From: Candidatus Manganitrophus sp.
GTDB taxonomy: Bacteria > Nitrospirota > Nitrospiria > SBBL01 > Manganitrophaceae
Assembly (NCBI GenBank): GCA_028865235.1
Contig: CP114561.1
Span: forward strand, 3,802,001-3,866,000
Length of the DNA: 64,000 nucleotides
Direction of reading: 5' to 3'
The notes under the pieces are model-generated. The model had not been told where the DNA came from, did no database searches, and worked only from the letters and a program-made list of their open reading frames with translations. Positions 1 through 64,000 of this stretch are shown piece by piece (position 1 is the stretch's first letter; each line of letters opens with the position of its first letter). The position numbers were made by a program, and so were the translations under genes.

Positions 1-59
1 ACTTGCTTCACCCGCTTCGGATTCCCTATAATAAAAGAAACATAAATCCGAGTGTGGTG

Positions 60-1752
60 ATGAAGAAAATAGCGGTTATTCTGGGGGGGATTGTTCTGGT
101 TTTGGTTCTCATCCTCCTGTTGGCGCCGTTTTTGGTCGACCTCTCTTTTGTTAAATCGCGTTATTTGCCCCAGGTTGAAGCGGCATTGGGACGGTCGGTC
201 GACGTCGAGAGCGTTCGCCTCTCGCTCTGGCCGCTGGGTGTTCAATTGAAAAATGTCGTTGTCCGGGATGATCCTCAATTCTCCCCCGAAGATTTTTTCC
301 GGTCCGATTCAGTCGTTGTGAGCTTCCGGCTTCTTCCGCTCTTGCAGAAAAGGGTGGAAGTGGAGGAGCTTCTCATTCAAAGCCCGGCGCTCCAACTGAT
401 TCAGGATGCGAGCGGAAAATGGAACACATCGACTCTCGGCGGCGGCAAGAAATCCCCGCCGGGGGGGACAACATCCCCGCAGGAGCAACGTCCGATCGGA
501 ATTCTTGCGGATGAAGTGATCGTCAAAAACGGGCGGATCACCCACGTTCGTCGTGTGAAGGGAGGGCCGCCGTTATCAACTTCCGCTGAAGACTTCGATC
601 TTAAACTGTCCAACCTTCAGTTGGGTGAGATCGCTTCGATCGATCTGGAGACACGGATTGAGCCGCAGGGAAAGCAGACAAGTTTGAAAGGACGGGTTGG
701 ACCGCTGACCACGGCGCTCAAACCGGAAACGATTGATCTTTCGGGAACCGTCGGGCGGAGCGATCTCCACCTTCAGGGGGGATACCAAAAAGGGCGCCTT
801 CTCTTGAGGGCGAATGCGGAGCAGGTTGATCTTGACGAGCTGATGCTCCTTCTGCCGCAAGGGGGGTCTCCTCCAAAGAAGACCTCTCTTCCTCCGGGAC
901 CCCCTCCTTCCTCTCCGGGAACAACCCCGATGGAGGTCGATTTCACTGTGAAAGAGGTTCAGGTGAAAGGGATGGAGGTCTCGAATCTTTCGGGTCGCGC
1001 GAGGTTGAATCGAAAAGTCGGCGCGCTCGAAAATTTAAACGGCAATATCTGGGGGGGGGCATTTTACGGGAAGCGGCCGGGTCGACTTATCGAGCGGCGC
1101 GTTCCCCTTCACAACAAACTTTGCGCTTCAAAAGGCCTCTCTCGGATCGGTCGTAAAGCAGTTCGTGCCGATCGATCCGGGCATTTTCAGCGGGACGACT
1201 TCGATCGGAGTGACGCTGCAAGGGAGTGGAGGAAGCTGGGGAGCGCTTTCAAAGACGTTGACGGGGAAGGGGGAATGGGAAGTGGGAGAAGGGGAGATTA
1301 AGAATGTAAATCTCCTAAGAGAGGCTCTCGCCACGCTTCAGCTCCTCGATCAGGTTCAACTCCCGCTGGAGCAGAATACCCGCTTTTCTTCCGCAAAAGG
1401 GGGGCTTCAGATCGAGGCCGGCCGCATCGGGCTGAGCCGTCTTTCCCTGGACAATCCTCTTTTTGATCTTTTGGGAGAGGGGGAGGTCGGGTTGGACGGT
1501 GTTTACCGCCTCCTCGGCGAGATGAGACTGGCCGAGTCGGTTACACAGAAAATTCGAAGCACGCCGGTCGGGTCGCTCCTCCCGATGGAGGAGGAGAAGT
1601 TGGAGGTCCCGATCGAAATTGCAGGGACCCCTCAAGGCGCCCGCCTCGCCCTCCGTGAGGAAGCGCTGAAGGAGACGGCGGCGAAGCAGCTTCGGGAAAG
1701 ACTGACAGAGAGGCTGGAAAAAGAGGGATTGGGAGGGCTACTGCAAAGATAG
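60..1752 (+). CDS. AsmA-family inner-membrane protein (frameshifted)
   Basis: Proteins of the AsmA type are anchored by one N-terminal membrane helix and expose a large repetitive domain to the periplasm, where family members act in outer-membrane lipid homeostasis. Here a basic start is followed by a hydrophobic segment (about residues 5-25), then the typical AsmA opening with a 'VEAALGRSVDVESVRLSLWP' stretch. A low-complexity Pro/Ser/Gly linker lies near 880-930. The reading frame breaks in a run of nine G at 1051-1059; removing one G joins it to the frame ending at 1752 and restores a GSGRVDLSSGAF stretch typical of the family. The start could also be GTG at 54 or 57. Substrate is unknown. 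The family call is fairly secure; the exact role is not. Confidence 0.75.
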
Positions 1753-1866
1753 CTCCTCCCCCTGAACTCATCGGAACAACATCGGTTCGTAGATCTTTCA
1801 AGAGGAGGCGGTTCGGGCTGCATTGCCGCTGCTAAGGATGGCCGCCTGCTCGAAGCGCCTTTATCG

Positions 1867-1907
1867 AACGGTCAGGGCAGATCTCTCTCCTTGACCGTTT
1901 TTCTTTT
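1867..1907 (+). terminator. Candidate intrinsic terminator after the AsmA gene
   Basis: An 8-bp inverted repeat, aacggtca (1867-1874) with tgaccgtt (1892-1899), is followed on the plus strand by a T-rich run (1898-1907). It overlaps the last codons of the convergent histone gene. The loop is long (17 nt), so strength is uncertain. Confidence 0.45.
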
Positions 1908-2054
1908 GTCCGCTCTGGCGCGCTCAATCGCTTCCATCGCGAGTTTTTCAACACGCTGACTGAGCGCCTGGAGAAATTCAGCGGAGGTGTTGAATTCAGA
2001 TTTCTCTCGAATGAACTTCTTAATTTTCGAACTTACCACCAAGATATCGGCCAT
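1872..2054 (-). CDS. Bacterial histone-fold protein (Bd0055/DUF1931 type)
   Basis: A 60-residue single-histone-fold protein. It begins MADILVVSSKIKKFI, continues with a long central helix (NTSAEFLQALSQRVEKLAME) and ends with RARADKRKTVKERDL. The last part matches the 'RKT(V/I)..eDL' signature that closes the histone fold in archaeal histones and in bacterial histones such as Bdellovibrio Bd0055, which dimerise and bind DNA. Length and the absence of tails fit the short bacterial type. A strong Shine-Dalgarno (AAGGAGG, seven bases before ATG) supports the start at 2054. The gene stands alone on the minus strand, convergent with the AsmA gene and divergent from the helicase gene. A nucleoid-binding role is inferred from the family. 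Confidence 0.85.
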   Translation of the reverse strand: MADILVVSSKIKKFIREKSEFNTSAEFLQALSQRVEKLAMEAIERARADKRKTVKERDLP

Positions 2055-2310
2055 TCATTTCCTCCTTCAGCTCTACGTTTACCCTATTGGAATATGAGAA
2101 AAGAACTCTACAAGTTCACGGTACGCGATCGGGGATTCATTCTACATCCAGTTAAAAATGTAGCATGAAAGAAGGAAGCCGCGCAACCAGAATTATTGAG
2201 CGCCCCCTCCTCAGCATAAAAACAAAACCTGTCCGGCGCGTCTGTTTGAGCTTCGCCGAGGTCAATCGGTCCTTGCATTTTCGCAAACAGCAGGGTAATA
2301 TATCAACGAT

Positions 2311-3576
2311 ATGCCTACTGAATTTCGATCGTTGCCGATTCCTCCTCCTGTTCTTGAGGGAATTGAGTCTCTCGGTTTTAAAGAATGTACTCCGATCCAG
2401 GAGGGGACCCTTCCGATCACGCTTGCCGGTAAGGATGTCGCGGGTCAGGCCCAGACCGGGACCGGAAAGACCGCCGCCTTTCTCATCGCCCTTTTTTCCC
2501 GCCTTCTCAAAACCGAGCCTTCCCCTTCCTCCAAGCTCTCTTCTCCGCGGGCGATCGTCATTGCCCCGACGCGGGAGCTGGTGATTCAAATTGCCAGAGA
2601 AGCAACCCTGCTCGGACAGAAGACCCCGTTTAACATCCAGGCCGTCTACGGCGGGATCGATTATCAGAAGCAGCGATCGATGCTGGCGGAGGGGGTCGAT
2701 CTTCTCATCGGAACGCCGGGACGACTGATCGATTATTATAAGCAAAAGGTCTACGACCTTCGCCGGGTGGAGGTTCTCGTGATCGATGAGGCCGACCGGA
2801 TGTTCGATATGGGATTTATCGCCGACCTTCGTTTTATGATGCGGCGTCTTCCTCCTTATCATAAGCGGCAATCGATGCTCTTTTCCGCCACCCTCACGCA
2901 GCGCGTGATGGAGCTGGCTTATGAACATATGAATAATCCGATCAAGATTGAAGTCTCTCCCGAACAGATCACCGCAGAGAAGGTGGAACAGATCCTGTTC
3001 CATGTGGAGCGGACAAAGAAGATCCCTCTCCTGCTCGGTTTGCTCAAGAGAGAAAGCTGGGAGCGGGTGTTGATTTTCGTCAATACCAAAAACCAGGGGG
3101 AGGTGTTGGCGAACCGGCTGACCGAGCAAGGGTATCCGGCTCGGGCGATCACCGGCGACTTGCCTCAAAAACAGCGGATGAAGGCGTTGGAGCAATTCAA
3201 GGAGAGGAAGGTGCCGATCCTGGTGGCCACCGATGTCGCCTCGCGGGGGCTGCATATCGAGGGGGTCAGCCTCGTCGTGAATTACGATCTTCCGCAAGAC
3301 CGGGAGGCGTATGTCCATCGGATCGGCCGGACCGCCCGCGCGGGCGCGGCGGGAAAGGCGTTGAGCCTGGCCGATGAGGAGTATGTCATGGCCCTGGAGG
3401 AAATCGAGGAATACATCGGACAGAAGATTCCGGTCGAATGGCCGGAAGACGACCTCTTCGTTCAGCCCAAATCGATCCCTCATTCCGAGCGGATACAAAG
3501 AACGCGGCCGGCCCATCCCCCTTCGCGCCCGACCAAGGGACGGACTTCCTCTTCAAGGCCGAGAAGGGGCCGGTGA
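2311..3576 (+). CDS. rhlE: DEAD-box RNA helicase, RhlE type
   Basis: ATP-dependent RNA helicase of 421 residues acting in ribosome assembly or mRNA turnover. All core motifs are visible in order: Q motif (TPIQ), Walker A (AQTGTGKT), PTREL, TPGR, the DEAD box inside VIDEADRMFD, SAT (FSATL), and the C-terminal HRIGRTARAG. A short basic tail rich in Arg, Pro and Ser, typical of RhlE, follows the two RecA domains. It heads a plus-strand run with the acyltransferase (54 bases on) and the transglycosylase. No good Shine-Dalgarno sits before ATG 2311, but the Q motif falls at the expected distance. The long leader (2055-2310) could hold cold-shock regulation, which I cannot show. Confidence 0.93.
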   Translation: MPTEFRSLPIPPPVLEGIESLGFKECTPIQEGTLPITLAGKDVAGQAQTGTGKTAAFLIALFSRLLKTEPSPSSKLSSPRAIVIAPTRELVIQIAREATLLGQKTPFNIQAVYGGIDYQKQRSMLAEGVDLLIGTPGRLIDYYKQKVYDLRRVEVLVIDEADRMFDMGFIADLRFMMRRLPPYHKRQSMLFSATLTQRVMELAYEHMNNPIKIEVSPEQITAEKVEQILFHVERTKKIPLLLGLLKRESWERVLIFVNTKNQGEVLANRLTEQGYPARAITGDLPQKQRMKALEQFKERKVPILVATDVASRGLHIEGVSLVVNYDLPQDREAYVHRIGRTARAGAAGKALSLADEEYVMALEEIEEYIGQKIPVEWPEDDLFVQPKSIPHSERIQRTRPAHPPSRPTKGRTSSSRPRRGR

Positions 3577-3632
3577 TCGGCCTTCTTCGATCGGCTTTAT
3601 CGCTTCCATCCATCCTAAACCCTCCATAAGTG

Positions 3633-4262
3633 ATGCAATACGGTCCCGGCTTCTTTTTAAATCTGTGGCACCTCCTCGGACTTTCCTTCTGGCATTTCGT
3701 CTTCAAGTGGATCAATCGCGTCGAGGTCTTCGGAGAAGAAAATATACCAAAACGGGGAGAGGAGGGGGTGATGCTTTTGTACAACCACATCTCGGCGATC
3801 GATCCCTTTTTGGTGGGGGCCACCAGCATGCCTTTTTTCTCCCCCGTCTGGTGGCGCGCCCCGGGGAAGGAAGAGCTGTTCGACATTCCGATCGTTCGGA
3901 CGATCCTTTCCTCTTGGGGGGCTTTTCCGGTCCGGCGGGGAAAACGCGATCTCGTCGCGATGCAAAAAATGGCGGAAATGCTGTCGCATTCGGTCGTGGT
4001 GATCGCGCCGGAGGGGAGACGTTCTTCCGACGGCGCGCTCCAGCCGGGGCGGGCCGGTGTCGGAAAGATCCTTTACGACGCGCGCCCGCGAAAGGTGATA
4101 CCGGTCCGGGTACGGAGGGTCAATCAGATTTTACCGGTCGGGAAGATCCTTCCCCGAATCGGAAAGAAGACGACCATTACCTATGGACCTCCGATCGACC
4201 TTTCGCTTTATTATTCTCTCCCGATACGGTCGAAACTTCCCAGCGAATTGTTGATACAATAA
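3633..4262 (+). CDS. 1-acyl-glycerol-3-phosphate acyltransferase (PlsC family)
   Basis: A membrane-associated acyltransferase of about 209 residues that would transfer an acyl chain to lysophosphatidate or a related lipid. The catalytic H-X4-D motif is seen as NHISAID, followed by a PVWWRAPGKEELFD stretch, and the second block is the glycerophosphate-binding APEGRRS. An N-terminal hydrophobic stretch could associate with the membrane. GTG at 3630 is an alternative start. It lies between the RhlE helicase and the MtgA transglycosylase on the same strand, so co-transcription is likely. Substrate cannot be told from sequence; other PlsC-like enzymes acylate ornithine lipids or lipid A. Confidence 0.87.
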   Translation: MQYGPGFFLNLWHLLGLSFWHFVFKWINRVEVFGEENIPKRGEEGVMLLYNHISAIDPFLVGATSMPFFSPVWWRAPGKEELFDIPIVRTILSSWGAFPVRRGKRDLVAMQKMAEMLSHSVVVIAPEGRRSSDGALQPGRAGVGKILYDARPRKVIPVRVRRVNQILPVGKILPRIGKKTTITYGPPIDLSLYYSLPIRSKLPSELLIQ

Positions 4263-4310
4263 TGGAAGAGATCGCGAAGTTATAGCGCGTTCACGTCCGG
4301 TGAGATCAAC

Positions 4311-5101
4311 ATGAAACGGGTAAGGTTTCGATCGGTTGTTTTTCTTTGTCTCTTCTTTATCCCCATCTCCGTAGGAGCGTATCTCCTCTCCTATTGGCCG
4401 GAGGTGGAGCGGCTGGCCCAAACCAATCCGAAAACGACGGCCTTGATCGAAGCGCGGAGGGCGAAGGGAAAAAAGAGGAGTCGATCTCGCTCGCCGTGCG
4501 TTGGCGGCCCCTTCGGCAGATCTCGCCCCACCTTCAGCGCGCCGTCGTCGTTGCGGAGGATGCGCGTTTTTACCAACATGAGGGATTCGATTGGGAGGCG
4601 ATCGTGGAGGCGGCCGAGCGGGATTGGGCGGCGAAATCGTTCGAATACGGCGGGAGCACGATCAGCCAGCAGCTGGTCAAGAACCTCTATCTCTCTTCGG
4701 AGAAGAGCCCGATTCGAAAGATAAAGGAAGCGTTGATCACGTCGGTGATGGAGGCGAAGTTGAAAAAGCGGCGCATTCTGGAGGTTTACCTCAATGTAGT
4801 GGAGTGGGGAGAGGGGATTTATGGCGCGGAGGCGGCCGCCGACCATTATTTTTCCAAGCCTGCGGCGGAGTTGGCCCCTCAAGAGGCGGCTTTTCTGGCG
4901 GCGATTCTTCCCGCCCCCCGTTATTACCAGAATCGCCGGTCGACCCCTTATCTGCGAAAGCGGATCGATTCCATTCTTCAGGCAATGCAAAAACGCTATC
5001 CGGAGACCCGGATGGCGATGGAAAAGGAAATTCCAAGGACGATAGAAAACTCAGAGGGACCGGAAGGGGTGGAGACAACGACTACCCCTCAAACTCCTTA
5101 G
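4311..5101 (+). CDS. mtgA: Monofunctional peptidoglycan glycosyltransferase (frameshifted)
   Basis: A GT51 enzyme that polymerises lipid II into glycan strands on the periplasmic face of the inner membrane. One N-terminal membrane helix is followed by the GT51 domain. Visible motifs are EDARFYQHEGFD (with the catalytic Glu), the GGSTISQQLVKNLYL block, the RKIKEA block and the EVYLNVVEWG block. No transpeptidase domain follows, so it is the monofunctional form. The frame breaks at a run of six A (4469-4474); seven A would join ARRAKGKK to EESISLAVRW. The last 20 bases overlap the convergent PilZ gene. Confidence 0.87.
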
Positions 5102-5420
5102 CCATTTCGATATGTGAGAGGATGATGAAATGGTTCTCTTCCGAGAGCTCTTCCGAAAACTCGATCCCCCCGGTCTGAAGGTGGCCGAAATTTTTGGCCC
5201 ACCGAATGATCCCATTAATCGATTCCGAGTGGACCTTGCCCTGCTCATCATTGAAGTAAAACGTCAGCGAGACTTCGCTTTTGACGGCAAGCGGGGTTAG
5301 GCAGCAGACGCCGACCCCTTTGTAGCTGAAGTTGACCGCGATGCCATGGAGACGGAAATCGTTCGATTCGATCTTTGCTTCGACAAAAATACTGTATCTT
5401 CTTAGCTTCCGCTGTTTCAT
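5082..5420 (-). CDS. PilZ-domain protein
   Basis: A 112-residue stand-alone PilZ domain, a cyclic-di-GMP receptor fold. It opens with an Arg-rich segment (KQRKLRRYSIF) and continues with an NFSYKGVGV loop matching the (D/N)xSxxG half of the PilZ binding motif. The RxxxR half is present only approximately, so nucleotide binding is likely but not certain. It is one of two PilZ proteins in the window; the other sits in the exopolysaccharide locus. The 3' end overlaps the transglycosylase gene on the opposite strand. Confidence 0.8.
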   Translation of the reverse strand: MKQRKLRRYSIFVEAKIESNDFRLHGIAVNFSYKGVGVCCLTPLAVKSEVSLTFYFNDEQGKVHSESINGIIRWAKNFGHLQTGGIEFSEELSEENHFIILSHIEMAKEFEG

Positions 5421-5439
5421 CTTCTCCTCTTCTTGGATG

Positions 5440-5844
5440 TCAGCCGACCTCTTTTTCTAAGAGAACGATCTCTTCTCCATCGGGGCCTTGAATCATCGCA
5501 GCCCGCTCCCCCGGGACCGGCTCATAGGGGGATTTGATCACCGGCACGTTTGCTTCCATGAGGTGCCGGACCGCCTCCTCTAAATTGTTTACCCGAAAAC
5601 CGATCGAGATTGGACCGACTGAATTGGGGCTCCACCGTTTGATGAGCGCTTGTTCCGGCTTGCCGCTGTAAAGCTCGATCCGTCCTGTTCCGGAATCAAA
5701 CCAAATAATTTTTCTCCCTTTGGGGCTTTTTTCTTCTTTGATCCGGACCAAACCGAGGGTCTCGCCGTAGAAGGTGGCGGAGCGTTCCAGGTCGGCCGTT
5801 TGGATAGCGATGTGGTGAATCTGGAAGGGATGATCCTTCTGCAT
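5440..5844 (-). CDS. Glyoxalase/VOC superfamily protein
   Basis: A single vicinal-oxygen-chelate domain protein (about 134 residues). It begins IHHIAIQTADLERSATFYGE, with the metal-ligand His near the N terminus, and has the second-half signature EAVRHLMEANVPV, followed by a GPDGEEIVLLE end carrying a likely Glu ligand. This organisation is that of glyoxalase I-like and dioxygenase-like enzymes; the reaction cannot be told. I place the start at the ATG at 5844, with GGAG seven bases upstream; ATG codons at 5865 and 5892 are alternatives. It lies just upstream of the PilZ gene on the same strand. Confidence 0.82.
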   Translation of the reverse strand: MQKDHPFQIHHIAIQTADLERSATFYGETLGLVRIKEEKSPKGRKIIWFDSGTGRIELYSGKPEQALIKRWSPNSVGPISIGFRVNNLEEAVRHLMEANVPVIKSPYEPVPGERAAMIQGPDGEEIVLLEKEVG

Positions 5845-5949
5845 GAAGCTTCTCCAAGCCGCCATCTTACTTCCCGTAGTATAGCATGTCAATTTAAAGT
5901 TGGCAGTTAAGAGGACAGGCTGCCTAAGTGTTGAAAAACCACAGGGTCG

Positions 5950-6750
5950 ATGTTAGAGTGGCCAATGATGATTGAAAGAAGAATTAAATTGCGGAATGGG
6001 TCCATTCGGTATCTGGAAGGAGGAGAAGGTGAACCGATCCTTCTTCTTCCCTCCGCCGCCGGGCGTGCCGCCGAATACCGGGAGGTCCTTCCGCTTCTTT
6101 CAAAATCGTTTCATGTTTATGCCCTCGACTATCCCGGCTTCGGCCAATCCGATTCCCTCCCTTCCATTGAGGGGACCGAAGATCTCGCGAGGTTCGTGAT
6201 CGATTGGATGGATGCCGTCGGCCTTCGGCGCTGCCATCTGGTCGGATTTTCCCTCGGCGGATGGATCGGTCTGCTTTTGGCCCTCTCCCACCCGGAGCGA
6301 TTCCAAACCCTCATCCTGATCGCTGCTTCCGGCGGACGTCTTCCCGGCGTTCCGATCGTCAGTCCGTCCGGGATGAATTTCAAAGAGATCCTCAATCGAT
6401 TTTATCATCGTCCGGAAATTCGAGAAAAATTGGCCCGACATAAACCGACACTGGCGGAGAGAGAGGAGATCCTCCGTTCTTCTCGGGCCCTTGCCCTCCT
6501 GGTTGAACGAAAAAAAGTGGTCCCGGAGCTTCACAACCGGCTTCACGAGATCCGGATGCCGACCTTAATTATTAGTGCCGACCACGATCGGGCGATTCCG
6601 GCGGTATACCAAGAACGTCTCCATTCGGGTATACTTGGATCAAAGCTCTCGGTTTTTAGGGAAACCGGCCATGCCGTTCCGGCGGAGCGGCCGGTGGAAC
6701 TGGCGGATGAAATAGCGAAATTTATCGTGGAAACTTCCGAAAAACATTGA
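5950..6750 (+). CDS. Alpha/beta hydrolase
   Basis: A soluble alpha/beta-hydrolase fold enzyme of about 260 residues. The nucleophile elbow is GFSLGGW (Ser), the acid is probably the Asp of ISADHD, and the His is in ETGHAVPAERP, so the catalytic triad looks complete. The oxyanion-hole segment appears as LLLPSAAGRAAEYRE, where an HG is commonly found. ATG codons at 5965 and 5968 are equally good starts and fit the family start (MIERRIKL) better. The substrate is unknown. The next gene downstream is an anti-sigma-like protein 50 bases away. Confidence 0.85.
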   Translation: MLEWPMMIERRIKLRNGSIRYLEGGEGEPILLLPSAAGRAAEYREVLPLLSKSFHVYALDYPGFGQSDSLPSIEGTEDLARFVIDWMDAVGLRRCHLVGFSLGGWIGLLLALSHPERFQTLILIAASGGRLPGVPIVSPSGMNFKEILNRFYHRPEIREKLARHKPTLAEREEILRSSRALALLVERKKVVPELHNRLHEIRMPTLIISADHDRAIPAVYQERLHSGILGSKLSVFRETGHAVPAERPVELADEIAKFIVETSEKH

Positions 6751-6800
6751 CTTAAAAGTCTGGAAGACAATGAGCCGTTCAGGCGTCGCTGGGATAAAAG

Positions 6801-7614
6801 ATGAAGTGCCGAGAGATTGAGGGAGACCTCTCCGCCTATCTTGCTGAAGAGGCCGATCCAGCCCTCTGCCGATCGATTAAGGCGCACCTGAAGGGGTGTA
6901 AAAAATGTCGAAGCCGTATTGCGGCCTTGAAGGCGGAGAAAGAGGGTCCAAAAAAGGCGAAGGAGGTTGCAATTTCGTCGGAGAAGATTGCCCTCTCCCC
7001 GCGGGAGCGCTCCTCCGGTTTTCCATCCACTTCTGGAATGCTCTCCGCTCTGTGGCATCGCCCCGTTGAGATAACCGTGACGATCGTGTTGGTCGGCGGG
7101 ACCCTTTTCCTCTATCAACGGGGAGCGTCCGTGAAGGCTGATTTCTCAATGACGGAAAATGGCGCTGCGCCGGCCGCAGAGGCGGTGGTCCTCTCCGCTC
7201 CCGCCGAAAACCACGAAGGTACACAGGAGAAGGAAACGCCGATCTCTCCCCCTTCCATCATCGCAAACCGCGCCGGCCGATCCGCCGGCCCCTATGCCGA
7301 TGAAGGTTCACAACGAAACGGCCCAACCTCTTTCGATGGAGGCCCGTCGGCAGGCCGCACTTCCGCAGCCGCCCGAGATCAAGCTGCTCCTGATTTCCAG
7401 GAGCATTAAAGAGGCTGCCGATGCGGTGGCTTCTCAGGGGAAAGTGCTCAGCAAAAAAGGGGATGAGATGGAGGCCAGGGTGGTGCTGCTTATCCCCGCT
7501 GAACGTTATGAGCGCTTTTCCCGATCGCTCCAATCGCTTGGACTGCTCAAAGAGATTTCCAAAAAGCCGCCTCCCGCCGAGGGATCTTTGAAAGTGGAGG
7601 TGACGATTGAATAA
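6801..7614 (+). CDS. Zinc-finger anti-sigma-like membrane protein (frameshifted)
   Basis: The N terminus is a zf-HC2 anti-sigma domain: a Cys near residue 3, another near 23, and HLKGCKKC supplying the H-x3-C-x2-C zinc site. A transmembrane segment follows (about residues 90-106), then a Pro/Ala-rich periplasmic linker and a C-terminal domain with 'KLLLISRSIKEAADAV', similar to the periplasmic halves of predicted anti-sigma factors. The frame breaks near 7248-7252 (five C; four would restore it). No sigma-factor gene lies beside it, which is unusual because anti-sigma genes normally follow their sigma gene. Confidence 0.7.
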
Positions 7615-7757
7615 GGAGTGTCCGATCCACTCTACCTTCCTGTTTTTGTGTGTTGCAATTCCCTAAACGAAAGATTTTTTTATTTTGTTGCGCTCGCTTC
7701 GAGTGAGAAGTATTGTTGCGAGAAATTCATCGTTTGCCGGTGAAGGTCGACGCGAGG

Positions 7758-9239
7758 ATGGACAGGAACGAATCGATGCGTAGAGTCTGGTTGATCGGCT
7801 TGGCTTTTTATCTCCTCTACATCGGGGCGGTGACCCTTGCCCCTTTTGATTTTCAGCTCATCTCGCAGCCCCACCGATGGGAAAAATCAGTTCTCTTTTC
7901 ATCCTCCGATGTCGCGGTCAACCTCCTTCTTTTTCTTCCTTTAGGAGGATTGCTTTATGGTTTCCTTCCGGCCCGGCCGGGGCGGTCTCGTCTGATGCCG
8001 GCGCTTCTAATCTCCGCGGCGGTCAGCCTTTCAGTGGAGACGATGCAGCTCTTTCTACCGGAGCGGTTTCCTTCGTTTAGCGACCTATTCGCCAATACCC
8101 TTGGAGGAGGGGCCGGTTTTCTTTTATTCAAGACGATGGCCGATCGAGGGTGGCTCGATTGGATTTGGGATTATCGACGGCGATTGGCGCAGCTGGGGTT
8201 TCTCTTTTATGTCGGATTTCTCATTTTTCTGGCGGCGTTCTCATGGGAAAAGCTGGACCGATGGGACCCGGGGGCACTCCTCTGGGTCGGTGTCGACCCG
8301 GAAATGGAAGACGGCTGGAAAGGGAAAGTTTTTCTCTTGGCTGTTTATGATCAGGCGTTTGATCCGGCGACGATCGAACGGCATTACCGGACCGGTGCTT
8401 CTTTTCGGCCGGAGATCCATCTTCAGCAAAACCCGATCGTCCTCTATCCCTTCGATGAGGGGGAGGGGAGCACCCTTCATGACCGCGCCGGAGTCCTTCC
8501 TCCGCTCGATCTGGAATTATCGAATTCCGGCAGAGGGAGGTGGCTCTCTCCATATGGTTATGCGTTCAACCGGTCGGCCGCGTTCATCAGCCGGGAACCG
8601 GCGGAAAAGATCCGGCAGAGAATTTCAAACAGACATCAATTTACGATAGAGGCCTGGGTTGAGATGGGACAGATTCGTTATGGAGATGTAGGACGGCTGA
8701 TCTCATTGGCCAAGACGCCCGATCTCGATTACTTCTTGCTGCAGCAGCAGGGAATCGATTTAGGTTTTGAGGTTCGAAACCGCGTCAAGACCGGATTTCC
8801 GAGCCTGGGGGATATCGAAACAACCCAATTGCCGTTTCAGTCCGGTCCGGTCCATCTTATTTCCGTCTACGATCGAGGGGAGATGCGGCTCTATTTGAAT
8901 GGGGTCCAGGTGGCCGAGGCCGTTTTAACCGACGGTCTCTTCCTCCTGACCGACTCTCTTGCGTTGAGAACGACGGTCGAGGGCGAGCGGGGCTTATTCG
9001 GATTCCTCCTCTTTCTTCCCGTCGGTTGTTTCGCGGCGCTCTCTACTCGCGTCCAATCGACAACAAGGTTCTTGACGGTCGCCCTGGCGGGATGGGTTGT
9101 CCTCATGGTGATCCATTTTCTACAAAGCCGGCATGATCCTCAGTTTTTCACCGGAGGGACCCTCCTCGTCCCGGCTTTCGCAATCGTCTTGGGGGTCCTT
9201 CTGGGAAAATTGGCGCAGGGGAGGATGAAAGAACCTTAA
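7758..9239 (+). CDS. VanZ-like membrane protein with inserted LamG-type domain
   Basis: About 493 residues. The N-terminal part is a VanZ-like membrane region (LLYIGAVTLAPFDF, then a SVETMQLFLPERFPSFSDL block typical of VanZ). A central extracytoplasmic domain resembles concanavalin/LamG sandwiches (FTIEAWVEMG ... VHLISVYDRGEMRLYLNGVQVAE). The C terminus returns to hydrophobic membrane segments. VanZ-like proteins are linked to glycopeptide tolerance in enterococci and occur near exosortase systems, but their reaction is unknown. The start is ambiguous: ATG at 7758 or 7776, or TTG at 7713. The last bases overlap the convergent PhzF gene. Confidence 0.75.
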   Translation: MDRNESMRRVWLIGLAFYLLYIGAVTLAPFDFQLISQPHRWEKSVLFSSSDVAVNLLLFLPLGGLLYGFLPARPGRSRLMPALLISAAVSLSVETMQLFLPERFPSFSDLFANTLGGGAGFLLFKTMADRGWLDWIWDYRRRLAQLGFLFYVGFLIFLAAFSWEKLDRWDPGALLWVGVDPEMEDGWKGKVFLLAVYDQAFDPATIERHYRTGASFRPEIHLQQNPIVLYPFDEGEGSTLHDRAGVLPPLDLELSNSGRGRWLSPYGYAFNRSAAFISREPAEKIRQRISNRHQFTIEAWVEMGQIRYGDVGRLISLAKTPDLDYFLLQQQGIDLGFEVRNRVKTGFPSLGDIETTQLPFQSGPVHLISVYDRGEMRLYLNGVQVAEAVLTDGLFLLTDSLALRTTVEGERGLFGFLLFLPVGCFAALSTRVQSTTRFLTVALAGWVVLMVIHFLQSRHDPQFFTGGTLLVPAFAIVLGVLLGKLAQGRMKEP

Positions 9240-10033
9240 GGGAGGGAGAGGAGCGTCCCGCGTGAAACCGTGACCGCCTTTCCGCCGAGCTGTACACGAT
9301 CTCCGGCCAAACGGACCCGAACCACCCCTCCTCGCGCGGAGGCTTGGTAAGCAAGGAAAGTGTTTTTACCGAGCCGTTCTTTCCAGAAAGGACCGAGGCA
9401 ACAATGCGCCGACCCCGTCACCGGATCTTCGTTGATGCCGGCCCGCGGCGCGAATGTCCTTGAAACGAAATCAAACCGGTCCGAATCCGACCGGCTCGTT
9501 ACGATCACCCCGCGGCATGGCACGGCGGCGAGCAGTCCGAAATCAGGCTGAAGTTTTCGCAGGACCTCTTCCGATTCGACTTCAATCAAATAGTCGAAAC
9601 GATTCTTGCCGATGTATTTCGGCGTCACCCCCAACGCCTTCTGAAGGGCGGGAGAGGGAGGCGCCTCCTTCTCCGGCTCGGCCGGGAGATCCAGCTCGAT
9701 CCACCCCCCTTTTTTGTCGGCGGTCAGAAGGCCGCTTTTCGTCTGAAAACGGGCCTGCTCATCCGGCTTCAGGATTCCCCATTCCCAGAGCATGTGGGCG
9801 CCGGCGAGCGTGGCATGGCCGCAAAGATCGACTTCGACCGTCGGCGTGAACCAGCGGAGGTGAAACAGCGCTCCCTCTTTGAGAAGGAAGGCGGTTTCGG
9901 AAAGATTCATCTCCCGGGCGACCTTCTGCATCCAGCCGGCCTCCATCGGCTCGTCGAGAAGACAGACAGCCGCGGGATTCCCCGAAAAAGGCTGATCGGT
10001 AAAGGCGTCGACTTGGGCGATTGGAATTCCCAT
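9236..10033 (-). CDS. PhzF-family isomerase-like protein
   Basis: A 265-residue PhzF/diaminopimelate-epimerase fold protein. Visible family marks are the N-terminal VDAFTDQPFSGNPAAVCLL, the catalytic-Glu region MNLSETAFL, FTPTVEVDLCGHATLA, and GINEDPVTGSAHCCLGPFW, which together line the active site. Members isomerise small acids, and PhzF proper acts in phenazine synthesis, but most genomic members have unknown substrates and no phenazine genes are present here. The start at 10033 is chosen because it fits the family N terminus and has AGGGA upstream. The reading frame stays open far upstream across the GspE gene, which is not coding. Confidence 0.9.
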   Translation of the reverse strand: MGIPIAQVDAFTDQPFSGNPAAVCLLDEPMEAGWMQKVAREMNLSETAFLLKEGALFHLRWFTPTVEVDLCGHATLAGAHMLWEWGILKPDEQARFQTKSGLLTADKKGGWIELDLPAEPEKEAPPSPALQKALGVTPKYIGKNRFDYLIEVESEEVLRKLQPDFGLLAAVPCRGVIVTSRSDSDRFDFVSRTFAPRAGINEDPVTGSAHCCLGPFWKERLGKNTFLAYQASARGGVVRVRLAGDRVQLGGKAVTVSRGTLLSLP

Positions 10034-10180
10034 TCTGTCCCTGAAAAAGAAAGATCGGCGAAACGTCAGAGGGTGAATCTTCACTATATCCAAGCGATCG
10101 GGATCGATCAAGGGAAATATCCCCCCTCCCCGTATCCCGTGAGGTTGCGCATTATCCCATCCTCGGATAAAATAAACGTA

Positions 10181-12070
10181 ATGAAAGAGCCGTCGTTCAC
10201 AAAAAAACGTATTGGAGATCTTCTCTGCTCTTCCGGACTGATCACCGAGGCCGACCTTCAGATGGCGATCGAGGAGCAGAAACGAACCGGGAAGCGGATG
10301 GGGGTCACCCTTATTGAACTGAAGCTGGTGACCGAGTTTGATATCGCAAATACCCTCGCCAACCAACTCGGCATCCAATACATCTCCCTTGAAAGCACCC
10401 CCATCGAGCCGGATGCGATCGCCATCGTCCCGGAGAATTTGGCGCGCAAATATCACTGTGTCCCGATCAACGTCGATAAAAGGCAACTCTCGGTGGCGAT
10501 GGTCGATCCCCTCGATTATGAATGCATCAAAGATATCGGCTTCAACACCAACTTGGAAGTAAAACCGCTGATCTCCACCCGAAAAGAGATCATCAAGGCG
10601 ATCGAGCAGCACTACCATCTGGAGGACTCGGTGGAGAATATCGTCGAAGAGACCACCGACGCCTTCAAGGATTCGTACCTTGAAATTGTCCCGGTCATCT
10701 CGCAATCGGAAGTGGCCCCCTCCGAGGATCTCAGGGACAAGAGCCAGATGGCCCCGATTATCCGGCTCTTCAATCTGATTCTTCTTAAGGCGATGAAAGC
10801 GCGGGCGAGCGACGTCCACATCGATTCGCAGCGGAACAAAGTTTCCGTTCGGTTCAGGGTCGACGGGATTTTGAAGGAGGAGATGAGTCTCCCCAAATGG
10901 GTCCAGGGGGCGGTTGTCTCCCGGATCAAGATTCTTGCCTCTCTCGATATCTCCGAACGCCGCCTTCCTCAGGACGGCGCGATCCGCGTCCGGCTCGATA
11001 ACCATGACATCGATCTTCGAATCGCCACCCTCCCGACGCAGTATGGCGAGAAGGTGGTGATCCGGATCCTGGACCAGTCGGCGACCCCCGTGAACATGGA
11101 GATTCTCGGACTGTCCGAGAAGGACTACCACCAGCTTCTCCAATTCTCTCAGAAACGGCAAGGCATCCTTCTCGTTTCAGGCCCGACCGGGAGCGGGAAG
11201 ACGTCAACGCTCTATTCCTTCATCAATCAGATCCGCTCCGATGAGATCAACATCATGACGGTGGAAGATCCGATCGAGTACAACATCGAGGGATTGAATC
11301 AAATTCAGGTAAAACCCGATATCGGACTCTCCTTCGCCAATTGTCTCCGATCGATCCTCCGGCAAGATCCGAATGTCATTCTGGTCGGAGAGATCCGGGA
11401 TCTGGAGACCGCGGAGATCGCTTTCCGGGCGGCGATGACGGGTCATTTTGTGATCAGCACCATCCATACCAACGACGCGATTGCGACCATCGTCCGGCTG
11501 CTCGATATGGGGATTCCGAGATACATCATCGCCAACACGCTGGTGGGGATCGTGGCCCAGCGGCTCGTCAGAAAGATCTGCTCAAAATGCAAGGAGGCGG
11601 CGCCGGTTTCCGACGAGGGGATTCGGAAATTGAGCAAGCGGGCCTCCCCATTGAGCCCTTCCGATTCCTATCGGGGGAAAGGCTGCGCCCAGTGCAATTT
11701 CACCGGATTCCGAGGTCGGACCGGGATTTTCGAAGTCCTTCCCTTCAGCACCAAAATCCGGGAGATGATCGCCTCGGGCGGAACGGAAGAAGAGATCCGT
11801 TGGGCCATCGAGGGGCAGGGGGTCACGACGATGGGAGAGGACGGGCTGACCAAGGTCAAGCAAGGGGTGACCACGCTGGAGGAGGTTCTCCGTGTGATCG
11901 AAGTGGAAGAGGAGATTCGCATTCTGTGCCCCGGGTGCCAAAAGGCGATCCATCTCGATTTCGTGATCTGCCCTCATTGCCGGCATGAGATTCAATCAAA
12001 CTGTTCTTGTTGCAAGAGACACCTGAAAGCCGACTGGTTGGTCTGCCCCTATTGTAAGAAGGAGAGATAA
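10181..12070 (+). CDS. GspE/PilB-type secretion ATPase with C-terminal zinc ribbons
   Basis: A 629-residue type II secretion or type IV pilus assembly ATPase. The N-terminal MshEN-like domain (KKRIGDLLCSSGLITEADL) is followed by the linker and the RecA core: Walker A GPTGSGKTST (about residues 333-342), Asp box, Walker B and the His box. A tetracysteine zinc element (CSKC ... CAQC) lies in the C-terminal region as in GspE. Unusually, the C terminus carries a further double zinc ribbon of four CxxC pairs (CPGC, CPHC, CSCC, CPYC). No pilus or secretion partner gene is adjacent. Start ATG at 10181 is chosen from the family N terminus; upstream in-frame sequence overlaps the divergent PhzF gene. 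Confidence 0.9.
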   Translation: MKEPSFTKKRIGDLLCSSGLITEADLQMAIEEQKRTGKRMGVTLIELKLVTEFDIANTLANQLGIQYISLESTPIEPDAIAIVPENLARKYHCVPINVDKRQLSVAMVDPLDYECIKDIGFNTNLEVKPLISTRKEIIKAIEQHYHLEDSVENIVEETTDAFKDSYLEIVPVISQSEVAPSEDLRDKSQMAPIIRLFNLILLKAMKARASDVHIDSQRNKVSVRFRVDGILKEEMSLPKWVQGAVVSRIKILASLDISERRLPQDGAIRVRLDNHDIDLRIATLPTQYGEKVVIRILDQSATPVNMEILGLSEKDYHQLLQFSQKRQGILLVSGPTGSGKTSTLYSFINQIRSDEINIMTVEDPIEYNIEGLNQIQVKPDIGLSFANCLRSILRQDPNVILVGEIRDLETAEIAFRAAMTGHFVISTIHTNDAIATIVRLLDMGIPRYIIANTLVGIVAQRLVRKICSKCKEAAPVSDEGIRKLSKRASPLSPSDSYRGKGCAQCNFTGFRGRTGIFEVLPFSTKIREMIASGGTEEEIRWAIEGQGVTTMGEDGLTKVKQGVTTLEEVLRVIEVEEEIRILCPGCQKAIHLDFVICPHCRHEIQSNCSCCKRHLKADWLVCPYCKKER

Positions 12071-12095
12071 TCCCAGGTTTCCGTCTAAAAAAATA

Positions 12096-12122
12096 GACTC
12101 GCCGTCGGCGGGTCTTTTTTTT
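12096..12122 (+). terminator. Intrinsic terminator after the GspE-like gene
   Basis: An 8-bp stem, gactcgcc (12096-12103) with ggcgggtc (12107-12114) including one G-T pair, has a 3-base loop and is followed directly by eight T. It lies 26 bases after the ATPase stop codon. Confidence 0.85.
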
Positions 12123-12153
12123 GCCTTTGAGGCGGAATGGATGTTCGTCGGAA

Positions 12154-12450
12154 TTATACGGCCCGCTCGATCTCCGCTGTGAGCTCGATTTGCCGGAGGA
12201 TCACTGCAACATGCTCGCAACGTTCTAGCGGGCCGGTAAAGCAGACCGCGCGGCCTTTGAGATGGGCCTCCAGTGTGATCTCGGCGGCCCGCTCAAGGGA
12301 GACGCCGGTCGCCTTTTGGACCTGGAGGATCACTTCATCGAAGCTATGATAGTCGTCATTGTAAAGAATGACATTCCAGGGAAGATCGACCTGCGTCGCC
12401 TCCTCCGAGATGGTTTCGACTTCGGGAAGATCGAGAACTTCCGTGTCCAT
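12154..12450 (-). CDS. clpS: ATP-dependent Clp protease adaptor ClpS
   Basis: A 98-residue adaptor that binds N-degron substrates and hands them to ClpA for ClpAP proteolysis. The substrate-binding segment is visible as PWNVILYNDDYHSFDEVI, followed by the conserved helix region (AAEITLEAHLKGRAVC) and TGPLERCEHVAVIL. The start at 12450 has AAAGGG seven bases upstream and nearly abuts the stop of the upstream DUF255 gene, which suggests one transcript. No clpA gene is beside it in this window. Confidence 0.92.
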   Translation of the reverse strand: MDTEVLDLPEVETISEEATQVDLPWNVILYNDDYHSFDEVILQVQKATGVSLERAAEITLEAHLKGRAVCFTGPLERCEHVAVILRQIELTAEIERAV

Positions 12451-12452
12451 AG

Positions 12453-14532
12453 CTAACCCTTTGCGATGAGCTGCGTCCGGATCGCCTCCCAATCGGTGAG
12501 CGGCTGAGAACAGGTAAAGTGGTGGCAAATGTAGACGGTCGGTTTTCCGTCGATCATCTTCTTCCCTTTAACCGGATCGGGTAGGGGAGTCTCCTGCGGT
12601 TGACCGGGGTCGACGCGGAAGAGAACCTTGTTCGGGAGGTAAAGCCGCTGAATGCCGGCGAGAAGGCGCTCCGTCTCGGGAGCCTTTGGGTCTCCGATGA
12701 CGACGATCTCCTTCGGTTTTCGCAGGTAAAAGTCGGCGACCGCGATCATGTTGCCGGTGGCAAAGACGTTTTCCTCCATCGCTTCGGAGAAAAATTGGAG
12801 GGTCTTTTCTGCTTTGTCAAAATAAGAGGCCTCCCCGGTCAGGTAGAAGAGCCGGAGAAGGCTTTGGGCGGCGACGGCATTTCCGGATGGGATCGATTGG
12901 TCGGCCGACGATTTGGACCGGGCAATGAGCGGTTCGTGATCTTTCGAGGTAAAAAAGAACCCCCCTGAGCGTCATCCCAGAACTGGTCGATCAAGCGGGT
13001 GGTCAGACCCCGGGCCCGATCGAGATGCATCGCATCGGAGGTTGCCTCATAGAGGTCGAGTAAGGCATCGACGGTGAAGGTATAATCGTCGAGATAACCG
13101 TTGAGCTTGGCGACCCCTTCTTTGAAAGTGCGAAGCAATCGCCCTTCTTGGTAGAGGCGGGTCCAGAGAAAATCGGCCCCCTTTTGAGCGACGGCCAGGT
13201 AACGCTCATTTCGGGTGACATTGTATCCATCCACAAAGGCGCCGATCATCAGGCCGTTCCAGCTCGTCAGCACCTTCTCATCCCGAAATGGTTTGACCCT
13301 TCTCTCCCGTTCCAGGAAGAGCTTTTTCTTCGCCTCGCCGACGATCCGCTCCAGCTCCTCCGTCGTTTTCCCCATTTCCCTGGCAAGATTGTCGAGCGGT
13401 TGTCGGATGTGGAGGATGTTTTTCCCCCTCGAAGTTGCCCGCATCCGTGATCCCGTAGTGCCGGCAGATCAACGCGCCTGTTTCCTCTCCGACGACCGCT
13501 TTGATCTCCTGCGGGGTCCAGACGAAGAACTTCCCTTCTTCCCCTTCGCTGTCGGCATCTTGTGTGGAGTAGAATCCGCCGAGGGGGTCGGTCATCTCGC
13601 GGAGGACATATTCGAGAATCTCCTCGCCGATTTTCATGTAGAACGGTTGGCCGGTCGCCTGGTATGTCGCGAAATAGAGACGGGCGAGCTGAGCGTTGTC
13701 GTAGAGCATCTTCTCGAAGTGGGGGACCAACCAGTGATCATCGGTGGAGTAGCGATGGAATCCGCCGCCGAGCTGATCGTAGATTCCTCCCCAGGCCATT
13801 TTCCCGAGGGTATAGGTGACCATCGTCAAATAGGTCTCTTCCCCGTTTTGTTGGTAGTATCGCAGGAAGAGGTTCAGCGCCGGCGTGCTGGGGAACTTCG
13901 GGGCGCCGCCGAATCCGCCCTGTTTGGTGTCGAAAATCCGGCCGAGGCTCTCCGCCGCTCCTTCCAAAAGATGAGGGTCGATCTCTCGTTTTGCGGGGGC
14001 GGCTTTGCCTCCCGACATTTCCCCCAGCGCCGTCCGGACCTGCTCCGCCGTCTTCACGATCTCGTCTTGTTTTTCGCGGTAGGTGTTCGTGACGATTTCC
14101 AGCAGCTTGGAGAAAGCGGGCAGACCGTAGCGGTCCTCCGGGGGGAAGTAGGTCCCGCCGTAGAAGGGAACCTTCTCGGGGGTGAGGAACATGGTCAGCG
14201 GCCAGCCGCCGCCGCGCCGGATCAGCAGCTGGTGGGCATTCTGATAGATCTGGTCCAGGTCGGGCCGCTCCTCGCGATCGACCTTGATGTTGACGAAGTG
14301 CTCGTTCATCCACTGCCGCGGTCGCCTCGTCCTCGAAGGATTCGTGCTCCATCACGTGGCACCAGTGGCAGGCGGAGTAGCCGATCGACAGCAGGATCGG
14401 CTTGTTCTCATTCTTGGCCTTGTTAAGGGCCTCCTCGCCCCAGGGGTACCAGTCGACCGGATTGTGGGCGTGCTGGAGGAGATAAGGGCTGGTCTCGTGA
14501 ATGAGGCGATTGGTGTGCTTCGGCTGCTCCAT
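12453..14532 (-). CDS. DUF255 thioredoxin-fold protein, YyaL/SPATA20 type (frameshifted)
   Basis: A protein of about 690 residues with an N-terminal DUF255 thioredoxin-like domain and a C-terminal (alpha/alpha)6 barrel like N-acylglucosamine epimerases. Family marks are the N-terminal [20 protein letters not shown], the [14 protein letters not shown] redox motif, [17 protein letters not shown], and [11 protein letters not shown]. Function is unknown in bacteria. The frame is broken three times: an extra C at 14310-14311, five C at 13424-13428 (four expected) and six C at 12960-12965 (seven expected). All other sequence is conserved, so errors are likelier than decay. clpS follows three bases after the stop codon. 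Confidence 0.85.
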
Positions 14533-14612
14533 CGGTTCCGTCCTTTTCTCTTAGGATTGAAGTCTCTTGGGGTCATCTTAAATCGTCCGGGATCGGTTTG
14601 TAAATACGGAAA

Positions 14613-14641
14613 TTGACAACGATCCGGGTCTCCGAAGTAAT
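14613..14641 (+). promoter_or_regulatory. Candidate sigma-70-type promoter for the RskA-like gene
   Basis: TTGACA (14613-14618) is separated by 17 bases from AGTAAT (14636-14641), about 95 bases before the RskA-like start codon. The -35 is perfect and the -10 matches four of six. Confidence 0.4.
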
Positions 14642-14734
14642 CCACAAAGGGATGATGCAGTGGGGGGCTTCCTTGACAGGTTTCCAAACCTCGTCTACCT
14701 TTTACTCTAATTATTCTAAAACACGGAGGGACGG

Positions 14735-15631
14735 ATGGACCACTCTGAAATCGAAGGGGAAACGCAGATCGGCACGTTTGGGGATATCGATCCTCTCAAG
14801 GCGACTCCGGGAAAGGCGACGGTTGAAAAGAAAGCCAAACCGGCGAAAACGAGCCGACGGTCCTATCAGCCGGTGTTGATCTCCGTTCTGGTGGTCGCCT
14901 TGGCGGGCTTCGCCGGTTTGAGCTATTTCAAGCTTCAAGAAGAGATCCGGGGAATGCATACGGTGATTCAGAGCCTTCGGACGGAGGCGGCGGCCCAGGA
15001 GAAAACCGTCGCCGCGCTGACCGGGGAGGTGAAAGGCCGTGAAGATTCCCTCCAGCAGGCGCGTGCAGAGGCCAATCAATTAAAGGGACAGGTCGAATCG
15101 ATGCGGCTGGCACTGATGGAAAGGGACGGCCAGATCTCGCGGCTTCAGCAGACGGCCCAGTTCGGCGCCAAGCTGCCGAAAAAGACGCGGGAATTACAGT
15201 CGCAGCTCGTACAAAAACAGCTCGAAAACGCCTCCCTCCAAAATGCGATGACCAACCAAACGGAATGGCTCCGGCTCCTTTCATCGCCGACAGCCGAGCT
15301 TGTCCGGATGAGCGGATCGAAAGAGGCAGGAGGGGCGGGAGGGCTTCTTCTTTTCGACCCTGAAACACAGGCTGCGGCCTTCTACGGCTTTGAGCTGCCG
15401 AAGCTGCCGGCGGGGAAGATCTACCAGCTTTGGACCATCGGAGCGGCTCCGGTGAGCGCCGGGATGTTCCAACCCTCCAAAGACCGCACAGCGGTGATGA
15501 AGGTCCCAAAGATCATCAACCCGGAAGAGCTGAAGGCGTTTTCCGTTACGATCGAGCCGGCGGGAGGGAAGGCGCAACCGACCGGGCCGGCCTATTTGAA
15601 GGGAGAGTTTGCGGGGGTCTCACCGTCTTAA
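14735..15631 (+). CDS. Anti-sigma-K (RskA) C-terminal domain membrane protein
   Basis: A 298-residue bitopic protein: a charged N-terminal segment, one membrane helix (about residues 47-64), a long coiled coil (about 66-185) and a C-terminal RskA domain. The RskA domain is recognised by IYQLWTIG, SAGMFQPSKD and SVTIEPAGGKAQPTGP. RskA-type proteins sequester a sigma factor in mycobacteria, but here the cytoplasmic sigma-binding zinc domain is missing and no sigma gene is adjacent. A role in sensing or scaffolding at the envelope is therefore equally possible. GGAGGG just precedes the ATG. Confidence 0.78.
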   Translation: MDHSEIEGETQIGTFGDIDPLKATPGKATVEKKAKPAKTSRRSYQPVLISVLVVALAGFAGLSYFKLQEEIRGMHTVIQSLRTEAAAQEKTVAALTGEVKGREDSLQQARAEANQLKGQVESMRLALMERDGQISRLQQTAQFGAKLPKKTRELQSQLVQKQLENASLQNAMTNQTEWLRLLSSPTAELVRMSGSKEAGGAGGLLLFDPETQAAAFYGFELPKLPAGKIYQLWTIGAAPVSAGMFQPSKDRTAVMKVPKIINPEELKAFSVTIEPAGGKAQPTGPAYLKGEFAGVSPS

Positions 15632-15660
15632 TTTCAAAGAGACTTGTAAGAAATCACAAG

Positions 15661-15694
15661 AGAGGTCCGAGACCGCGGGCGGTCGAGGACCTCT
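15661..15694. terminator. Strong hairpin between convergent genes
   Basis: An outer 8-bp stem, agaggtcc (15661-15668) with ggacctct (15687-15694), encloses an inner gaccg/cggtc stem. It sits between the convergent RskA-like and thioredoxin-like genes. The following T-tract is weak on both strands, so it may be a bidirectional terminator or a 3'-end stabiliser. Confidence 0.5.
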
Positions 15695-15711
15695 TCTATT
15701 GGTTTTGTCTG

Positions 15712-16059
15712 TTATAAAATGTTGGCCGACCGTTCGCGAAGGGCGAGGGCTTTTTGGACGGCCGATTCGATAGCGCTCTTCTTTCCCATCCCGCCGATGA
15801 ACTGGACGAACTTTCCCTTTGAAAAAAGGGCCAGCGCCGGCAGGCTGGAGATCTCATATTCGGCCGGGATTTGGTAGTTCTCGGTCACGTCCATCTTGTA
15901 GATGGCGATCTCGTCTCCCATTTCTTCTGAAAGCCGATCGAGCTCATACAGCAGGGCGCGACAGTTTCTGCAGGTGGGGGACCAGAATTCCACCAAGACG
16001 GGCGTCGGACTGTGCTCGATGATTCGATCGAATGAATGGTCGGTCGCTTCAGGAATCAT
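15712..16059 (-). CDS. Thioredoxin-family protein with CRNC active site
   Basis: A 115-residue thioredoxin fold. The active-site region is FWSPTCRNCRAL, so the dipeptide between the cysteines is Arg-Asn instead of the Gly-Pro of thioredoxin. The cis-Pro loop is ISSLPALALF and the C-terminal VQFIGGMGKKS block is conserved. The altered dipeptide should change redox potential or partner. There is no signal peptide, so it is cytoplasmic. Start ATG at 16059 follows GGAG; an in-frame ATG at 16089 is less likely. Confidence 0.85.
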   Translation of the reverse strand: MIPEATDHSFDRIIEHSPTPVLVEFWSPTCRNCRALLYELDRLSEEMGDEIAIYKMDVTENYQIPAEYEISSLPALALFSKGKFVQFIGGMGKKSAIESAVQKALALRERSANIL

Positions 16060-16170
16060 TTTTCTCCGCCGATACAGCAGGAACAACAATAAGTAGAAAT
16101 TAACATTTTGCGATGTTATACTTCAAGCGGTTCGTTGCTAATCCGCCGTCAAACTTTATAAAGAGGAGAT

Positions 16171-16401
16171 ATGGGTTCGCTTAAAATCATTGGAATGAAC
16201 GAAATGAATGCGATTTTTAGCGTGACCGACCGGCTCGGCATCTCGCGAGAAGCGATTGTCGTCCCGCTCGGCCCGGCCTCCCCGGGGCGGGTCCGCCGCC
16301 TTCCCAACGGAAAGTTCGAGATCACCGTCGACGCCGATCAGCCGATCGAGGCTTGGCTGCCGGCGATGGAGAAAGATCTCGCCGCCCTGCTCGATTCATA
16401 A
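16171..16401 (+). CDS. Small protein of unknown function
   Basis: A 76-residue protein that I do not recognise. It starts 'MGSLKIIGMNEMNAIFSVTD', is mixed alpha/beta in character and has a GRVRRLPNGKFEITVD hairpin-like segment and an acidic C-terminal helix. A clear Shine-Dalgarno (AGAGGAG just before ATG) supports expression. It lies between the divergent thioredoxin gene and a convergent unknown gene. Confidence 0.65.
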   Translation: MGSLKIIGMNEMNAIFSVTDRLGISREAIVVPLGPASPGRVRRLPNGKFEITVDADQPIEAWLPAMEKDLAALLDS

Positions 16402-16418
16402 ACCTTCCCGCCGTCGGT

Positions 16419-16901
16419 CTAACCCCCCATCCCCGCCGGATTTAATTTTGACTGAAAGTACTTCTCTCCGGTCGAGGTCAGATACCAGCTTTTCATCCCC
16501 CGCTGTTTCTGATTCCCCTCCGCCAGCCAACCGTTTCGCGCGCAGCCGGCCAAGACATCGGAGAGATTCTTCGGCTTCTCGGCGCGGCACTTTGAAAGAG
16601 ACTCCGCGATATCCTGAATCGTGAACGATTGGACCTTTTCGCCATGAAGGAGATGATAGGCGATCGTGATCACGGCATCGGTGTAGGCCTTGGGGTGCAC
16701 CGCCGAGAAGAACTCGTTGATCGGAGGAAATGATTTCGGCGGATGATCCGAGCGCTGAATGCGCCTCACTTCCGGCACACTCTCTTCGCGAAGCAATTCT
16801 TTTAGAATCACCTGAAAGGCAATCCCGCGATACGGCTCATCCAATCCTTGAACACAGTCGAGCGCTTTCTGAACGCGCTCCTTGATCAGATCGTTTTCCA
16901 C
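16419..16901 (-). CDS. Protein of unknown function, possible winged-helix
   Basis: A 160-residue soluble protein without a family that I can name. The central and C-terminal parts (AVITIAYHLLHGEKVQSFTIQDIAESLSK, split by a turn, then CARNGWLAEG and KSWYLTSTGEKYF) look like a winged helix-turn-helix with a beta-wing, so a DNA-binding or regulatory role is possible. It is convergent with the small unknown gene and divergent from ligD. Confidence 0.6.
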   Translation of the reverse strand: MENDLIKERVQKALDCVQGLDEPYRGIAFQVILKELLREESVPEVRRIQRSDHPPKSFPPINEFFSAVHPKAYTDAVITIAYHLLHGEKVQSFTIQDIAESLSKCRAEKPKNLSDVLAGCARNGWLAEGNQKQRGMKSWYLTSTGEKYFQSKLNPAGMGG

Positions 16902-17097
16902 GGCGCACCCTCTCTAGAAGTTCAGGCTATTATATCCGAAAATAAAAGCAGAAAGAAACCGACAATACTAGTTTTCTCTAGTTTTCCGGCCGAGTCGTCT
17001 ACTCCTTTATGCGTATTCGGGCCAATTTACTCCTTTTGGATTAGACACGGCGACGGAATTGACCCGCGGGATTCAATCATTCTAGGATAAAACTAGG

Positions 17098-19561
17098 ATG
17101 AAAAAGAACCCGCTTTCAGTCTATCAGCAAAAAAGAAACTTTCACCAAACACCGGAACCGAGCGGGGTTCGAACCGCCACGCCGCTCTCCTTCCCAAGAG
17201 AATCGTTTCTCGATTCAGGAGCACCATGCGCGGCGGCTCCATTACGACCTCCGTCTGGAAATGGAGGGGGTCCTCAAGTCGTGGGCCATCCCGAAGGGGC
17301 TTCCCGTGTCGGAGGAGGAGCGGCGTTTGGCGGTCCGAACGGAGGACCATCCGCTCGATTATCTCGACTTCGAGGGGGTGATTCCGGAAGGAAATTACGG
17401 CGCAGGGAAGGTGTTCCTTTGGGAGATCGGCACCTATCACGTCGTCTCCGGCGATCTGGAGAAAGGAAAGATGACGTTCGTCGTGTCGGGTCGCCGTCAT
17501 CATGGCCGATACACGCTGGTCCGAACGGATCGGAAAGGGGAGAAGGAGGCCTGGCTGATCATGAAGAGCGGATCACCCCTTCCCGAGGGAAATGATCCCA
17601 TCCCCTCTCCCTTTGTTCCGATGCGCGCCGCTCTCGGTGAGAAGCCGTTTGTCGATCCCGATTGGGTTTTTGAGGAGAAGTGGGACGGGGTTCGCGCTCT
17701 GGCGAGGATGGTTCGGGAGGGAGAATCGATCCGGATCGATCTCTGGGGAAGAAATCTCTCCCGGTTCGATTCGCAGTATCCGGAGGTGGTCGAACAGTTG
17801 TGTGGGCTGATGGCAGCGAACGGGTCGATCCGATCGCTGATTCTGGATGGAGAGGTGGTGGCGTTGGACGAAAAAGGAAAGTCCTCTTTCCAGCTCCTTC
17901 AGCATCGGATGCATCTGACCGATTCAGAGGAGATCGGGGTGGTGCGAAAGGACGTTCCGGTGACGTATCTTCTTTTCGACCTGCTTTATATGAACGGTAA
18001 GTCATTGATGACGGCTCCTCTCATCTACCGGCGCGAGCTGCTCGCTTCTCTCTCTTTGCCTCATGGAACGCTTCGGTTGAGTCCTCTTTACGAAGATGGG
18101 GTCGCTCATTTTGAGCGGCTTCGCGCGGAGGGAGGAGAGGGGATCGTCGCCAAACGAAAAGATTCGGTCTATTCTCCAGGGAGACGGAGCCGAGAGTGGA
18201 TCAAGCTCAAACTGGTTCAGGAGCTCGACTGTGTCGTGGCGGGATGGACGGAGGGGAGGGGGAACCGGTCGCATACAATCGGAGCGCTCCTTCTGGGTCT
18301 CTACGAAGGGGAGGCGCTCCACTATATCTCGCACACCGGAAGCGGATTCGATGCGGAAATGCTGCGGCAGGTCGAAAAAAAGTTCCGGCCGCTTGAAATC
18401 GATCAATGCCCCTTTTCAACCCGGCCGAAGACCAATGCCCGTCCCCATTGGGTGACGCCGCGTCTGGTGGCCCGGGTGAAGTTTACCCACTGGACCCAAG
18501 ACCGCCATCTTCGCGCGCCGATCCTGCTGGGGCTCCGGGACGATATCGCGCCGCAGGAGTGCCGGTTCGAGCCGCGCGTGAATCCGGAGGAGGTCGTCCC
18601 GCAGAAAAAAGAAAAAAGAGATCTGGATCGGCGAGCGCGTCGCCGTTCAATTCGAGGGGAATCGGCTGGAGTTGGGCCATCTGAACAAACAATTCTGGCC
18701 GAAGCGTGGATATACCAAGGCCCATCTGATCGACTATTACTCAAAGGCCGCCCCCTTCGTCCTCCCTCATTTACAGGATCGTCCGTTGACGTTAATTCGC
18801 TTTCCGGAGGGGATCGAGGGGGAATCGTTTTATCAGAAGGATTGGAAAGAAGCGGCTCCCCCCTGGGTCAACCGGGTGACGATTGAAACCGAGGAGGAAA
18901 CGCATCGAAAGATGATCGTCTGCAACAATGCCTCCACCCTGGTCTGGCTCGCCAACCTCGGGAATATCGAGCTGCATCCCTCGTATAGCCGGGTCGATCC
19001 GGAAGAGGTTCTCGCCCCCCCGATTTTATCGTTTTCGACATCGACCCTCCGAAGCGCGAAGGGAAAGAAGGGGTGGATTGGAAACGGTTCGAGCAGGGAG
19101 CGGAGGTCGCCCTTTGGCTGAATCGCCAGTTGGCGGAGTTGGGGATACAGTCGTATGTAAAGACGACAGGGAAATCGGGTCTCCATGTTTTTGTGCCGAT
19201 TATTCCGATCTACAGCTACACCCAGACCCGCCGGTTCGCGCGCGCCATGGCCGAGCAGCTTCAGGCCGAGCATCCGAAGCAGATCACAACCGCCTGGCAG
19301 AAGAAGCAACGGGGAAAGAAGGTGTTGATCGATTTTAATCAGAATGCGGCGGGGAAAACGCTTGCTTCCATCTATTCGCTTCGCGCGGTGCCGGAGGCGA
19401 CCGTTTCCTTCCCGATCAAATGGGAAGCGCTCCGGCGCGTCTCTCCCCTTGATTATACGATGGAGTCGGTCCCCGATTTGCTGAAAAAAACGGGCGACCT
19501 CTGGGAGGGAATCCTCAAGTCGGCGCAAGATCCGATGGAGGCTCTAAAGAAGCTCCAATAA
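17098..19561 (+). CDS. ligD: Non-homologous end-joining DNA ligase LigD (frameshifted)
   Basis: A protein of about 820 residues that repairs double-strand breaks with Ku. Three domains are seen in the order phosphoesterase, ligase, polymerase. The phosphoesterase has NFHQTPEPSG and EHHARRLHYDLRLE, with His and Asp metal ligands. The ligase has the nucleotidyl-lysine motif EKWDGVR and LDGEVVALD. The polymerase/primase has HLNKQFWPK, DFIVFDIDPP with the metal-binding Asp pair, and TTGKSGLHVFVPI. The frame breaks three times: near four G at 17164-17167, in the A runs at 18605-18617 and in seven C at 19015-19021. Ku follows 15 bases later, so both are one operon. Confidence 0.9.
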
Positions 19562-19576
19562 GCAAGGAGAATTACA

Positions 19577-20395
19577 ATGGCATTTCGCTCATTTTGGAAG
19601 GGTTCGATTACATTCGGATTGGTGAACATTCCCGTTCGGCTGTACACCGCCACGGAAGATCGTCCGTTGAAATTCCACTATCTCCACAAAGAATGTCATT
19701 CCCGGATTCAATATCGTAAATATTGCCCGAACTGCAAGAGGGAGATCGCACAGGAAGAGATCATCCGAGGTTATCCATACTCGAAGGAACAGTTTGTCCT
19801 GCTGGATGAAAAGGATTTTGAGAAAGCGGCCGAACAACTGGAGAGAACGATCGAGATTCTCAACTTCGTCCACATTCAGGAAATTGATCCGGTCTATTAT
19901 GATCGGGCCTATTACGCCGTCCCCGAAGAGGGGAGTGCGAAAGCCTATACGCTCCTCCGCGAGGCGATGAAAAAGATGAATCTCGCCGCGGTCGGCCGGA
20001 TCGCGCTCCGGCAGAAGGGACATCTGGCCCTCCTGCGGCCGATCGAAAACGCCATCGGATTGGAGACCCTTTATTACCCCGAATCGGTCCGGACGGTGGA
20101 CACCCTTTCAAAAGAGCTTCCGAAAAAAATTGAATTGAAGCCGAAGGAGCTGGAGATGGCGGTTGAATTGATGAAGCAATTGTCCGCCCCGTTTGATCCG
20201 GAGGCGTATCACGACACCCATCGAGAACAGCTGCTTGAGATCATTCATAACAAGATCGAGGGGAGGGAGGTGACGATCTCGAAGCAGGCCGAGGCCCCGC
20301 TCATCGATCTGGCCGAGGCGCTCAAGGCGAGCCTGAAACGGACGAGAGAAAAAGCAAAAGGGAGAAAGAAAACGGAGTTACCGCAGGCGGGATAG
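19577..20395 (+). CDS. ku: Bacterial Ku protein
   Basis: A 272-residue homodimeric DNA-end-binding protein that threads onto double-strand breaks and recruits LigD. It starts with the family mark FWKGSITFGLVNIPVRLYTA, has the KYCPNCKREI segment and the Ku core (DPVYYDRAYYAVPEE, AVGRIALRQKGHLALLRP). A basic Lys/Arg-rich tail at the end is usual and may contact DNA or LigD. AAGGAG precedes the ATG by eight bases, and it follows ligD directly. Confidence 0.95.
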   Translation: MAFRSFWKGSITFGLVNIPVRLYTATEDRPLKFHYLHKECHSRIQYRKYCPNCKREIAQEEIIRGYPYSKEQFVLLDEKDFEKAAEQLERTIEILNFVHIQEIDPVYYDRAYYAVPEEGSAKAYTLLREAMKKMNLAAVGRIALRQKGHLALLRPIENAIGLETLYYPESVRTVDTLSKELPKKIELKPKELEMAVELMKQLSAPFDPEAYHDTHREQLLEIIHNKIEGREVTISKQAEAPLIDLAEALKASLKRTREKAKGRKKTELPQAG

Positions 20396-20503
20396 GAACA
20401 GATTGAGAGGATTGTATCGAAGGACGGTTTTCGGTACCATGGAAGGATAGAAGGGGCGGCGGCTCAAGCGTCGTGCTCTCATGAACAACAGAAGGGGTGG
20501 GAG

Positions 20504-21142
20504 ATGCCGGCTCGGAATCCCGATCTGCACGGTAATGTTCCAGACAAAGCGGACGTCGCCTTGCTGTTGATCGACGTGATCAACGACCTGGAGTTTAAGG
20601 AGGGGCGTGCGCTTCTGAAACGGGCCTTGCGGGTGGCCGACAAAATCGCGCAGTTGAAGAAGCGGGCGAAACGGGCGAATGTTCCCGTCGTCTACATCAA
20701 TGACAACTTCGGGAAGTGGCGGTCAGACTTCAAAGGGCTGGTGGCCCATTGTCTTGACGATGACGTTTGCGGAAGACCTCTGGTCCAGAATTTAAAGCCT
20801 GAGCCGGAGGATTATTTTGTATTAAAGCCGAAGAACTCGGGCTTCTACTCCACCACCCTGGATGTTCTTCTCCATTATCTGAATGTGAAAACCTTGATTC
20901 TCACCGGCATCACGGGGGACAACTGCGTCCTCTTTACCGCGAACGATGCTTATCTTCGCGATTATTATCTGATCATTCCCTCCGACTGCGTGACCTCCTA
21001 CAGCGAAACTGAAAACCGGCAGGCGCTTAAAATGATGAAGCGCCTGCTGAAAGCAGATGTTCGCCCTTCAAATTCGATACGCTTTTCTCAACCCGCTCGA
21101 GTCCGGCGAGCCGGAGATCAACAGAGGCGAAAGTCGGCTTGA
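20504..21142 (+). CDS. Isochorismatase-family cysteine hydrolase
   Basis: A 212-residue hydrolase of the isochorismatase/nicotinamidase fold. The catalytic Asp is in LLLIDVINDLEF, the Lys in LKPKNSGFYST and the nucleophilic Cys in TGDNCVLFTANDAYLRDY, so the Asp-Lys-Cys triad is complete. The substrate is unknown; hydrolysis of an amide such as nicotinamide or a ureido compound is usual for members. It lies downstream of ku on the same strand, separated by 108 bases. The C-terminal 20 residues are basic and not part of the fold. Confidence 0.85.
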   Translation: MPARNPDLHGNVPDKADVALLLIDVINDLEFKEGRALLKRALRVADKIAQLKKRAKRANVPVVYINDNFGKWRSDFKGLVAHCLDDDVCGRPLVQNLKPEPEDYFVLKPKNSGFYSTTLDVLLHYLNVKTLILTGITGDNCVLFTANDAYLRDYYLIIPSDCVTSYSETENRQALKMMKRLLKADVRPSNSIRFSQPARVRRAGDQQRRKSA

Positions 21143-21194
21143 GATCGGGCGATTCTATGGGAGTTCTCTGTTCATGTAGGCGGAATGAAAAAAG

Positions 21195-21845
21195 CTAAGG
21201 CAAAAGTTCGCCGAAGTGCCGGAGGGAGGGGAAATGTTTGGAGTCGTCGCGGGGGACCCGGCTGCTGGCGTGGGTTTTAAAGAAGAGGTACTTGATCCCG
21301 AAGGCATGTGCGGCGAGAAGGACCTCTTCGTTGTCGTCGATAAAGAGCGATCGTTCTTTATCAAACTGCAGCACTCGCTGGGCGCCTCTCCAGAAATGGA
21401 CCTCTTCCTTCGGTAAGCCGATGTCGCTGGAGCAGAGGATCACATCAAAGTAGGGGGTCAGGATCGTCTGGCTCAGCTTGATTTGAACCGTCCTGGGGTG
21501 CGCGTTGGTCACCAGGGCGATCTGCTTCTCCTCCTGCTTGAGAAAATGGAGGAATGGCTCCACGCCGGGATGAACCTGAACCCGGCTGCAGATGCTCTCC
21601 TTCAGCGCCACGATGTCGATGCCGAGCCGCCGAGACCAGTATTCGATGTCGGTCCAGTTCAGCGTTTTCTCCTCCGCGCGATAAGCGGCGAGCAGTTGGC
21701 GTTTGGCCTCATCGAGCGGAATCTTTTTTAACTCCGAAAATTTCTCCGGGATCAACTCTTCCCAGAAGTAATCATCGAAATGTTTGTCGAGGAGGGTTCC
21801 GTCCATGTCGAGCAGGACGGAATCGATCTGATTCCATTCGATCAT
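21195..21845 (-). CDS. yrfG: HAD hydrolase, GMP/IMP nucleotidase YrfG type
   Basis: A 216-residue HAD phosphatase. Motif I is LLDMDGTLLD, motif II is in VTNAHPRT, motif III is the Lys of GLPKEEVHFW and motif IV is LFIDDNEEVL. The FDDYFWEELIPEKF segment and NWTDIEYWSRRLGLDI-like cap follow E. coli YrfG closely, an enzyme that dephosphorylates purine monophosphates. Start ATG at 21845 is chosen because the family N terminus (W...IDSVLLDMDGT) begins there. The upstream TenA-like gene ends 31 bases before it, so the two are probably co-transcribed. Confidence 0.85.
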   Translation of the reverse strand: MIEWNQIDSVLLDMDGTLLDKHFDDYFWEELIPEKFSELKKIPLDEAKRQLLAAYRAEEKTLNWTDIEYWSRRLGIDIVALKESICSRVQVHPGVEPFLHFLKQEEKQIALVTNAHPRTVQIKLSQTILTPYFDVILCSSDIGLPKEEVHFWRGAQRVLQFDKERSLFIDDNEEVLLAAHAFGIKYLFFKTHASSRVPRDDSKHFPSLRHFGELLP

Positions 21846-21876
21846 TCGGAGGGCCTCATACTTTATAGCAGGGCCG

Positions 21877-22627
21877 TCAAGAGGGGCGGATCCCGGCCTC
21901 TTTGGCGACCCCTTCTCGATAGGCAAGCCAGAGATCTAAAGAGCGATGGAGATGGTCGTAAACCCGCTTCCGTGAGGCGCGGGATGTTGCATTCTGGAGC
22001 ACAATCTGCCAGGCGTCCAGCCGGTGACCATGTTCCACCAGGTAGTGGGCCCGAATCAGATCAAGCGCCGAAGGATCGAGTTGATGATGGCGGACCAGAA
22101 AATGATTTCTTAGAACCTCTTCGATGGGGGGAGCGGCGGGGGGATTGTCGCCGATCTCTTTTCGATCGTGAATGCTCCCCTCGACAAAAATGGTGATGAC
22201 GGCGGTTCCTTCCAACCAGGAGGGGGAGAGGGTGACCTCATCCAGCCAGCGGCGATAACGACGGCTGGCCGGCAGAAGAGAGATGCGCTGGAAGTGATTT
22301 TCCTGAAGTCCGAGCGCTTCCATCATTTTTAGGAAGAGCGCCGGGTGGGGCTTCCCGAGGCTCAAGCCGCCGGTCTCTTCTTCATATAAGTTGGTGGCCA
22401 GGGGACGCCGGGCTTCGGCCGAGGGGGTTTTTTGAATAAAGCCGCCCGAGAAAGATGGGAAAATCCCGAACGTAGACCGCATATTCTTGTTGATAATGAA
22501 TCTTCAATTGCGCTTTGCTGATTTTGGGACCGGAGAAGCGGGTCCACGCCCAATGATTTTTCCGGTCCATAATGGATAGAAGCTGCTCCCTGAAATGCTC
22601 GTCCTTCCACCGATCTTGCCGACTCAA
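21877..22627 (-). CDS. TenA/PqqC-like (haem-oxygenase fold) protein (frameshifted)
   Basis: A helical protein of about 250 residues with the fold of TenA, PqqC and related iron-dependent enzymes. Marks are FREQLLSIMDRKNHWAWTRF, the helix with YQQEYAVYVRDFPIFLGRLY and LYEEETGG, with His/Glu residues that in the iron-dependent branch bind metal. The frame breaks at five C (plus-strand G at 22423-22427), where four would join the halves. It is just upstream of the HAD nucleotidase on the same strand. Which branch it belongs to (thiaminase-like, PqqC-like or CADD-like) cannot be decided from motifs alone. Confidence 0.7.
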
Positions 22628-22784
22628 CGTTCCTCCTTATAACAGCGGTTCTATACAAAGTGAATCAACGATCCCGTCTGAAAAGGGATCACCGGCTTCC
22701 ATCCTAAATGAGTGTATTCAAATATCGGGCGATCGTCAAATGGTAACTTGACGGGTCACGTGGGCTCAAGTAGAGTAGGGCCTC

Positions 22785-24078
22785 ATGGAGGGAGCTGTGG
22801 TAAGACCCCAAAAATGGGATCTGATCATCGTCGGCAGCGGGGCGGGGGGGCTTGTTCTTGCGCTGGAGCTGGCGAAGAAGGGGCTTCAGATCGCAATCCT
22901 CGACCGGCAGCCGCATCCCGGCTCCCTTCCGAGGGGGAGATTATCCAGCCGAACGGCCTCCGCCTTCTCGACCGCTTCGGCCTTCTTCCGGAACTTCTCG
23001 CCTCCGATATTTATCGAAATGAGCGTGTGGACTTCTTTCAAAAAAAGGACCGCTTCTCTGCACCGTCGATTATCGTCTCCTCTCTGCTCCTTATTCCTAT
23101 TCTTTGATCCTTCTCCCCAAGGTTGCACAGGACCTTCTCTTAAAGAAAATCGCTCAGAGATCGAATGTCTCTCTTTTTTGGGGGACCACTTTCCAAGGTT
23201 TCGTATATGAAGGGACGAAGCGGACCGGGGTGGAGGTCGACTGGAACGGGGAGAAAACAACATTGCGCGCGCCGGTGATCGTGGGGGGAGACGGCGTCCG
23301 CTCCGCGATTCGGACGGCGCTTCAGATCGAGCATCGGCTTCATCAATATAAGGATGGTTATTTAACGATGGTCGTCGATCGCCCCCCCGGGTTTGAGGGG
23401 GAAACGCGTTATTATCTCGGCCGCCGGGAGATCTTCGGCGCTTTTCCGGTCTCAAAGGAAAAAATTTATCTATTTTATATGGTTCCTTCCGGCTGTTTAG
23501 AGAGGCTTCGCGAGGGGAGCTTTGAGCAATTTAAAGAGAAGATCCTCTCCTTCCACCCCGCCACCCGTTCCGTTTTAGACGCACCGCTCAAAGCGGTTTC
23601 TTCTTGGAAGGAGACCTCCTACATGCCCTGTTTTCGGGTTCGATGCCGGCGATGGGTCACGGACGGCGCCGCGCTGATCGGGGATGCCGCTCATGCGATG
23701 AACCCTCATGTGGCGCAGGGGAGAAATACGGCGATGGAAGATGGAATCGTTCTCGCGGAGGTTCTGGAGGAATGTTTCCGGAAGGGAGATTTTTCGGCGG
23801 AAGCGCTCTCTCACTACGAATCACGACGGCGCCCTTCCATAGAGGCGCTCCAACGGCTTGGAGACGAGCTGACCTGGCTCTGGAACAGCGGTTTCCCTCC
23901 GGTCACCTGGGCGCGAGATCGGATCTTCCGGTCGATCCATTGCAAACGAGATCTCCATGATAAAATCCTGATGACAATCGCGGGATTAAAGGAGAGTCCC
24001 TTTCATTTAACCGATCGTTGGAGAGCGCTCCATCTTTGGGGCGGGCTTCCCGATGGTCCCCGAGAGAATCGAACATAG
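22785..24078 (+). CDS. FAD-dependent monooxygenase/oxidoreductase (frameshifted)
   Basis: A UbiH/PHBH-fold flavoprotein of about 430 residues. The N-terminal dinucleotide motif is IVGSGAGGLVLALELAKKG, the DG motif is VIVGGDGVRSAIRTAL and the GD motif is ALIGDAAHAMNPHVAQG, so the FAD site is complete. The frame breaks near three C at 22924-22926 and at seven A at 23040-23046; one added base in each restores EIIQPNGLRLLDRFGL and the following segment. Substrate is unknown; an aromatic or isoprenoid quinone precursor is typical. It lies immediately upstream of the exopolysaccharide locus but shows no link to it. Confidence 0.82.
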
Positions 24079-24149
24079 GCTGTCCTTTTTTGCAGAACAA
24101 AACCGGGAGAAGTGTGTCCGATATCCCTTCAGGAAGACCGCTCCAGGAT

Positions 24150-24178
24150 TTGACATTTGTACTCTTCTCGGATACCTT
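24150..24178 (+). promoter_or_regulatory. Candidate promoter for the TPR lipoprotein gene
   Basis: TTGACA (24150-24155) is followed after 17 bases by TACCTT (24173-24178), some 45 bases before the start codon. The -35 is perfect and the -10 is poor, so the promoter may need an activator. Confidence 0.35.
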
Positions 24179-24222
24179 CATGATCGATATGAATTAATTG
24201 AATAATCATGGAGAATCGTTCA

Positions 24223-26505
24223 ATGCGCCTGATCGGAGGGCCTTGGGTCCCGATGCTCCTTGTTCTCTATTTCGTTGTGTTGTCGTCTTGCACATCGGTG
24301 GAGGCAAAGCGGGAGAAGCACTATCAAAGGGGACGGGACTATGTGGCCGAAGAGAAGTACTCTGAGGCGGTCGTCGAGTTTAAAAATGTTCTCCAACTCG
24401 ATCCGGATCACGTTGATGCAAAGTATCAATTGGGCCTTGCTTATCTGAAAATGGGCGGACCGGCCAATCTACGCAATGCTTTTAAGATGTTGAATGAGGC
24501 GGTTGAAAAAAAACCGGATCTCATCGATGCGCAAATCAAACTGGCCGGACTTTATTTGGCGTCGAACGACCTGAGCAAGGCAAAGGAAAAATCCGACCTG
24601 GTCCTCCAAAAAGAGCCAAACAGTGTCGATGCCCTTTTGGTGAAGGCCCGAATCGAGCAGAGGGAAGGCCGTCTGGACGATGCGGAGAAAACGTATCGTC
24701 AACTTCTCGATCTCGATTCGAAGCGGCTGTTGACCTACTATGAGTTTGCCGGCCTTCAGTTGCTGAAGAAGGATCCCGCCTCGGCCGAGGCGCTTCTCCA
24801 GAAGGCACTCGCGATCGATTCGAAATCGGTTGAAAGCCATGTCACTCTCGCCCGGTTTTATCATTATAACCGGCAGCCGGCCGAGGCCGAGGCATTTTAT
24901 CAAAAAGCGCTCGCCCTTTCCCCTCAGAACAAATCGCTCTATTTTGCCCTTGCGAATTTTTATACGATTGAAAAACGGACGGCGGAGGCGGAAACCAAAC
25001 TCGTCGAGGCGAGTCAACTCGATGTAAAAGATCCCGAACCCTTTGTTGCGCTTGGTGATTTTTATGTCGGCCACCGTAAGATGCAAGAGGCGGAGCGTGC
25101 CTATCGGCAGGCGACGGATGCCAAGCCGGACGGAATGTTTAGCCGGAAGCGGCTGGCCGATTTTTACCTCAATCAAGGGAAGAAGAACGAGGCGGGAGGG
25201 ATCATTGAGGAGCTTTTGACGAACAATGCGAACGATCCGGAAGGGCTTTTACTAAAGGGACGTCTTCTCCTGGCGGAGAATAAAAGCGGCGAGGCCGTGA
25301 CCCTCATCAGGAAGGCGATTCAGTCGGAACCCGCTCTTCGTTCAGGTCATTACTTCCTCGGACTGGCTCATTTTGCAGATCATGATCTTCAGCAGGCCAA
25401 GTCGGCTTTTTCAGAGGCGCTCAACCAGAATCCAAAAGACGTCCGCGCCCGAACGGCGATCGCGGAACTCCACCTCCAAGCGCGGTCGTTTGATCTTGCC
25501 ATGACGGAATCTGAACGGGCGATTGAATTGGATCCTTCCAATATCAAAGCGCTCCTGATTTTGGGGGATGCGTCTGCATCGAAGGGGGAGATCAAAAAAG
25601 GGGAGGGTTCTTATCAGCAGATCATCAAATTGGCGCCGAATGAGCCGATCGGCTATTACAAGCTCGGTCTTCTCCGGCGCGGACAGAAAAGGGACCAGGA
25701 AGCGTTGACGTTTTTCGAGAAGGCATTATCGCTCAACTCGGACCATGTCGATGCTTTGGCGCAGATCGTTACGATCGATTTCTCAAGAGGGGATTCGGAA
25801 AAAGCGCTAAAACGGGTCACGACGCAGGTGGATGCATCGCCGAAAAACCCGGCTTTTTATAACCTGCTGGCAAAAGTTTATATTGCAAAAAAAGAGTTCA
25901 AGAAGGCGGAAGAGAGTTATCAAAGGGCAATCGAACTCGACCCGGATTATCTTGCTTCCTATGTTGATCTTGGGAACCTCTATGTTCAAGGGAAGCAGTT
26001 TGATCAAGCGATCCGAAAATTGGATGAGGCGATCAAGGTCAATCCAAACCTCCCCCAAATCTACATGACACGGGGGTCGATCTATGAGGCGCAGCAAAAA
26101 CATGATCAGGCGAGAGCCGACTATGAGAGAGCGCTGCAGATTGACCCCAACTTTGCGCCGGCCGCGAATAATTTAGCCTGGATTTATGCCGAACACGGGG
26201 GCAACATCGATCGTGCGCTGACCTTGGCGCAAATGGCCAAAGAGAAATACCCTGATGATCCTGCCATTTCCGACACCCTCGGCTGGATCTATTATAAAAA
26301 GAATGCCTTTCTGAAAGCGGTTTCTTTATTGGAGGAGAGCGCTCAAAAGTTATCCAAGAACCCGGTTGTCCGTTATCATCTGGGAATGGCCTATTACAAA
26401 AGCGGCCAGAATGGACTCGCTAAAAAGGAGTTGTCCGAATCATTAAAGCTCGGAAAGGAATTTCCCGGCGCCGATGAGGCGGAAAGGACATTGAACGAGC
26501 TGTAG
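24223..26505 (+). CDS. prsT: XrtA/PEP-CTERM system TPR lipoprotein PrsT
   Basis: A 760-residue secreted lipoprotein built almost entirely of TPR repeats (recurring A-x(n)-Y/L-x2-A-L-x-L-x-P units such as LQLDPDHVDAKYQLGLAYLK). The signal peptide ends in the lipobox LSSC, so it is anchored by lipidated Cys at the envelope. In exosortase A loci this lipoprotein marks the edge of the gene cluster and is thought to scaffold export. ATG at 24223 is chosen because GGAG lies nine bases upstream; ATG at 24208 has no ribosome site. It opens the exopolysaccharide locus. Confidence 0.9.
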   Translation: MRLIGGPWVPMLLVLYFVVLSSCTSVEAKREKHYQRGRDYVAEEKYSEAVVEFKNVLQLDPDHVDAKYQLGLAYLKMGGPANLRNAFKMLNEAVEKKPDLIDAQIKLAGLYLASNDLSKAKEKSDLVLQKEPNSVDALLVKARIEQREGRLDDAEKTYRQLLDLDSKRLLTYYEFAGLQLLKKDPASAEALLQKALAIDSKSVESHVTLARFYHYNRQPAEAEAFYQKALALSPQNKSLYFALANFYTIEKRTAEAETKLVEASQLDVKDPEPFVALGDFYVGHRKMQEAERAYRQATDAKPDGMFSRKRLADFYLNQGKKNEAGGIIEELLTNNANDPEGLLLKGRLLLAENKSGEAVTLIRKAIQSEPALRSGHYFLGLAHFADHDLQQAKSAFSEALNQNPKDVRARTAIAELHLQARSFDLAMTESERAIELDPSNIKALLILGDASASKGEIKKGEGSYQQIIKLAPNEPIGYYKLGLLRRGQKRDQEALTFFEKALSLNSDHVDALAQIVTIDFSRGDSEKALKRVTTQVDASPKNPAFYNLLAKVYIAKKEFKKAEESYQRAIELDPDYLASYVDLGNLYVQGKQFDQAIRKLDEAIKVNPNLPQIYMTRGSIYEAQQKHDQARADYERALQIDPNFAPAANNLAWIYAEHGGNIDRALTLAQMAKEKYPDDPAISDTLGWIYYKKNAFLKAVSLLEESAQKLSKNPVVRYHLGMAYYKSGQNGLAKKELSESLKLGKEFPGADEAERTLNEL

Positions 26506-26812
26506 TGCCGTTCCGAATCGACGTCGATGAAGCGTTGGATGGTTCTGCCAGCCTTACTGCCAATATATTTTGGGTAAGGTCGATTATTTATGATTACTTA
26601 TTGTAGGATAAATGAATTAAATTTGTAATGCCAAGATCGAGTGAGATCCGGTCAAGAGCGACGGTCTTCTTTTTCAAGCCGCTGTTTTTTAATGAAAACT
26701 TAAAGTTCATTTCTTTAGATGACCTAAATTTCGATCATGGAGCTTCTCGGCGTCAAAAAATTGACTTTTGACCCGGATTCATGTTATTTAGGTATATTCC
26801 TCAGGTTCTGAG
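26506..26812. other. AT-rich intergenic region between prsT and luxR-type gene
   Basis: A 307-base AT-rich stretch with no plausible gene. It contains a small inverted repeat near 26692-26712 (gaaaactt/aaagttc) and a weak promoter-like pair, TTGACC (26768-26773) and TATATT (26793-26798) with a 19-base spacer, upstream of the regulator gene. No sigma-54 motif is clear. Confidence 0.4.
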
Positions 26813-27976
26813 ATGGTTGGTTCCATGATTTCTAATCAAAAGCGGCTTGCGGCCCGGCTTAAGAAAATCAATTCGAATGATCTTGACCTCGAATCCCTTT
26901 TCAACGAGATCTTTTCAGAAGTCAAAAAAGAGATTCCATTTCGGGCGGGATGGTTTTTTCAAACGAGTCCGAATACGTTGCAACTCATCGAATCTGCTCG
27001 GCAGATCTGGAACGGAGTGGCCCCCCCGGAAACGAACGGCGCGAATCCCGGCTCATCGCTCTTCCCGACCGTTCGACAACTGCTGCAAAAAGGGGCGCTC
27101 TGTATGCGGGGAGAGGAATGGTGGAGCCCCTCTCGTCTCAGCAGCCATCCTATTTATCAGAGAGTATTGAAACCCAATCAGCTTCACTTTGCTCTTATCC
27201 TTATTCTTCTGGATACGGAGAAGAAGTGTAGAGGGTACATTACTTTTTGGAGAGAGAAGAATAAAGGCGACTTTACTGAGGAGAATCTTAAGATATTAAG
27301 CCTTGTTTCCCCGATCATCGGAGCTCATCTAGAGAATATGCCTATTTCTCAAAATAATTCAATCGTTTCTGAGATCAGTGAGGAGGAGCTCCATCAGCTT
27401 GTTCGCCGGCGGGCCCAACCCGGTATCCTTATATTGAATCAGGACGGCCACATTCTTTATGTGAACCAGGATGCCAAAAGTCTTCTAGAAGCGCTTACAG
27501 CGAAAAGCCCTTCACCCTCTCCGAATCATAGTCCGCTTCCTCAAATCGTCTATCAACTTTATACCCAGTTTAAGGAAAACATCAACAGTATAGGCCCGGA
27601 CTTGCTTGGGTCGTCCATGCCGACGGTCAACCGAGTTTGCATCCATGAGGGGGTTGTCTTTCTTTTCCGGGCGCTTCTTTTACAGAAGCAAGGAACCAGT
27701 CGGGACTCCATGCATATTATGGTATTAATCGAAAAAGTATCCCAAGGGGTTCGGATTGATCAGTTTGTACAGTCGACAAACTTGACCGAGCGCGAACAGG
27801 CTGTTGTGCGGCTCCTTCTTGAAGGGAAAACGAATAAAGAAGTTGCATCGTGCATGAATATCGGGGAGTATACCGTCAAAGATCATGTCAAAAGAATCAT
27901 GAAAAAATTAAACGTAACGACGCGAGCCGGCATTGTGGCAAAAATTCTTCACCAACACCTCCCTACCCAATCATAG
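26813..27976 (+). CDS. LuxR-type transcriptional regulator with GAF/PAS-like sensor region
   Basis: A 387-residue regulator. The N-terminal 230 residues look like a GAF/PAS-type sensory region (FRAGWFFQTSPNTLQLIE, IEILNQDGHILYVNQDA-like PAS segment). The C terminus (about 325-380) is a GerE/LuxR helix-turn-helix: LTEREQAVVRLLLEGKTNKE, then DHVKRIMKKLNVTTRA. No receiver domain or His kinase is present, so the signal is probably a small molecule. ATG at 26825 is an alternative start. Position at the head of the exopolysaccharide operon suggests it controls that operon. Confidence 0.85.
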   Translation: MVGSMISNQKRLAARLKKINSNDLDLESLFNEIFSEVKKEIPFRAGWFFQTSPNTLQLIESARQIWNGVAPPETNGANPGSSLFPTVRQLLQKGALCMRGEEWWSPSRLSSHPIYQRVLKPNQLHFALILILLDTEKKCRGYITFWREKNKGDFTEENLKILSLVSPIIGAHLENMPISQNNSIVSEISEEELHQLVRRRAQPGILILNQDGHILYVNQDAKSLLEALTAKSPSPSPNHSPLPQIVYQLYTQFKENINSIGPDLLGSSMPTVNRVCIHEGVVFLFRALLLQKQGTSRDSMHIMVLIEKVSQGVRIDQFVQSTNLTEREQAVVRLLLEGKTNKEVASCMNIGEYTVKDHVKRIMKKLNVTTRAGIVAKILHQHLPTQS

Positions 27977-28227
27977 GTAGCATTCCTAGGATCTCAAGAT
28001 TTATCCTTGACCTTCCGAATAATGATATAGATTCAATCTAATCATCCGTCGGGTTGAGAAGCGGAGTGATGTAACAGCTTGCAGTGCCCCCGTGCGGCAT
28101 GGAATCTTTTGGTGGTGCGTCTAACCGAATGGATCACTGGAAATACATGATAAGAAGAGGGTCCCCCCTCTTTTGGGGGGATTGATATTTGGGCGATTAT
28201 CGCTTAGATTGTAACAATGTTTCGGCA
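27977..28227. other. Non-coding region downstream of the luxR-type gene
   Basis: About 250 bases without a credible gene. It holds a C6/G6 hairpin (28162-28168 with 28175-28181, loop tctttt), which could end the regulator transcript but has a weak T-tract. No tRNA-like fold was found. Confidence 0.4.
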
Positions 28228-28325
28228 AGAAAAAGGGTAGCGATGGACGGATCGCTACCCTTTTACCTCCCTGAGTGGTGGTAAACGCTTCTTGTAAGGA
28301 GGGTATCCCGGTGGATGAGATACAT
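28228..28325 (-). ncRNA. Candidate small RNA, copy 1
   Basis: Read on the minus strand, a sigma-70-type promoter is followed by about 97 bases without a gene and a very strong intrinsic terminator. The RNA would start near 28325-28323, form a 5' hairpin (GTATC 28323-28319 with GATAC 28307-28303), carry a C-rich CCCTCCTTA segment that resembles the anti-Shine-Dalgarno tail, and end in a 14-bp stem (28264-28251 with 28244-28231) plus UUUUUCUU. Copy 2 at 28796-28893 shares promoter, 5' hairpin, the GATACCC motif and the terminator arms, while the middle differs. This conservation of RNA parts suggests a real sRNA family. Expression is not shown. Confidence 0.6.
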
Positions 28326-28330
28326 TTATT

Positions 28331-28360
28331 CATATATCATCTTTCAGGAATGCCTGTCAA
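28331..28360 (-). promoter_or_regulatory. Promoter of candidate small RNA copy 1
   Basis: On the minus strand, TTGACA (28360-28355) is separated by 18 bases from TATATG (28336-28331). The same -35, spacer length and near-identical -10 recur in copy 2. Confidence 0.55.
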
Positions 28361-28490
28361 GATTCCCTCCTTTTGAAATTGAAACAATCCTGTGAAGTAT
28401 AGAGGCTCTTACCGGAGCCGTGCTTCGAACCCTGTGAGACAGAGTATTATTATGCCACGATTAACGAACTACCATGTAGGAAGGGCAAGC

Positions 28491-28795
28491 ATGGCGAAAG
28501 AAATCGATCGAGAACGGAGGGAATCAGAGCGGTATGGGCTTCGGACAAAAGTAATGTATGAGCCCTCCGCGGGACTGGACCTTAAAGAAAAGGTGCATGC
28601 TGGAAGAACGATCAATATCAGCAGCGGGGGGTTTGTCTGAAGACGGAAACACCTCTATCGCAATCCCAGATTATACGGGTAAGCATCCCTATCCCAAAAG
28701 TAAACGCGATGTCGCCCACATTGGCAGAGGTGTGTTGGGTAGAGGGGCTGAAGAAGCAAAAGGGATATTGGGTCGGCCTTCGTTTTCTCTTATAA
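28491..28795 (+). CDS. PilZ-domain protein in the exopolysaccharide locus (frameshifted)
   Basis: A PilZ domain of about 101 residues. The RxxxR motif is in RERRESERYGLR and the second motif in NISSGGV, with the cyclic-di-GMP-binding Arg and Ser/Gly residues present. The frame stops after NISSGG because of six G at 28626-28631; seven would read on to a conserved-looking end (VSIPIPKVN, YWVGLRFLL) and stop at 28795. AAGGG precedes the ATG at 28491. It lies between the two candidate small RNA genes and upstream of the export gene, so it may tie polysaccharide export to cyclic di-GMP. Confidence 0.78.
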
Positions 28796-28893
28796 ATAAG
28801 GAAAGGGCAGCGATGGCCAGATCGCTACCCTTTCAGTTTCCTTAATATTGATCGTCCCATAAGGCGGGGTATCTCCACGATGGGGGAGATACA
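28796..28893 (-). ncRNA. Candidate small RNA, copy 2
   Basis: Homologue of the RNA at 28228-28325. The minus-strand RNA would start near 28893, fold a 5' hairpin of 8 bp (GTATCTCC 28892-28885 with GGAGATAC 28876-28869), carry GATACCCCGCCTTA, and end in a stem of 28834-28821 with 28814-28801 followed by UUUCCUUAUUU. The terminator stem differs from copy 1 at one pair, which in the minus-strand RNA becomes a U-G wobble but on the plus strand would be a C-A mismatch. That supports the minus strand as the functional one. Its end abuts the PilZ stop codon. Confidence 0.55.
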
Positions 28894-28898
28894 GGTGC

Positions 28899-28928
28899 TG
28901 TATATCACGATATAAAGACCTGTGTCAA
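28899..28928 (-). promoter_or_regulatory. Promoter of candidate small RNA copy 2
   Basis: On the minus strand, TTGACA (28928-28923) is separated by 18 bases from TATACA (28904-28899), matching the layout of copy 1. Confidence 0.55.
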
Positions 28929-28929
28929 T

Positions 28930-28971
28930 ATCCCCTCCTCCCGCACCCGCGAGTTGGACGAGGGGATTTTT
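28930..28971 (+). promoter_or_regulatory. Hairpin in the leader of the export gene
   Basis: An 8-bp stem, atcccctc (28930-28937) with gaggggat (28960-28967), is followed by TTTTTG and ends a few bases before the ATG of the export gene. It could be an attenuating terminator. The 3' arm also contains GAGGGG, a possible ribosome site for ATG 28976, so it might act on translation instead. Confidence 0.45.
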
Positions 28972-28975
28972 GTTT

Positions 28976-29614
28976 ATGACTGGAGGAAATGTGTCTGTCG
29001 GAAAGTATTTCATCGGGATCTTTTTAGGGTTGGTTCTACTGACGAATGGCGCCTGCGCCAAACGCCAAGGAACGGTTTCTCAATCTGAGAATCAAACGGC
29101 GGAGATGCAGGAATCGACCATTTCAGCCTCTGGAGAATATATTCTTGGCGCGGAAGATGTCGTAGAAATCCTTGTATGGAAAAATGAAGCGCTTTCCCGG
29201 ACGGTGTCGATCCGTCCCGATGGTAAGATTTCACTTCCGATTATCGGTGATTTACAGGCGGCCGGCTTGTCAGCAACGCAGTTGCGCGATTCAATCAAAG
29301 AACATCTGCAGGAGTTCAAAGAAACCCCCGAGGTCTCGGTCATCATCCGAGAAGTCAACAGTCTGGCCGTTTTTATCCTGGGAGAGGTCGCCCGTCCCGG
29401 AAAACTTCAGCTGAGAAGCGAGACGACCCTCCTTCAGGCCTTGTCCTTATCGGGCGGGTTCACCCAGTATGCAGATCCGGATAACATTCTCCTCTTGCGG
29501 AGAGAGAGGGGTGGTGAGACGCGGATCCGCGTCCGCTACAAAGACATCGTCAATGGCAGGAATCCCGACGGAAATGTTCTTCTCCGTCGGGGGGATACCA
29601 TTTTAGTTCCATAA
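28976..29614 (+). CDS. Polysaccharide export protein (Wza/EpsE type)
   Basis: An outer-membrane export protein of about 212 residues, matching the short form found in exosortase A loci. A signal peptide with a weak lipobox (TNGAC) is followed by a Poly_export domain (YILGAEDVVEILVWKNEALS ... IRPDGKISLPIIGDL) and a SLBB repeat (VFILGEVARPGKLQL). Such proteins form the outer-membrane channel for the polymer. A GTG at 28991 with GGAGG four bases upstream is a strong rival start. It heads the export genes, with the chain-length determinant next. Confidence 0.88.
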   Translation: MTGGNVSVGKYFIGIFLGLVLLTNGACAKRQGTVSQSENQTAEMQESTISASGEYILGAEDVVEILVWKNEALSRTVSIRPDGKISLPIIGDLQAAGLSATQLRDSIKEHLQEFKETPEVSVIIREVNSLAVFILGEVARPGKLQLRSETTLLQALSLSGGFTQYADPDNILLLRRERGGETRIRVRYKDIVNGRNPDGNVLLRRGDTILVP

Positions 29615-29667
29615 CTTTTCACGGCTCACGACGTAAAAACAAGAATCAATCCGTAGCGAAGGATAGA

Positions 29668-31317
29668 ATGAAGATGGAAGAGACGAACCAAGATCTTCTA
29701 CAGCTTGTACGCGATTACCTTGGGATGATTTGGCGCCAAAAAATGTGGATCATCCTTCCGCTGATCGGAGGGATCCTCATCGCCGGTATTCTGATCGTGA
29801 AATTGCCCAAAATCTATCGATCCACGACGCTCATCCTAGTGGAAGCGCAGAAGGTTCCGGAGGAGTATGTCAAGTCGGCCGTCTCCGGGACGGTGGAAGG
29901 CCGCCTTTCGACCATCCAGCAGCAGATCATGAGCCGGAGCCTTATTGAAAAAATTATCAATAAGTTTGGTCTCTATCCGGAAAATTCCAACGGAGTGATC
30001 ACGGAAGAAGCGATCGGGAGGATGCGAAACAATATTGAAGTCAGAACGACTGTAGCGAGGAACAACAATATCGAAGCCTTTTCCCTTTCTTTTCAGGGAA
30101 AAGATCCGGTGATGGTGATGAATGTGACCAACGAGCTCGCTTCTCTTTTTATCGAGGAGAATCTGAAGATCCGAGAGCAGTTGGTGGAAGGGACCACTGA
30201 ATTTCTCGATAACGAGTTAAAAAACTTGAAAGAGACGTTGGAGCGGCAGGAGGCCCGGATCGGGGAGTTCAAACGGATGAATATGGGAGAACTTCCCCAG
30301 CAGCTGGAGGCGAATCTTCGTTCGCTCGATCGGATTCAGTCGGACCTTCTGGCGACTCAATTGGCCAAACGATCCGCACAAGACCGAAAACTGGTTCTTG
30401 AGAAAACAATCGAACTGACGCGGCAACGGATCGAGAGGGCAGCCAATCAGGAACGGGGAATCGAAGACAATGCCCTTCTCGAATCGGGGATCGCACCTCC
30501 TACCACAGAGAGAGCCCCCTCTCAGCAGATGCTTAAATTGATCCAAAAAAAAATGGATCTTGCCAATCTGCAGACGGAATATAAGGAGACTTATCCCGAT
30601 ATTATTATGCTGAAGCGGGAGATTCAAGAGCTGGAGGATCAAGTCGCCCTCACCGAGATGAGCGAGGCGGGAACGCTCCCGGCGGGATTGAGAGAGCCGG
30701 GCCAAAGCAACCAGAACGATCGAAGAAGAGCGCCGTTGAGGGTGCCGATGGGCTTTGAGCTGGAGCGGGCGCACATCGCCGAAAGCCAAAGGCAGATTCA
30801 GGCGATTGAAGTGGAACTGAACACACTGACAGAGCGAGAGATCGGACTTCAACGACAGATTCAACTCTATGAGAGACGGGTCGAAAGTGTGCCGGCCCGG
30901 GAGCAGGAACTCGCTGTTTTGGAGCGAGACTATGAAAACACCAAGAAAAACTATGAGTCGCTCCTTGACAAGAAGTTAAACGCGCAAATCTCCGAAAACC
31001 TCGAAAAGCGGCAAAAGGGAGAGCAGTTCCGTATTCTGGATCCGGCCAATCTTCCGGAAAGACCTTTCAAGCCGGTTCCGCTTCAAATTGGTTTGATGGG
31101 AATTGCCGGCGGGCTGGGGTTGGGCGTTGCGCTTGCTTTTATTCGCGAGAAACTCGACAGCTCCATCCGCAAGCCTGAGGAAGTGGAACGGATTACGTCC
31201 GTGCCGGTCCTTGCCTCGATTCCGGATTTCGACGAAGAACTGATGATCACTGAGAAGTACTTGAGCAAAACCGCGGTGAATGATGAGAAAACAAATGGCA
31301 AAACGAGTCATACCTGA
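29668..31317 (+). CDS. Polysaccharide chain-length determinant (Wzz/GNVR type)
   Basis: A 549-residue inner-membrane polysaccharide co-polymerase. It has an N-terminal membrane helix (IILPLIGGILIAGILIV), a Wzz domain, a long periplasmic coiled coil (about residues 160-430) and a second membrane helix near the C terminus (IGLMGIAGGLGLGVALAF) preceded by the Pro-rich LPERPFKPVP motif. It sets polymer length together with the following kinase, with whose gene it overlaps by 38 bases. It corresponds to the chain-length protein of exosortase A loci. Confidence 0.9.
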   Translation: MKMEETNQDLLQLVRDYLGMIWRQKMWIILPLIGGILIAGILIVKLPKIYRSTTLILVEAQKVPEEYVKSAVSGTVEGRLSTIQQQIMSRSLIEKIINKFGLYPENSNGVITEEAIGRMRNNIEVRTTVARNNNIEAFSLSFQGKDPVMVMNVTNELASLFIEENLKIREQLVEGTTEFLDNELKNLKETLERQEARIGEFKRMNMGELPQQLEANLRSLDRIQSDLLATQLAKRSAQDRKLVLEKTIELTRQRIERAANQERGIEDNALLESGIAPPTTERAPSQQMLKLIQKKMDLANLQTEYKETYPDIIMLKREIQELEDQVALTEMSEAGTLPAGLREPGQSNQNDRRRAPLRVPMGFELERAHIAESQRQIQAIEVELNTLTEREIGLQRQIQLYERRVESVPAREQELAVLERDYENTKKNYESLLDKKLNAQISENLEKRQKGEQFRILDPANLPERPFKPVPLQIGLMGIAGGLGLGVALAFIREKLDSSIRKPEEVERITSVPVLASIPDFDEELMITEKYLSKTAVNDEKTNGKTSHT

Positions 31318-31990
31318 TTTTCAGGAAGGAAAGGGGGAGGAGTTGGTGACCTTGACCCGACGGGCTTCCCTTGCCTCCGATCGGTACCGAATGCTTTTTG
31401 CAAAGGTGGATCAACTTTGCCGTACACCGGAGAAAAAGTTGATCGCTCTGACCAGCTCGATCAAAGGGGGAGGGAAAACAACCACCACAGCTAATCTTGC
31501 GGTTGTGGCTGCCCGGGACTTTGGGAAGCGGTGCCTGGTTATTGACGGCGATTTTAAAAACCCGACGTTGGCAAAAAAGTTCGCCATGCCGGACGAATCG
31601 GGTTTGATCGACGTCATCGAGGGAAAGGTCCAGCTTGGAAACGCGCTGAAAAGAGGGCCGGTCGAGAATTTGGCCATTCTCCCGATGGGACACCGATCGG
31701 GCAAAGAGAATAATATATGGACGACGGAAGAGATTAAGCATGTTTTGACCGAAGTGCGGGCTTGGTTTGATTACGTTTGGATTGATGCCCCGCCGATTCT
31801 TCCCCTTTTTGATATGAGCTTCATTTCGGATTCGGTCGACGGCACCCTGATTGTGGTCCGAGCCGGTGAGGTTCCCGAGCAGGTTCTTGCCCAGGCAATC
31901 AAATCACTCGGTTCTTCGAAGATTATTGGAAGCGTTCTCAACAGAGCCAAGATGGATTGGCCTTCCCGGTATTATGAGTATGGATATTAG
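31280..31990 (+). CDS. CpsD/CapB-type tyrosine kinase-like ATPase
   Basis: A 236-residue P-loop ATPase that pairs with the chain-length protein. Walker A is SSIKGGGKTTTT, Walker A' is LVIDGDFKNP and Walker B is YVWIDAPP. The C terminus carries clustered tyrosines (YYEYGY), the usual autophosphorylation site of bacterial tyrosine kinases. It lacks its own membrane part, as in split Wzc systems. ATG at 31295 is an alternative start. Phosphorylation state would control polymer assembly. Confidence 0.9.
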   Translation: MMRKQMAKRVIPDFQEGKGEELVTLTRRASLASDRYRMLFAKVDQLCRTPEKKLIALTSSIKGGGKTTTTANLAVVAARDFGKRCLVIDGDFKNPTLAKKFAMPDESGLIDVIEGKVQLGNALKRGPVENLAILPMGHRSGKENNIWTTEEIKHVLTEVRAWFDYVWIDAPPILPLFDMSFISDSVDGTLIVVRAGEVPEQVLAQAIKSLGSSKIIGSVLNRAKMDWPSRYYEYGY

Positions 31991-32070
31991 CAGACAGCAG
32001 TAACGGGCATCAAAACATCGCGTTGTTGGTTTTTCAAGCATTTTGACCTTCTTTCTGGTGGATTTGGAAA

Positions 32071-33405
32071 ATGATTCGGATTTTTAATCGTTATCTCCCG
32101 ATTCGGGATACCGTTTACTTCGTTTTGGAAAATGCCCTCATCCTTCTCTTTCTGATGTGGTCTACGACCATGGGTAGCGGGTGGCCCAATTTAATCTTGG
32201 TTCCGCTCGTCGTCCAGGTTTGTCTCTATTACAATGAACTGCATCCCTCCTTCCCCCGATTTTCACTGAAAGAGTTCTGGGTAAAGCATCTTCAGTCGAT
32301 CTTGCTGGCGGGGGGAATTCTCTTTGGAATTTACCTGGTCACCCCTGTTGAGATCGCATCAACAGCCCGTTTCTGGAAGCACCTTGCTTTTTCCCCCTTT
32401 ATCCTGATCGGACTTCGTCTCGGGTACCAGGCGCTGGTCGCCGTGCGGCAATGGGAAACCCCTGTTCTCATCATCGGATCGGGACAGGTTGCGACGCTTT
32501 TGATGGATACGCTGAGTCGACACCGGAATTTGGGTTATCGGCCCGTTCAATTCAAATGGGATTTAGGCGCCCCGGATAAGCTGGGAGAAGAATGGGAAAA
32601 ACTGGGGAATGTGCTCGGGATGCATCAGGTCCGCAAGGTGGTGATCGCATTGAATGACCGGCGCAGGCAGCTTCCGGTCGAGGCGCTCCTCAACCTTCGG
32701 GTGCAAGGGGTCGAGGTGATCGAAGGCGTTTCTTTTTATGAGCAGATTTCGGGAAAGATCCTTGTGAAACCCCTTCGGCCAAGCAGCCTGATCTTCAGCG
32801 AAGGATTCAACCGGATGAGGATTATGCACCTATCGAAGCGCGCGCTGGATATTTTTCTCGCCTCTATCGGCTCGATCGTTTCCTTGCCGATCTTTGCGAT
32901 CCTCGCCGTTTTGATCAAGCTCGATTCGAGGGGGCCGATCTTTTATCGCCAGGAGCGGGTGGGAGAGAAGGGAAAAACCTTCATGGTGATTAAATTCCGC
33001 TCGATGCGCCAGGACGCCGAAACAAAAACGGGGCCGGTCTGGGCCAGTGAAAACGACCCGCGCGTGACGCGACTGGGAAGGATCATGCGGTTGCTTCGTC
33101 TCGATGAGATTCCTCAGATGATCAACGTCCTGAAGGGAGAAATGAGCTTTGTCGGCCCGCGGCCCGAAAGGCCGGTCTTCGTAGACCAGCTTCGGAAGAA
33201 AATCCCCTATTATGACCTTCGCTTTACCGTCAAGCCCGGGCTCACCGGCTGGGCTCAGATTAAATATCAATATGGATCGACCGAAGAAGACGCCCTGGAA
33301 AAGCTCCAATATGATCTCTACTACATCAAGCATCTTTCTCCCTTCTTTGACCTGACCATCGTCATGGAGACCATTCAGGTGATCTTGGGAGGAAAGGGAC
33401 GATGA
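32071..33405 (+). CDS. Polyprenyl-phosphate sugar phosphotransferase (initiating enzyme)
   Basis: A 444-residue integral membrane enzyme that puts the first sugar phosphate on undecaprenyl phosphate. The N-terminal half has several membrane helices and a CoA-binding-like domain (VLIIGSGQVATLLMD). The C-terminal catalytic domain shows KRALDIFLASIG, GPIFYRQERVGEKGK, FRSMRQDAE, RLDEIPQMINVLKGEMSFVGPRPE and KPGLTGWAQ. It matches the EpsB-type sugar transferase of exosortase A loci. The gene follows the kinase after 80 bases. Confidence 0.92.
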   Translation: MIRIFNRYLPIRDTVYFVLENALILLFLMWSTTMGSGWPNLILVPLVVQVCLYYNELHPSFPRFSLKEFWVKHLQSILLAGGILFGIYLVTPVEIASTARFWKHLAFSPFILIGLRLGYQALVAVRQWETPVLIIGSGQVATLLMDTLSRHRNLGYRPVQFKWDLGAPDKLGEEWEKLGNVLGMHQVRKVVIALNDRRRQLPVEALLNLRVQGVEVIEGVSFYEQISGKILVKPLRPSSLIFSEGFNRMRIMHLSKRALDIFLASIGSIVSLPIFAILAVLIKLDSRGPIFYRQERVGEKGKTFMVIKFRSMRQDAETKTGPVWASENDPRVTRLGRIMRLLRLDEIPQMINVLKGEMSFVGPRPERPVFVDQLRKKIPYYDLRFTVKPGLTGWAQIKYQYGSTEEDALEKLQYDLYYIKHLSPFFDLTIVMETIQVILGGKGR

Positions 33406-33415
33406 AGCGGCGCGG

Positions 33416-34683
33416 ATGTGGGGGGGAGCGAGCCGGAGAACGGGGAACCGATTGAGGGCGCACAATACCCGACACCCCCTTTTTTTCTCAAGACGCTTTA
33501 GAGGGTGGGTTCGATGGATCACACCGGTTTTGGTTCTCCTCATCGGTTTTCATGAAAACGCCGAGGGGATCAGCACGCTTTCCCCTTCTCTCGCCCTTTC
33601 GGAAAGATACAGCGACAATTTTTTCTTCTCGGAAATAGAGGCCAATCGAGAGGGTGATTTCACGACAATGGTGGGTCCGCAATTGACGTTGACTGTCAAC
33701 GAAAGGAATTGGAATATATCTGCAAGGTATGAGGGGACTGCGGAGTTCCATGGTCGCCATCCGGAAGAGAACCAGTATGGGCAAACGCTTGGGGTGGATC
33801 TTCATCTTCCATTCGTTTCACAGCGGGTCAGAGGGCTCGATGTCCGCATCACTGAAAGTGTCGCTTATGTACCGGAGCTTCCCGCTTTTTCTTTCGGTCG
33901 GAGCGGCGATCCTCTCTCGCCGGAAGCCAACCAGGGGATTCAGGTCGGCCGGATCAACACGTTTCGAAACCGCGCCGGGGTGACCCTCGGTTATGGCTGG
34001 ACCCCTCTCTTCAGCACGGCTCTTTCCTATTCCCATCTCATCAACCGGTATCAGGGAGGGGCTCTGGAGGATTATGTCGTCCATGAAGGGGGGCTCAGCG
34101 GTCACTACCAGGCATCTCGAAACCTTCAATGGAGGGTCTCTTATTCGTCTTCCCTCAACGATTATGAAGGCGCCGATTCGGTCCTGGCGCATCGATTTGA
34201 CATCGGAGAGCTTTATCAGTTCAGTCCGACTTTTAGAGTGAATATCGGGGCGGGCGCCGCGCTCCTCCCAGGGGACTCGACGCAGTGGACATTGAGCGCG
34301 GCGATAGAAAAGGCCGGTCCGTTTGGAAGCGTCTCGCTTCAATACAACCGCGGAATCGGAACCGGCGGCGGGGTGACGACGACGCCGACCCTCACCCAAA
34401 ATCTGGTGGCCGAGGTCACGCAGGCCCTGGGACGGTCGGCATCGGTCTCCCTCCGTCTCGGCTACGGCGCCAACGAAGCCCTTTCCGGGTCTTCTATGGA
34501 GATCTCCACCCAGGAGGTCGGGATAGGAATGGAGGTAAGCCTCCTCTCCTGGCTGAACGGAGGGGTGAATTATTCCTATTTGAACCAGCGGACGGAAGGG
34601 GGGAGACTGATCGGGGCGCCCGGAGGAATATGGTGTTGGTTACCCTGACGGCCGCGGCGCCGCCGTTGAGGATCATGCAGTAA
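33416..34683 (+). CDS. Outer-membrane beta-barrel protein of the exosortase locus
   Basis: A protein of about 420 residues with an N-terminal hydrophobic export signal (VRWITPVLVLLIGF) and alternating aromatic/polar strands throughout (LSPSLALSERYSDNFFFSE, ISARYEGTAEFHG, VSLRLGYGANEAL). It resembles the PEP-CTERM-associated outer-membrane proteins that occur at this place in other loci, perhaps serving in polymer passage. The listed frame ends early at 34648 in GIWCWLP; one extra base near 34622-34628 would read to 34683 with NMVLVTLTAAAPPL, a more natural last strand. The start is uncertain, with TTG 33452 possible. Confidence 0.7.
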
Positions 34684-34708
34684 AATAGAGACGAGGATGG
34701 GGCAAGCG

Positions 34709-35614
34709 ATGAACGGTCGGTTGAACGCACTGACGATAGATGTTGAAGATTATTATCAGGTCTCCGGTTTTGAGTCTCACATCCGGTTCGAGCAATGGCC
34801 CGATTATGAGAGCCGGGTGGTCGGAAACACCTGGCGTCTTCTTGAGATGCTTCATTTTCATCGGGTGAAGGCCACCTTTTTCACCCTCGGGTGGATTGCG
34901 GAGCGATACCCCCAGGTTGTCCTTGCCATCCATAAAGAGGGTCATGAAATCGCCTCTCACGGCTATCGACACCGCCTCGTTTACAACATGAGCCGGGAGG
35001 AGTTTCGGCAGGACACCGAACGGTCGAAAGGGATTTTGGAAGACCTCTGCGGGGCGCCGGTTGTCGGTTATCGGGCGGCGAGTTATTCGATCATCCAAGA
35101 GACCCTCTGGGCCCTGGATGTCTTGCACGAATTAGGGTTTCAATATGATTCGAGTATCTTCCCGATCCACCACGACCGCTATGGAATTCCGGACGCGTCC
35201 CGCTTCCCTTATTACCATATGCTTTCGGAGGGACGAAAACTGTTAGAGTTTCCATTGTCGACGGTCCGGTTTATGGGGCGCAATGTCCCGATTGCGGGGG
35301 GAGGATATCTTCGCCTTTTCCCTTATCGGTTCATCCAGTGGGGAATCCGGCAAATCAACGAACGGGAAAACGCGCCGGCGAATATCTATCTGCATCCGTG
35401 GGAGATCGATCCGAGCCAACCGCGGATAAACGGATCACGGCTTTCGCAGTTTCGGCATTATCTTAATCTTGATAAGACGGAATCGCGCCTCCGACAGCTT
35501 CTCCTTGATTTCCGCTTCGCGCCGCTGCGGCGGCTGAAGGAAGAGATCGAAGACCAAAATCGGCCTGCAGAACCGGAAAAGCAGCAGAGCGTTCCGATCG
35601 AGAATCGAGGTTAA
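34709..35614 (+). CDS. XrtA-associated polysaccharide deacetylase
   Basis: A 301-residue NodB-type deacetylase with the C-terminal DUF3473-like region found in exosortase A loci. Motifs are LTIDVEDYYQ (metal Asp), SHGYRHRLVY (two metal His), YRAASYSI and HPWEIDPSQPR. It should remove N-acetyl groups from the nascent polymer. There is no signal peptide, so it may act before export or on lipid-linked units. ATG at 34709 has a GGGG site; ATG at 34697 is an alternative. Confidence 0.9.
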   Translation: MNGRLNALTIDVEDYYQVSGFESHIRFEQWPDYESRVVGNTWRLLEMLHFHRVKATFFTLGWIAERYPQVVLAIHKEGHEIASHGYRHRLVYNMSREEFRQDTERSKGILEDLCGAPVVGYRAASYSIIQETLWALDVLHELGFQYDSSIFPIHHDRYGIPDASRFPYYHMLSEGRKLLEFPLSTVRFMGRNVPIAGGGYLRLFPYRFIQWGIRQINERENAPANIYLHPWEIDPSQPRINGSRLSQFRHYLNLDKTESRLRQLLLDFRFAPLRRLKEEIEDQNRPAEPEKQQSVPIENRG

Positions 35615-35661
35615 CCCCGATTTATTTCCTCGGACTCTCATGGGTTCGAGTGGAGAAACAA

Positions 35662-37626
35662 ATGTGTGGTATCGCAGGAATTTGGAATTTTAAATCAAGG
35701 GCCCCGGTTGATTCGGCGCTGTTGGGGCGGATGGTCCATGCGCTGGATCACCGCGGTCCGGACGATTCGGGGATCTACCTTTCGGGCGACGTCGGGCTGG
35801 GCCATACCCGGCTGAGCATCGTCGATCTCTCCGGCGGGCATCAACCGATGTGCAACGAGGACGGGTCGATTTGGGTGGTTTTTAACGGGGAGATCTATAA
35901 CCATCCCGAGCTTCGATCGGCTTTAATCAATAAAGGGCATACGTTTAAAACCCACTCCGATACCGAAGTGATCGTCCACGCCTATGAGGAGATGGGAGAG
36001 GGGTGTGTAAGGGCATTCAACGGCCAGTTCGTTTTTGCACTATGGGATGGGAAACGTCGCGAACTTTTTATCGCGCGAGATCGGATGGGGGTCCGCCCTT
36101 TCTTTTATGCCGAACACAATGGACGTTTCCTTTTCGGTTCGGAGATCAAAGCCCTCTTTGAAGATCCGACATTGCCGCGGGAAATCGATCCGTTTGCCGT
36201 CGATCAGGTCTTCACCTTCTGGTTCCCGATTCCGCCCCGGACCGGCTTCGCCGGTGTAAACGAACTTCCCCCCGGGCATACGATGACGGTGAGCGAGAAG
36301 AGAACGCGGATCAATCAGTACTGGAAGCTTGAATTTCCCGCGATCGAAGAATCGCGTGTTCCGAGTCCTCGTCCCGAAAAGTGGTATACCGAAGGGTTGA
36401 TGGAACTTCTGGACGAAGCGGTTCAAATCCGCCTTCGCGCCGATGTGCCGGTTGGCGCTTACTTAAGCGGGGGGTTGGACTCGTCCGTGATCACGGCCCT
36501 CTCCAAACGCCGGATCAACGATCAGCTCAAAACATTCTCGATCGGGTTCGAGGCGGAAGACTTCGATGAAACCGCCTTCCAATCGGAGGTCGTTCGCCAT
36601 CTTGGGACGGAACACCACGCCTTTCGATGCCTCAGCACGGAGATCGGGGCGGCGTTCCCGGCGGCGGTGTGGCACATGGAGCGGCCGGTCATTCGGACGG
36701 CGCCGGTTCCGATGATGCTTTTGGCCAAAGGGGTCCGGGAATCGGGGATCAAAGTCGTTCTGACCGGGGAGGGGGCCGATGAAGTGTTGGCCGGGTATGA
36801 CATTTTCAAAGAGGCGAAGGTAAGGCGATTTTGGGCTCGCGCTCCGCAGTCTCGGATGCGCCCTCTTCTGCTCCGGCGTCTTTACCCTTACCTTTCCGAT
36901 ATGAAGGGACAAGCCGCCGCTTATCTGACCGCGTTTTTTGGCCAGGGTTTGGAGGAGACGAACGACCCGTTTTACTCCCACGCTCCCCGTTGGCGGGTGA
37001 CCTCCCCGATCAAAGGGCTTTATTCGGAAGGAATGAGGGAGAAGTTAAAGGGATACGACCCGATCGCCGAGCTTCGCGACCAATTGCCGTCGGCCTTCTC
37101 GACATGGCATCCCCTCTCGCAAGCGCAATATCTGGAGTCGGCCTATCTTCTTCCCGGGTATATTCTCGCTTCTCAAGGGGACCGGATGGCGATGGCGCAC
37201 GGCGTCGAAGGGCGGTATCCATTTTTAGATCACCGGGTGATCGAATTTGCGGCGAATGTTCCGCCGATTTTTAAGTTGAAAGGCTTAAGAGAAAAACATA
37301 TTCTACGTGAAGGGGCGGAGGGGTTACTCCCTCCCGCTATTTTGAATAGAGAAAAACAGCCTTATCGTGCCCCGGATCAGGCCGCGCTTTTTCCGGAGGG
37401 AAAAGGGTTCGACTATGTGGAGGAAGCCCTTTCCTCGGAACGACTTGAAGAAGCCGGATTTTTTTCTGCGAAACCACTCAATACGCTTCTTGCAAAATGC
37501 CGCCGTCAGGAGAAAATGGGAATAAAAGATGGGATGGCGTTGGTCGGGTCGTTGTCGGTTCAATTGTTGTACAAGCAGTTTGTAAAGGGGAAAGTAGCAA
37601 CAGGCGCAAGGGGAGTGCTTCAATAG
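35662..37626 (+). CDS. Asparagine-synthase-type amidotransferase (exosortase A associated)
   Basis: A 654-residue glutamine-dependent amidotransferase. The N-terminal glutaminase starts MCGIAGIWNF with Cys2 as nucleophile (start chosen at 35662, GGAG upstream). The C-terminal synthetase has the ATP pyrophosphatase loop YLSGGLDSSVITAL and VLTGEGADEVLAGYD. Exosortase A loci commonly carry such a protein, with an unidentified carboxyl substrate rather than free aspartate. Its neighbours downstream are an acyl carrier protein, an acyl-CoA ligase and an NAD-synthase-like amidoligase. Confidence 0.9.
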   Translation: MCGIAGIWNFKSRAPVDSALLGRMVHALDHRGPDDSGIYLSGDVGLGHTRLSIVDLSGGHQPMCNEDGSIWVVFNGEIYNHPELRSALINKGHTFKTHSDTEVIVHAYEEMGEGCVRAFNGQFVFALWDGKRRELFIARDRMGVRPFFYAEHNGRFLFGSEIKALFEDPTLPREIDPFAVDQVFTFWFPIPPRTGFAGVNELPPGHTMTVSEKRTRINQYWKLEFPAIEESRVPSPRPEKWYTEGLMELLDEAVQIRLRADVPVGAYLSGGLDSSVITALSKRRINDQLKTFSIGFEAEDFDETAFQSEVVRHLGTEHHAFRCLSTEIGAAFPAAVWHMERPVIRTAPVPMMLLAKGVRESGIKVVLTGEGADEVLAGYDIFKEAKVRRFWARAPQSRMRPLLLRRLYPYLSDMKGQAAAYLTAFFGQGLEETNDPFYSHAPRWRVTSPIKGLYSEGMREKLKGYDPIAELRDQLPSAFSTWHPLSQAQYLESAYLLPGYILASQGDRMAMAHGVEGRYPFLDHRVIEFAANVPPIFKLKGLREKHILREGAEGLLPPAILNREKQPYRAPDQAALFPEGKGFDYVEEALSSERLEEAGFFSAKPLNTLLAKCRRQEKMGIKDGMALVGSLSVQLLYKQFVKGKVATGARGVLQ

Positions 37627-37627
37627 A

Positions 37628-37667
37628 ATCGAAGGACTATCTTAGGTAAATATATTTACCCTTCGAT
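37628..37667. other. Long dyad/hairpin between amidotransferase and ACP genes
   Basis: An outer pair atcgaag (37628-37634) with cttcgat (37661-37667) encloses a perfect 16-base palindrome ggtaaatatatttacc (37645-37660). No T-run follows, so it is not a simple terminator. It could be an operator or an RNA stem between the two genes. Confidence 0.45.
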
Positions 37668-37737
37668 AAGAGGCGGGATCAGCCTCGGGTGTGAAATGAG
37701 GGTATACTTAAAACATATAGGAACCGGAGGGATATAC

Positions 37738-38007
37738 TTGGGAAACACAATTAACGAGAAGTTGCGTGAATTTATTACAGACAATTTTCTTTTCGGAGAT
37801 ACGTCAAAAGCGTTAAACGACGGAGATTCTTTCTTGGAAAAGGGGATCATCGATTCGACCGGGGTGGTCCATTTGGTTTCTTATGTCGAGGAGGCTTTCG
37901 GAATCACCGTCAATGATGAAGAGATCCTTCCGGAAAATTTCGATACCATTTCTCGGCTCGCCCAGTTCGTTCAGAAAAAAACAGGAGTCGTCACAGGATC
38001 TGCATGA
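37738..38007 (+). CDS. Acyl carrier protein
   Basis: An 89-residue acyl or peptidyl carrier protein. The phosphopantetheine site is Ser40 in GIIDSTGVVHLV. The rest is acidic and helical, with a C-terminal DTISRLAQFVQKK. The start is taken as TTG at 37738 because GGAGG lies seven bases upstream and the family length fits; an ATG at 37696 would add 14 atypical residues. It overlaps the acyl-CoA ligase gene by ATGA, so the two are coupled and the ligase probably loads this carrier. Confidence 0.87.
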   Translation: MGNTINEKLREFITDNFLFGDTSKALNDGDSFLEKGIIDSTGVVHLVSYVEEAFGITVNDEEILPENFDTISRLAQFVQKKTGVVTGSA

Positions 38008-39515
38008 TGAGATTGGAAGAGGTGATCGCTCAGACAATTGAGCGCTGGCCGAACCGCACGGCGATCGTCCATAAAGACCGAAGCTGGACCTATGCCGAGG
38101 TGGGAGCGCGTGCGGCCGAGCTGAAAAAGAAGCTGTCCGAGGCGGGATTCTCCGAAGGAGACCGGGCCGTTTTATGGATGGAGAATTCTGCGGAGTATGT
38201 TGCCGCCTATCTGGCGGTGATGGGGCTCGGCGGGTGCGTCGTCGCGCTGCACCCGCAGATGTCCCTCTCCGAGGTCTCTCGGATCATCACCCATGTCGGC
38301 GCGGCCGGTTTAATCGTCTCTCCTTTGATCCGGGCATGGACTTCGGGTGATTTCGAGTCGACCTGTTTGCGGTTCATCCTCAGGGAGGACGAGACGATCC
38401 GGTGCCGTGGCGCCGGTGAAATGGAAAAAAGTCCGGCCGGCCTGGCTCAAATCATCTACACCTCCGGCTCGACGGGACGGCCGAAGGGGGTGATGCTTTC
38501 TCACCAAAATCTGATTTCAAATACCCGATCCATCCTCGCCTATCTTCAGTTGAGTTCGGAAGATTCCATCGTGGCGGTTCTTCCGTTTGTCTACGCTTAC
38601 GGCAATTCGGTCATGCTCACCCATTTGTTCGTCGGTGGGAAAATCGTAATCGAAAACAGTTTCGTCTACCCAAACCTGATTTTGGAGCGGATTTCCAAGG
38701 AGCGGGTCACCGGCTTCTCCGGTGTGGCATCGACCTATACCCTTCTGTTGAATCAATCGAATCTCAAGGCGGACTCATTTCCGGCGTTGCGTTACTTGAC
38801 GAATGCCGGCGGTCCGATGCCTTCTGGGCTCCTCGGCAGGCTGCGCTCTCTTTTTTCGGAAAAAGAGATCTATCTCATGTATGGCCAGACCGAAGCGACG
38901 GCGCGATTGACCTATCTTCCTCCGAATGCGCTTTTTCAAAAAGCCGGGTCTGCGGGGAGACCCGTCCCCGGCGTCGCGTTGAAAATCGTAAAAGAGGGGG
39001 GAGCGGTTGCCCGTCCCGGCGAAGTCGGGGAGATTTATGCGTCCGGGGAGAATATCATGCAGGGATATTGGAACGATCCGGAGGCGACCGCCAAAGCGTT
39101 GGAGGGAGGATGGCTACGGACCGGAGATATGGGACATTTGGACGAAGAGGGATATCTGACGATTGTCGGCCGCAACAGCGAGATGATCAAATCGGGCGCC
39201 TATCGCATCAGCCCGGTCGAAATTGAAGAGGTGCTCCTCCGCCATCCGGCGGTGAAAGAGGCCGGGGTCGTCGGCGTCGATGATCCCATTTTAGGAGAGG
39301 CGATCTGCGGCGTGGTCGCTCCAAAACAGGAGCATCAACCGACCGATATGGAATTGCTCGCCCATTGCGCCCGCCATCTCGCCCCTTATAAAAGGCCCAA
39401 GGTGATTTGTCTGGTGAAGGAGCTTCCCAAATCTTTTTCCGGCAAGGTGTTGCGGCAGGAGCTTCGCGAAATCAGCCGGACGGTGTTTAAATCACCGGTG
39501 CGAACGGCCCATTAG
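38004..39515 (+). CDS. AMP-dependent acyl-CoA/ACP ligase (exosortase A associated)
   Basis: A 503-residue member of the ANL adenylating family. It has the P-loop-like A3 motif IIYTSGSTGRPKGVM, the YGQTEA(T) motif, the hinge WLRTGDMG and the C-terminal catalytic Lys region (KSFSGKVLR). This family occurs in exosortase A loci. Overlap with the upstream ACP gene suggests it activates an acid and loads it onto that carrier. The acid cannot be told; it may be an amino acid or short acyl group for the polymer. Confidence 0.9.
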   Translation: MMRLEEVIAQTIERWPNRTAIVHKDRSWTYAEVGARAAELKKKLSEAGFSEGDRAVLWMENSAEYVAAYLAVMGLGGCVVALHPQMSLSEVSRIITHVGAAGLIVSPLIRAWTSGDFESTCLRFILREDETIRCRGAGEMEKSPAGLAQIIYTSGSTGRPKGVMLSHQNLISNTRSILAYLQLSSEDSIVAVLPFVYAYGNSVMLTHLFVGGKIVIENSFVYPNLILERISKERVTGFSGVASTYTLLLNQSNLKADSFPALRYLTNAGGPMPSGLLGRLRSLFSEKEIYLMYGQTEATARLTYLPPNALFQKAGSAGRPVPGVALKIVKEGGAVARPGEVGEIYASGENIMQGYWNDPEATAKALEGGWLRTGDMGHLDEEGYLTIVGRNSEMIKSGAYRISPVEIEEVLLRHPAVKEAGVVGVDDPILGEAICGVVAPKQEHQPTDMELLAHCARHLAPYKRPKVICLVKELPKSFSGKVLRQELREISRTVFKSPVRTAH

Positions 39516-39523
39516 GAGTAAAA

Positions 39524-40513
39524 ATGTCGATGAAGAAATTTTCCAAGGATGTTTTAAATATCAATGCCGCCGAGGTGACCGAGAAGATCGAGAAAGCCTT
39601 GCGGGAACAGGTCGCTCAATTGAAGAGAAGAGGAGTGGTCGTCGGCCTCTCGGGCGGCATCGACAGCAGCGTGACCGCGGCCCTTTGCACTAAGGCGTTG
39701 GGGCGTGAGCGTGTCTTGGGGTTATTCATGCCGGAGCTCGACTCCTCCGACGACAGCATGAAGCTCGGCCGGCTTTTGGCCGATTCTCTCGGAGTCGAGA
39801 GCGTTGTCGAGGACATCGGACCGCTTCTGGAGGCGGCCGGCTGTTATCGAAGAAGAGACGAAGCGATCCGGGCGCAAGTCCCAGAATATCGAAAAGGGTA
39901 TAAGTCGAAGATCGTCTTGGCCAATATTTTGGAGAAAGACGGCTTTAATTTCTTCCACCTGGTCGTCGAGTCGGACAAGGGGGAGAGGAAGACGGTCCGT
40001 TTGAATGTAAAGTCCTATCTCGGGATCGTCGCCGCCACCAACATGAAGCAACGGGCCAGAAAGTTTTTCGAATACTACCATGCAGATCGGCTCCAATATG
40101 TGGTTGCGGGAACGCCGAATCGGTTGGAATATGATCAAGGTTTTTTCGTGAAGAACGGTGACGGCGCCGCGGATATCAAGCCGATCGCCCATCTTTATAA
40201 AACCCAGGTTTACCAATTGGCCGCCTATTTGGGGGTTCCCGCCGAAATTCGCCAGCGGCCGCCGACGACCGATACCTATTCACTGCCGCAGTCGCAGGAG
40301 GAGTTTTACTTCTCGCTTCCCTATGACAAGATGGACCTCTGTCTCTATGCGAAGAACGCGGGTGTCTCCGCCGCAGAGGTGGCGGGGGAGATCGGCTTAA
40401 CCGCTCAGCAGGTGGAGCGGGTCTATCGGGATATCGACGCCAAAAGAAACGCCACCCGCTATATGCATTCCAAACCATTACTGGTTGAAGAGGTCGGCGA
40501 GATTCTCATCTGA
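39524..40513 (+). CDS. NAD-synthase-like ATP pyrophosphatase/amidoligase
   Basis: A 329-residue N-type PP-loop enzyme, with loop VVGLSGGIDSSVTAAL and a C-terminal segment like NadE (GTPNRLEYDQGFFVKNGDGAADIKPIAHLYKTQVYQLAAYLGVP, read in pieces). The glutaminase domain of long NadE is absent, so it would use ammonia or an amide from the neighbouring asparagine-synthase-type protein. In an exopolysaccharide locus a tailoring role is possible, though a true NAD synthase cannot be excluded. It follows the acyl ligase after eight bases. Confidence 0.85.
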   Translation: MSMKKFSKDVLNINAAEVTEKIEKALREQVAQLKRRGVVVGLSGGIDSSVTAALCTKALGRERVLGLFMPELDSSDDSMKLGRLLADSLGVESVVEDIGPLLEAAGCYRRRDEAIRAQVPEYRKGYKSKIVLANILEKDGFNFFHLVVESDKGERKTVRLNVKSYLGIVAATNMKQRARKFFEYYHADRLQYVVAGTPNRLEYDQGFFVKNGDGAADIKPIAHLYKTQVYQLAAYLGVPAEIRQRPPTTDTYSLPQSQEEFYFSLPYDKMDLCLYAKNAGVSAAEVAGEIGLTAQQVERVYRDIDAKRNATRYMHSKPLLVEEVGEILI

Positions 40514-40544
40514 GGGGCCGATCCCTTTCGTTTAGACACGACTT

Positions 40545-42098
40545 ATGAAACTTACAAGCAAATCAGTCATTCTTGCGAATGCCAAAGAGAATTTTTTAAT
40601 CAATGGGCAGATTCTCGGTTTGGCAGGTCTTCTCATTTTCGCCCTCGCTTTTTGTTATGCCCAGGTGTTTGTGACCCTGGTCCGTCTCTGGTGGAACAAC
40701 GACATTTACTCGTATGGCTTCCTCATCCCCTGGATCAGCCTTTATCTGGTCTGGGTCCAAAGAGAAAAGCTGCGCGTGATCGCGCCGGCCCCGGACCTTT
40801 TGAAAGGGGGTCTCTTACTTCTGGCCGGTTTAATGATCCTGGCGCTCGGTCAAGCGAGCGGGATTGCCTTGCTTGAAGAGCTCTCGTTGATTGTCACCCT
40901 GGCGGGTGGGGTTCTTCTGCTCCTGGGAAAGGGGTTTCTTTATCGCTTGTGGCTTCCGATCGCCTATCTTCTTTTTATGATCCCCGTTTGGGGGTTCATT
41001 ACGGAACGGCTCCATCTCCCCTTTCAGCTTTTTTCGGCGAATCTGGGGACAAAGCTTTTACAATTCGGGGGGATTCCGGCCTATCGGAATGGAATCTATA
41101 TCGAGTTGCCGAATATCATCTTGGAAGTGGCGAATGCATGCAGCGGGGTCAACTATCTGATCGCGGTGGTTGCGATCGGGATTCCGATGGCCAACCTTTT
41201 TCTCAACGGGTGGTGGCGAAAAGCGGTTCTGATCGGATTTTCGGTCACCATCGCGGCTTTCAGCAACGTGTTGCGGGTGGCCCTGATCGGAACGCTTTCT
41301 TATTACGGAATTGCAGGAGACCTTCACGGTCCTCTCCACATCCTGCAGGGACTTTCCGTCTCCATGATCGGCTATGGGGCCATTTTTGCGGGGGTGTGGT
41401 TTCTCTCGCATCCTGCGGCTCCGGCGGCATCCTTTGGAAATGCTCCGGCGCCGGAATCGCGTCGGCTCTCCATTTTGAAGCAGGAGACGATCTACCTCGG
41501 CCTGTCGGTCTGCGCCATTTTATTGTTGGCCGGGGGTTATCTTCATTTCTATCAAGGGTCGTCGGTTCCGTTGAAGCGGAGCCTGGGGGATTTTCCCGTT
41601 CAGGTCGGAGGCTGGATCGGGAAAGAAACGTCTCCGGACGATTCCTTCAGTGGCAATTTTGGCGTGGATCAGGAGCTTTCGAGGAGCTACCGTACTATTT
41701 TCGGCGAGTCTGTTCGTTTTTATATCGGATATTACGAATACCAGGACCATGGGAAAGAGCTGGTTCACTATAAAATGCTTGAACTTCATCGGAAGTCGGA
41801 AAAAATAAAAGTCGGCGTCGAGGGCGGCAACGTCATCGAGGTGAATCGCGTCGTGGACGAAAATGCAAAGAAGGTCACCTTCTTTTGGTACCATTTGTAT
41901 GGGAGCGACGTTGCGGACTGGTATCAGGCAAAAAAAGAGATGACGATTCAGTCTTTGTTCAGAGGCAGGACTCACGGCGCCGTCGTCATGGTCACGGCCG
42001 ACCTGTCTCATCCGGAGGATCTTAAGAAGGCATCCGCACACAGCGCCTCATTTATAGAGGTGATCCGACCTCTGCTTCCCAAATTCTTACCCCAATGA
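40545..42098 (+). CDS. xrtA: Exosortase A fused to EpsI domain
   Basis: A 517-residue membrane enzyme. The first 290 residues have about eight membrane helices and carry the exosortase catalytic residues: Cys199 in NACSGVNYL, Arg244 in NVLRVALIG and His265 (or His261) in HGPLHILQG. The remainder is an EpsI/DUF3485-type domain outside the membrane (KRSLGDFPVQVGGW ... FFWYHLYGSDVADWYQAKK). Exosortase cleaves proteins with a PEP-CTERM tail and probably attaches them to the surface polymer. No PEP-CTERM protein is seen in this window, so substrates must lie elsewhere. The FemAB gene overlaps the end by ATGA. Confidence 0.93.
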   Translation: MKLTSKSVILANAKENFLINGQILGLAGLLIFALAFCYAQVFVTLVRLWWNNDIYSYGFLIPWISLYLVWVQREKLRVIAPAPDLLKGGLLLLAGLMILALGQASGIALLEELSLIVTLAGGVLLLLGKGFLYRLWLPIAYLLFMIPVWGFITERLHLPFQLFSANLGTKLLQFGGIPAYRNGIYIELPNIILEVANACSGVNYLIAVVAIGIPMANLFLNGWWRKAVLIGFSVTIAAFSNVLRVALIGTLSYYGIAGDLHGPLHILQGLSVSMIGYGAIFAGVWFLSHPAAPAASFGNAPAPESRRLSILKQETIYLGLSVCAILLLAGGYLHFYQGSSVPLKRSLGDFPVQVGGWIGKETSPDDSFSGNFGVDQELSRSYRTIFGESVRFYIGYYEYQDHGKELVHYKMLELHRKSEKIKVGVEGGNVIEVNRVVDENAKKVTFFWYHLYGSDVADWYQAKKEMTIQSLFRGRTHGAVVMVTADLSHPEDLKKASAHSASFIEVIRPLLPKFLPQ

Positions 42099-43195
42099 GC
42101 CGCGACCCTAAAATAGACAACAAAATAAACGTTGTCACTTCGATGGAGCAGTGGAGGGAGCTTTCCAAAGAGTGGAATGATCTCCTTCAGCGGTCGGGAT
42201 CGAACCGCGTTTTTCTCACATCGGAATGGCTTTACTCCTGGGCGGAGTGTTTCCTTAAAGAAGGCCGCGCGCTTTATATTCTGACGGTTTACAATGACAA
42301 GACCCTCATCGGAATCGCCCCCTGGTGCATACGGAAAGCGCGATACGCGGGTTTTCCGATGCGGCGGATCGAATTTCTCGGAACGCCCGAAACCGGATCG
42401 GATTATCTCGACGTTTTTGCAAAAAAAGGGAAAGAAAAAGAGGTCGCCCGATCGATTTATCATTTTCTTTTTGGCGAAGGGGCTTCTCAGTGGGACTGTT
42501 TCGGGTTTCTCGATATTCCTTCCGATTCCTTGTTTCTTCTTCACTTCATGGAGCAGATGGAAGAGGATGGAAAGTATCTGGAGGTGGAAGCGGGGGCCTT
42601 TTGCCCTTCTCTTGCTCTCCCTAAAACGCGTGAAGAATTTTTGGCCCGATTGACCCAAAATCGAAGACAAAAATATACAAGGGACTTGAGGGTTTTAGAA
42701 CGGGAAGGGAATGTCCGTTATGACTCCGTCAAATTGGACGAGGCCGGGCCAATCCTCAAAGACTTCAGAGAGCTTTATCAGAAGCGGTGGGCCGACTCGG
42801 ACGCGCTCTTTCTTTTTCTTGAGAGGGTTCTCCTGCATGGTTCGGGAGAGGAGAAGGTTCAGGCTGATTTTTTGAATGTAAACGGAAAAAATGTGGCAGG
42901 ACTTCTGCATTTACGCTCTGGAAAAAGTTTTTTGATGTATCTGATGGCGGTGGATCACTCATTCAGTAAAACCGTCAGCGTTGGAAATCTGTTGGTGGGA
43001 CTCTCGATCGAAAAAGCCATAGCGGAGGGATTTTCCGAATATAACTTTCTCAAGGGGAACGAGGAATATAAGTTTCACTGGGCTGACAAAGGAGACCGCT
43101 CGCTCCACCTCTTTTTTTATAAACGAAGATGGCCTCTGCTGATCTGGCTGACGGTTCGATTTTTAAAATCGATCGCCAAGATTTGGGTGAGATAG
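42095..43195 (+). CDS. GNAT/CelD-like acyltransferase
   Basis: A 366-residue protein of the FemAB/CelD-like GNAT group found near cellulose and exosortase genes. It has two halves, with FLTSEWLYSWAECF near residue 40, a conserved NRRQKYTRDLR block (~190) and the C-terminal GNAT part (YNFLKGNEEYKFHWADK). Such proteins transfer an acyl or aminoacyl group; the donor might be the ACP of this locus. It overlaps xrtA by four bases. Confidence 0.83.
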   Translation: MSRDPKIDNKINVVTSMEQWRELSKEWNDLLQRSGSNRVFLTSEWLYSWAECFLKEGRALYILTVYNDKTLIGIAPWCIRKARYAGFPMRRIEFLGTPETGSDYLDVFAKKGKEKEVARSIYHFLFGEGASQWDCFGFLDIPSDSLFLLHFMEQMEEDGKYLEVEAGAFCPSLALPKTREEFLARLTQNRRQKYTRDLRVLEREGNVRYDSVKLDEAGPILKDFRELYQKRWADSDALFLFLERVLLHGSGEEKVQADFLNVNGKNVAGLLHLRSGKSFLMYLMAVDHSFSKTVSVGNLLVGLSIEKAIAEGFSEYNFLKGNEEYKFHWADKGDRSLHLFFYKRRWPLLIWLTVRFLKSIAKIWVR

Positions 43196-43200
43196 TTTCG

Positions 43201-44232
43201 ATGAAGATCGGCTTATACCAACCGAAAGATCGCCTTCGATGGGAAGACTATGTCAAAAGCGCTGCCGCATCGACCCTTTATCATCATATCGGTTGGAAGG
43301 AGATCGTTGAGAAGAGTTTCGGCCAGAAAACATATTATTGGTATGCGGAAGACCGGCTCGGCCATATCCGGGGGGTTTTCCCCGCCGTTCACCTCAAGAG
43401 CTTTCTCTTCGGGAATTTTATGGTCTCCCTTCCGTATTTCAATTACGGCGGTATCTGCGCCGAGGAGGATTCGGTGACGGCCGCCTTTTTGGAAGAAGCG
43501 GCCCGATGCGCCGAGAAAGAGGGAATGTCCCATATCGAGTTGAGGCAGGAAGCCCCTTTGAATATCGGTCTCCCTTACAAAACCGCGAAGGTGTCGATGC
43601 GGCTGAGCCTTCCCGCGAACAGCGATGCGCTCTTTAAGACCTTTGATGCCAAGCTTAGAAGCCAGGTTCGACGACCGACGAAAGATGGAATGGTTTCGAA
43701 GATCGGAAAGTGCGATGAGCTCGACAGCTTCTACGCCGTCTTCTCCGAAAATATGCGCGACCTCGGAACACCCGTTTATCCGAAAGCATTTTTCAAAAAT
43801 ATCCTGGAGACGTTCCCGGAAACGAGTTGGATCTGCACGGTTTACCAAGGGTCGCTTCCGGTCGCTTCCGGGTTTTTGATCGGGTTCCGAGAAATGATTG
43901 AAATCCCCTGGGCCTCTTCGTTGAAAGCGTATAGCCGATCGAGTCCGAACATGCTTCTTTACTGGGCCGTGCTGGAGTTCGCTTGCGAGAGGGGATATCG
44001 GCTTTTTGATTTCGGCCGTTCGACGCCGGGGGAAGGGACTTACAAATTTAAAGCACAGTGGGGGGCCAAGGCGGTTCCGTTGTATTGGCACTACTGGATG
44101 AAAAATGAGGGGGCGCTTCCGGAATTGAACCCTAAAAATCCGAAGTATGCGGCGGCGATCCGGCTCTGGAAAAAGCTTCCGGTCGGCTTAACGAAACTGA
44201 TTGGCCCTTCGATCGTGAGGAATCTTCCATGA
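43201..44232 (+). CDS. XrtA-associated FemAB protein
   Basis: A 343-residue FemAB-like aminoacyl/acyltransferase. The family marks are the N-terminal LYHHIGWKEIVEKSFG, the VFPAVHLKSFLFG segment, RRPTKDG (~155) and the C-terminal FDFGRSTPGEGTYKFKAQWG. FemAB proteins transfer amino acids to peptidoglycan; the exosortase branch is thought to act on the surface polymer. ATG at 43201 is taken as start, six bases after the preceding stop. The DegT gene overlaps it by ATGA. Confidence 0.88.
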   Translation: MKIGLYQPKDRLRWEDYVKSAAASTLYHHIGWKEIVEKSFGQKTYYWYAEDRLGHIRGVFPAVHLKSFLFGNFMVSLPYFNYGGICAEEDSVTAAFLEEAARCAEKEGMSHIELRQEAPLNIGLPYKTAKVSMRLSLPANSDALFKTFDAKLRSQVRRPTKDGMVSKIGKCDELDSFYAVFSENMRDLGTPVYPKAFFKNILETFPETSWICTVYQGSLPVASGFLIGFREMIEIPWASSLKAYSRSSPNMLLYWAVLEFACERGYRLFDFGRSTPGEGTYKFKAQWGAKAVPLYWHYWMKNEGALPELNPKNPKYAAAIRLWKKLPVGLTKLIGPSIVRNLP

Positions 44233-45454
44233 AGATACAGCGGACGATTCCTCCGGCGGCGGCCCTGCTCGATTGGCGAGACCTTGGACGAGGGGTGACC
44301 GGTCTGTTTTCCAATCGCGTTTCGGCTCGGCGGGTCGAAGCCGAGATGAAGGCCTATTTCGGCGTGAAGCATCTCTTCCTCGTTTCATCCGGAAAAGCCG
44401 CGCTGACGCTGATCTTGCTTGCGCTGAAGTCGCTCTCTCCGAAGAGAGAGGTGGTGATTCCGGCGTATACCTGTTTCTCCGTTCCTTCGGCCGTCGTGAA
44501 AGCCGGACTCGATGTGGCGCTGTGTGATCTTGATGCTTCGACATTCGATTTTGATTACAGACTTCTGGAAGCGGCGGTGAATGAAAAGACCCTCTGCGTG
44601 ATTCCGAGCCACCTTTTCGGTATTCCATCGGAGATGGACCGGGTCAATGCGATTTGCAGGGAGAAGGGCGTTTATGTCGTCGAAGATGCCGCCCAGGCGA
44701 TGGGGGGACCTACAAAGGGGGAAAACTCGGCACACTCGGAGATGTTGGCTTTTTCAGTCTCGGTCGCGGCAAGAACATCACCTGCGGTTCGGGCGGGATT
44801 ATTGTCACAAATTCGGATTCAATCGCCGAGGCGATCCGCCGGCACGATCATGGCCTTGAAGCCCCGCGGATGGGTGAAACGCTCGGCGAGCTTCTACAAC
44901 TGATGTTGATGGCCTTTTTTATTCGGCCGGTCTTTTACTGGTTTCCGGCCGGGCTTCCTTTTCTTAAACTGGGGGAGACTTTTTTCCACCGAGACTTTCC
45001 GGTGAAGCGGTTGTCGGGGGCGAAAGCCGGCCTCCTGCGAAATTGGCGGGAGCGCCTGGAGCGATCGAATCAAAAGAGAGCGGAAACGGCGGCCTATTTC
45101 AGAGAACATTTGCAATTGAAGACATCGAAGAAAGAAAATATTCCCTATCTCCGTTTGCCGATCCTGATGAATCGCCGTGAAGAGCGCGACCGGCTTTACG
45201 CCCTCTCGCGAAAGCAGGGTTACGGCCTCAGTCTGATGTATCCAGCGCCGATCAATGAAATCGAAGAGATCAAGGACGATTTCAAGGGAAGCGACTTTCC
45301 CGTCGCGAAAAAGATGGCGGAGACCCTTTTTGCATTGCCGACCCATCCGTATCTTTCGGAGCAGGACAAGAGAGAGATTTGTACGCTTCTTGCCAGAGAG
45401 TCCCCCTCGCAAGATCTCGGATGGGCTGCGGATTGTTCGATCGGAAATCGTTAG
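44229..45454 (+). CDS. DegT/DnrJ/EryC1-type PLP aminotransferase (frameshifted)
   Basis: A sugar aminotransferase of about 405 residues that converts a nucleotide keto-sugar to an amino sugar. Visible are LVSSGKAALTL, the VIPAYTCFS block, VVEDAAQAMGG (Asp binding the PLP nitrogen) and SLGRGKNITCGSGG with the PLP Lys. The frame breaks at six G (44702-44707); a seventh joins AQAMGG to TYKGGKLGTLGDVG. An amino sugar in the polymer would fit the deacetylases and FemAB proteins in the locus. Confidence 0.85.
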
Positions 45455-45475
45455 ATCACTTGGATTGATTGTTAA

Positions 45476-46663
45476 ATGATACTCATTCAATTTTTATTCT
45501 GGTTTTGTCTGTTCATCGTTTTTTATGCGTACGCGGGGTATCCCCTTTTCCTCCGATTGATTTCTCTTGTGAAATCGGCTAAACATGAGGTTCAGTCGGG
45601 GACTCCGTCGCCGAAGGTCTCGCTCTTCATCTCCGTCTATAACGAAGAAGCGGTCATCGAAGAGAAGCTCTTAAACTCGCTCGCGTTGGACTATCCGAAA
45701 GACCGCTTGGAAGTGGTCGTGATCTCGGACGGCTCCGCCGATCGGACCGATGAGATCGTCGCCCGATATGCCCAACAAGGGGTTCTGCTTCGGTCGTATG
45801 AGGGACGGATCGGAAAGACCGCCTGCTTAAACAATGCGGTTCCGCTGGCAAAGGGGGAGATCATTGTCTTCTCCGATGCGAATTCGAAATACGATCGAGA
45901 GGCGATCAAAAGGTTGGTGTCGCATTTCTCCGATCCTCACATCGGTTTTGTGACCGGGGGGACGAAGTACATCTCGGAAGACGGCGGGAAGATGCTCGAC
46001 TCGATCGGGATCTATTCAAAAATTGAGAAGATGACAAAGGTTTTGGAGAGCCGGACCGGTTCCTGTGTCGGCGCGGACGGCGCCATTTTCGCCATTCGAA
46101 AAAGTCTGTATCAGCCGCTTCAGAGCGTCGACATCAATGATTTTGTGATTCCGCTGAATATCATCCGAAAAGGATTTAGAGGCATCTTGGATGAAAATGC
46201 CTTTTGTATCGAAAAGATTGCGAAAGGGACCAAAGGAGAATTCAACCGCCAGGTCAGAATCACCAACCGGACCATTCGGGCGGTGGTGAATCAAAGAGAC
46301 CTGCTGAATCCATTTCAATACGGTTTCTTTTCATTCGAACTCGCATCGCATAAACTCTGTAAGCTGCTCGTTCCCTTCTTTTTGTTGAGCGCGTTTATTT
46401 TAAACCTCTTCCTTCTGAGGCAGGGAACCCTTTATATCGCCGCCTTTTTTGTTCAGTTATTTCTTTATGGTCTGAGTGCTTTGGGACATTGGGGATGGCT
46501 GAAAGATTTCTCCCGACTGATCTCCATGGCCCATACTTTTGTGGTGGTGAACGTCGCCATTTTAACGGGCTGGATCAAATATATGAAGGGAGACACCTAT
46601 ACCACCTGGACCACCGCGCGCGAGGGTCTGGGAAACAACAAACCATCGATGGGGGTAAAATGA
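45476..46663 (+). CDS. Membrane glycosyltransferase, GT2 family
   Basis: A 395-residue processive-type GT2 enzyme with one N-terminal membrane helix, the GT-A domain (SLFISVYNEEAVIEEKL, VVISDGSADRT, IVFSDANSKY with the metal-binding Asp, and VGADGAIFA) and two or three C-terminal membrane helices. The arrangement resembles hyaluronan- and cellulose-synthase-like proteins. A Q(Q/R)xRW-like block appears as RQVRITNR rather than the full motif. It may extend the polymer or transfer a side sugar at the cytoplasmic face. The downstream SGNH-like gene overlaps by ATGA. Confidence 0.87.
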   Translation: MILIQFLFWFCLFIVFYAYAGYPLFLRLISLVKSAKHEVQSGTPSPKVSLFISVYNEEAVIEEKLLNSLALDYPKDRLEVVVISDGSADRTDEIVARYAQQGVLLRSYEGRIGKTACLNNAVPLAKGEIIVFSDANSKYDREAIKRLVSHFSDPHIGFVTGGTKYISEDGGKMLDSIGIYSKIEKMTKVLESRTGSCVGADGAIFAIRKSLYQPLQSVDINDFVIPLNIIRKGFRGILDENAFCIEKIAKGTKGEFNRQVRITNRTIRAVVNQRDLLNPFQYGFFSFELASHKLCKLLVPFFLLSAFILNLFLLRQGTLYIAAFFVQLFLYGLSALGHWGWLKDFSRLISMAHTFVVVNVAILTGWIKYMKGDTYTTWTTAREGLGNNKPSMGVK

Positions 46664-47375
46664 AAATATTCATCTGTGCCTTTGCCGTGTTGTCTTTTCT
46701 GTTCATGGGGGAGGGTGCGGTCGGCCGAGCGGAAACGCCGGAAACAAAACATATCGTTCTTGTCGGCGCTTCGATCGGGTACGCATGGGACTTCGGGGCG
46801 TTGCCGAATCGGATCGACGCGAAGGGATACACCTTCGAGTTCGTCGGCGAATATGTCTTCGACAAAAGCAAGGCGTTGAACGAAATCCTGACGAGGAATC
46901 CCAAGCCGTATGCCGTTATTTTAAAGGAATGCTCCACCTATTTTCCCGGCAAGTTTGAGGAACAGAAGGAGCTGATGCAGACGTGGACGGAGGCGCTTCA
47001 AAAAACGGGATTATCCCGATTCTGGCGACGGTCGTTCCGGTCACCTCTCCTCGGTTCTTCACCCTGCAGTACGTCAAGAATCTGATAAAGTATCTTCCGA
47101 TCGGAAAGATTCCGATCGAAAGGAGACAAAGTTATGTCGCGGAGTTTAACGACTGGGTCAGAAAATATGCCGATGAGAAAGGTCTCGCCGTTCTCGATTT
47201 GGAAGGGACGCTGCGGAGGAGCGATGCCGATCGCAGATTAAAACCCGAGCTGACCAGCGGCGACGGGATGCATTTAAATCAGGACGCCTATTCGCTGTTG
47301 GATAAGATCGTGATTCCCACGGTGATAAAAAGCGCGGCGATGCATCAAGATCAAACAAAAATCGCCTTACAGTAA
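46660..47375 (+). CDS. SGNH-hydrolase-like secreted protein, first copy (frameshifted)
   Basis: A protein of about 238 residues with a signal peptide (FAVLSFLFMGEGAVG). Block I resembles an SGNH/GDSL serine site (HIVLVGASIG), and the end has GDGMHLNQDAY, a likely Asp-x-x-His catalytic pair. It could remove acyl groups from the polymer in the periplasm. The frame breaks at six A (47000-47005); seven join ALQKNG to GIIPILATVVPVTSP. The next gene is a clear paralogue, overlapping by TAATG. Confidence 0.72.
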
Positions 47376-48064
47376 TGACCGTTGAAATTAAGGAAAATAA
47401 TCATCCGTTTTGGGGAGTATTGAGGATGGGAATAGACCTGAACCATGCGATAGGCTCTGAGGCGAAACATGTCATTCTTGTCGGGGCTTCGGTGGGGCAC
47501 GCCTGGAATATCGCGGAGCTGCCGAAGCGGATCGGCGTGACCGGCTACACGTTCGAGTTCATCGGTGAATACGACTTTGACAAAAGCGAAGCGATCGGTC
47601 GGATCGTGAAAAGAACCTCGGATAAACCGTTCGCGGTCTTCTTGAAAGAGTGCGCCGCCTATTTCCCGGGGGATTTCGAAAAACAGAAGCGGCTCATGCA
47701 GGGGTGGATCGAGGAGTTGTCAAAGAATAACATCGTCCCCATCCCGACGACGGTGGTGCCGGTGACCTCCCCCGATTTCTTGAGCGTCCCTTATTTCAAG
47801 GATGTTTTGAAAAAGATGCTTCCGTTGGGCAAAGTCGATCTCGAAAAACGGCTCCGCTTTATTGTTGAATACAATGACTGGATTAAAAGGTATTCGAAGG
47901 AGAAAGGCCTTTCTCTTCTCGATTTGGAAGCGGCTTTGAGGAGAAGTGATTCGGACCGGAGGTTACGGGCCGATTTGACCAACGGCGACGGTCTTCATTT
48001 AAACCCGAAAGCGTATGCTTTGCTGGACCCGATCGTGGTGCCGGTGTTGTCGGGAGCCAAATAA
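47375..48064 (+). CDS. SGNH-hydrolase-like protein, second copy
   Basis: A 229-residue paralogue of the preceding protein, sharing HVILVGASVGHAW, GYTFEFIGEYDFDKS, TTVVPVTSPDF and the GDGLHLNPKAYALLDPIV ending. Unlike the first copy it has no clear signal peptide in the frame given, so it may be cytoplasmic or have lost its export signal. The start codon overlaps the preceding stop (TAATG), so translation is coupled. The family assignment rests on motifs only. Confidence 0.72.
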   Translation: MTVEIKENNHPFWGVLRMGIDLNHAIGSEAKHVILVGASVGHAWNIAELPKRIGVTGYTFEFIGEYDFDKSEAIGRIVKRTSDKPFAVFLKECAAYFPGDFEKQKRLMQGWIEELSKNNIVPIPTTVVPVTSPDFLSVPYFKDVLKKMLPLGKVDLEKRLRFIVEYNDWIKRYSKEKGLSLLDLEAALRRSDSDRRLRADLTNGDGLHLNPKAYALLDPIVVPVLSGAK

Positions 48065-48067
48065 ACC

Positions 48068-48946
48068 ATGAACATCAAAAGGCAGGTTCTCTTCGGCGGT
48101 TATCGATTGGCAAAAACGGTCGGATTCTTGCGCCTCAGAAACCGGGCGCTCAATTACGCGAATATCCTCTGCTTCCACCGTGTGAATAACAATGAGCCGC
48201 ATCCGGATCCACTCACGGTCCGGGTGGACGTGTTCGACCGATTGATGCAGATTGTCCGGCGGGAATACCATCCGATTTCATTGCAGTCCCTCATCGAGAG
48301 AGTGAAAAAGGGGGAACCGTTTGAGCCGAACACCGTTGCGATCACCTTCGACGATGGATACAAAGATAATTTTCTCAACGCGGCGCCGATCCTCAAGAAG
48401 TATGCTCTTCCCGCCACCTTCTTTGTCACCAGCGGATACATTGATACGGAGCGCGTTTTTCCCTGGGATGAAGAAACCCCCGTGAAGCACCCGCTGATGA
48501 CCTGGGATGAGGTGAGAGAACTTGCGCGGATGGGCTTCGAGATCGGCGGACACACCGTCAATCACATCGATCTCGGGACGGCTTCGATCGAGACGGCCCG
48601 AGAAGAGGTCGCCGGTTGCAAGGAGAAAATTGAGAAGGAAGTCGGCCAAAGGATTAATGCGTTTGCTTTTCCCTTCGGGAGGGCCGATGCTATTCGCGAC
48701 GACGTCTTGGACATCGTGCGCGCGGCCGGTTTTGATTGCTGTTGTTCGGACTACGGAGGCAAGGTCACGACGGGAAGCGATCGATACAATCTGGAGCGGG
48801 TCTCCATGTACCCGACGATTACGGAGATGCTCATGGAACTCGACAATTTCATGACCTACTACAAGGGCACAATGAAAATCAATTTCCTGACCTCGAAGAC
48901 AGCGCTCCCGCAGGTGTCGGTCGGGATGATGCCGAGGGAGCCGTAG
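48068..48946 (+). CDS. Polysaccharide deacetylase, second copy in locus
   Basis: A 292-residue NodB-homology protein. Motifs are NILCFHRV, ITFDDGYKDNF with the metal Asp, GGHTVNH with the His pair and FAFPFGR. It lacks the DUF3473 extension of the XrtA-type deacetylase at 34709. It starts four bases after the second SGNH-like gene, so deacylation genes are clustered. Whether the substrate is N-acetyl or O-acetyl groups on the same polymer cannot be told. Confidence 0.9.
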   Translation: MNIKRQVLFGGYRLAKTVGFLRLRNRALNYANILCFHRVNNNEPHPDPLTVRVDVFDRLMQIVRREYHPISLQSLIERVKKGEPFEPNTVAITFDDGYKDNFLNAAPILKKYALPATFFVTSGYIDTERVFPWDEETPVKHPLMTWDEVRELARMGFEIGGHTVNHIDLGTASIETAREEVAGCKEKIEKEVGQRINAFAFPFGRADAIRDDVLDIVRAAGFDCCCSDYGGKVTTGSDRYNLERVSMYPTITEMLMELDNFMTYYKGTMKINFLTSKTALPQVSVGMMPREP

Positions 48947-48985
48947 CGGTAAATACAAAGACCGTTCGTTTGCAGGGAGGTTTTT

Positions 48986-50020
48986 ATGATGATTCTCGTG
49001 GTCGTTTTATTCAGTCCGTTGTTTTTGTTGTTTCCCGAAATATTGGAAAAAGATTCAGAGTACGGCCGTCGCGTTCGGAATCTCATTGTTTTCGCAGCGG
49101 TCATCAAAGGGTTTCCGGTCCGATTGATCGATACGGTCCGATGTAGTAAGGACGGAGGGCGTCTTCGTTTGGATGGGCCGGAGGAGGGGGCAGATTTCAT
49201 CGCCGAGGGAAAAGTCCATTGTGAGAAGTGCGGCGTCGTTTATAAAATCCAGGATGGAATTCTGGAGATGCTTGAAGACGCCGCGCCATTGGATGAGCGC
49301 AATCACTTTGAAATGGCGGCCCGGGATGTTGAAGCCCATAAACGGGTTGAATCAAACGAGATTACGGCCCTCTCCGAAATCGATCGGATGGAGCTTCCAA
49401 CGACATTGGGGCAGCTGGGAAAGACAGACGGTAGATCTCTGCTGGAAATCGGTTGCGGAACCGGAAGATACACGAGACCGTTGGCCGAGCGCTGCAATTC
49501 CATTTTGGCCGTCGATTTTTCAAAAGAGTCGCTCCTCGCAAATGCAAGGTCTTTACCCGAAGACCGGAACGTGGGGTTTGTTCGGGCGGATGCCGGCGAC
49601 TTGAAATTAAAGGAGGAAAGTTTCGACCTGGCTTTCTCGACGGCCTATTCCAATCTTCCTTCTCCCCAGATTCGTTCTCGATCGAACGAATCGGTTTCCC
49701 GGGCGCTGAAACGAAATGGAAAATACGTCGTCAGCACGCATCATCATGACATTCGAGAAATTCTAAGAGGGGTCAGTGTTGCGGAAGAATACGAAAATGG
49801 AATCTTTTTTCAGAGATTTACAAGGGGTTCTCTGAGACGGGAGTTGGAGAAATATTTTTCAACAATAGAGATGAAAACAGTCGTCATTTGGGTGCCGTAC
49901 GTCAGCCGATTTAAACCTGGTAGGGTGTTCTTCTCAAGGCTCGCTGAGAAAGTGCCGATTTTGAACCAATTAGGCGGGCTTCTTCTGGCAACTGCCGTGA
50001 AAGATAAGTCGTCGTCTTGA
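48986..50020 (+). CDS. Class I SAM-dependent methyltransferase with Cys-rich N terminus
   Basis: A 344-residue protein. The N-terminal region has a membrane-type helix then VRCSKDGG and HCEKCGVVY, giving a Trm112-like zinc-binding pattern. The SAM motif is LLEIGCGTGRYTRPLAE, followed by ILAVDFSKE and FVRADAGDLK. A strong ribosome site (AGGGAGG, five bases upstream) supports ATG 48986. It presumably methylates a sugar or lipid intermediate of this locus. Confidence 0.85.
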   Translation: MMILVVVLFSPLFLLFPEILEKDSEYGRRVRNLIVFAAVIKGFPVRLIDTVRCSKDGGRLRLDGPEEGADFIAEGKVHCEKCGVVYKIQDGILEMLEDAAPLDERNHFEMAARDVEAHKRVESNEITALSEIDRMELPTTLGQLGKTDGRSLLEIGCGTGRYTRPLAERCNSILAVDFSKESLLANARSLPEDRNVGFVRADAGDLKLKEESFDLAFSTAYSNLPSPQIRSRSNESVSRALKRNGKYVVSTHHHDIREILRGVSVAEEYENGIFFQRFTRGSLRRELEKYFSTIEMKTVVIWVPYVSRFKPGRVFFSRLAEKVPILNQLGGLLLATAVKDKSSS

Positions 50021-50124
50021 AATACGATTCATTTTCCGGGTATTCCCAATCGGCTTCTGCCCGTTTATCGGAAGATCGAAATCCAACACGAGAAAAAACA
50101 ACGTCCAGGTTAGGAATGTAAGAA

Positions 50125-50835
50125 ATGTTGAGTCAAGTCATCTTAAAAATTAAGCGGAAGGAAAATTCCTTTTATTCTTTCTTGTATGATCTTGGAAAGT
50201 TTGTTCTTTCCTTTAATGTTCCATCGATTAAACCGATACACCTTCCCTTGTATCACCTGGACCATCTTGTAAAAGAGGGATTGAGATGGTTCATCAGTGT
50301 TTTTTGGGCGGTCCCTCTTTTTAAGGCGAGATGCGAAAAAGTCGGCAGGAACTTACGCCTGCCGAATGGAATACCCTACATCGTGGGAAGCCATCTAAAA
50401 ATCATCCTGGGGGACAATGTCATTATTGGAAGATCCACCATCGGTGCGAGCAAAGTTTTTGATGAACCGATCTTGAGGATAGGAAATAATTCGTCCCTCG
50501 GTTATGGAACGACGGTTAGCGTGGCCAAAGAGGTGATCATTGGCGACAATTGTATGATCGCTCCCGGTTGCATCATTATGGATAGCGATGATCATCCTAT
50601 CGATCCGCAAAAAAGACTTTTAGGGATGCCGGTTGAAAAAGAGGAGGTCCGTCCCGTCAAGATCGGAAATAATGTCTGGATCGGCGCGAATTGCGTCGTT
50701 CTCAAAGGGGTTACCATCGGCAATAATTCTATTATTTCGGCACACTCAGTAATTACAAGAGACGTTATGGAAAATTCGATTTATGCCGGTAATCCGGCGA
50801 GGCCGGTGTCAAGGGATATCGGAAAGACACTTTGA
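50125..50835 (+). CDS. Left-handed beta-helix acyltransferase
   Basis: A 236-residue hexapeptide-repeat transferase, typical O-acetyltransferase for sugars. The repeats run from about residue 90 (IILGDNVIIGRSTIG, RIGNNSSLGYG, IIGDNCMIAPGCII) to VKIGNNVWIGANCVVLKGVTIG, ending with AGNPARPV, and the catalytic His is probably in DSDDHPID. The N-terminal 80 residues are helical. It would decorate the polymer with acetyl groups, countered by deacylases in the locus. Base composition here is more AT-rich than upstream. Confidence 0.88.
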   Translation: MLSQVILKIKRKENSFYSFLYDLGKFVLSFNVPSIKPIHLPLYHLDHLVKEGLRWFISVFWAVPLFKARCEKVGRNLRLPNGIPYIVGSHLKIILGDNVIIGRSTIGASKVFDEPILRIGNNSSLGYGTTVSVAKEVIIGDNCMIAPGCIIMDSDDHPIDPQKRLLGMPVEKEEVRPVKIGNNVWIGANCVVLKGVTIGNNSIISAHSVITRDVMENSIYAGNPARPVSRDIGKTL

Positions 50836-50908
50836 TGAGATCAAGACATTTCCCTTCGACGCGATCGCCTAAAAGTATGTTGAACGGAATTAGGCCCAGC
50901 CACTCGAA

Positions 50909-52228
50909 ATGAAAACATCCTTAATAACAATCACTCCCTTAAGTAGGCCACAATCTCAGGTGGAAAACAAAAAGACTCAATTTTTTGTTTTATACCTGGT
51001 GTGGGTGCTCATCGCCTTCAAGCCGGAATGGACGATTCCGGGGTTTAAATTTATTGCCCCGCTGATATCATTGACCCAAGTGGTCTTGTTTTTTTTATGG
51101 TTATCGAGCAAAGACAAAAGGCTGGAAAATCCGATCACTAAAAGCTTCCTTTTTTCCTCATTTTAATGATGGTTTCAAGCTATTTTGCCAGAAACAATGG
51201 GTTAAGCCGAGGGACTTTGCAGGGTATGGCTCTTTTATTTTTTACCTGCCTGGGAACGATTACGTTCGCCGACAGTGAAAAGAGAATTTATTCTATTTTT
51301 AAGATTTATCTCCTGGGGGGATCTTTATCGCTCTTTTGAGTATCAAGGGACAAGGAATTGCGCACGGAGTGACAATTTATGCGGATGAAAACGACCTAGC
51401 CTTAGCAATGAATGTTTTTCTTACTTTTGCCCTTTTCTTGGGGATAGGAGAAAAAGATAAGCTTAAAAAGAGTTATTATTTTATTGCATGTATCATTTTT
51501 ATTATTCCCACGCTTATCTCTCAATCTCCTTCCAGGGGGGATTTCTCGGCCTGGCTACGGTATTGTTATTCGCCTGGTTTAGATTGCCGATCAATAAATT
51601 TAAATCCGCATTGATCGTCCTGTTTATTTCGTTAGGGATGTTATATTTTGCGCCGCAATCTTTTTGGGATGAGATGTCAACATTTTCGGAATCGACCGAA
51701 CGCGGTTCAGGCGCAGCTCGCGTTTTTTTCTGGAAAGTGGCGGTTGAACAATTTATCGATCACCCGATCATTGGTGTAGGTATTAACAATTATGGGGTAT
51801 GGCTTCCAGAATATGCCGGCACCCGGGTTGAGTTTGATGATACGATTTTTGGAGGCGTCACCAAGGCCTACGGAAGAGTGAATCATTCATTATACTTCAC
51901 GCTGCTGTCCGAGCTGGGATCGATCGGAGTACTCCTCTTCACGACTATGCTCTATCAATTTTATAAGGAACTTCGATTTGATAGAAAGATCGTCGATGCC
52001 TCGGCGGCTGAGAAGTTGCGAAATTGCCGTAATCTCAGTATGGCTCTTTTGGGCGGCATGATCGGTTTTCTCGTGAGCGGCGCTTTCATTACAGTGTTAT
52101 ACTATCCTTATTTCTGGTTGATGTGTTCCCTCGCGGTGGCCTTGGGAAATTGCAAGAGAAAAATTCTGAAAGAGACGGCGGCGATGCCGGACCGGGGGTT
52201 GTCTCTGAGTATGAAGAAAATCCAATAA
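50909..52228 (+). CDS. O-antigen ligase/Wzy-type polymerase (three frameshifts)
   Basis: A protein of about 440 residues with many membrane helices. The Wzy_C-type end is recognisable: FFWKVAVEQFIDHPIIGVGINNYG and, after a periplasmic loop, VNHSLYFTLLSELGSIGVLLF with the conserved His region. It would join repeat units. The frame breaks three times, at six T (51150-51155) and at six G (51315-51320 and 51535-51540); seven in each case restores one frame, passing through DENDLALAMN and SPSRGGFLGLAT. Since all three fit the same one-base shortage, errors are the likely cause. Confidence 0.83.
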
Positions 52229-52323
52229 AGTTTTGGCGAAAAATCATCGGGTTTAAGTGCGTTTATCTAAAGGGATTGATTCGAGCACGGATAGTCCTCT
52301 TTGAGCTTAGGAGAGTTTTCTGC

Positions 52324-53268
52324 ATGAAAGAAAAAGTGTCGATCGTTATTCCTATTTACAATGAAGAAGAGAGCATTCCCCATCTTTATGCGGCGATCAA
52401 AGATGTGATGGAGAAATTGGACAGGGAGTACGAGATCATTTTAGTCGATGACGGGAGCAGGGATAAATCGTTTTCGATTTTGTCGGAGATACAAGCGAAG
52501 GACAAAACGGTGGTGGTGATCGGATTCAGAAAAAACTTCGGACAGACCGCCGCCGTGGCGGCCGGGTTTAATTATGCGGAAGGGGAGGTCATCATTACGA
52601 TGGACGCCGATCTCCAAAACGATCCGACCGACATTCCGAAACTCCTTGAAGCAAGCAAAGATTATGATGTCGTCAGCGGGTGGAGAAAGAACAGGCAGGA
52701 CAAATTTCTCAGCCGAAAATTACCCTCCAAGATCGCCAACTGGATCATATCGAAGGTGACGGGGGTCTACCTGCACGATTACGGCTGCACGTTGAAGTTA
52801 TATCGAAAAGAGATTGTAAAGAATGTCAGGCTCTATGGAGAGATGCACCGGTTTATTCCGGCCATGGCCAACTGGGTCGGCGCCTCGATCACCGAAGTGG
52901 AAACAAAACACCATGCCAGGCGGTTCGGGAAGAGCAAATACGGCATATCGAGGACGATCCGGGTAATCTTGGACCTCATTACGATCAAGTTTCTCCAGGG
53001 GTTTTCCACCCGGCCGATACAGGCGTTCGGCCCCGCCGGATTGTTATCCGGAGCCCTCGGTTTTTTGATGGCCCTTTATTTGACGTATGAGAAACTTGTC
53101 ATCGGTAAAGACATCGGCGGAAGGCCGCTCCTGCTTCTCTCGATCCTGTTAATTATTCTGGGGGGGCAGCTGATCGGCATGGGGCTGTTGGGAGAGATGC
53201 TGGCGAGAACGTATCACGAATCGCAGAGCAAACCGATCTTTATCGTAAAGAAAATACTCGGAAGATGA
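52324..53268 (+). CDS. DPM/ArnC-like membrane glycosyltransferase, GT2 family
   Basis: A 314-residue polyprenyl-phosphate glycosyltransferase. GT-A domain: SIVIPIYNEEESIPHLY, ILVDDGSRDKSF, FRKNFGQTAA and ITMDADLQNDPTDIP with the DAD metal site. Two C-terminal membrane helices (from about residue 235) make it like ArnC or GtrB, which move a sugar to undecaprenyl phosphate. The GT39-like enzyme three genes on would be its natural partner, using that lipid-linked sugar. ATG at 52324 is chosen from the family start; the longer frame upstream is not supported. Confidence 0.9.
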   Translation: MKEKVSIVIPIYNEEESIPHLYAAIKDVMEKLDREYEIILVDDGSRDKSFSILSEIQAKDKTVVVIGFRKNFGQTAAVAAGFNYAEGEVIITMDADLQNDPTDIPKLLEASKDYDVVSGWRKNRQDKFLSRKLPSKIANWIISKVTGVYLHDYGCTLKLYRKEIVKNVRLYGEMHRFIPAMANWVGASITEVETKHHARRFGKSKYGISRTIRVILDLITIKFLQGFSTRPIQAFGPAGLLSGALGFLMALYLTYEKLVIGKDIGGRPLLLLSILLIILGGQLIGMGLLGEMLARTYHESQSKPIFIVKKILGR

Positions 53269-54217
53269 AGAAGAGTAGCTCCATAACGGCGTTGAAATCG
53301 ATCATCAGCCTGGTGATTCTTTATGCCCTCTTTTTGAAGATAGACATCAGTTCGCTCTGGGAAAAAATGCGTTCGGTCCATCCGGGCATTGTTTTGCTCG
53401 GCGCCTGCATTTTTATCGGAGTGCAGTGCGTCTCGACTTACCGGTGGTCGATTATCTTGGAAAAAGATGTCGATATCCCTTATCGAAACCTTCTCTCCAT
53501 CTATTTTATCGGAATGTTTTTCAATAACTTTCTTCCGACGATGATTGGAGGGGACGCGGTGAAGGGGTATTATCTCTACAAGGTGACCGGAAAGGGGGCT
53601 TCCTTGGCCTCCATCTTTATGGACAGATATTCCGGCTTTACGGCGCTGATATTTATCGTATTGGCCGGGCTTGTTGCCGGCTATCCACTGATTAAGGATA
53701 CGGGGCTTCCGATCGTTTTGGGGATTTTTGTGGCGGGGTATTTTCTCCTCAGCCTTGTCCTCTGGGTCGACGCGATGCACGGCTGGATGCTGAATCTATT
53801 AAAACGGACCCGATTACATCGTGTCGCCGAAAAGATAGATAATTTTTACAATGTTCTGATGAGCTATAAAAAATTCCACAAAATGCTGGTAAAGATCTTT
53901 CTCTATTCGATGGTTGTTCAGATCGGCGGGATCATCGGGTATTATGTGATTGCCAGAGGGCTTCAAATCGATGTTCCTCTCGGTTACTTTTTTATATTCA
54001 TCCTCTCACCACGACCGCTTCGATGTTCCCCCTTTCCCTTTCCGGTTTAGGTGTCAGGGAGGGGGCCTTCGTGCTGCTCTTTACAATGATCGGGGCGACA
54101 CAAGAGGAGGCGCTGAGCCTCTCCCTCTTGTGGTTTGCCATCGTCGTTTCGGTCAGCATTCTCGGAGGCGTCGAATATATCAAAGCGGGCGGAAGAAAGG
54201 AGCTGCGGACCTCGTGA
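53265..54217 (+). CDS. LPG-synthase-TM/UPF0104 flippase-like membrane protein (frameshifted)
   Basis: An integral membrane protein of about 317 residues with some seven to eight helices and the family marks LSIYFIGMFFNNFLPTMIGGDAVKGYYL (read in two parts), DRYSGFTAL and SLSGLGVREGAFVLLF. UPF0104 proteins are proposed lipid or lipid-linked sugar transporters. The frame breaks near 54002-54003, where one more C gives IFIPLTTTASMFPLSLS. It overlaps GT2 by ATGA and the following GT39 by GTGA. Confidence 0.82.
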
Positions 54218-56080
54218 AAAGAAGGATGCCGAATTTGGATGAAGTATCTCAAAGCGATGAGCGGATTCCGATGGGAGCGGACGTTCCGAGCTTCCCGAGA
54301 AATCAAGATTCGATTTTGACGACGATCAGGATAAAGGCTTACAACGCAATCGATTATGTCCGTGATGATCCGTCTGTCAAAGTTCTTTTGGCGATTCTGT
54401 TCTTCGGCGCCGTTCTGAGGTATTACGGCTTGCACAACGCCGAGAATACGGATGAATATAATGAGGTGTTCGAAGCGCTCCGGGTCGCTTCGGGAAAATT
54501 TAACACGAACCGATGGCACAAAAAAGGATTTCAAAATATATTGGCGGTCGAATACGGCGTCTATTTCATCATCGGATATCTGACCAATCTCTTCAGCAGC
54601 CCCATGGATTTCGCGGCGAAGATCATCAGAAACATGGATCCGCTTTTTCTGATCGGCCGCTATACGGTGGCGACCATGGGGACGGTATCGATCGCTCTCC
54701 TCTACCTCATCGGAAAATCGCTCTATAACAAAACGGTCGGACTCATCGCGGCCGCCTTTCTCACTGTCAATACCCTTCATGTCTGGACCTCCCATCTCGT
54801 GGGGACCGATGTCCCCCTGACCTTTTTCTTTTCTTCTCTCTTTCTATTTCATCGTCCGGTTTTTCCAATCGGGGCGTCTGAACGATTACGCCATTGCCGC
54901 CTTCCTGGGGGCGGTCACCATCAACATCAAGATCATCGGCGGGGGGATCGGGATCATTTTTCTCATGGCCCACTTCTTCAGGTGCTATCAAGAGCGGAAA
55001 TCGATAAAGGGCTCGATCTTTTCCAGAGAAATTCTTTATTCCACCGCCGCCTTTACGGCCGGCCTGTTGATCAGCAATCCTGCGATTATTGTCGCCTTCA
55101 AGCAATGGGTGATGTATTTCGTTTGGCAATACGGGATCTATACGAACGTTTACGACGAAGTTTCCTACGCCGTGGGAGGAAACGCCTATTTCACCTATTT
55201 GATGGTCCTTCAAAAAGATTTCGGCCTTCCCCTTTTCCTATTGACTGCGTGTGGCCTTTTCTACGCGGTTTATCGGAGAGAGAGCTGGGACACTATTCTC
55301 CTGACTTTTGTGATTGTCATTTTCCTCGTTCTTGCGAATTCCGACTTTCTCATTATGGATCGCTACTTGATGACCCTCTTTCCCGCCTTATTTTTGCTGA
55401 GCGGGCGTCTGCTCGACGTGACGATCAAGCGGTTCGTATCCGATCAACGATTGCAGGCGACGGCGATCGCGGTTGTTTGTGTTGTGATGGTATTTTACCC
55501 CTTCCGCAATTCAGCGGCATATACGGTTCGTCTGACGGAGGACAACACGAGCAAGGTCTCGAAAAAGTGGATCGAAGAGAATATTCCGGCGGGCAGTAAG
55601 ATCTTGATCGATGCGGGGCATACGATGATTACATCGGGGCCTCGAATCAGTCAGTCTCGCGAGAAGCTCGAGGCGCAGCTGAATGTGATTCGAAATTTGA
55701 AAGAGGGGGAAACCTATGATTCTCCCCAGGTTAAAATTGTAGATTCCTACGCGTCGATCTATTTTGAGTTGTTGCTTCAAAATATGCCTGAGATCACCTA
55801 TGATATTACAACGACTGAGTTGGGACGAGAGGTAGAATCGTTTGATTATTATCGAGAAAATGGGTTTGACTATTTTATTCATAACGCCGATATCGTACGC
55901 GACTGGCTTGTAGAGCCAGCTTGGCGTTTAAAATTTCCGAAATCGGTTGCCTTATACGAAGCGTTGGATCAGGAATTGACGTTAATTAAGACATTTAAGC
56001 CCTCTCCATCGCAAAGTGGGCCGACCATTCAAATTTACAAAATTTCGAAACGATCACAAAGATCAGAAGGTCCTTCATGA
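54214..56080 (+). CDS. GT39/ArnT-like membrane glycosyltransferase (frameshifted)
   Basis: A protein of about 620 residues with a dozen or so membrane helices. The N-terminal periplasmic loop has the acidic motif NAENTDEYNEVFEAL of protein-mannosyl/ArnT-type enzymes that use polyprenyl-phosphate sugars. The C-terminal 170 residues form a soluble domain. The frame breaks at about 54815-54850; one base removed in the T-rich stretch joins SHLVGTDVPLTF to YFIVRFFQSGRL. GTG at 54214 overlaps the previous stop; ATG at 54227 is the alternative. It likely adds a sugar from the product of the upstream GT2 on the periplasmic side. Confidence 0.8.
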
Positions 56081-57498
56081 CAAGTGGAAAGCGGATTGTC
56101 ACAAATACTATTTTCATGACGATGTCATCGGTCCTTAATATGGCGATTTCAATTGGAACGACCGCCATTATTGCGAGAAGCATCGGACCGGAGTTGTATG
56201 GGAGATATACGTTTGGCTTGTCGTATATTTTGTTCTTAAGTGCCCTCGCAAACTTTGGAATCGAGAGCTTGTTTATCCGAGAAGCGGCTCGAGACAGAAA
56301 AAACATAGATCTGATATTGGATATCATTCCGCTCAAAGCAATCCTGGCATTATTCACAATTGTAGCGGTGATTGTGTCGGCCCACGCATTGAATTACCCT
56401 GATGAGACGATCCGTGTGATCTATGTTCTCTGTGCAGGGTTATTTTTCCAAGTGATTAACGAATCGCTGAATGCACTTTTTCAATCTCAGGAAAAGTTAT
56501 ATATAAATGCCCTTCTTTCAGTCATCTTCCGGATTCTCACCGCTATCGTCATCGTTGTCTCGGTTTATTCGGGAACCGGTTTTTGGGGAATTGTCTCGGC
56601 TTTCGTAATAGGACATGCGGCGTCTAGTGTGGCAATGGTGGCGTTTGCTCATCGAGAGCTTGGATCGTTGCGGTTACGGTTTCAGCCTAAGCTGTGGATT
56701 GGACTGGTCCGTCAGGGTATTCCGTTTTATGCTTCCGCTCTTTTGACTATGATTTACCACAAGATTAACATTTTAATGTTGTCAAAGATGGTTTCGGAAC
56801 AAAACATAGGACTGTATATGGCAGCAATCGCTCTGGTAGAGGGCCTCTACTTTATTCCGACAGCTCTTAATTCCTCTATATATCCTGCTTTTTCGAGAAT
56901 GTACGGGAATTCGCTAGAGGCATTAAACAAAACCTACCAGAAGATGACGAAATACATTCTGGTCTTAACGGTCGGAGCGACTTTTGGAACGCTGCTCGTG
57001 GCGAAAGACGTGATCCTCACGATTTACGGCCCGCAATTTCTCGATTCGATTCCGGTACTTCAGGTGTATATCCTCTTTTGGGTTTTTACGTTCTTTGCCC
57101 AAATATTGTCAAGCCTCTTATTTTCGGTCCATATGGAGTCAATACAGGTCAAAGTGATGGCCGGGGCATGTATCATTAATATTGTGTTGAGTTTTTTGTT
57201 TATCCGAGAGTATGGAATAATCGGAGCGGCATACGCATCGGTTCTTACCGAATTTTTCGTCGTCATTGCGATTATGGCGGTTTTATGGCAGCATCGTCTC
57301 CGCTATGTGCTGGACTTCAATGTTCTGCGGCTTGTGGTCAATGTTATAGCAATGGTTTTCACGGTAAGGTATCTCTTGATCTTCAATATGGTCCTGGCCA
57401 TCATCGGAGGAGCTGCTGTGTATCTGGTTCTTTTGTTCGTCGTCGGCGTCTTTGATGCGGAAGACAAACTGTACATCAAGGCGGTGATAGGGAAATGA
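56077..57498 (+). CDS. Wzx-type polysaccharide flippase (MATE/oligosaccharidyl-lipid flippase)
   Basis: A 473-residue inner-membrane flippase with 12-14 predicted helices. Signature parts are TIFMTMSSVLNMAISIGTTA, ARSIGPELYGRYTFGLSY, the FIREAARDRK loop and the charge-poor second half (GIPFYASALLTMIYHK, FSRMYGNS). It carries the lipid-linked repeat across the membrane for the Wzy-type polymerase upstream. It overlaps neighbours on both sides by ATGA, with AAGG before the start. Base composition is clearly AT-richer than in the 28-48 kb part. Confidence 0.9.
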   Translation: MTSGKRIVTNTIFMTMSSVLNMAISIGTTAIIARSIGPELYGRYTFGLSYILFLSALANFGIESLFIREAARDRKNIDLILDIIPLKAILALFTIVAVIVSAHALNYPDETIRVIYVLCAGLFFQVINESLNALFQSQEKLYINALLSVIFRILTAIVIVVSVYSGTGFWGIVSAFVIGHAASSVAMVAFAHRELGSLRLRFQPKLWIGLVRQGIPFYASALLTMIYHKINILMLSKMVSEQNIGLYMAAIALVEGLYFIPTALNSSIYPAFSRMYGNSLEALNKTYQKMTKYILVLTVGATFGTLLVAKDVILTIYGPQFLDSIPVLQVYILFWVFTFFAQILSSLLFSVHMESIQVKVMAGACIINIVLSFLFIREYGIIGAAYASVLTEFFVVIAIMAVLWQHRLRYVLDFNVLRLVVNVIAMVFTVRYLLIFNMVLAIIGGAAVYLVLLFVVGVFDAEDKLYIKAVIGK

Positions 57499-58766
57499 GT
57501 CTCGACACAAAGACCCCACTTATCCTTGTCCTGGCCCCGCGATATCCTTATCCGCCGACAGATGGCCATCAATTGCGGACCTACAACCTTTTTAAGCATT
57601 TCTCGGACGGATACCGGTTCCATTTTCTAACGTTTGGCGATGACCAAGTCCCCAATGACCGTGAAAAAGCGATCCATCAACTGGGGCCATGTTTTGAAGA
57701 CGTGATCATTGTTCCAGAGTCTAGCCTGACTAGGGTAAGCGCGGGAGGCAAGTTCAGCAAAATCACTAACATCGCTTACCCATCCATGATCAGCTTGGGA
57801 CTTCCATATTATTCCACCGAGATGTTCGATACCGTAAATCGTCTTGTTAATTCACGACAATATGATCTTGTTTTTTTTGCCGGGTATACAATGTTTTGGT
57901 ATTTTTATAAAACGTCAAGTCCGGTGCCCTACATTGTAGATATTTTGGATTCTCCTGCTCTCGCGATGAAAAGCTACATGCGTACGCAGAAAGGTTTTAA
58001 GCGGAAAATCGAAAGTTATCTGCAATATCTTTGGTCGCGGCGTTACGAAAAAGTTCATTTTCCCATCGCTAAAAATATTATTTTTATCTCCGCGGTTGAT
58101 TTCGCATTTTCAAGGAAACGCATTGGCCAGTCACAAGCGTGGGTTGTTCCCAACGGTGTGGATACGGAATATTTTAAGCCGGACCGTAGCGTCAGTGTGG
58201 AGCCTCATTCAATGTTGTTTACAGGGGTGATGGATTTTGAACCGAACAAACAAGCGGCAATCTATTTTATGAATGAAGTGCTTCCTCTTATTGTAAAACA
58301 GGAACCGAAAGCGACCTTGACTATCGTTGGGAGGAATCCTGATAACGAAATTCGCGCCCTTGCGCGTAAACACCCTAATGTCAAGGTGACAGGACTTGTG
58401 GAGGACATTCGAAGGTATTTCGATGAGGCGAGTGTGTATGTTTGCCCGCTTTTATCGGGAGCTGGAGTGAAGAATAAGATTCTCGAGGCCTGGGCGATGG
58501 AAAAACCTATCGTGGCGACATCGATTAGTTGTGAGGGCCTGGATGCGGTGAATGGGGAGAACGTGATTATGGCGGATACTCCGCAGGATTTTGCGAGCGC
58601 CACCCTGTCGTTGCTTTCAGATGCAGGACGACGGAAAAAATTAGGTGTTTCAGGAAGAAAGTGCGCCGAAGGTCGATATTCCTGGGAAGCGCAGGCGCTC
58701 GCGTTAGACGCAATTATTAAAGAATTGCTGTGGACGCATGGCAAGTCGAATAGAACTTTGGGATGA
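57495..58766 (+). CDS. GT4-type glycosyltransferase, exosortase-system stp1-like
   Basis: A 423-residue GT-B enzyme. It begins with LAPRYPYPPTDGHQLRTYNL, the opening seen in sugar transferases of PEP-CTERM/EpsH systems, and its C-terminal half carries the donor site: VPNGVDTEYF, FTGVMDFEPNKQA, VTGLVEDIR and ILEAWAMEKPIVAT. It is soluble or membrane-associated and adds one sugar to the lipid-linked unit. It is the first of four successive GT4 genes, each overlapping the previous by a few bases. Confidence 0.88.
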   Translation: MSLDTKTPLILVLAPRYPYPPTDGHQLRTYNLFKHFSDGYRFHFLTFGDDQVPNDREKAIHQLGPCFEDVIIVPESSLTRVSAGGKFSKITNIAYPSMISLGLPYYSTEMFDTVNRLVNSRQYDLVFFAGYTMFWYFYKTSSPVPYIVDILDSPALAMKSYMRTQKGFKRKIESYLQYLWSRRYEKVHFPIAKNIIFISAVDFAFSRKRIGQSQAWVVPNGVDTEYFKPDRSVSVEPHSMLFTGVMDFEPNKQAAIYFMNEVLPLIVKQEPKATLTIVGRNPDNEIRALARKHPNVKVTGLVEDIRRYFDEASVYVCPLLSGAGVKNKILEAWAMEKPIVATSISCEGLDAVNGENVIMADTPQDFASATLSLLSDAGRRKKLGVSGRKCAEGRYSWEAQALALDAIIKELLWTHGKSNRTLG

Positions 58767-59902
58767 AGATGCGCAAAGTGCGAATTGCCTATGTTGCTTT
58801 GGAACTACATTTTGGCGGTCTGCAGCGGGTAGTCAGTCAATTGATCCGCCGGATCAATGGTGAACAATTTGAACCGATTTTAATTTGTTTAGACCATGGG
58901 GGTATTTTTGGCGGAGAACTAGAAAAAGAGGGCATCCCCACTTATGTGCTCAACCGCCGACCTGGACCGATCGATTGGAAAGTCCTTCGCGGGTTATATA
59001 AGATCCTGGCGCTCCACAAAGTGGACCTGATCCATTCCCAAAATGGCTGCTCGTTCTACAGCGCTGTTTCCGGACAAGCTGCGCGGGTCGCCGGCATTAT
59101 TCATACGGACCACGGTCGCCTGCTCCCCGACAAACGAACGGCCCGTCTAGAGGATCGATTTTCCTCGTGGTTGATGGATCGTGTGGTAGGGGTGTCGAGC
59201 GAGCTCACGGAGTATCTGGCATCTGTTGTAAATGTGTCCAGACGAAAACTGGCGACCATTATCAATGGGGTCGACTGTTCGCGTTTTATGCCGATGGACG
59301 AAAATCAGCGCCGCCGTTTGAGAAGTGAGTGGGGCGTGACGGATGAGGATCGGGTTATTGGAACCGTTTGCAGATTGGATCCTATCAAGAATCTTGGATT
59401 TTTCATCCGCAGTATGCCGGAAATATGTCGCAGGGCACCCATGTGTAAGTTGATTGTGGTCGGCGACGGTCCCTGTCGGCAGGAGTTGGAAGAGATTGCA
59501 CGAAACACCAGTTGTAAGGATCGGATCGTTTTTATCGGTTCGAAGACGGATATCGAGAAGGTCATGCCGGCGTTCGATTTGTATGCCTGCACGTCTTTGA
59601 GCGAAGGGACCTCTATGACGATTTTAGAGGCAATGGCGTGCGGCCTTCCGATTGTCGCGTCCGCCGTCGGAGGAAATGGCCGGTTGGTCGGTAGCGAGAA
59701 TGGCGCTCTCTTCCCCCTCAATGATTCGAATGCATTCATTCAGTTGGTCACGGATCTCTTGAGCGATCCGGACCGCATGATTGAGTTGGGGAGGCAGAGC
59801 AGGACTCGTGCCGAGATGCAATTTGGATTGGATAAAACAGTAATGGAATATGAACAGTTGTATCGGGTTGTCCTGTCCGGAAAGGGCCATAACATTGGGT
59901 AG
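58763..59902 (+). CDS. GT4-type glycosyltransferase
   Basis: A 379-residue GT-B enzyme. The N-terminal LHFGGLQRVVSQLIRRI and HSQNGCSFYSAV acceptor side is followed by INGVDCSRF, GTVCRLDPIKNLGFFIR and the donor-site ACTSLSEGTSMTILEAMACGLPIVAS. It overlaps the previous gene by ATGA. Its end overlaps the next gene if that starts at TTG 59895. The sugar added is unknown. Confidence 0.9.
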   Translation: MKMRKVRIAYVALELHFGGLQRVVSQLIRRINGEQFEPILICLDHGGIFGGELEKEGIPTYVLNRRPGPIDWKVLRGLYKILALHKVDLIHSQNGCSFYSAVSGQAARVAGIIHTDHGRLLPDKRTARLEDRFSSWLMDRVVGVSSELTEYLASVVNVSRRKLATIINGVDCSRFMPMDENQRRRLRSEWGVTDEDRVIGTVCRLDPIKNLGFFIRSMPEICRRAPMCKLIVVGDGPCRQELEEIARNTSCKDRIVFIGSKTDIEKVMPAFDLYACTSLSEGTSMTILEAMACGLPIVASAVGGNGRLVGSENGALFPLNDSNAFIQLVTDLLSDPDRMIELGRQSRTRAEMQFGLDKTVMEYEQLYRVVLSGKGHNIG

Positions 59903-61013
59903 GGTGCTCCATCTCATTGACAGCGCTGGTCTGTATGGTGCAGAGAAGGTCATTCTATCCTTGCTGAATGAGTTGCGAGATTCAAACTATCCTGGAATAT
60001 TGGGTTGCATCAGCGAGTTAAGGGGGAAGACGCCGGAAGTGGGTATCGAGGCGCAGAGGAGGGGGTTGCCCGTTCGGTATTTCGTGATGAAACGGGGCCT
60101 CCAGTTGGATGGAATTAATGAAATATTACAGTACGTGCGCAGCGAAGGTGTTGACATCGTCCACAGCCATGGCTATAAGCCGAATATCATGATGAGTCTG
60201 GTCCTGTTGAGAAAATTTGGATTGGTCTCGAGCGTTCACGGATGGGCAAAGCAAACAGGCAACTTTAAGACGAAATCATACGAGTTCTTGGATGGTCTTT
60301 CCTTACGGAGGATGGACCGCGTGGTGGCCGTTTCACAAGCCGTTGTTGATGATTTGGATCGAAGAGGATTAAAAGGCCATCGAGTGCGCCTGATCTACAA
60401 TGGAATTGAGCCTCTGAGCGACGGGCACATTCCTAATGTCCAGGTTCTCCGGGAACATTACGGTCTTGGTCCGGATGATTATGTCATCGGAGCGATTGGA
60501 AGGCTTGCTCCTGTGAAGGGGCACGAATATCTCATCCAGGCGATGGCGTCTATCTTGCCGCAAATCCCTCAAAGCCGCTTACTCATCGCCGGAGAAGGTT
60601 CATTGAGGGATCCCTTGCAGGGGTTGATTGAGCATCTGGGGCTAGCGAAAAGAGCAAAATTGATTGGATATGTTCACAATGTTAGGGACTTTCTCTCGTT
60701 GATTCATGTCTACGTGCTTCCTTCTTTATCCGAAGGGATGCCAATTTCTCTGTTGGAGGCAATGGCGGCGGGGAAACCGGTCATCGCCACGAGCGTAGGA
60801 GGAATTCGAGAGGTTATTCAGACACCTGATATCGGCGTCTTGGTTCCATCCTGCGATCCTCAAGCTCTTGCTAACGCAGTAACAACGATGTATCGTGACG
60901 GTCAATGGGCGGAGCAAATAGGAAAGATGGGTCGTGAGACGGTGATTGGACGATTTTCATCCAGGAGTATGGCCGATCAGTATATTACGTTGTATCGCGA
61001 GTTGGTAGGATGA
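59895..61013 (+). CDS. GT4-type glycosyltransferase
   Basis: A 372-residue GT-B enzyme. It opens VLHLIDSAGLYGAEKVILSLLNEL, with HSHGYKPNIMMS on the acceptor side and the donor site GRLAPVKGHEYLIQA, LPSLSEGMPISLLEAMAAGKPVIAT. The start is set to TTG 59895, whose product MGRVLHLID fits the family and has AAGGG eight bases upstream. GTG 59904 and ATG 59850 are alternatives; the latter would add 15 atypical residues inside the preceding gene. Confidence 0.88.
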   Translation: MGRVLHLIDSAGLYGAEKVILSLLNELRDSNYPGILGCISELRGKTPEVGIEAQRRGLPVRYFVMKRGLQLDGINEILQYVRSEGVDIVHSHGYKPNIMMSLVLLRKFGLVSSVHGWAKQTGNFKTKSYEFLDGLSLRRMDRVVAVSQAVVDDLDRRGLKGHRVRLIYNGIEPLSDGHIPNVQVLREHYGLGPDDYVIGAIGRLAPVKGHEYLIQAMASILPQIPQSRLLIAGEGSLRDPLQGLIEHLGLAKRAKLIGYVHNVRDFLSLIHVYVLPSLSEGMPISLLEAMAAGKPVIATSVGGIREVIQTPDIGVLVPSCDPQALANAVTTMYRDGQWAEQIGKMGRETVIGRFSSRSMADQYITLYRELVG

Positions 61014-62140
61014 AAAGAAAGATCCGGTTGGTCGGATTAACACTAGGGGATGCGTTTAACCCCCAAACACGGTCGGGGGTAAATTATAGTCTATTCTCCC
61101 AATTGAAGCAGAAATGTGATCTGATTCGCGTATTCGATTTGGATCTACGAGGCATCCGTAAGGCATGTGTCGCATTAGGCACGTTTTCATTTAACCGCCG
61201 ACGATGGGGCAATAAGTTACATCAGAACGCTTGGGCGTTTGATATTCGTTCCGCGCAAGCCCGAAGGGTGCTTAATCAATTAGAACTCGACGTCGATTTA
61301 GTTTTCCAAGATGGGGCAATGTTCGTGCCCCCTACTGAGAAAGCTCCGCCTTTCGTTAGCTATCACGACAGCAATGTGTTGTTGGCCTCCAACGGGGGCG
61401 CGTTGTCTCAGGGTGCTCATTATTCCGGTAATGCGCTGAAGCGTGCAGTTAGGCGAGAGAAGCGGGTGTATGAATCTGCAGCGCTGATTTTTACTATGAG
61501 TAATTGGCTAAAAGAATCCTTGATTCGCGATTTTCAGATTTCGCCGGATAAGATCGTGACCGTCTATGCGGGAACGAATCTTCCGGTAGAGAATTTTCAG
61601 AAGGAATATGATGGGAGAACGATTCTTTTCGTGGGTGCTAATTTTGAAAGAAAGGGTGGGCCCGTTTTATTAGAGGCCTTTCGAAGGGTGAAGAAAGAGG
61701 TCAAAGATGCTCGACTTGTCGTCATCGGTTCTAATATAAACGTGCGCGAAGATGGTGTCGAGACAGTTGGGAGAGTTTCGGATAAGGCAACACTGGCAGA
61801 CTACTTTCGTCGCGCATCGGTTTTTGCCTTGCCCTCCTTCTACGAGCCATTCGGCCTTGTCTTTGCCGAAGCATTCGCTTTCAAAACTCCGTGCATCGGT
61901 ACAAATATTTGTGCAATGCCCGAAATTATTGAAGAGGGTCGCGGAGGCTGGGTCGTCCCGGTAAACGATTCCAAGAACCTGGCCGACCGTATTGTGATGC
62001 TGTTGCGAGACCCGGTGCTTGCGGCGAAAATGGGGGAGTACGGATTTCGAAAAACATCGGAACTATTTAATTGGGATATCGTCGTTGACAAGATGGTGTC
62101 TCATTGTGAACGTGTGTTGTCACCGGATAAACTGACCTGA
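61010..62140 (+). CDS. GT4-type glycosyltransferase
   Basis: A 376-residue GT-B enzyme with a divergent N-terminal half (RLVGLTLGDAFNPQTRSGVNYSLFSQL, read in parts) resembling the fourth member of such series. The C-terminal donor domain shows VYAGTNLPVENFQ, FVGANFERKGGPVLLEAFRR, VGRVSDKATLADYFRRASVFALPSFYEPFG and IEEGRGGWVVP. It overlaps the preceding gene by ATGA and ends where the deacetylase begins (TGATG). The sugar is unknown. Confidence 0.88.
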   Translation: MKRKIRLVGLTLGDAFNPQTRSGVNYSLFSQLKQKCDLIRVFDLDLRGIRKACVALGTFSFNRRRWGNKLHQNAWAFDIRSAQARRVLNQLELDVDLVFQDGAMFVPPTEKAPPFVSYHDSNVLLASNGGALSQGAHYSGNALKRAVRREKRVYESAALIFTMSNWLKESLIRDFQISPDKIVTVYAGTNLPVENFQKEYDGRTILFVGANFERKGGPVLLEAFRRVKKEVKDARLVVIGSNINVREDGVETVGRVSDKATLADYFRRASVFALPSFYEPFGLVFAEAFAFKTPCIGTNICAMPEIIEEGRGGWVVPVNDSKNLADRIVMLLRDPVLAAKMGEYGFRKTSELFNWDIVVDKMVSHCERVLSPDKLT

Positions 62141-63207
62141 TGTCAAAACCGAAGGCGGCGCTTAAAAAAATAATTTTGTTAAGCCTTTATTTTTTAACCA
62201 TTGGGTTAAAGAAAAGTAATGGTCTTATGGTGTTGACATATCATCGCGTGCCTCGTCAACCCGATTTAAATGATGCGTTGAAGGTATCCGAGCATGTCTT
62301 CGATCGACAGATGTGTTTTTTAAAGGAGAATTATCGCCTTCTCTCCCCGAATGAGGTGGCTCAAATCATCAATACAGGCATGGAATTCCCGCCGAGATCA
62401 TGTTTGATTACATTTGATGACGGCTGGAAAGATAATTATACCTATGCCTATCCGGTTCTAAAGAGACACCATATTCCGGCGCTCATTTTTCTGACAACTG
62501 ATTTTATTGGAACCAGCAGGGCGTTTTGGCATGAACAACTGGGTGATCTCCTCAGTAAAGTAAGGGGCGGGATCGACCTGGGATTGCTGGACCGTTTAGT
62601 CATGGAGTATCCCTCTAATGTAAATGAGATGATCAAACGGATCTCTCACATTCAGGATGACCGCAGGCAAGATTTGATTCACGATCTAGTCGTTTACCTT
62701 AAGAATTTTGACGTTCAGCAAAACGAGGGATTGGTTCTGAAACTGAATACGGTTCTCGGCATTCGGCCGAACCCTGTTGATCCCATGATGCTTTCCTGGT
62801 CTGATGTCCGGGAAATGGTGGAAAATAATATTGGAATGGGATCTCATACAAAAGGTCACGAAATCCTAACGAGATTACCGATAGAACGAGTGGAAGAAGA
62901 GATTTTTGAGTCAAAAAAGTGTATCCAGGATAAGACCGGGTATCCTGTCGAGTTCCTTTCGTATCCCAATGGAAACTATGATGAGCAAATTATTGAGATT
63001 GCTAAAAAGGCTGGATATGTAGGTGCTTTTACATGTGTGCAGGGGAAAAATGTTGACAGTACTCGTCCGTATGAAATAAGGAGGAGCCACATACGGGAAA
63101 ATTCGTCACTTGGATTGAGCGGCCGTTTCTCGAATTTATTTTTTGCGATTGAGTTGTCTGGGACACGCAGTTATCTCAGTAGGTTTAGGCCGAATTATGA
63201 TTATTGA
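62140..63207 (+). CDS. Polysaccharide deacetylase, third copy in locus
   Basis: A 355-residue NodB-type deacetylase. It has an N-terminal hydrophobic segment (LKKIILLSLYFLTIGL) that may anchor it, MVLTYHRVP, LITFDDGWKDNYTYAYPVL with the metal Asp, and GMGSHTKGHEIL with the His pair. A longer insert between the two motifs than in the 48 kb copy is evident. The start codon shares bases with the stop of the glycosyltransferase gene (TGATG). It may act on peripheral sugars of the finished unit. Confidence 0.9.
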   Translation: MSKPKAALKKIILLSLYFLTIGLKKSNGLMVLTYHRVPRQPDLNDALKVSEHVFDRQMCFLKENYRLLSPNEVAQIINTGMEFPPRSCLITFDDGWKDNYTYAYPVLKRHHIPALIFLTTDFIGTSRAFWHEQLGDLLSKVRGGIDLGLLDRLVMEYPSNVNEMIKRISHIQDDRRQDLIHDLVVYLKNFDVQQNEGLVLKLNTVLGIRPNPVDPMMLSWSDVREMVENNIGMGSHTKGHEILTRLPIERVEEEIFESKKCIQDKTGYPVEFLSYPNGNYDEQIIEIAKKAGYVGAFTCVQGKNVDSTRPYEIRRSHIRENSSLGLSGRFSNLFFAIELSGTRSYLSRFRPNYDY

Positions 63208-63276
63208 AGAATATATTATTCCGGGCATTGTTAGAATGATAATGATATTGTTGTAATCTGCCGGTAAGCACAATCA

Positions 63277-64000
63277 ATGACGAACAAAATAGATATATTA
63301 GCGGTTGGTGATATCACTTTGGGAAACCATCTCCTTACGGCTGGATTTGGAATCAGGGATATCATCGAGAAAAGAGGTAACCATTATATCTTTCAATTCG
63401 TAAGGTCCCTACTGCGGGAATCCGACATCACCTTCGGAAATTTAGAGTCTGTCCTATCCGATGCGAGCGCGGAAAGAGGAAATATTAAATCGATGTTTTT
63501 TCGCGGCTCTCCGAGCGCCGTAGACACCCTCTCCGATGGCGGTTTTGATATCTTGAATATTGCAAATAATCACAGCTTGCATCATGGCGTTGATGCGTTT
63601 AAAGAAACCACAGAACTCCTGAAAAAAAAGGACTTGCTTGTCTTAGGACTTGCCGGTGAGGACGATTACTCCGCAGCCCCGGTGGTGCATCGAATTAAAG
63701 ATATCAAACTTGGTTTTTTGGGGTACTCTTTCGTCAGAGAGAACTATTACGGTGGAAGGCCGTTGTATGCCCTTGGGGACCTCGGAAATGTGATTAATGA
63801 TATCAAAAGATTAAAAAGAGAAGTCGATTTTGTCGTTGTATCTTGCCATTGGGGTCTTGAAATAATAAATCGTCCTTCCCTTCACACAATCGAAATGGCG
63901 AGAGCTATGATCGATCATGGCGCCGATGTCATATTTGGACATCATCCTCACGTCTTTCAGGCGATTGAACGATATAAGAGCGGGCTTATTTTTTATAGCC
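63277..64000 (+). CDS. CapA-type metallophosphatase, cut by window end
   Basis: At least 241 residues of a CapA/PgsA-like protein (poly-gamma-glutamate synthesis family, metallophosphatase fold) run off the window end. Seen are LAVGDITLGNHLL (first metal Asp), FGNLES, NIANNHSLHHGVDAF, VVVSCHWGLE and GHHPHVFQ (His ligands). The start ATG 63277 is 70 bases after the deacetylase. In this context it more likely serves the exopolysaccharide than poly-gamma-glutamate, as no pgsB/C genes are present. The product cannot be completed here. Confidence 0.85.
   Translation, partial: MTNKIDILAVGDITLGNHLLTAGFGIRDIIEKRGNHYIFQFVRSLLRESDITFGNLESVLSDASAERGNIKSMFFRGSPSAVDTLSDGGFDILNIANNHSLHHGVDAFKETTELLKKKDLLVLGLAGEDDYSAAPVVHRIKDIKLGFLGYSFVRENYYGGRPLYALGDLGNVINDIKRLKREVDFVVVSCHWGLEIINRPSLHTIEMARAMIDHGADVIFGHHPHVFQAIERYKSGLIFYS

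Follow-up and report, generated by a model that had tools for sequence, protein, structure and literature searches.

The histone gene and its surroundings

Within the window, by which we mean the whole 64,000-nucleotide stretch of Candidatus Manganitrophus DNA analysed here, an intact open reading frame encodes a 60-aa protein (MADILVVSSKIKKFIREKSEFNTSAEFLQALSQRVEKLAMEAIERARADKRKTVKERDLP) with a predicted single histone fold. The initial annotation had given correct coordinates for this gene and had left its strand unstated; it lies on the minus strand, with its ATG start codon at 2054-2052 (Table 1). The ORF contains no cysteines and no extra domain. The plus strand across the gene is also open, and its translation is unrelated to the histone. 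The very strong ribosome site noted earlier is real, its AAGGAGG being retained in the genus and largely retained in other families, and good expression of the histone may follow from it. The gene is monocistronic and free-standing, and is single copy in the window's genome (4.55 Mb, 3 contigs), where searches for a second histone gave only a protein match at E 0.4 and a PF00808 match at 15 bits, below the cut-off, both of which look like chance matches.

Table 1 Features at the histone locus, in window coordinates.
Feature	Position	Strand	Basis or remark
AsmA-family protein, convergent neighbour	60..1752	plus	Frameshift near G-run at ~1050-1060; context only
Inverted repeat, terminator-like	1867..1908	plus	Overlaps 3' end of histone gene
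Histone gene, 60-aa single histone-fold protein, bacterial alpha3 (HBb/Bd0055-like)	1872..2054	minus	ORF and homology; stop included
Shine-Dalgarno AAGGAGG	2061..2067	minus	6 nt from histone ATG; same in 4 aligned genus relatives
Likely promoter: TTGCGC (2186-2181), 18 nt, TGC-TACATT extended -10 (2162-2157)	2157..2186	minus	Conservation
DEAD-box RNA helicase, divergent neighbour	2311..3576	plus	Context only

The 256 bp gap between the histone and the DEAD-box helicase gene holds a conserved promoter-like block. In an alignment of the upstream regions, TTGCG and CTTTCATGCTAC were identical in five genus sequences, and the CTTTCATGCTAC block, ~100 nt ahead of the histone gene, resembles an extended -10. 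A simple promoter scan did not pick up this element, the match to consensus being weak; from its conservation it is likely to be the histone promoter. At the other end of the gene, an inverted repeat on the plus strand (AACGGTCA ... TGACCGTT, then TTTCTTTT) resembles a terminator serving the convergent AsmA gene, and its loop exceeds the length that the terminator scan allows. The AsmA-family gene (at 1050-1065) and a transglycosylase gene (at ~4440-4490) are each divided between two frames close to runs rich in G or A. Both are unbroken in the related genome G396 (L045), where the AsmA-family gene is whole (582 aa), and the splits are likely residual sequencing indels of the assembly.

The window genes surrounding the histone also flank it in every member of the genus that was examined, and do not do so in other families. 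This includes the divergent pairing with the helicase, which raises the question of whether the protein has kept the histone fold but become a specialised regulator or partner, for example one tied to the helicase. We consider this very improbable, as other families lose the helicase neighbour and keep the histone, and the residues that make general contacts with the DNA backbone are conserved (see below); a regulatory tie to the helicase was rejected on the grounds that synteny stops at the family. The differing neighbourhoods in different families fit a general chromosomal, free-standing housekeeping protein. In both genomes of family f4, a conserved gene for a hydrophobic, membrane-protein-like product of 89-91 aa begins 17-20 bp after the histone (L060:6319-6591, L064:990-1256) and is possibly co-transcribed with it; in L048, a member of the genus, a homologue of this gene lies ~3 kb away from the histone.

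Similarity to known histones

The initial annotation had likened the protein to Bdellovibrio Bd0055 (HBb) and had proposed comparing it with this protein and with the archaeal HMfB. Bd0055/HBb was the best solved-structure match by a wide margin (phmmer E 1e-15, 59.5 bits, residues 1-59, ungapped), followed by HTkC (9f2c; 31.9 bits), HLp (9qt0; 29.4 bits) and the HmvA chain 8bdk, while archaeal nucleosomal histones scored far below these three and HMfB was matched weakly, over the C-terminal half only (profile E 0.005). The gap-free alignment to Bd0055/HBb contains 31 identities in 59 residues (53%), where 20,000 shuffles gave 15 at most, and a profile built from 22 Nitrospirota homologues matched Bd0055/HBb at E 9e-28. 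D58 is followed by only two residues before the chain stops at 60, and with helix lengths taken from HBb the protein would have the short alpha2 and truncated alpha3 of the bacterial type; the ORF does not carry the N-terminal ZZ zinc finger of ZZ histones. By overall similarity the protein is a true histone, of the bacterial alpha3 type, and falls in the HBb/Bd0055 “bacterial dimer” group.

General histone models are poor for this short bacterial type. The Pfam archaeal-histone family CBFD_NFYB_HMF matched the protein at 22.0 bits, narrowly passing its cut-off of 21.4, and at 20.2, just below the cut-off, in the genome-wide search; the NCBIfam archaeal histone model gave E 2e-7, under its own cut-off. 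These borderline scores and the shortness of the ORF are what could be said for another small helical family or a spurious reading frame. There is next to no chance of either, given the profile match to a solved histone, the conservation across several families and the low pN/pS ratio described below; the phmmer and profile E values and the pN/pS effectively refute it. The earlier statement that the protein is unlike HU or H-NS also holds, its Pfam matches being to histone families with none to PF00216 (HU/IHF), while HU/IHF genes are found elsewhere in the genome and no H-NS gene was found there. PHROGs has no family for the protein. As to the C-terminal end, the exact form is RKTVKERDL (RKTxxxxD) and not quite the “RKT..eDL” that was given.

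DNA-contact residues and oligomeric state

Molecular dynamics of HBb gave N22, R57, S9, T53, T8, S24, K10, K12, K52 and K16 as its main DNA contacts (PMC11317129). Eight of these ten are identical in the window's histone and the other two are conservative replacements (T8S and K16R). The RD clamp (R51/D58), the supporting D49 and A48 are all retained relative to HBb. Across the 22 Nitrospirota homologues S9, K10, S24, R51, K52, T53, R57 and D58 are invariant; the RKTxxxxD motif with its RD clamp (R51, K52, T53, D58) and the alpha1 lysines K10 and K12 are invariant or nearly so.

Archaeal histones carry a tetramerising histidine at the position equivalent to A48 (PMC10627809), and with alanine here the protein is without it. 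Bacterial dimer histones are described as being without the face-to-face (FtF) residues R48 and N52 (PMC11390915), the equivalents of which are R49 and N53 in HLp (PMC12701072). In the HMMER alignment, the window's histone has R45 at the position of HLp R49 and D49 at that of N53, the HBb residues being S45 and D49; of the 22 homologues, 19 have R or K in column 45 and 16 have D in column 49. The R..N.R tetramer signature (HLp R49, N53 and R55) is incomplete, R45 and R51 being present with D at position 49.

A functional FtF histone, forming a ring-like tetramer that wraps ~60 bp as HLp of Leptospira does, was considered for this reason: R45 aligns with the HLp tetramer residue and with an arginine of HTkC, position 45 is basic in most homologues, and after HBb the best structural matches are HTkC and HLp. 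This is nevertheless unlikely, since HBb scores ~28 bits higher with the single sequence and ~51 bits higher with the profile, the second FtF residue is D49 as in HBb, and the protein has no basic N-terminal tail of the bacterial FtF kind. On balance a dimer is most likely, with a smaller probability left for a tetramer, as R45 is common to tetrameric FtF histones. In another genome record of the same order (L005:5001-5180, also L015), R45, N49 and R51 occur together, so that a sequence otherwise like HBb carries the complete FtF tetramer signature. It is a long shot that R45 lets the histones of Nitrospirota assemble into FtF-like tetramers or some intermediate state, in which case the HBb-type sequences of this lineage would wrap DNA and link the dimer class with the tetramer class.

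Selection and distribution

The histone gene differs from its copy in G396 by 5 synonymous and 0 nonsynonymous changes, and from that in GW715 by about 24 synonymous and 11 nonsynonymous changes (pS 0.62, pN 0.08); in the genus it is clearly under strong purifying selection. The closest named records were Candidatus Manganitrophaceae L003 (90% identical) and the Nitrospirota MAGs L005 and L006 (67-68%). The GW715 MAG also has a second copy (L004:747-926; also G397:C307, L034), 75% identical to the window's, with an in-frame TAG at codon 33 and the remainder still conserved; a recent pseudogene, an erroneous base or the sequence of another strain in the bin could each explain this. A second, divergent copy was found in G292.

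A survey of related genomes, which the initial annotation had called for, found homologues in 26 of 58 relatives. In the genus the histone was present in 5 of 6 genomes, the one without it being 72% complete. It was also present in most of the order's family f2, in f4 and, within the class, in f7, f9, f10 and f13; among the 58 relatives, none was found in the sampled members of f5, f6 and f8, one of which is a large family of the class. In the phylum sample, 18 of 395 genomes had a histone and all 18 belong to the same class. HU/IHF matches were found in all 58 relatives, with six in the window's genome.

On a histone tree of 24 sequences (60 aa), which is mostly unresolved, families cluster together (8 label changes vs 15.8 in shuffles), and this fits descent within the class plus losses. 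Plasmid and phage records gave no histone match at E 1e-5, and thus no hint in those records that the gene came from a mobile element. Histones of 59 aa with 41-46% identity to that of the window (MSDILVVTSKVKA...RKTLKAEDLG) are encoded by three viral contigs, 179-190 kb long (L067, L068 and L069, each at 3001-3174), and probably belong to the phage histones already described.

Proposed function

By analogy with HBb, the protein is probably a dimer which bends DNA independently of sequence and serves as a general nucleoid protein beside HU/IHF. Going by the HBb crystal structure and the 53% ungapped identity to it, two copies would pair via their central helices. The dimer would then grip the DNA backbone, with no sequence preference, through helix 1 (S8, S9, K10, K12, R16), loop 1 (N22, S24) and loop 2 (K52, T53, R57), with R51-D58 acting as a clamp, and would bend the DNA as has been demonstrated for HBb. 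Its cellular role would be general, alongside HU/IHF, and not that of a local regulator of its neighbours. Direct support comes from the gene itself, homology, residue conservation, purifying selection, distribution, the co-presence of HU/IHF and the lack of conserved neighbours beyond the family; the dimer, the DNA bending, the abundance and the nucleoid role are what we infer. HBb is essential in Bdellovibrio and binds the whole genome (PMC11317129), but this essentiality should not be carried over because the window's organism has several HU/IHF proteins. As every genome has HU/IHF, the histone may play only a minor part.

Histones are known from bacteria, though they are not common, and here a known histone family gains a lineage, with no novel type of protein involved. 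Nitrospirota histones are not mentioned in the main texts of the bacterial-histone papers that we found, and the earlier remark that their role in this kind of organism is not described holds for the literature searched. The supplementary tables of the survey of 18,343 genomes (PMC10627809) may well list Nitrospirota. Through this relative of the manganese oxidiser Candidatus Manganitrophus, the finding extends HBb-type histones to a Nitrospirota lineage whose members include manganese-oxidising autotrophs. Their patchy presence within one class, with several families having the histone and another large one in which it was not seen, offers a natural comparison for what a histone adds beside HU.

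Comparison with known histones

Among the characterised proteins, HBb/Bd0055 of Bdellovibrio bacteriovorus (PDB 8FVX, 8CMP, 9EZZ, 9F0E) is alike in length, in register over 59 residues, in its DNA-contact set, RD clamp and SK motif and, as the ungapped alignment suggests, in its short helices 2 and 3; it comes from another phylum and has T8, K16 and S45 where the window's histone has S8, R16 and R45. HTkC of Thermococcus kodakarensis (FtF, PDB 9F2C) shares the histone fold, the RKT loop and the arginine at position 45, but scores much lower, shows one-residue changes of register and has a tetrameric solved structure. HLp of Leptospira perolatii (FtF, PDB 9QT0-9QT2) has the SK motif on helix 1, the RD clamp and the same arginine, and differs in its asparagine at the D49 position, its N-terminal extension, its wrapping of ~60 bp and a one-residue deletion in loop 1. 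The archaeal nucleosomal histone HMfB (PDB 1A7W), the weakest match of the four, has longer helices 2 and 3 and shares with the window's histone the RKT of loop 2 and the RD clamp.

Follow-up and report, generated by a model that had tools for sequence, protein, structure and literature searches.

Antisense-induced transcription attenuation is best known from the control of plasmid replication. The antisense RNAs of plasmids pT181 and pIP501 induce attenuation of transcription (PMC5415839), and these systems (pT181/pIP501, RNAIII) are the ones that the locus described here resembles most in its architecture. Their short antisense RNA is encoded across from the leader of the gene it controls, and this leader can pair in alternative ways and has an intrinsic terminator immediately ahead of the gene; we find, or predict, the same features here. 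On the other hand, our locus is chromosomal, it precedes an exopolysaccharide export gene rather than a replication gene, and it would employ two paralogous antisense RNAs, one of them opposite a leader without an obvious second terminator. The likeness is one of architecture, as attenuation is a prediction here and we know of no sequence relation.

Two other kinds of regulation need to be mentioned. Chromosomal cis-antisense small RNAs have, as predicted here, their own promoter, a 5' hairpin, a terminator and full complementarity to the overlapping message, but the present ones would form a duplicated pair with a shared stem, flanking a PilZ gene and restricted to one genus. Processive antitermination of the RfaH/LoaP type resembles our case in that a polysaccharide operon is involved whose first genes are preceded or separated by several terminator-like hairpins; however, Rfam recognised no antitermination element here. 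A search for a specialised NusG paralogue returned a single NusG match in the genome (about 87% complete), and since only one NusG-type gene was found, with no dedicated paralogue, antitermination of this type was rejected.

The window analysed is a stretch of 64,000 nucleotides from Candidatus Manganitrophus sp., a bacterium of manganese-oxidising type. It holds two minus-strand modules of one build, paralogous to each other (copy 1 at 28229-28372 and copy 2 at 28799-28940), with 570 bases between their terminator stems. An earlier sequence-only reading had described the same module twice on this strand, with coordinates and sequences that we confirm, and had proposed two homologous small-RNA genes that run antisense to an exopolysaccharide operon and stand on either side of a PilZ gene at its head. 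Our analysis upholds this proposal, and the operon is of the XrtA/PEP-CTERM type. We consider a function for the locus very probable, and a pair of antisense small-RNA genes is its most likely identity. As a tentative overall reading, to which we assign a probability of about 0.45, we propose that the modules are paralogous genes for antisense small RNAs of about 95 nt, which most likely act on the operon by antisense pairing with its message. The features discussed are collected in Table 1.

Table 1. Positions of the genes, promoters and structures at the locus, numbered within the window
Feature	Positions	Strand	Remarks
Operon promoter: palindrome CCCCCCTCTTTTGGGGGG, TTGATA, 17 bases, TAGATT	28163..28210	+	conserved; upstream of copy 1
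Predicted small RNA 1, about 95 nt	28231..28325	-	5' hairpin, GATACCCTCCTTA, middle, terminator
Terminator stem-loop, small RNA 1	28231..28264	-	U-tract stronger in minus direction
5' hairpin P1, small RNA 1, GTATCTC..GGGATAC	28303..28323	-	one U-G pair, minus strand
Extended -10 TGATATATG, small RNA gene 1	28331..28339	-	18-base spacer; consensus final T absent
-35 TTGACA, small RNA gene 1	28355..28360	-	invariant in 11/11 copies
PilZ-domain gene	28491..28795	+	frameshifted here; whole in relatives
Predicted small RNA 2, about 95 nt	28798..28893	-	covariance-model match and fold
Terminator stem-loop, small RNA 2	28801..28834	-	terminator scan calls minus; plus strand also ends pilZ
Possible anti-terminator strand P0, AAGGCGGGG	28861..28869	+	pairs with CCCCTCCT at 28932-28939
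5' hairpin P1, small RNA 2, GTATCTCC..GGAGATAC	28869..28892	-	fold, alignment
Hairpin P2+, GATACAGGT..ACCTGTGTC	28888..28926	+	overlaps minus promoter; arms covary across six genomes
Extended -10 TGATATACA, small RNA gene 2	28899..28907	-	18-base spacer
-35 TTGACA, small RNA gene 2	28923..28928	-	invariant in 11/11 copies
Terminator-like hairpin T2, ATCCCCTC..GAGGGGATTTTT	28930..28971	+	just before wza ribosome site
wza-type polysaccharide export gene	28991..29614	+	likely GTG start after GGAGGAAAT

Profile matches identify the genes downstream of the modules as an XrtA/PEP-CTERM exopolysaccharide set. PrsT, the TIGR03013 glycosyltransferase and the deacetylase passed curated cut-offs, while the export protein, the chain-length protein and the tyrosine kinase matched their XrtA families below cut-off; the wza-type gene itself matched TIGR03027 (E 7.8e-42, under the curated cut-off) and Pfam Poly_export (above cut-off). 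Upstream lies a gene for a LuxR-type regulator, whose likeness to EpsA is confined to the DNA-binding end. The pilZ gene (PF07238, E 2.7e-11 in the orthologue of genome G002) sits between the two modules, as had been claimed, but its ORF is split in this genome because of a one-base deletion near 28628 (TTT versus TTTT in relatives, after a run of G). As the gene is intact in all five relatives, the frameshift should be either a sequencing error or a recent loss. Elsewhere in the window, at 22785-24078, an open frame judged by eye to resemble an FAD-dependent monooxygenase is seemingly broken into overlapping frames, perhaps by another frameshift.

In a sister family that has neither pilZ nor the small RNAs there, the LuxR-type gene and wza are separated directly by the same arrangement of palindrome and promoter that precedes copy 1, and the palindrome with its TTGA motif was found again in 14 of the 18 genomes scanned from the order. 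Judging by the position of this promoter, the operon message should start near 28214 and cross copy 1, pilZ and copy 2. It follows from position that both predicted RNAs would lie opposite the predicted operon transcript and be complementary to its leader. The promoter, the plus-strand structures with a terminator beside copy 2 and the pilZ frameshift had gone unremarked in the sequence-only reading. As a separate observation, genomes from two families of the order hold 2-12 occurrences each of CCCCTC-N4-GAGGGG placed one base before a TTGA-type -35 (28163-28187 here), against almost none in a reversed control; this palindrome is probably the operator of an uncharacterised regulator.

Read 5' to 3' on the minus strand, each module begins with a G-rich box (AAGGAGGGAAT in copy 1, GAGGAGGGGAT in copy 2), followed by TTGACA, an 18-base spacer ending in TGA, TATAYR and a hairpin which begins at the predicted start site; then come ATACCC(C)NCCTT, a variable middle and the terminator stem-loop AAAGGGTAGCGAT-N6-ATCGCTRCCCTTT. 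The promoter elements named earlier are thus present, but the -10 hexamers (TATATG at 28336-28331 in copy 1, TATACA at 28904-28899 in copy 2) lack the final T, which is also absent in 5 of the 15 other TTGACA+TGnTATA sites of the genome. This promoter form is enriched in the genome (17 occurrences vs. 1 in the control). In all 11 copies known from the genus, TGATATA is invariant, the -35 and -10 elements are 17-18 bases apart and P1 starts 8-9 bases after TATA. In the whole 4.55 Mb genome the longer pattern TTGACA-N15..22-TATA-N4..16-GTATCTC has just two occurrences, both of them in these modules, and the reversed control has none. A covariance model of the 11 copies, both window copies being among the sequences used to build it, matched copy 1 with 144 bits and copy 2 with 143 bits, over the bounds given above. 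Both predicted RNAs fold more stably than their shuffled versions (200 each), with z of -4.45 for RNA 1 and -4.71 for RNA 2. The earlier statement that neither module has an ORF fails when taken literally, as an ATG ORF of 70 codons (28333-28121) crosses copy 1; however, none of the ORFs running across copy 1 or copy 2 is conserved in the other genomes, and therefore the RNAs still look non-coding, as had been suggested. Promoter, structured RNA and terminator are conserved together, as expected of a small non-coding RNA gene.

The feature is real, conserved and restricted to the genus. Both copies are present in four of the five other genus genomes, and the fifth and most diverged (G004) retains copy 2 but carries unrelated sequence at the site of copy 1, a copy that this genome has probably lost. 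In the genus genomes searched, the terminator stem (with up to two mismatches) occurs only at the module sites, that is twice per genome and once in G004. No further copies were found in the genome, other DNA matches being weak and short, and the covariance model, run against 270 genomes from the class and 396 from the phylum, found no convincing member outside the genus. Among the candidates rejected, a full-length match in G499 (36.5 bits) was a generic AAAGGGG..CCCCTTT terminator without TTGACA, and the matches in G497, G431 and G033 were terminator-driven. When the stem pattern was scanned across 84,980 species, paired stems appeared only in two contigs, of Candidatus Manganitrophaceae and of a Nitrospirae bacterium; the other 16 matches were single, scattered over unrelated taxa and taken as chance. 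Rfam 15 gave nothing above the gathering threshold in the window or in the relatives' loci (permissive matches lay far below it and were put down to chance), in keeping with the earlier remark that no named RNA family has this build.

The leader of G004 (L014) deserves a comment of its own. The place of copy 1, in the stretch from the operon promoter to pilZ, is taken by another hairpin, AAGGTGACATAC..GTATATCACCTTTTT, which is terminator-like on the plus strand, so that a terminator-like hairpin is found in this leader in every genus genome.

One might suppose that a terminator-containing segment was recently duplicated at random and has no function, since the two copies are only 570 bases apart and their stems are near-identical. 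We consider this scarcely credible. A tree of the copies gave two fully supported clades, and orthologues are 73-99% identical while paralogues are 56-64% identical, therefore the duplication predates the divergence of the species holding both. Even at 56-64% identity, the paralogues still share promoter, hairpin and terminator. Conservation is also block-wise, as seen in the mean identities across copy 2 orthologues: the T stem-loop stands at 98%, the CCCATAAGG..GTATCTCC block at 93%, the P1 arm at 85%, the -10 at 88% and the -35 at 93%, with the CCTTATGGG motif also among the conserved blocks and, on the plus side, the T2 3' arm with its U-run at 97%, while the P1 loop (27%), the spacer (46%), the middle (60%) and the T2 loop (48%) drift. 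Tree and footprint together refute a recent duplication. Among the refutations that the sequence-only reading had named for itself, this disposes of a recent random duplication, and the presence of the modules in relatives disposes of a lack of conservation there.

Which strand carries the RNA is indicated by the stems. P1 and the terminator have undergone four independent one-sided changes that can tell the strands apart, and every one of them leaves a G-U pair in minus-strand RNA but an A-C mismatch in plus-strand RNA. One further stem change breaks pairing on both; a sign test of this asymmetry, with about four events, gives 1/16. The U-G change in the terminator stem, already noticed in copy 2 by the sequence-only reading, was confirmed and occurs only in this genome and in G005. 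The terminator U-tract is longer in the minus direction. Covariation in P1 and the terminator amounts to one compensatory pair, with a score reached by 42 of 500 shuffles. Stem changes, U-tract and promoter form are thus suggestive of a minus-strand RNA, and we think it probable that such RNAs exist. As promoter, hairpin and terminator have survived between old copies and the stem changes favour the minus strand, two genus-specific antisense small-RNA genes are likely.

It could also be that the modules work as DNA-level elements only, namely as bidirectional terminators and operator palindromes (for instance for the upstream LuxR-type regulator), with no stable minus-strand RNA. The stem can indeed act as a terminator in either direction and closes off pilZ, the promoters are surrounded by several inverted repeats, and a GAGGGG palindrome abuts the -35 of the operon. 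Nevertheless, neither the fixed order and spacing of promoter, hairpin and terminator in both paralogues nor the minus-strand G-U preference is explained in this manner, and we regard it as improbable.

Another idea is that the small RNAs act in trans, using CCUCCUUA to block ribosome sites of the operon or of other messages. It draws on CCTCCTTA, which is found in several copies and which we take to be identical to the usual 3' end of 16S rRNA. The anti-Shine-Dalgarno role suggested earlier for copy 1 did not stand up, though, as CCCTCC is paired with the downstream GGGAGG in this copy and copy 2 of this genome reads CCGCCTTA. Target prediction for ribosome-site pairing was equally unhelpful to it: no start region in the window was clearly above shuffles, the best p being 0.05 among 29 genes for each of the two RNAs. 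Action in trans is therefore very unlikely.

We thus return to two antisense small-RNA genes and to the message that they would meet, as the plus strand beside copy 2 has structures of its own. T2 is present in all six genus genomes; it folds at -20.5 kcal/mol, ends 20 bases before the likely wza start codon, and has a 5' arm for which AAGGNGGGG, lying opposite small RNA 2, offers an alternative partner. In P2+, the wobble count favours the plus strand (8 G-U and 7 mismatches vs. 4 and 11), a G-C pair has become A-U in G004, and perfect 12-pair stems of different sequence occur in G001 and, bar one U-G, in G004; the alignment used for P2+ covariation misplaces G001 at T2, so that the T2 and P0 cells of this genome are undercounted there. 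Folding of the nascent RNA gave P0 a probability of 0.80-0.99 in G001-G004 and of 0.20 in G000 and G005, and when the small-RNA region was blocked, P0 vanished and T2 stood at 0.99-1.0. In the genome studied here, P0 pairing is weak, with one C-T mismatch; it reaches no more than 0.20 in nascent RNA, where T2 already prevails with no small RNA bound. A competition between terminator and anti-terminator of the pT181/pIP501 type is therefore clear in G001-G004, weak here and absent at copy 1, which has neither a long P2+ nor T2.

These structures give rise to the chief and a serious rival of the antisense RNAs. P0, a small hairpin and P2+ might build a three-way junction before wza, a plus-strand leader element which competes with T2 in the manner of a riboswitch or attenuator, the minus promoter being incidental. 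P2+ covaries and favours the plus strand, P0 pairing is possible in every genome, the wza ribosome site has the conserved T2 beside it, and the AAGGAGGG/CCCTCCTT complementarity is seen in copy 1 too, all of which fits such an element. On the other hand, P1 and T prefer the minus strand, copy 1 retains TTGACA-18-TGATATA without a long P2+ or T2, and the T stem-loop, the most conserved part of all, would have no role there except termination. On balance, we find this explanation unlikely.

If the modules are antisense small-RNA genes, each would be transcribed from a sigma-70-type promoter of its own into an RNA with a hairpin at its very 5' end and an intrinsic terminator, with copy 1 situated in the operon leader, copy 2 in the gap between pilZ and wza, and the operon transcribed the opposite way. 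Most likely, the RNAs would act by antisense pairing with the operon message as it is being made. The plus-strand segment UAAGGNGGGG, which otherwise competes for CCCCTC, would be masked by small RNA 2; with UAAGGNGGGG masked, the terminator CCCCTC..GAGGGG-UUUUU might form before wza and transcription would stop. What our analysis establishes is the conserved anatomy, the strand preference, the old duplication, the promoter of the operon and the presence of T2 as a terminator-like hairpin. Production of the RNAs, their pairing with the message and termination as its result are successive suppositions, and the attenuation mechanism as a whole is possible but rather doubtful. As copy 1 lacks T2, attenuation in the same form cannot be its mechanism; it may act differently, for instance through leader pairing or through convergent transcription with the operon promoter that it faces. 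Because the stem arms are nearly the same, each RNA could also touch the other's site, and this might result in a dual brake on the operon. A full chromosomal two-RNA antisense attenuation circuit, in which ancient paralogues sharing a stem act on the leader and on the first gap around a PilZ gene, has rather low odds in our opinion. In such a circuit one RNA overlaps a plus-strand switch, and the same DNA would therefore encode functional structures on both strands.

Among the papers searched, none joins Manganitrophus with exopolysaccharide, and the titles and abstract openings of those retrieved on PEP-CTERM with small RNA mention no such RNA. As an RNA family the pair is new; in kind it would stand out only if the attenuation circuit were demonstrated. 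If our reading is true, relatives of Candidatus Manganitrophus would have two regulatory RNAs peculiar to their lineage, situated where the export of extracellular polysaccharide is controlled. They would also offer a tractable case of antisense attenuation circuits arising by duplication, in a chromosomal polysaccharide operon where the device would be used twice.
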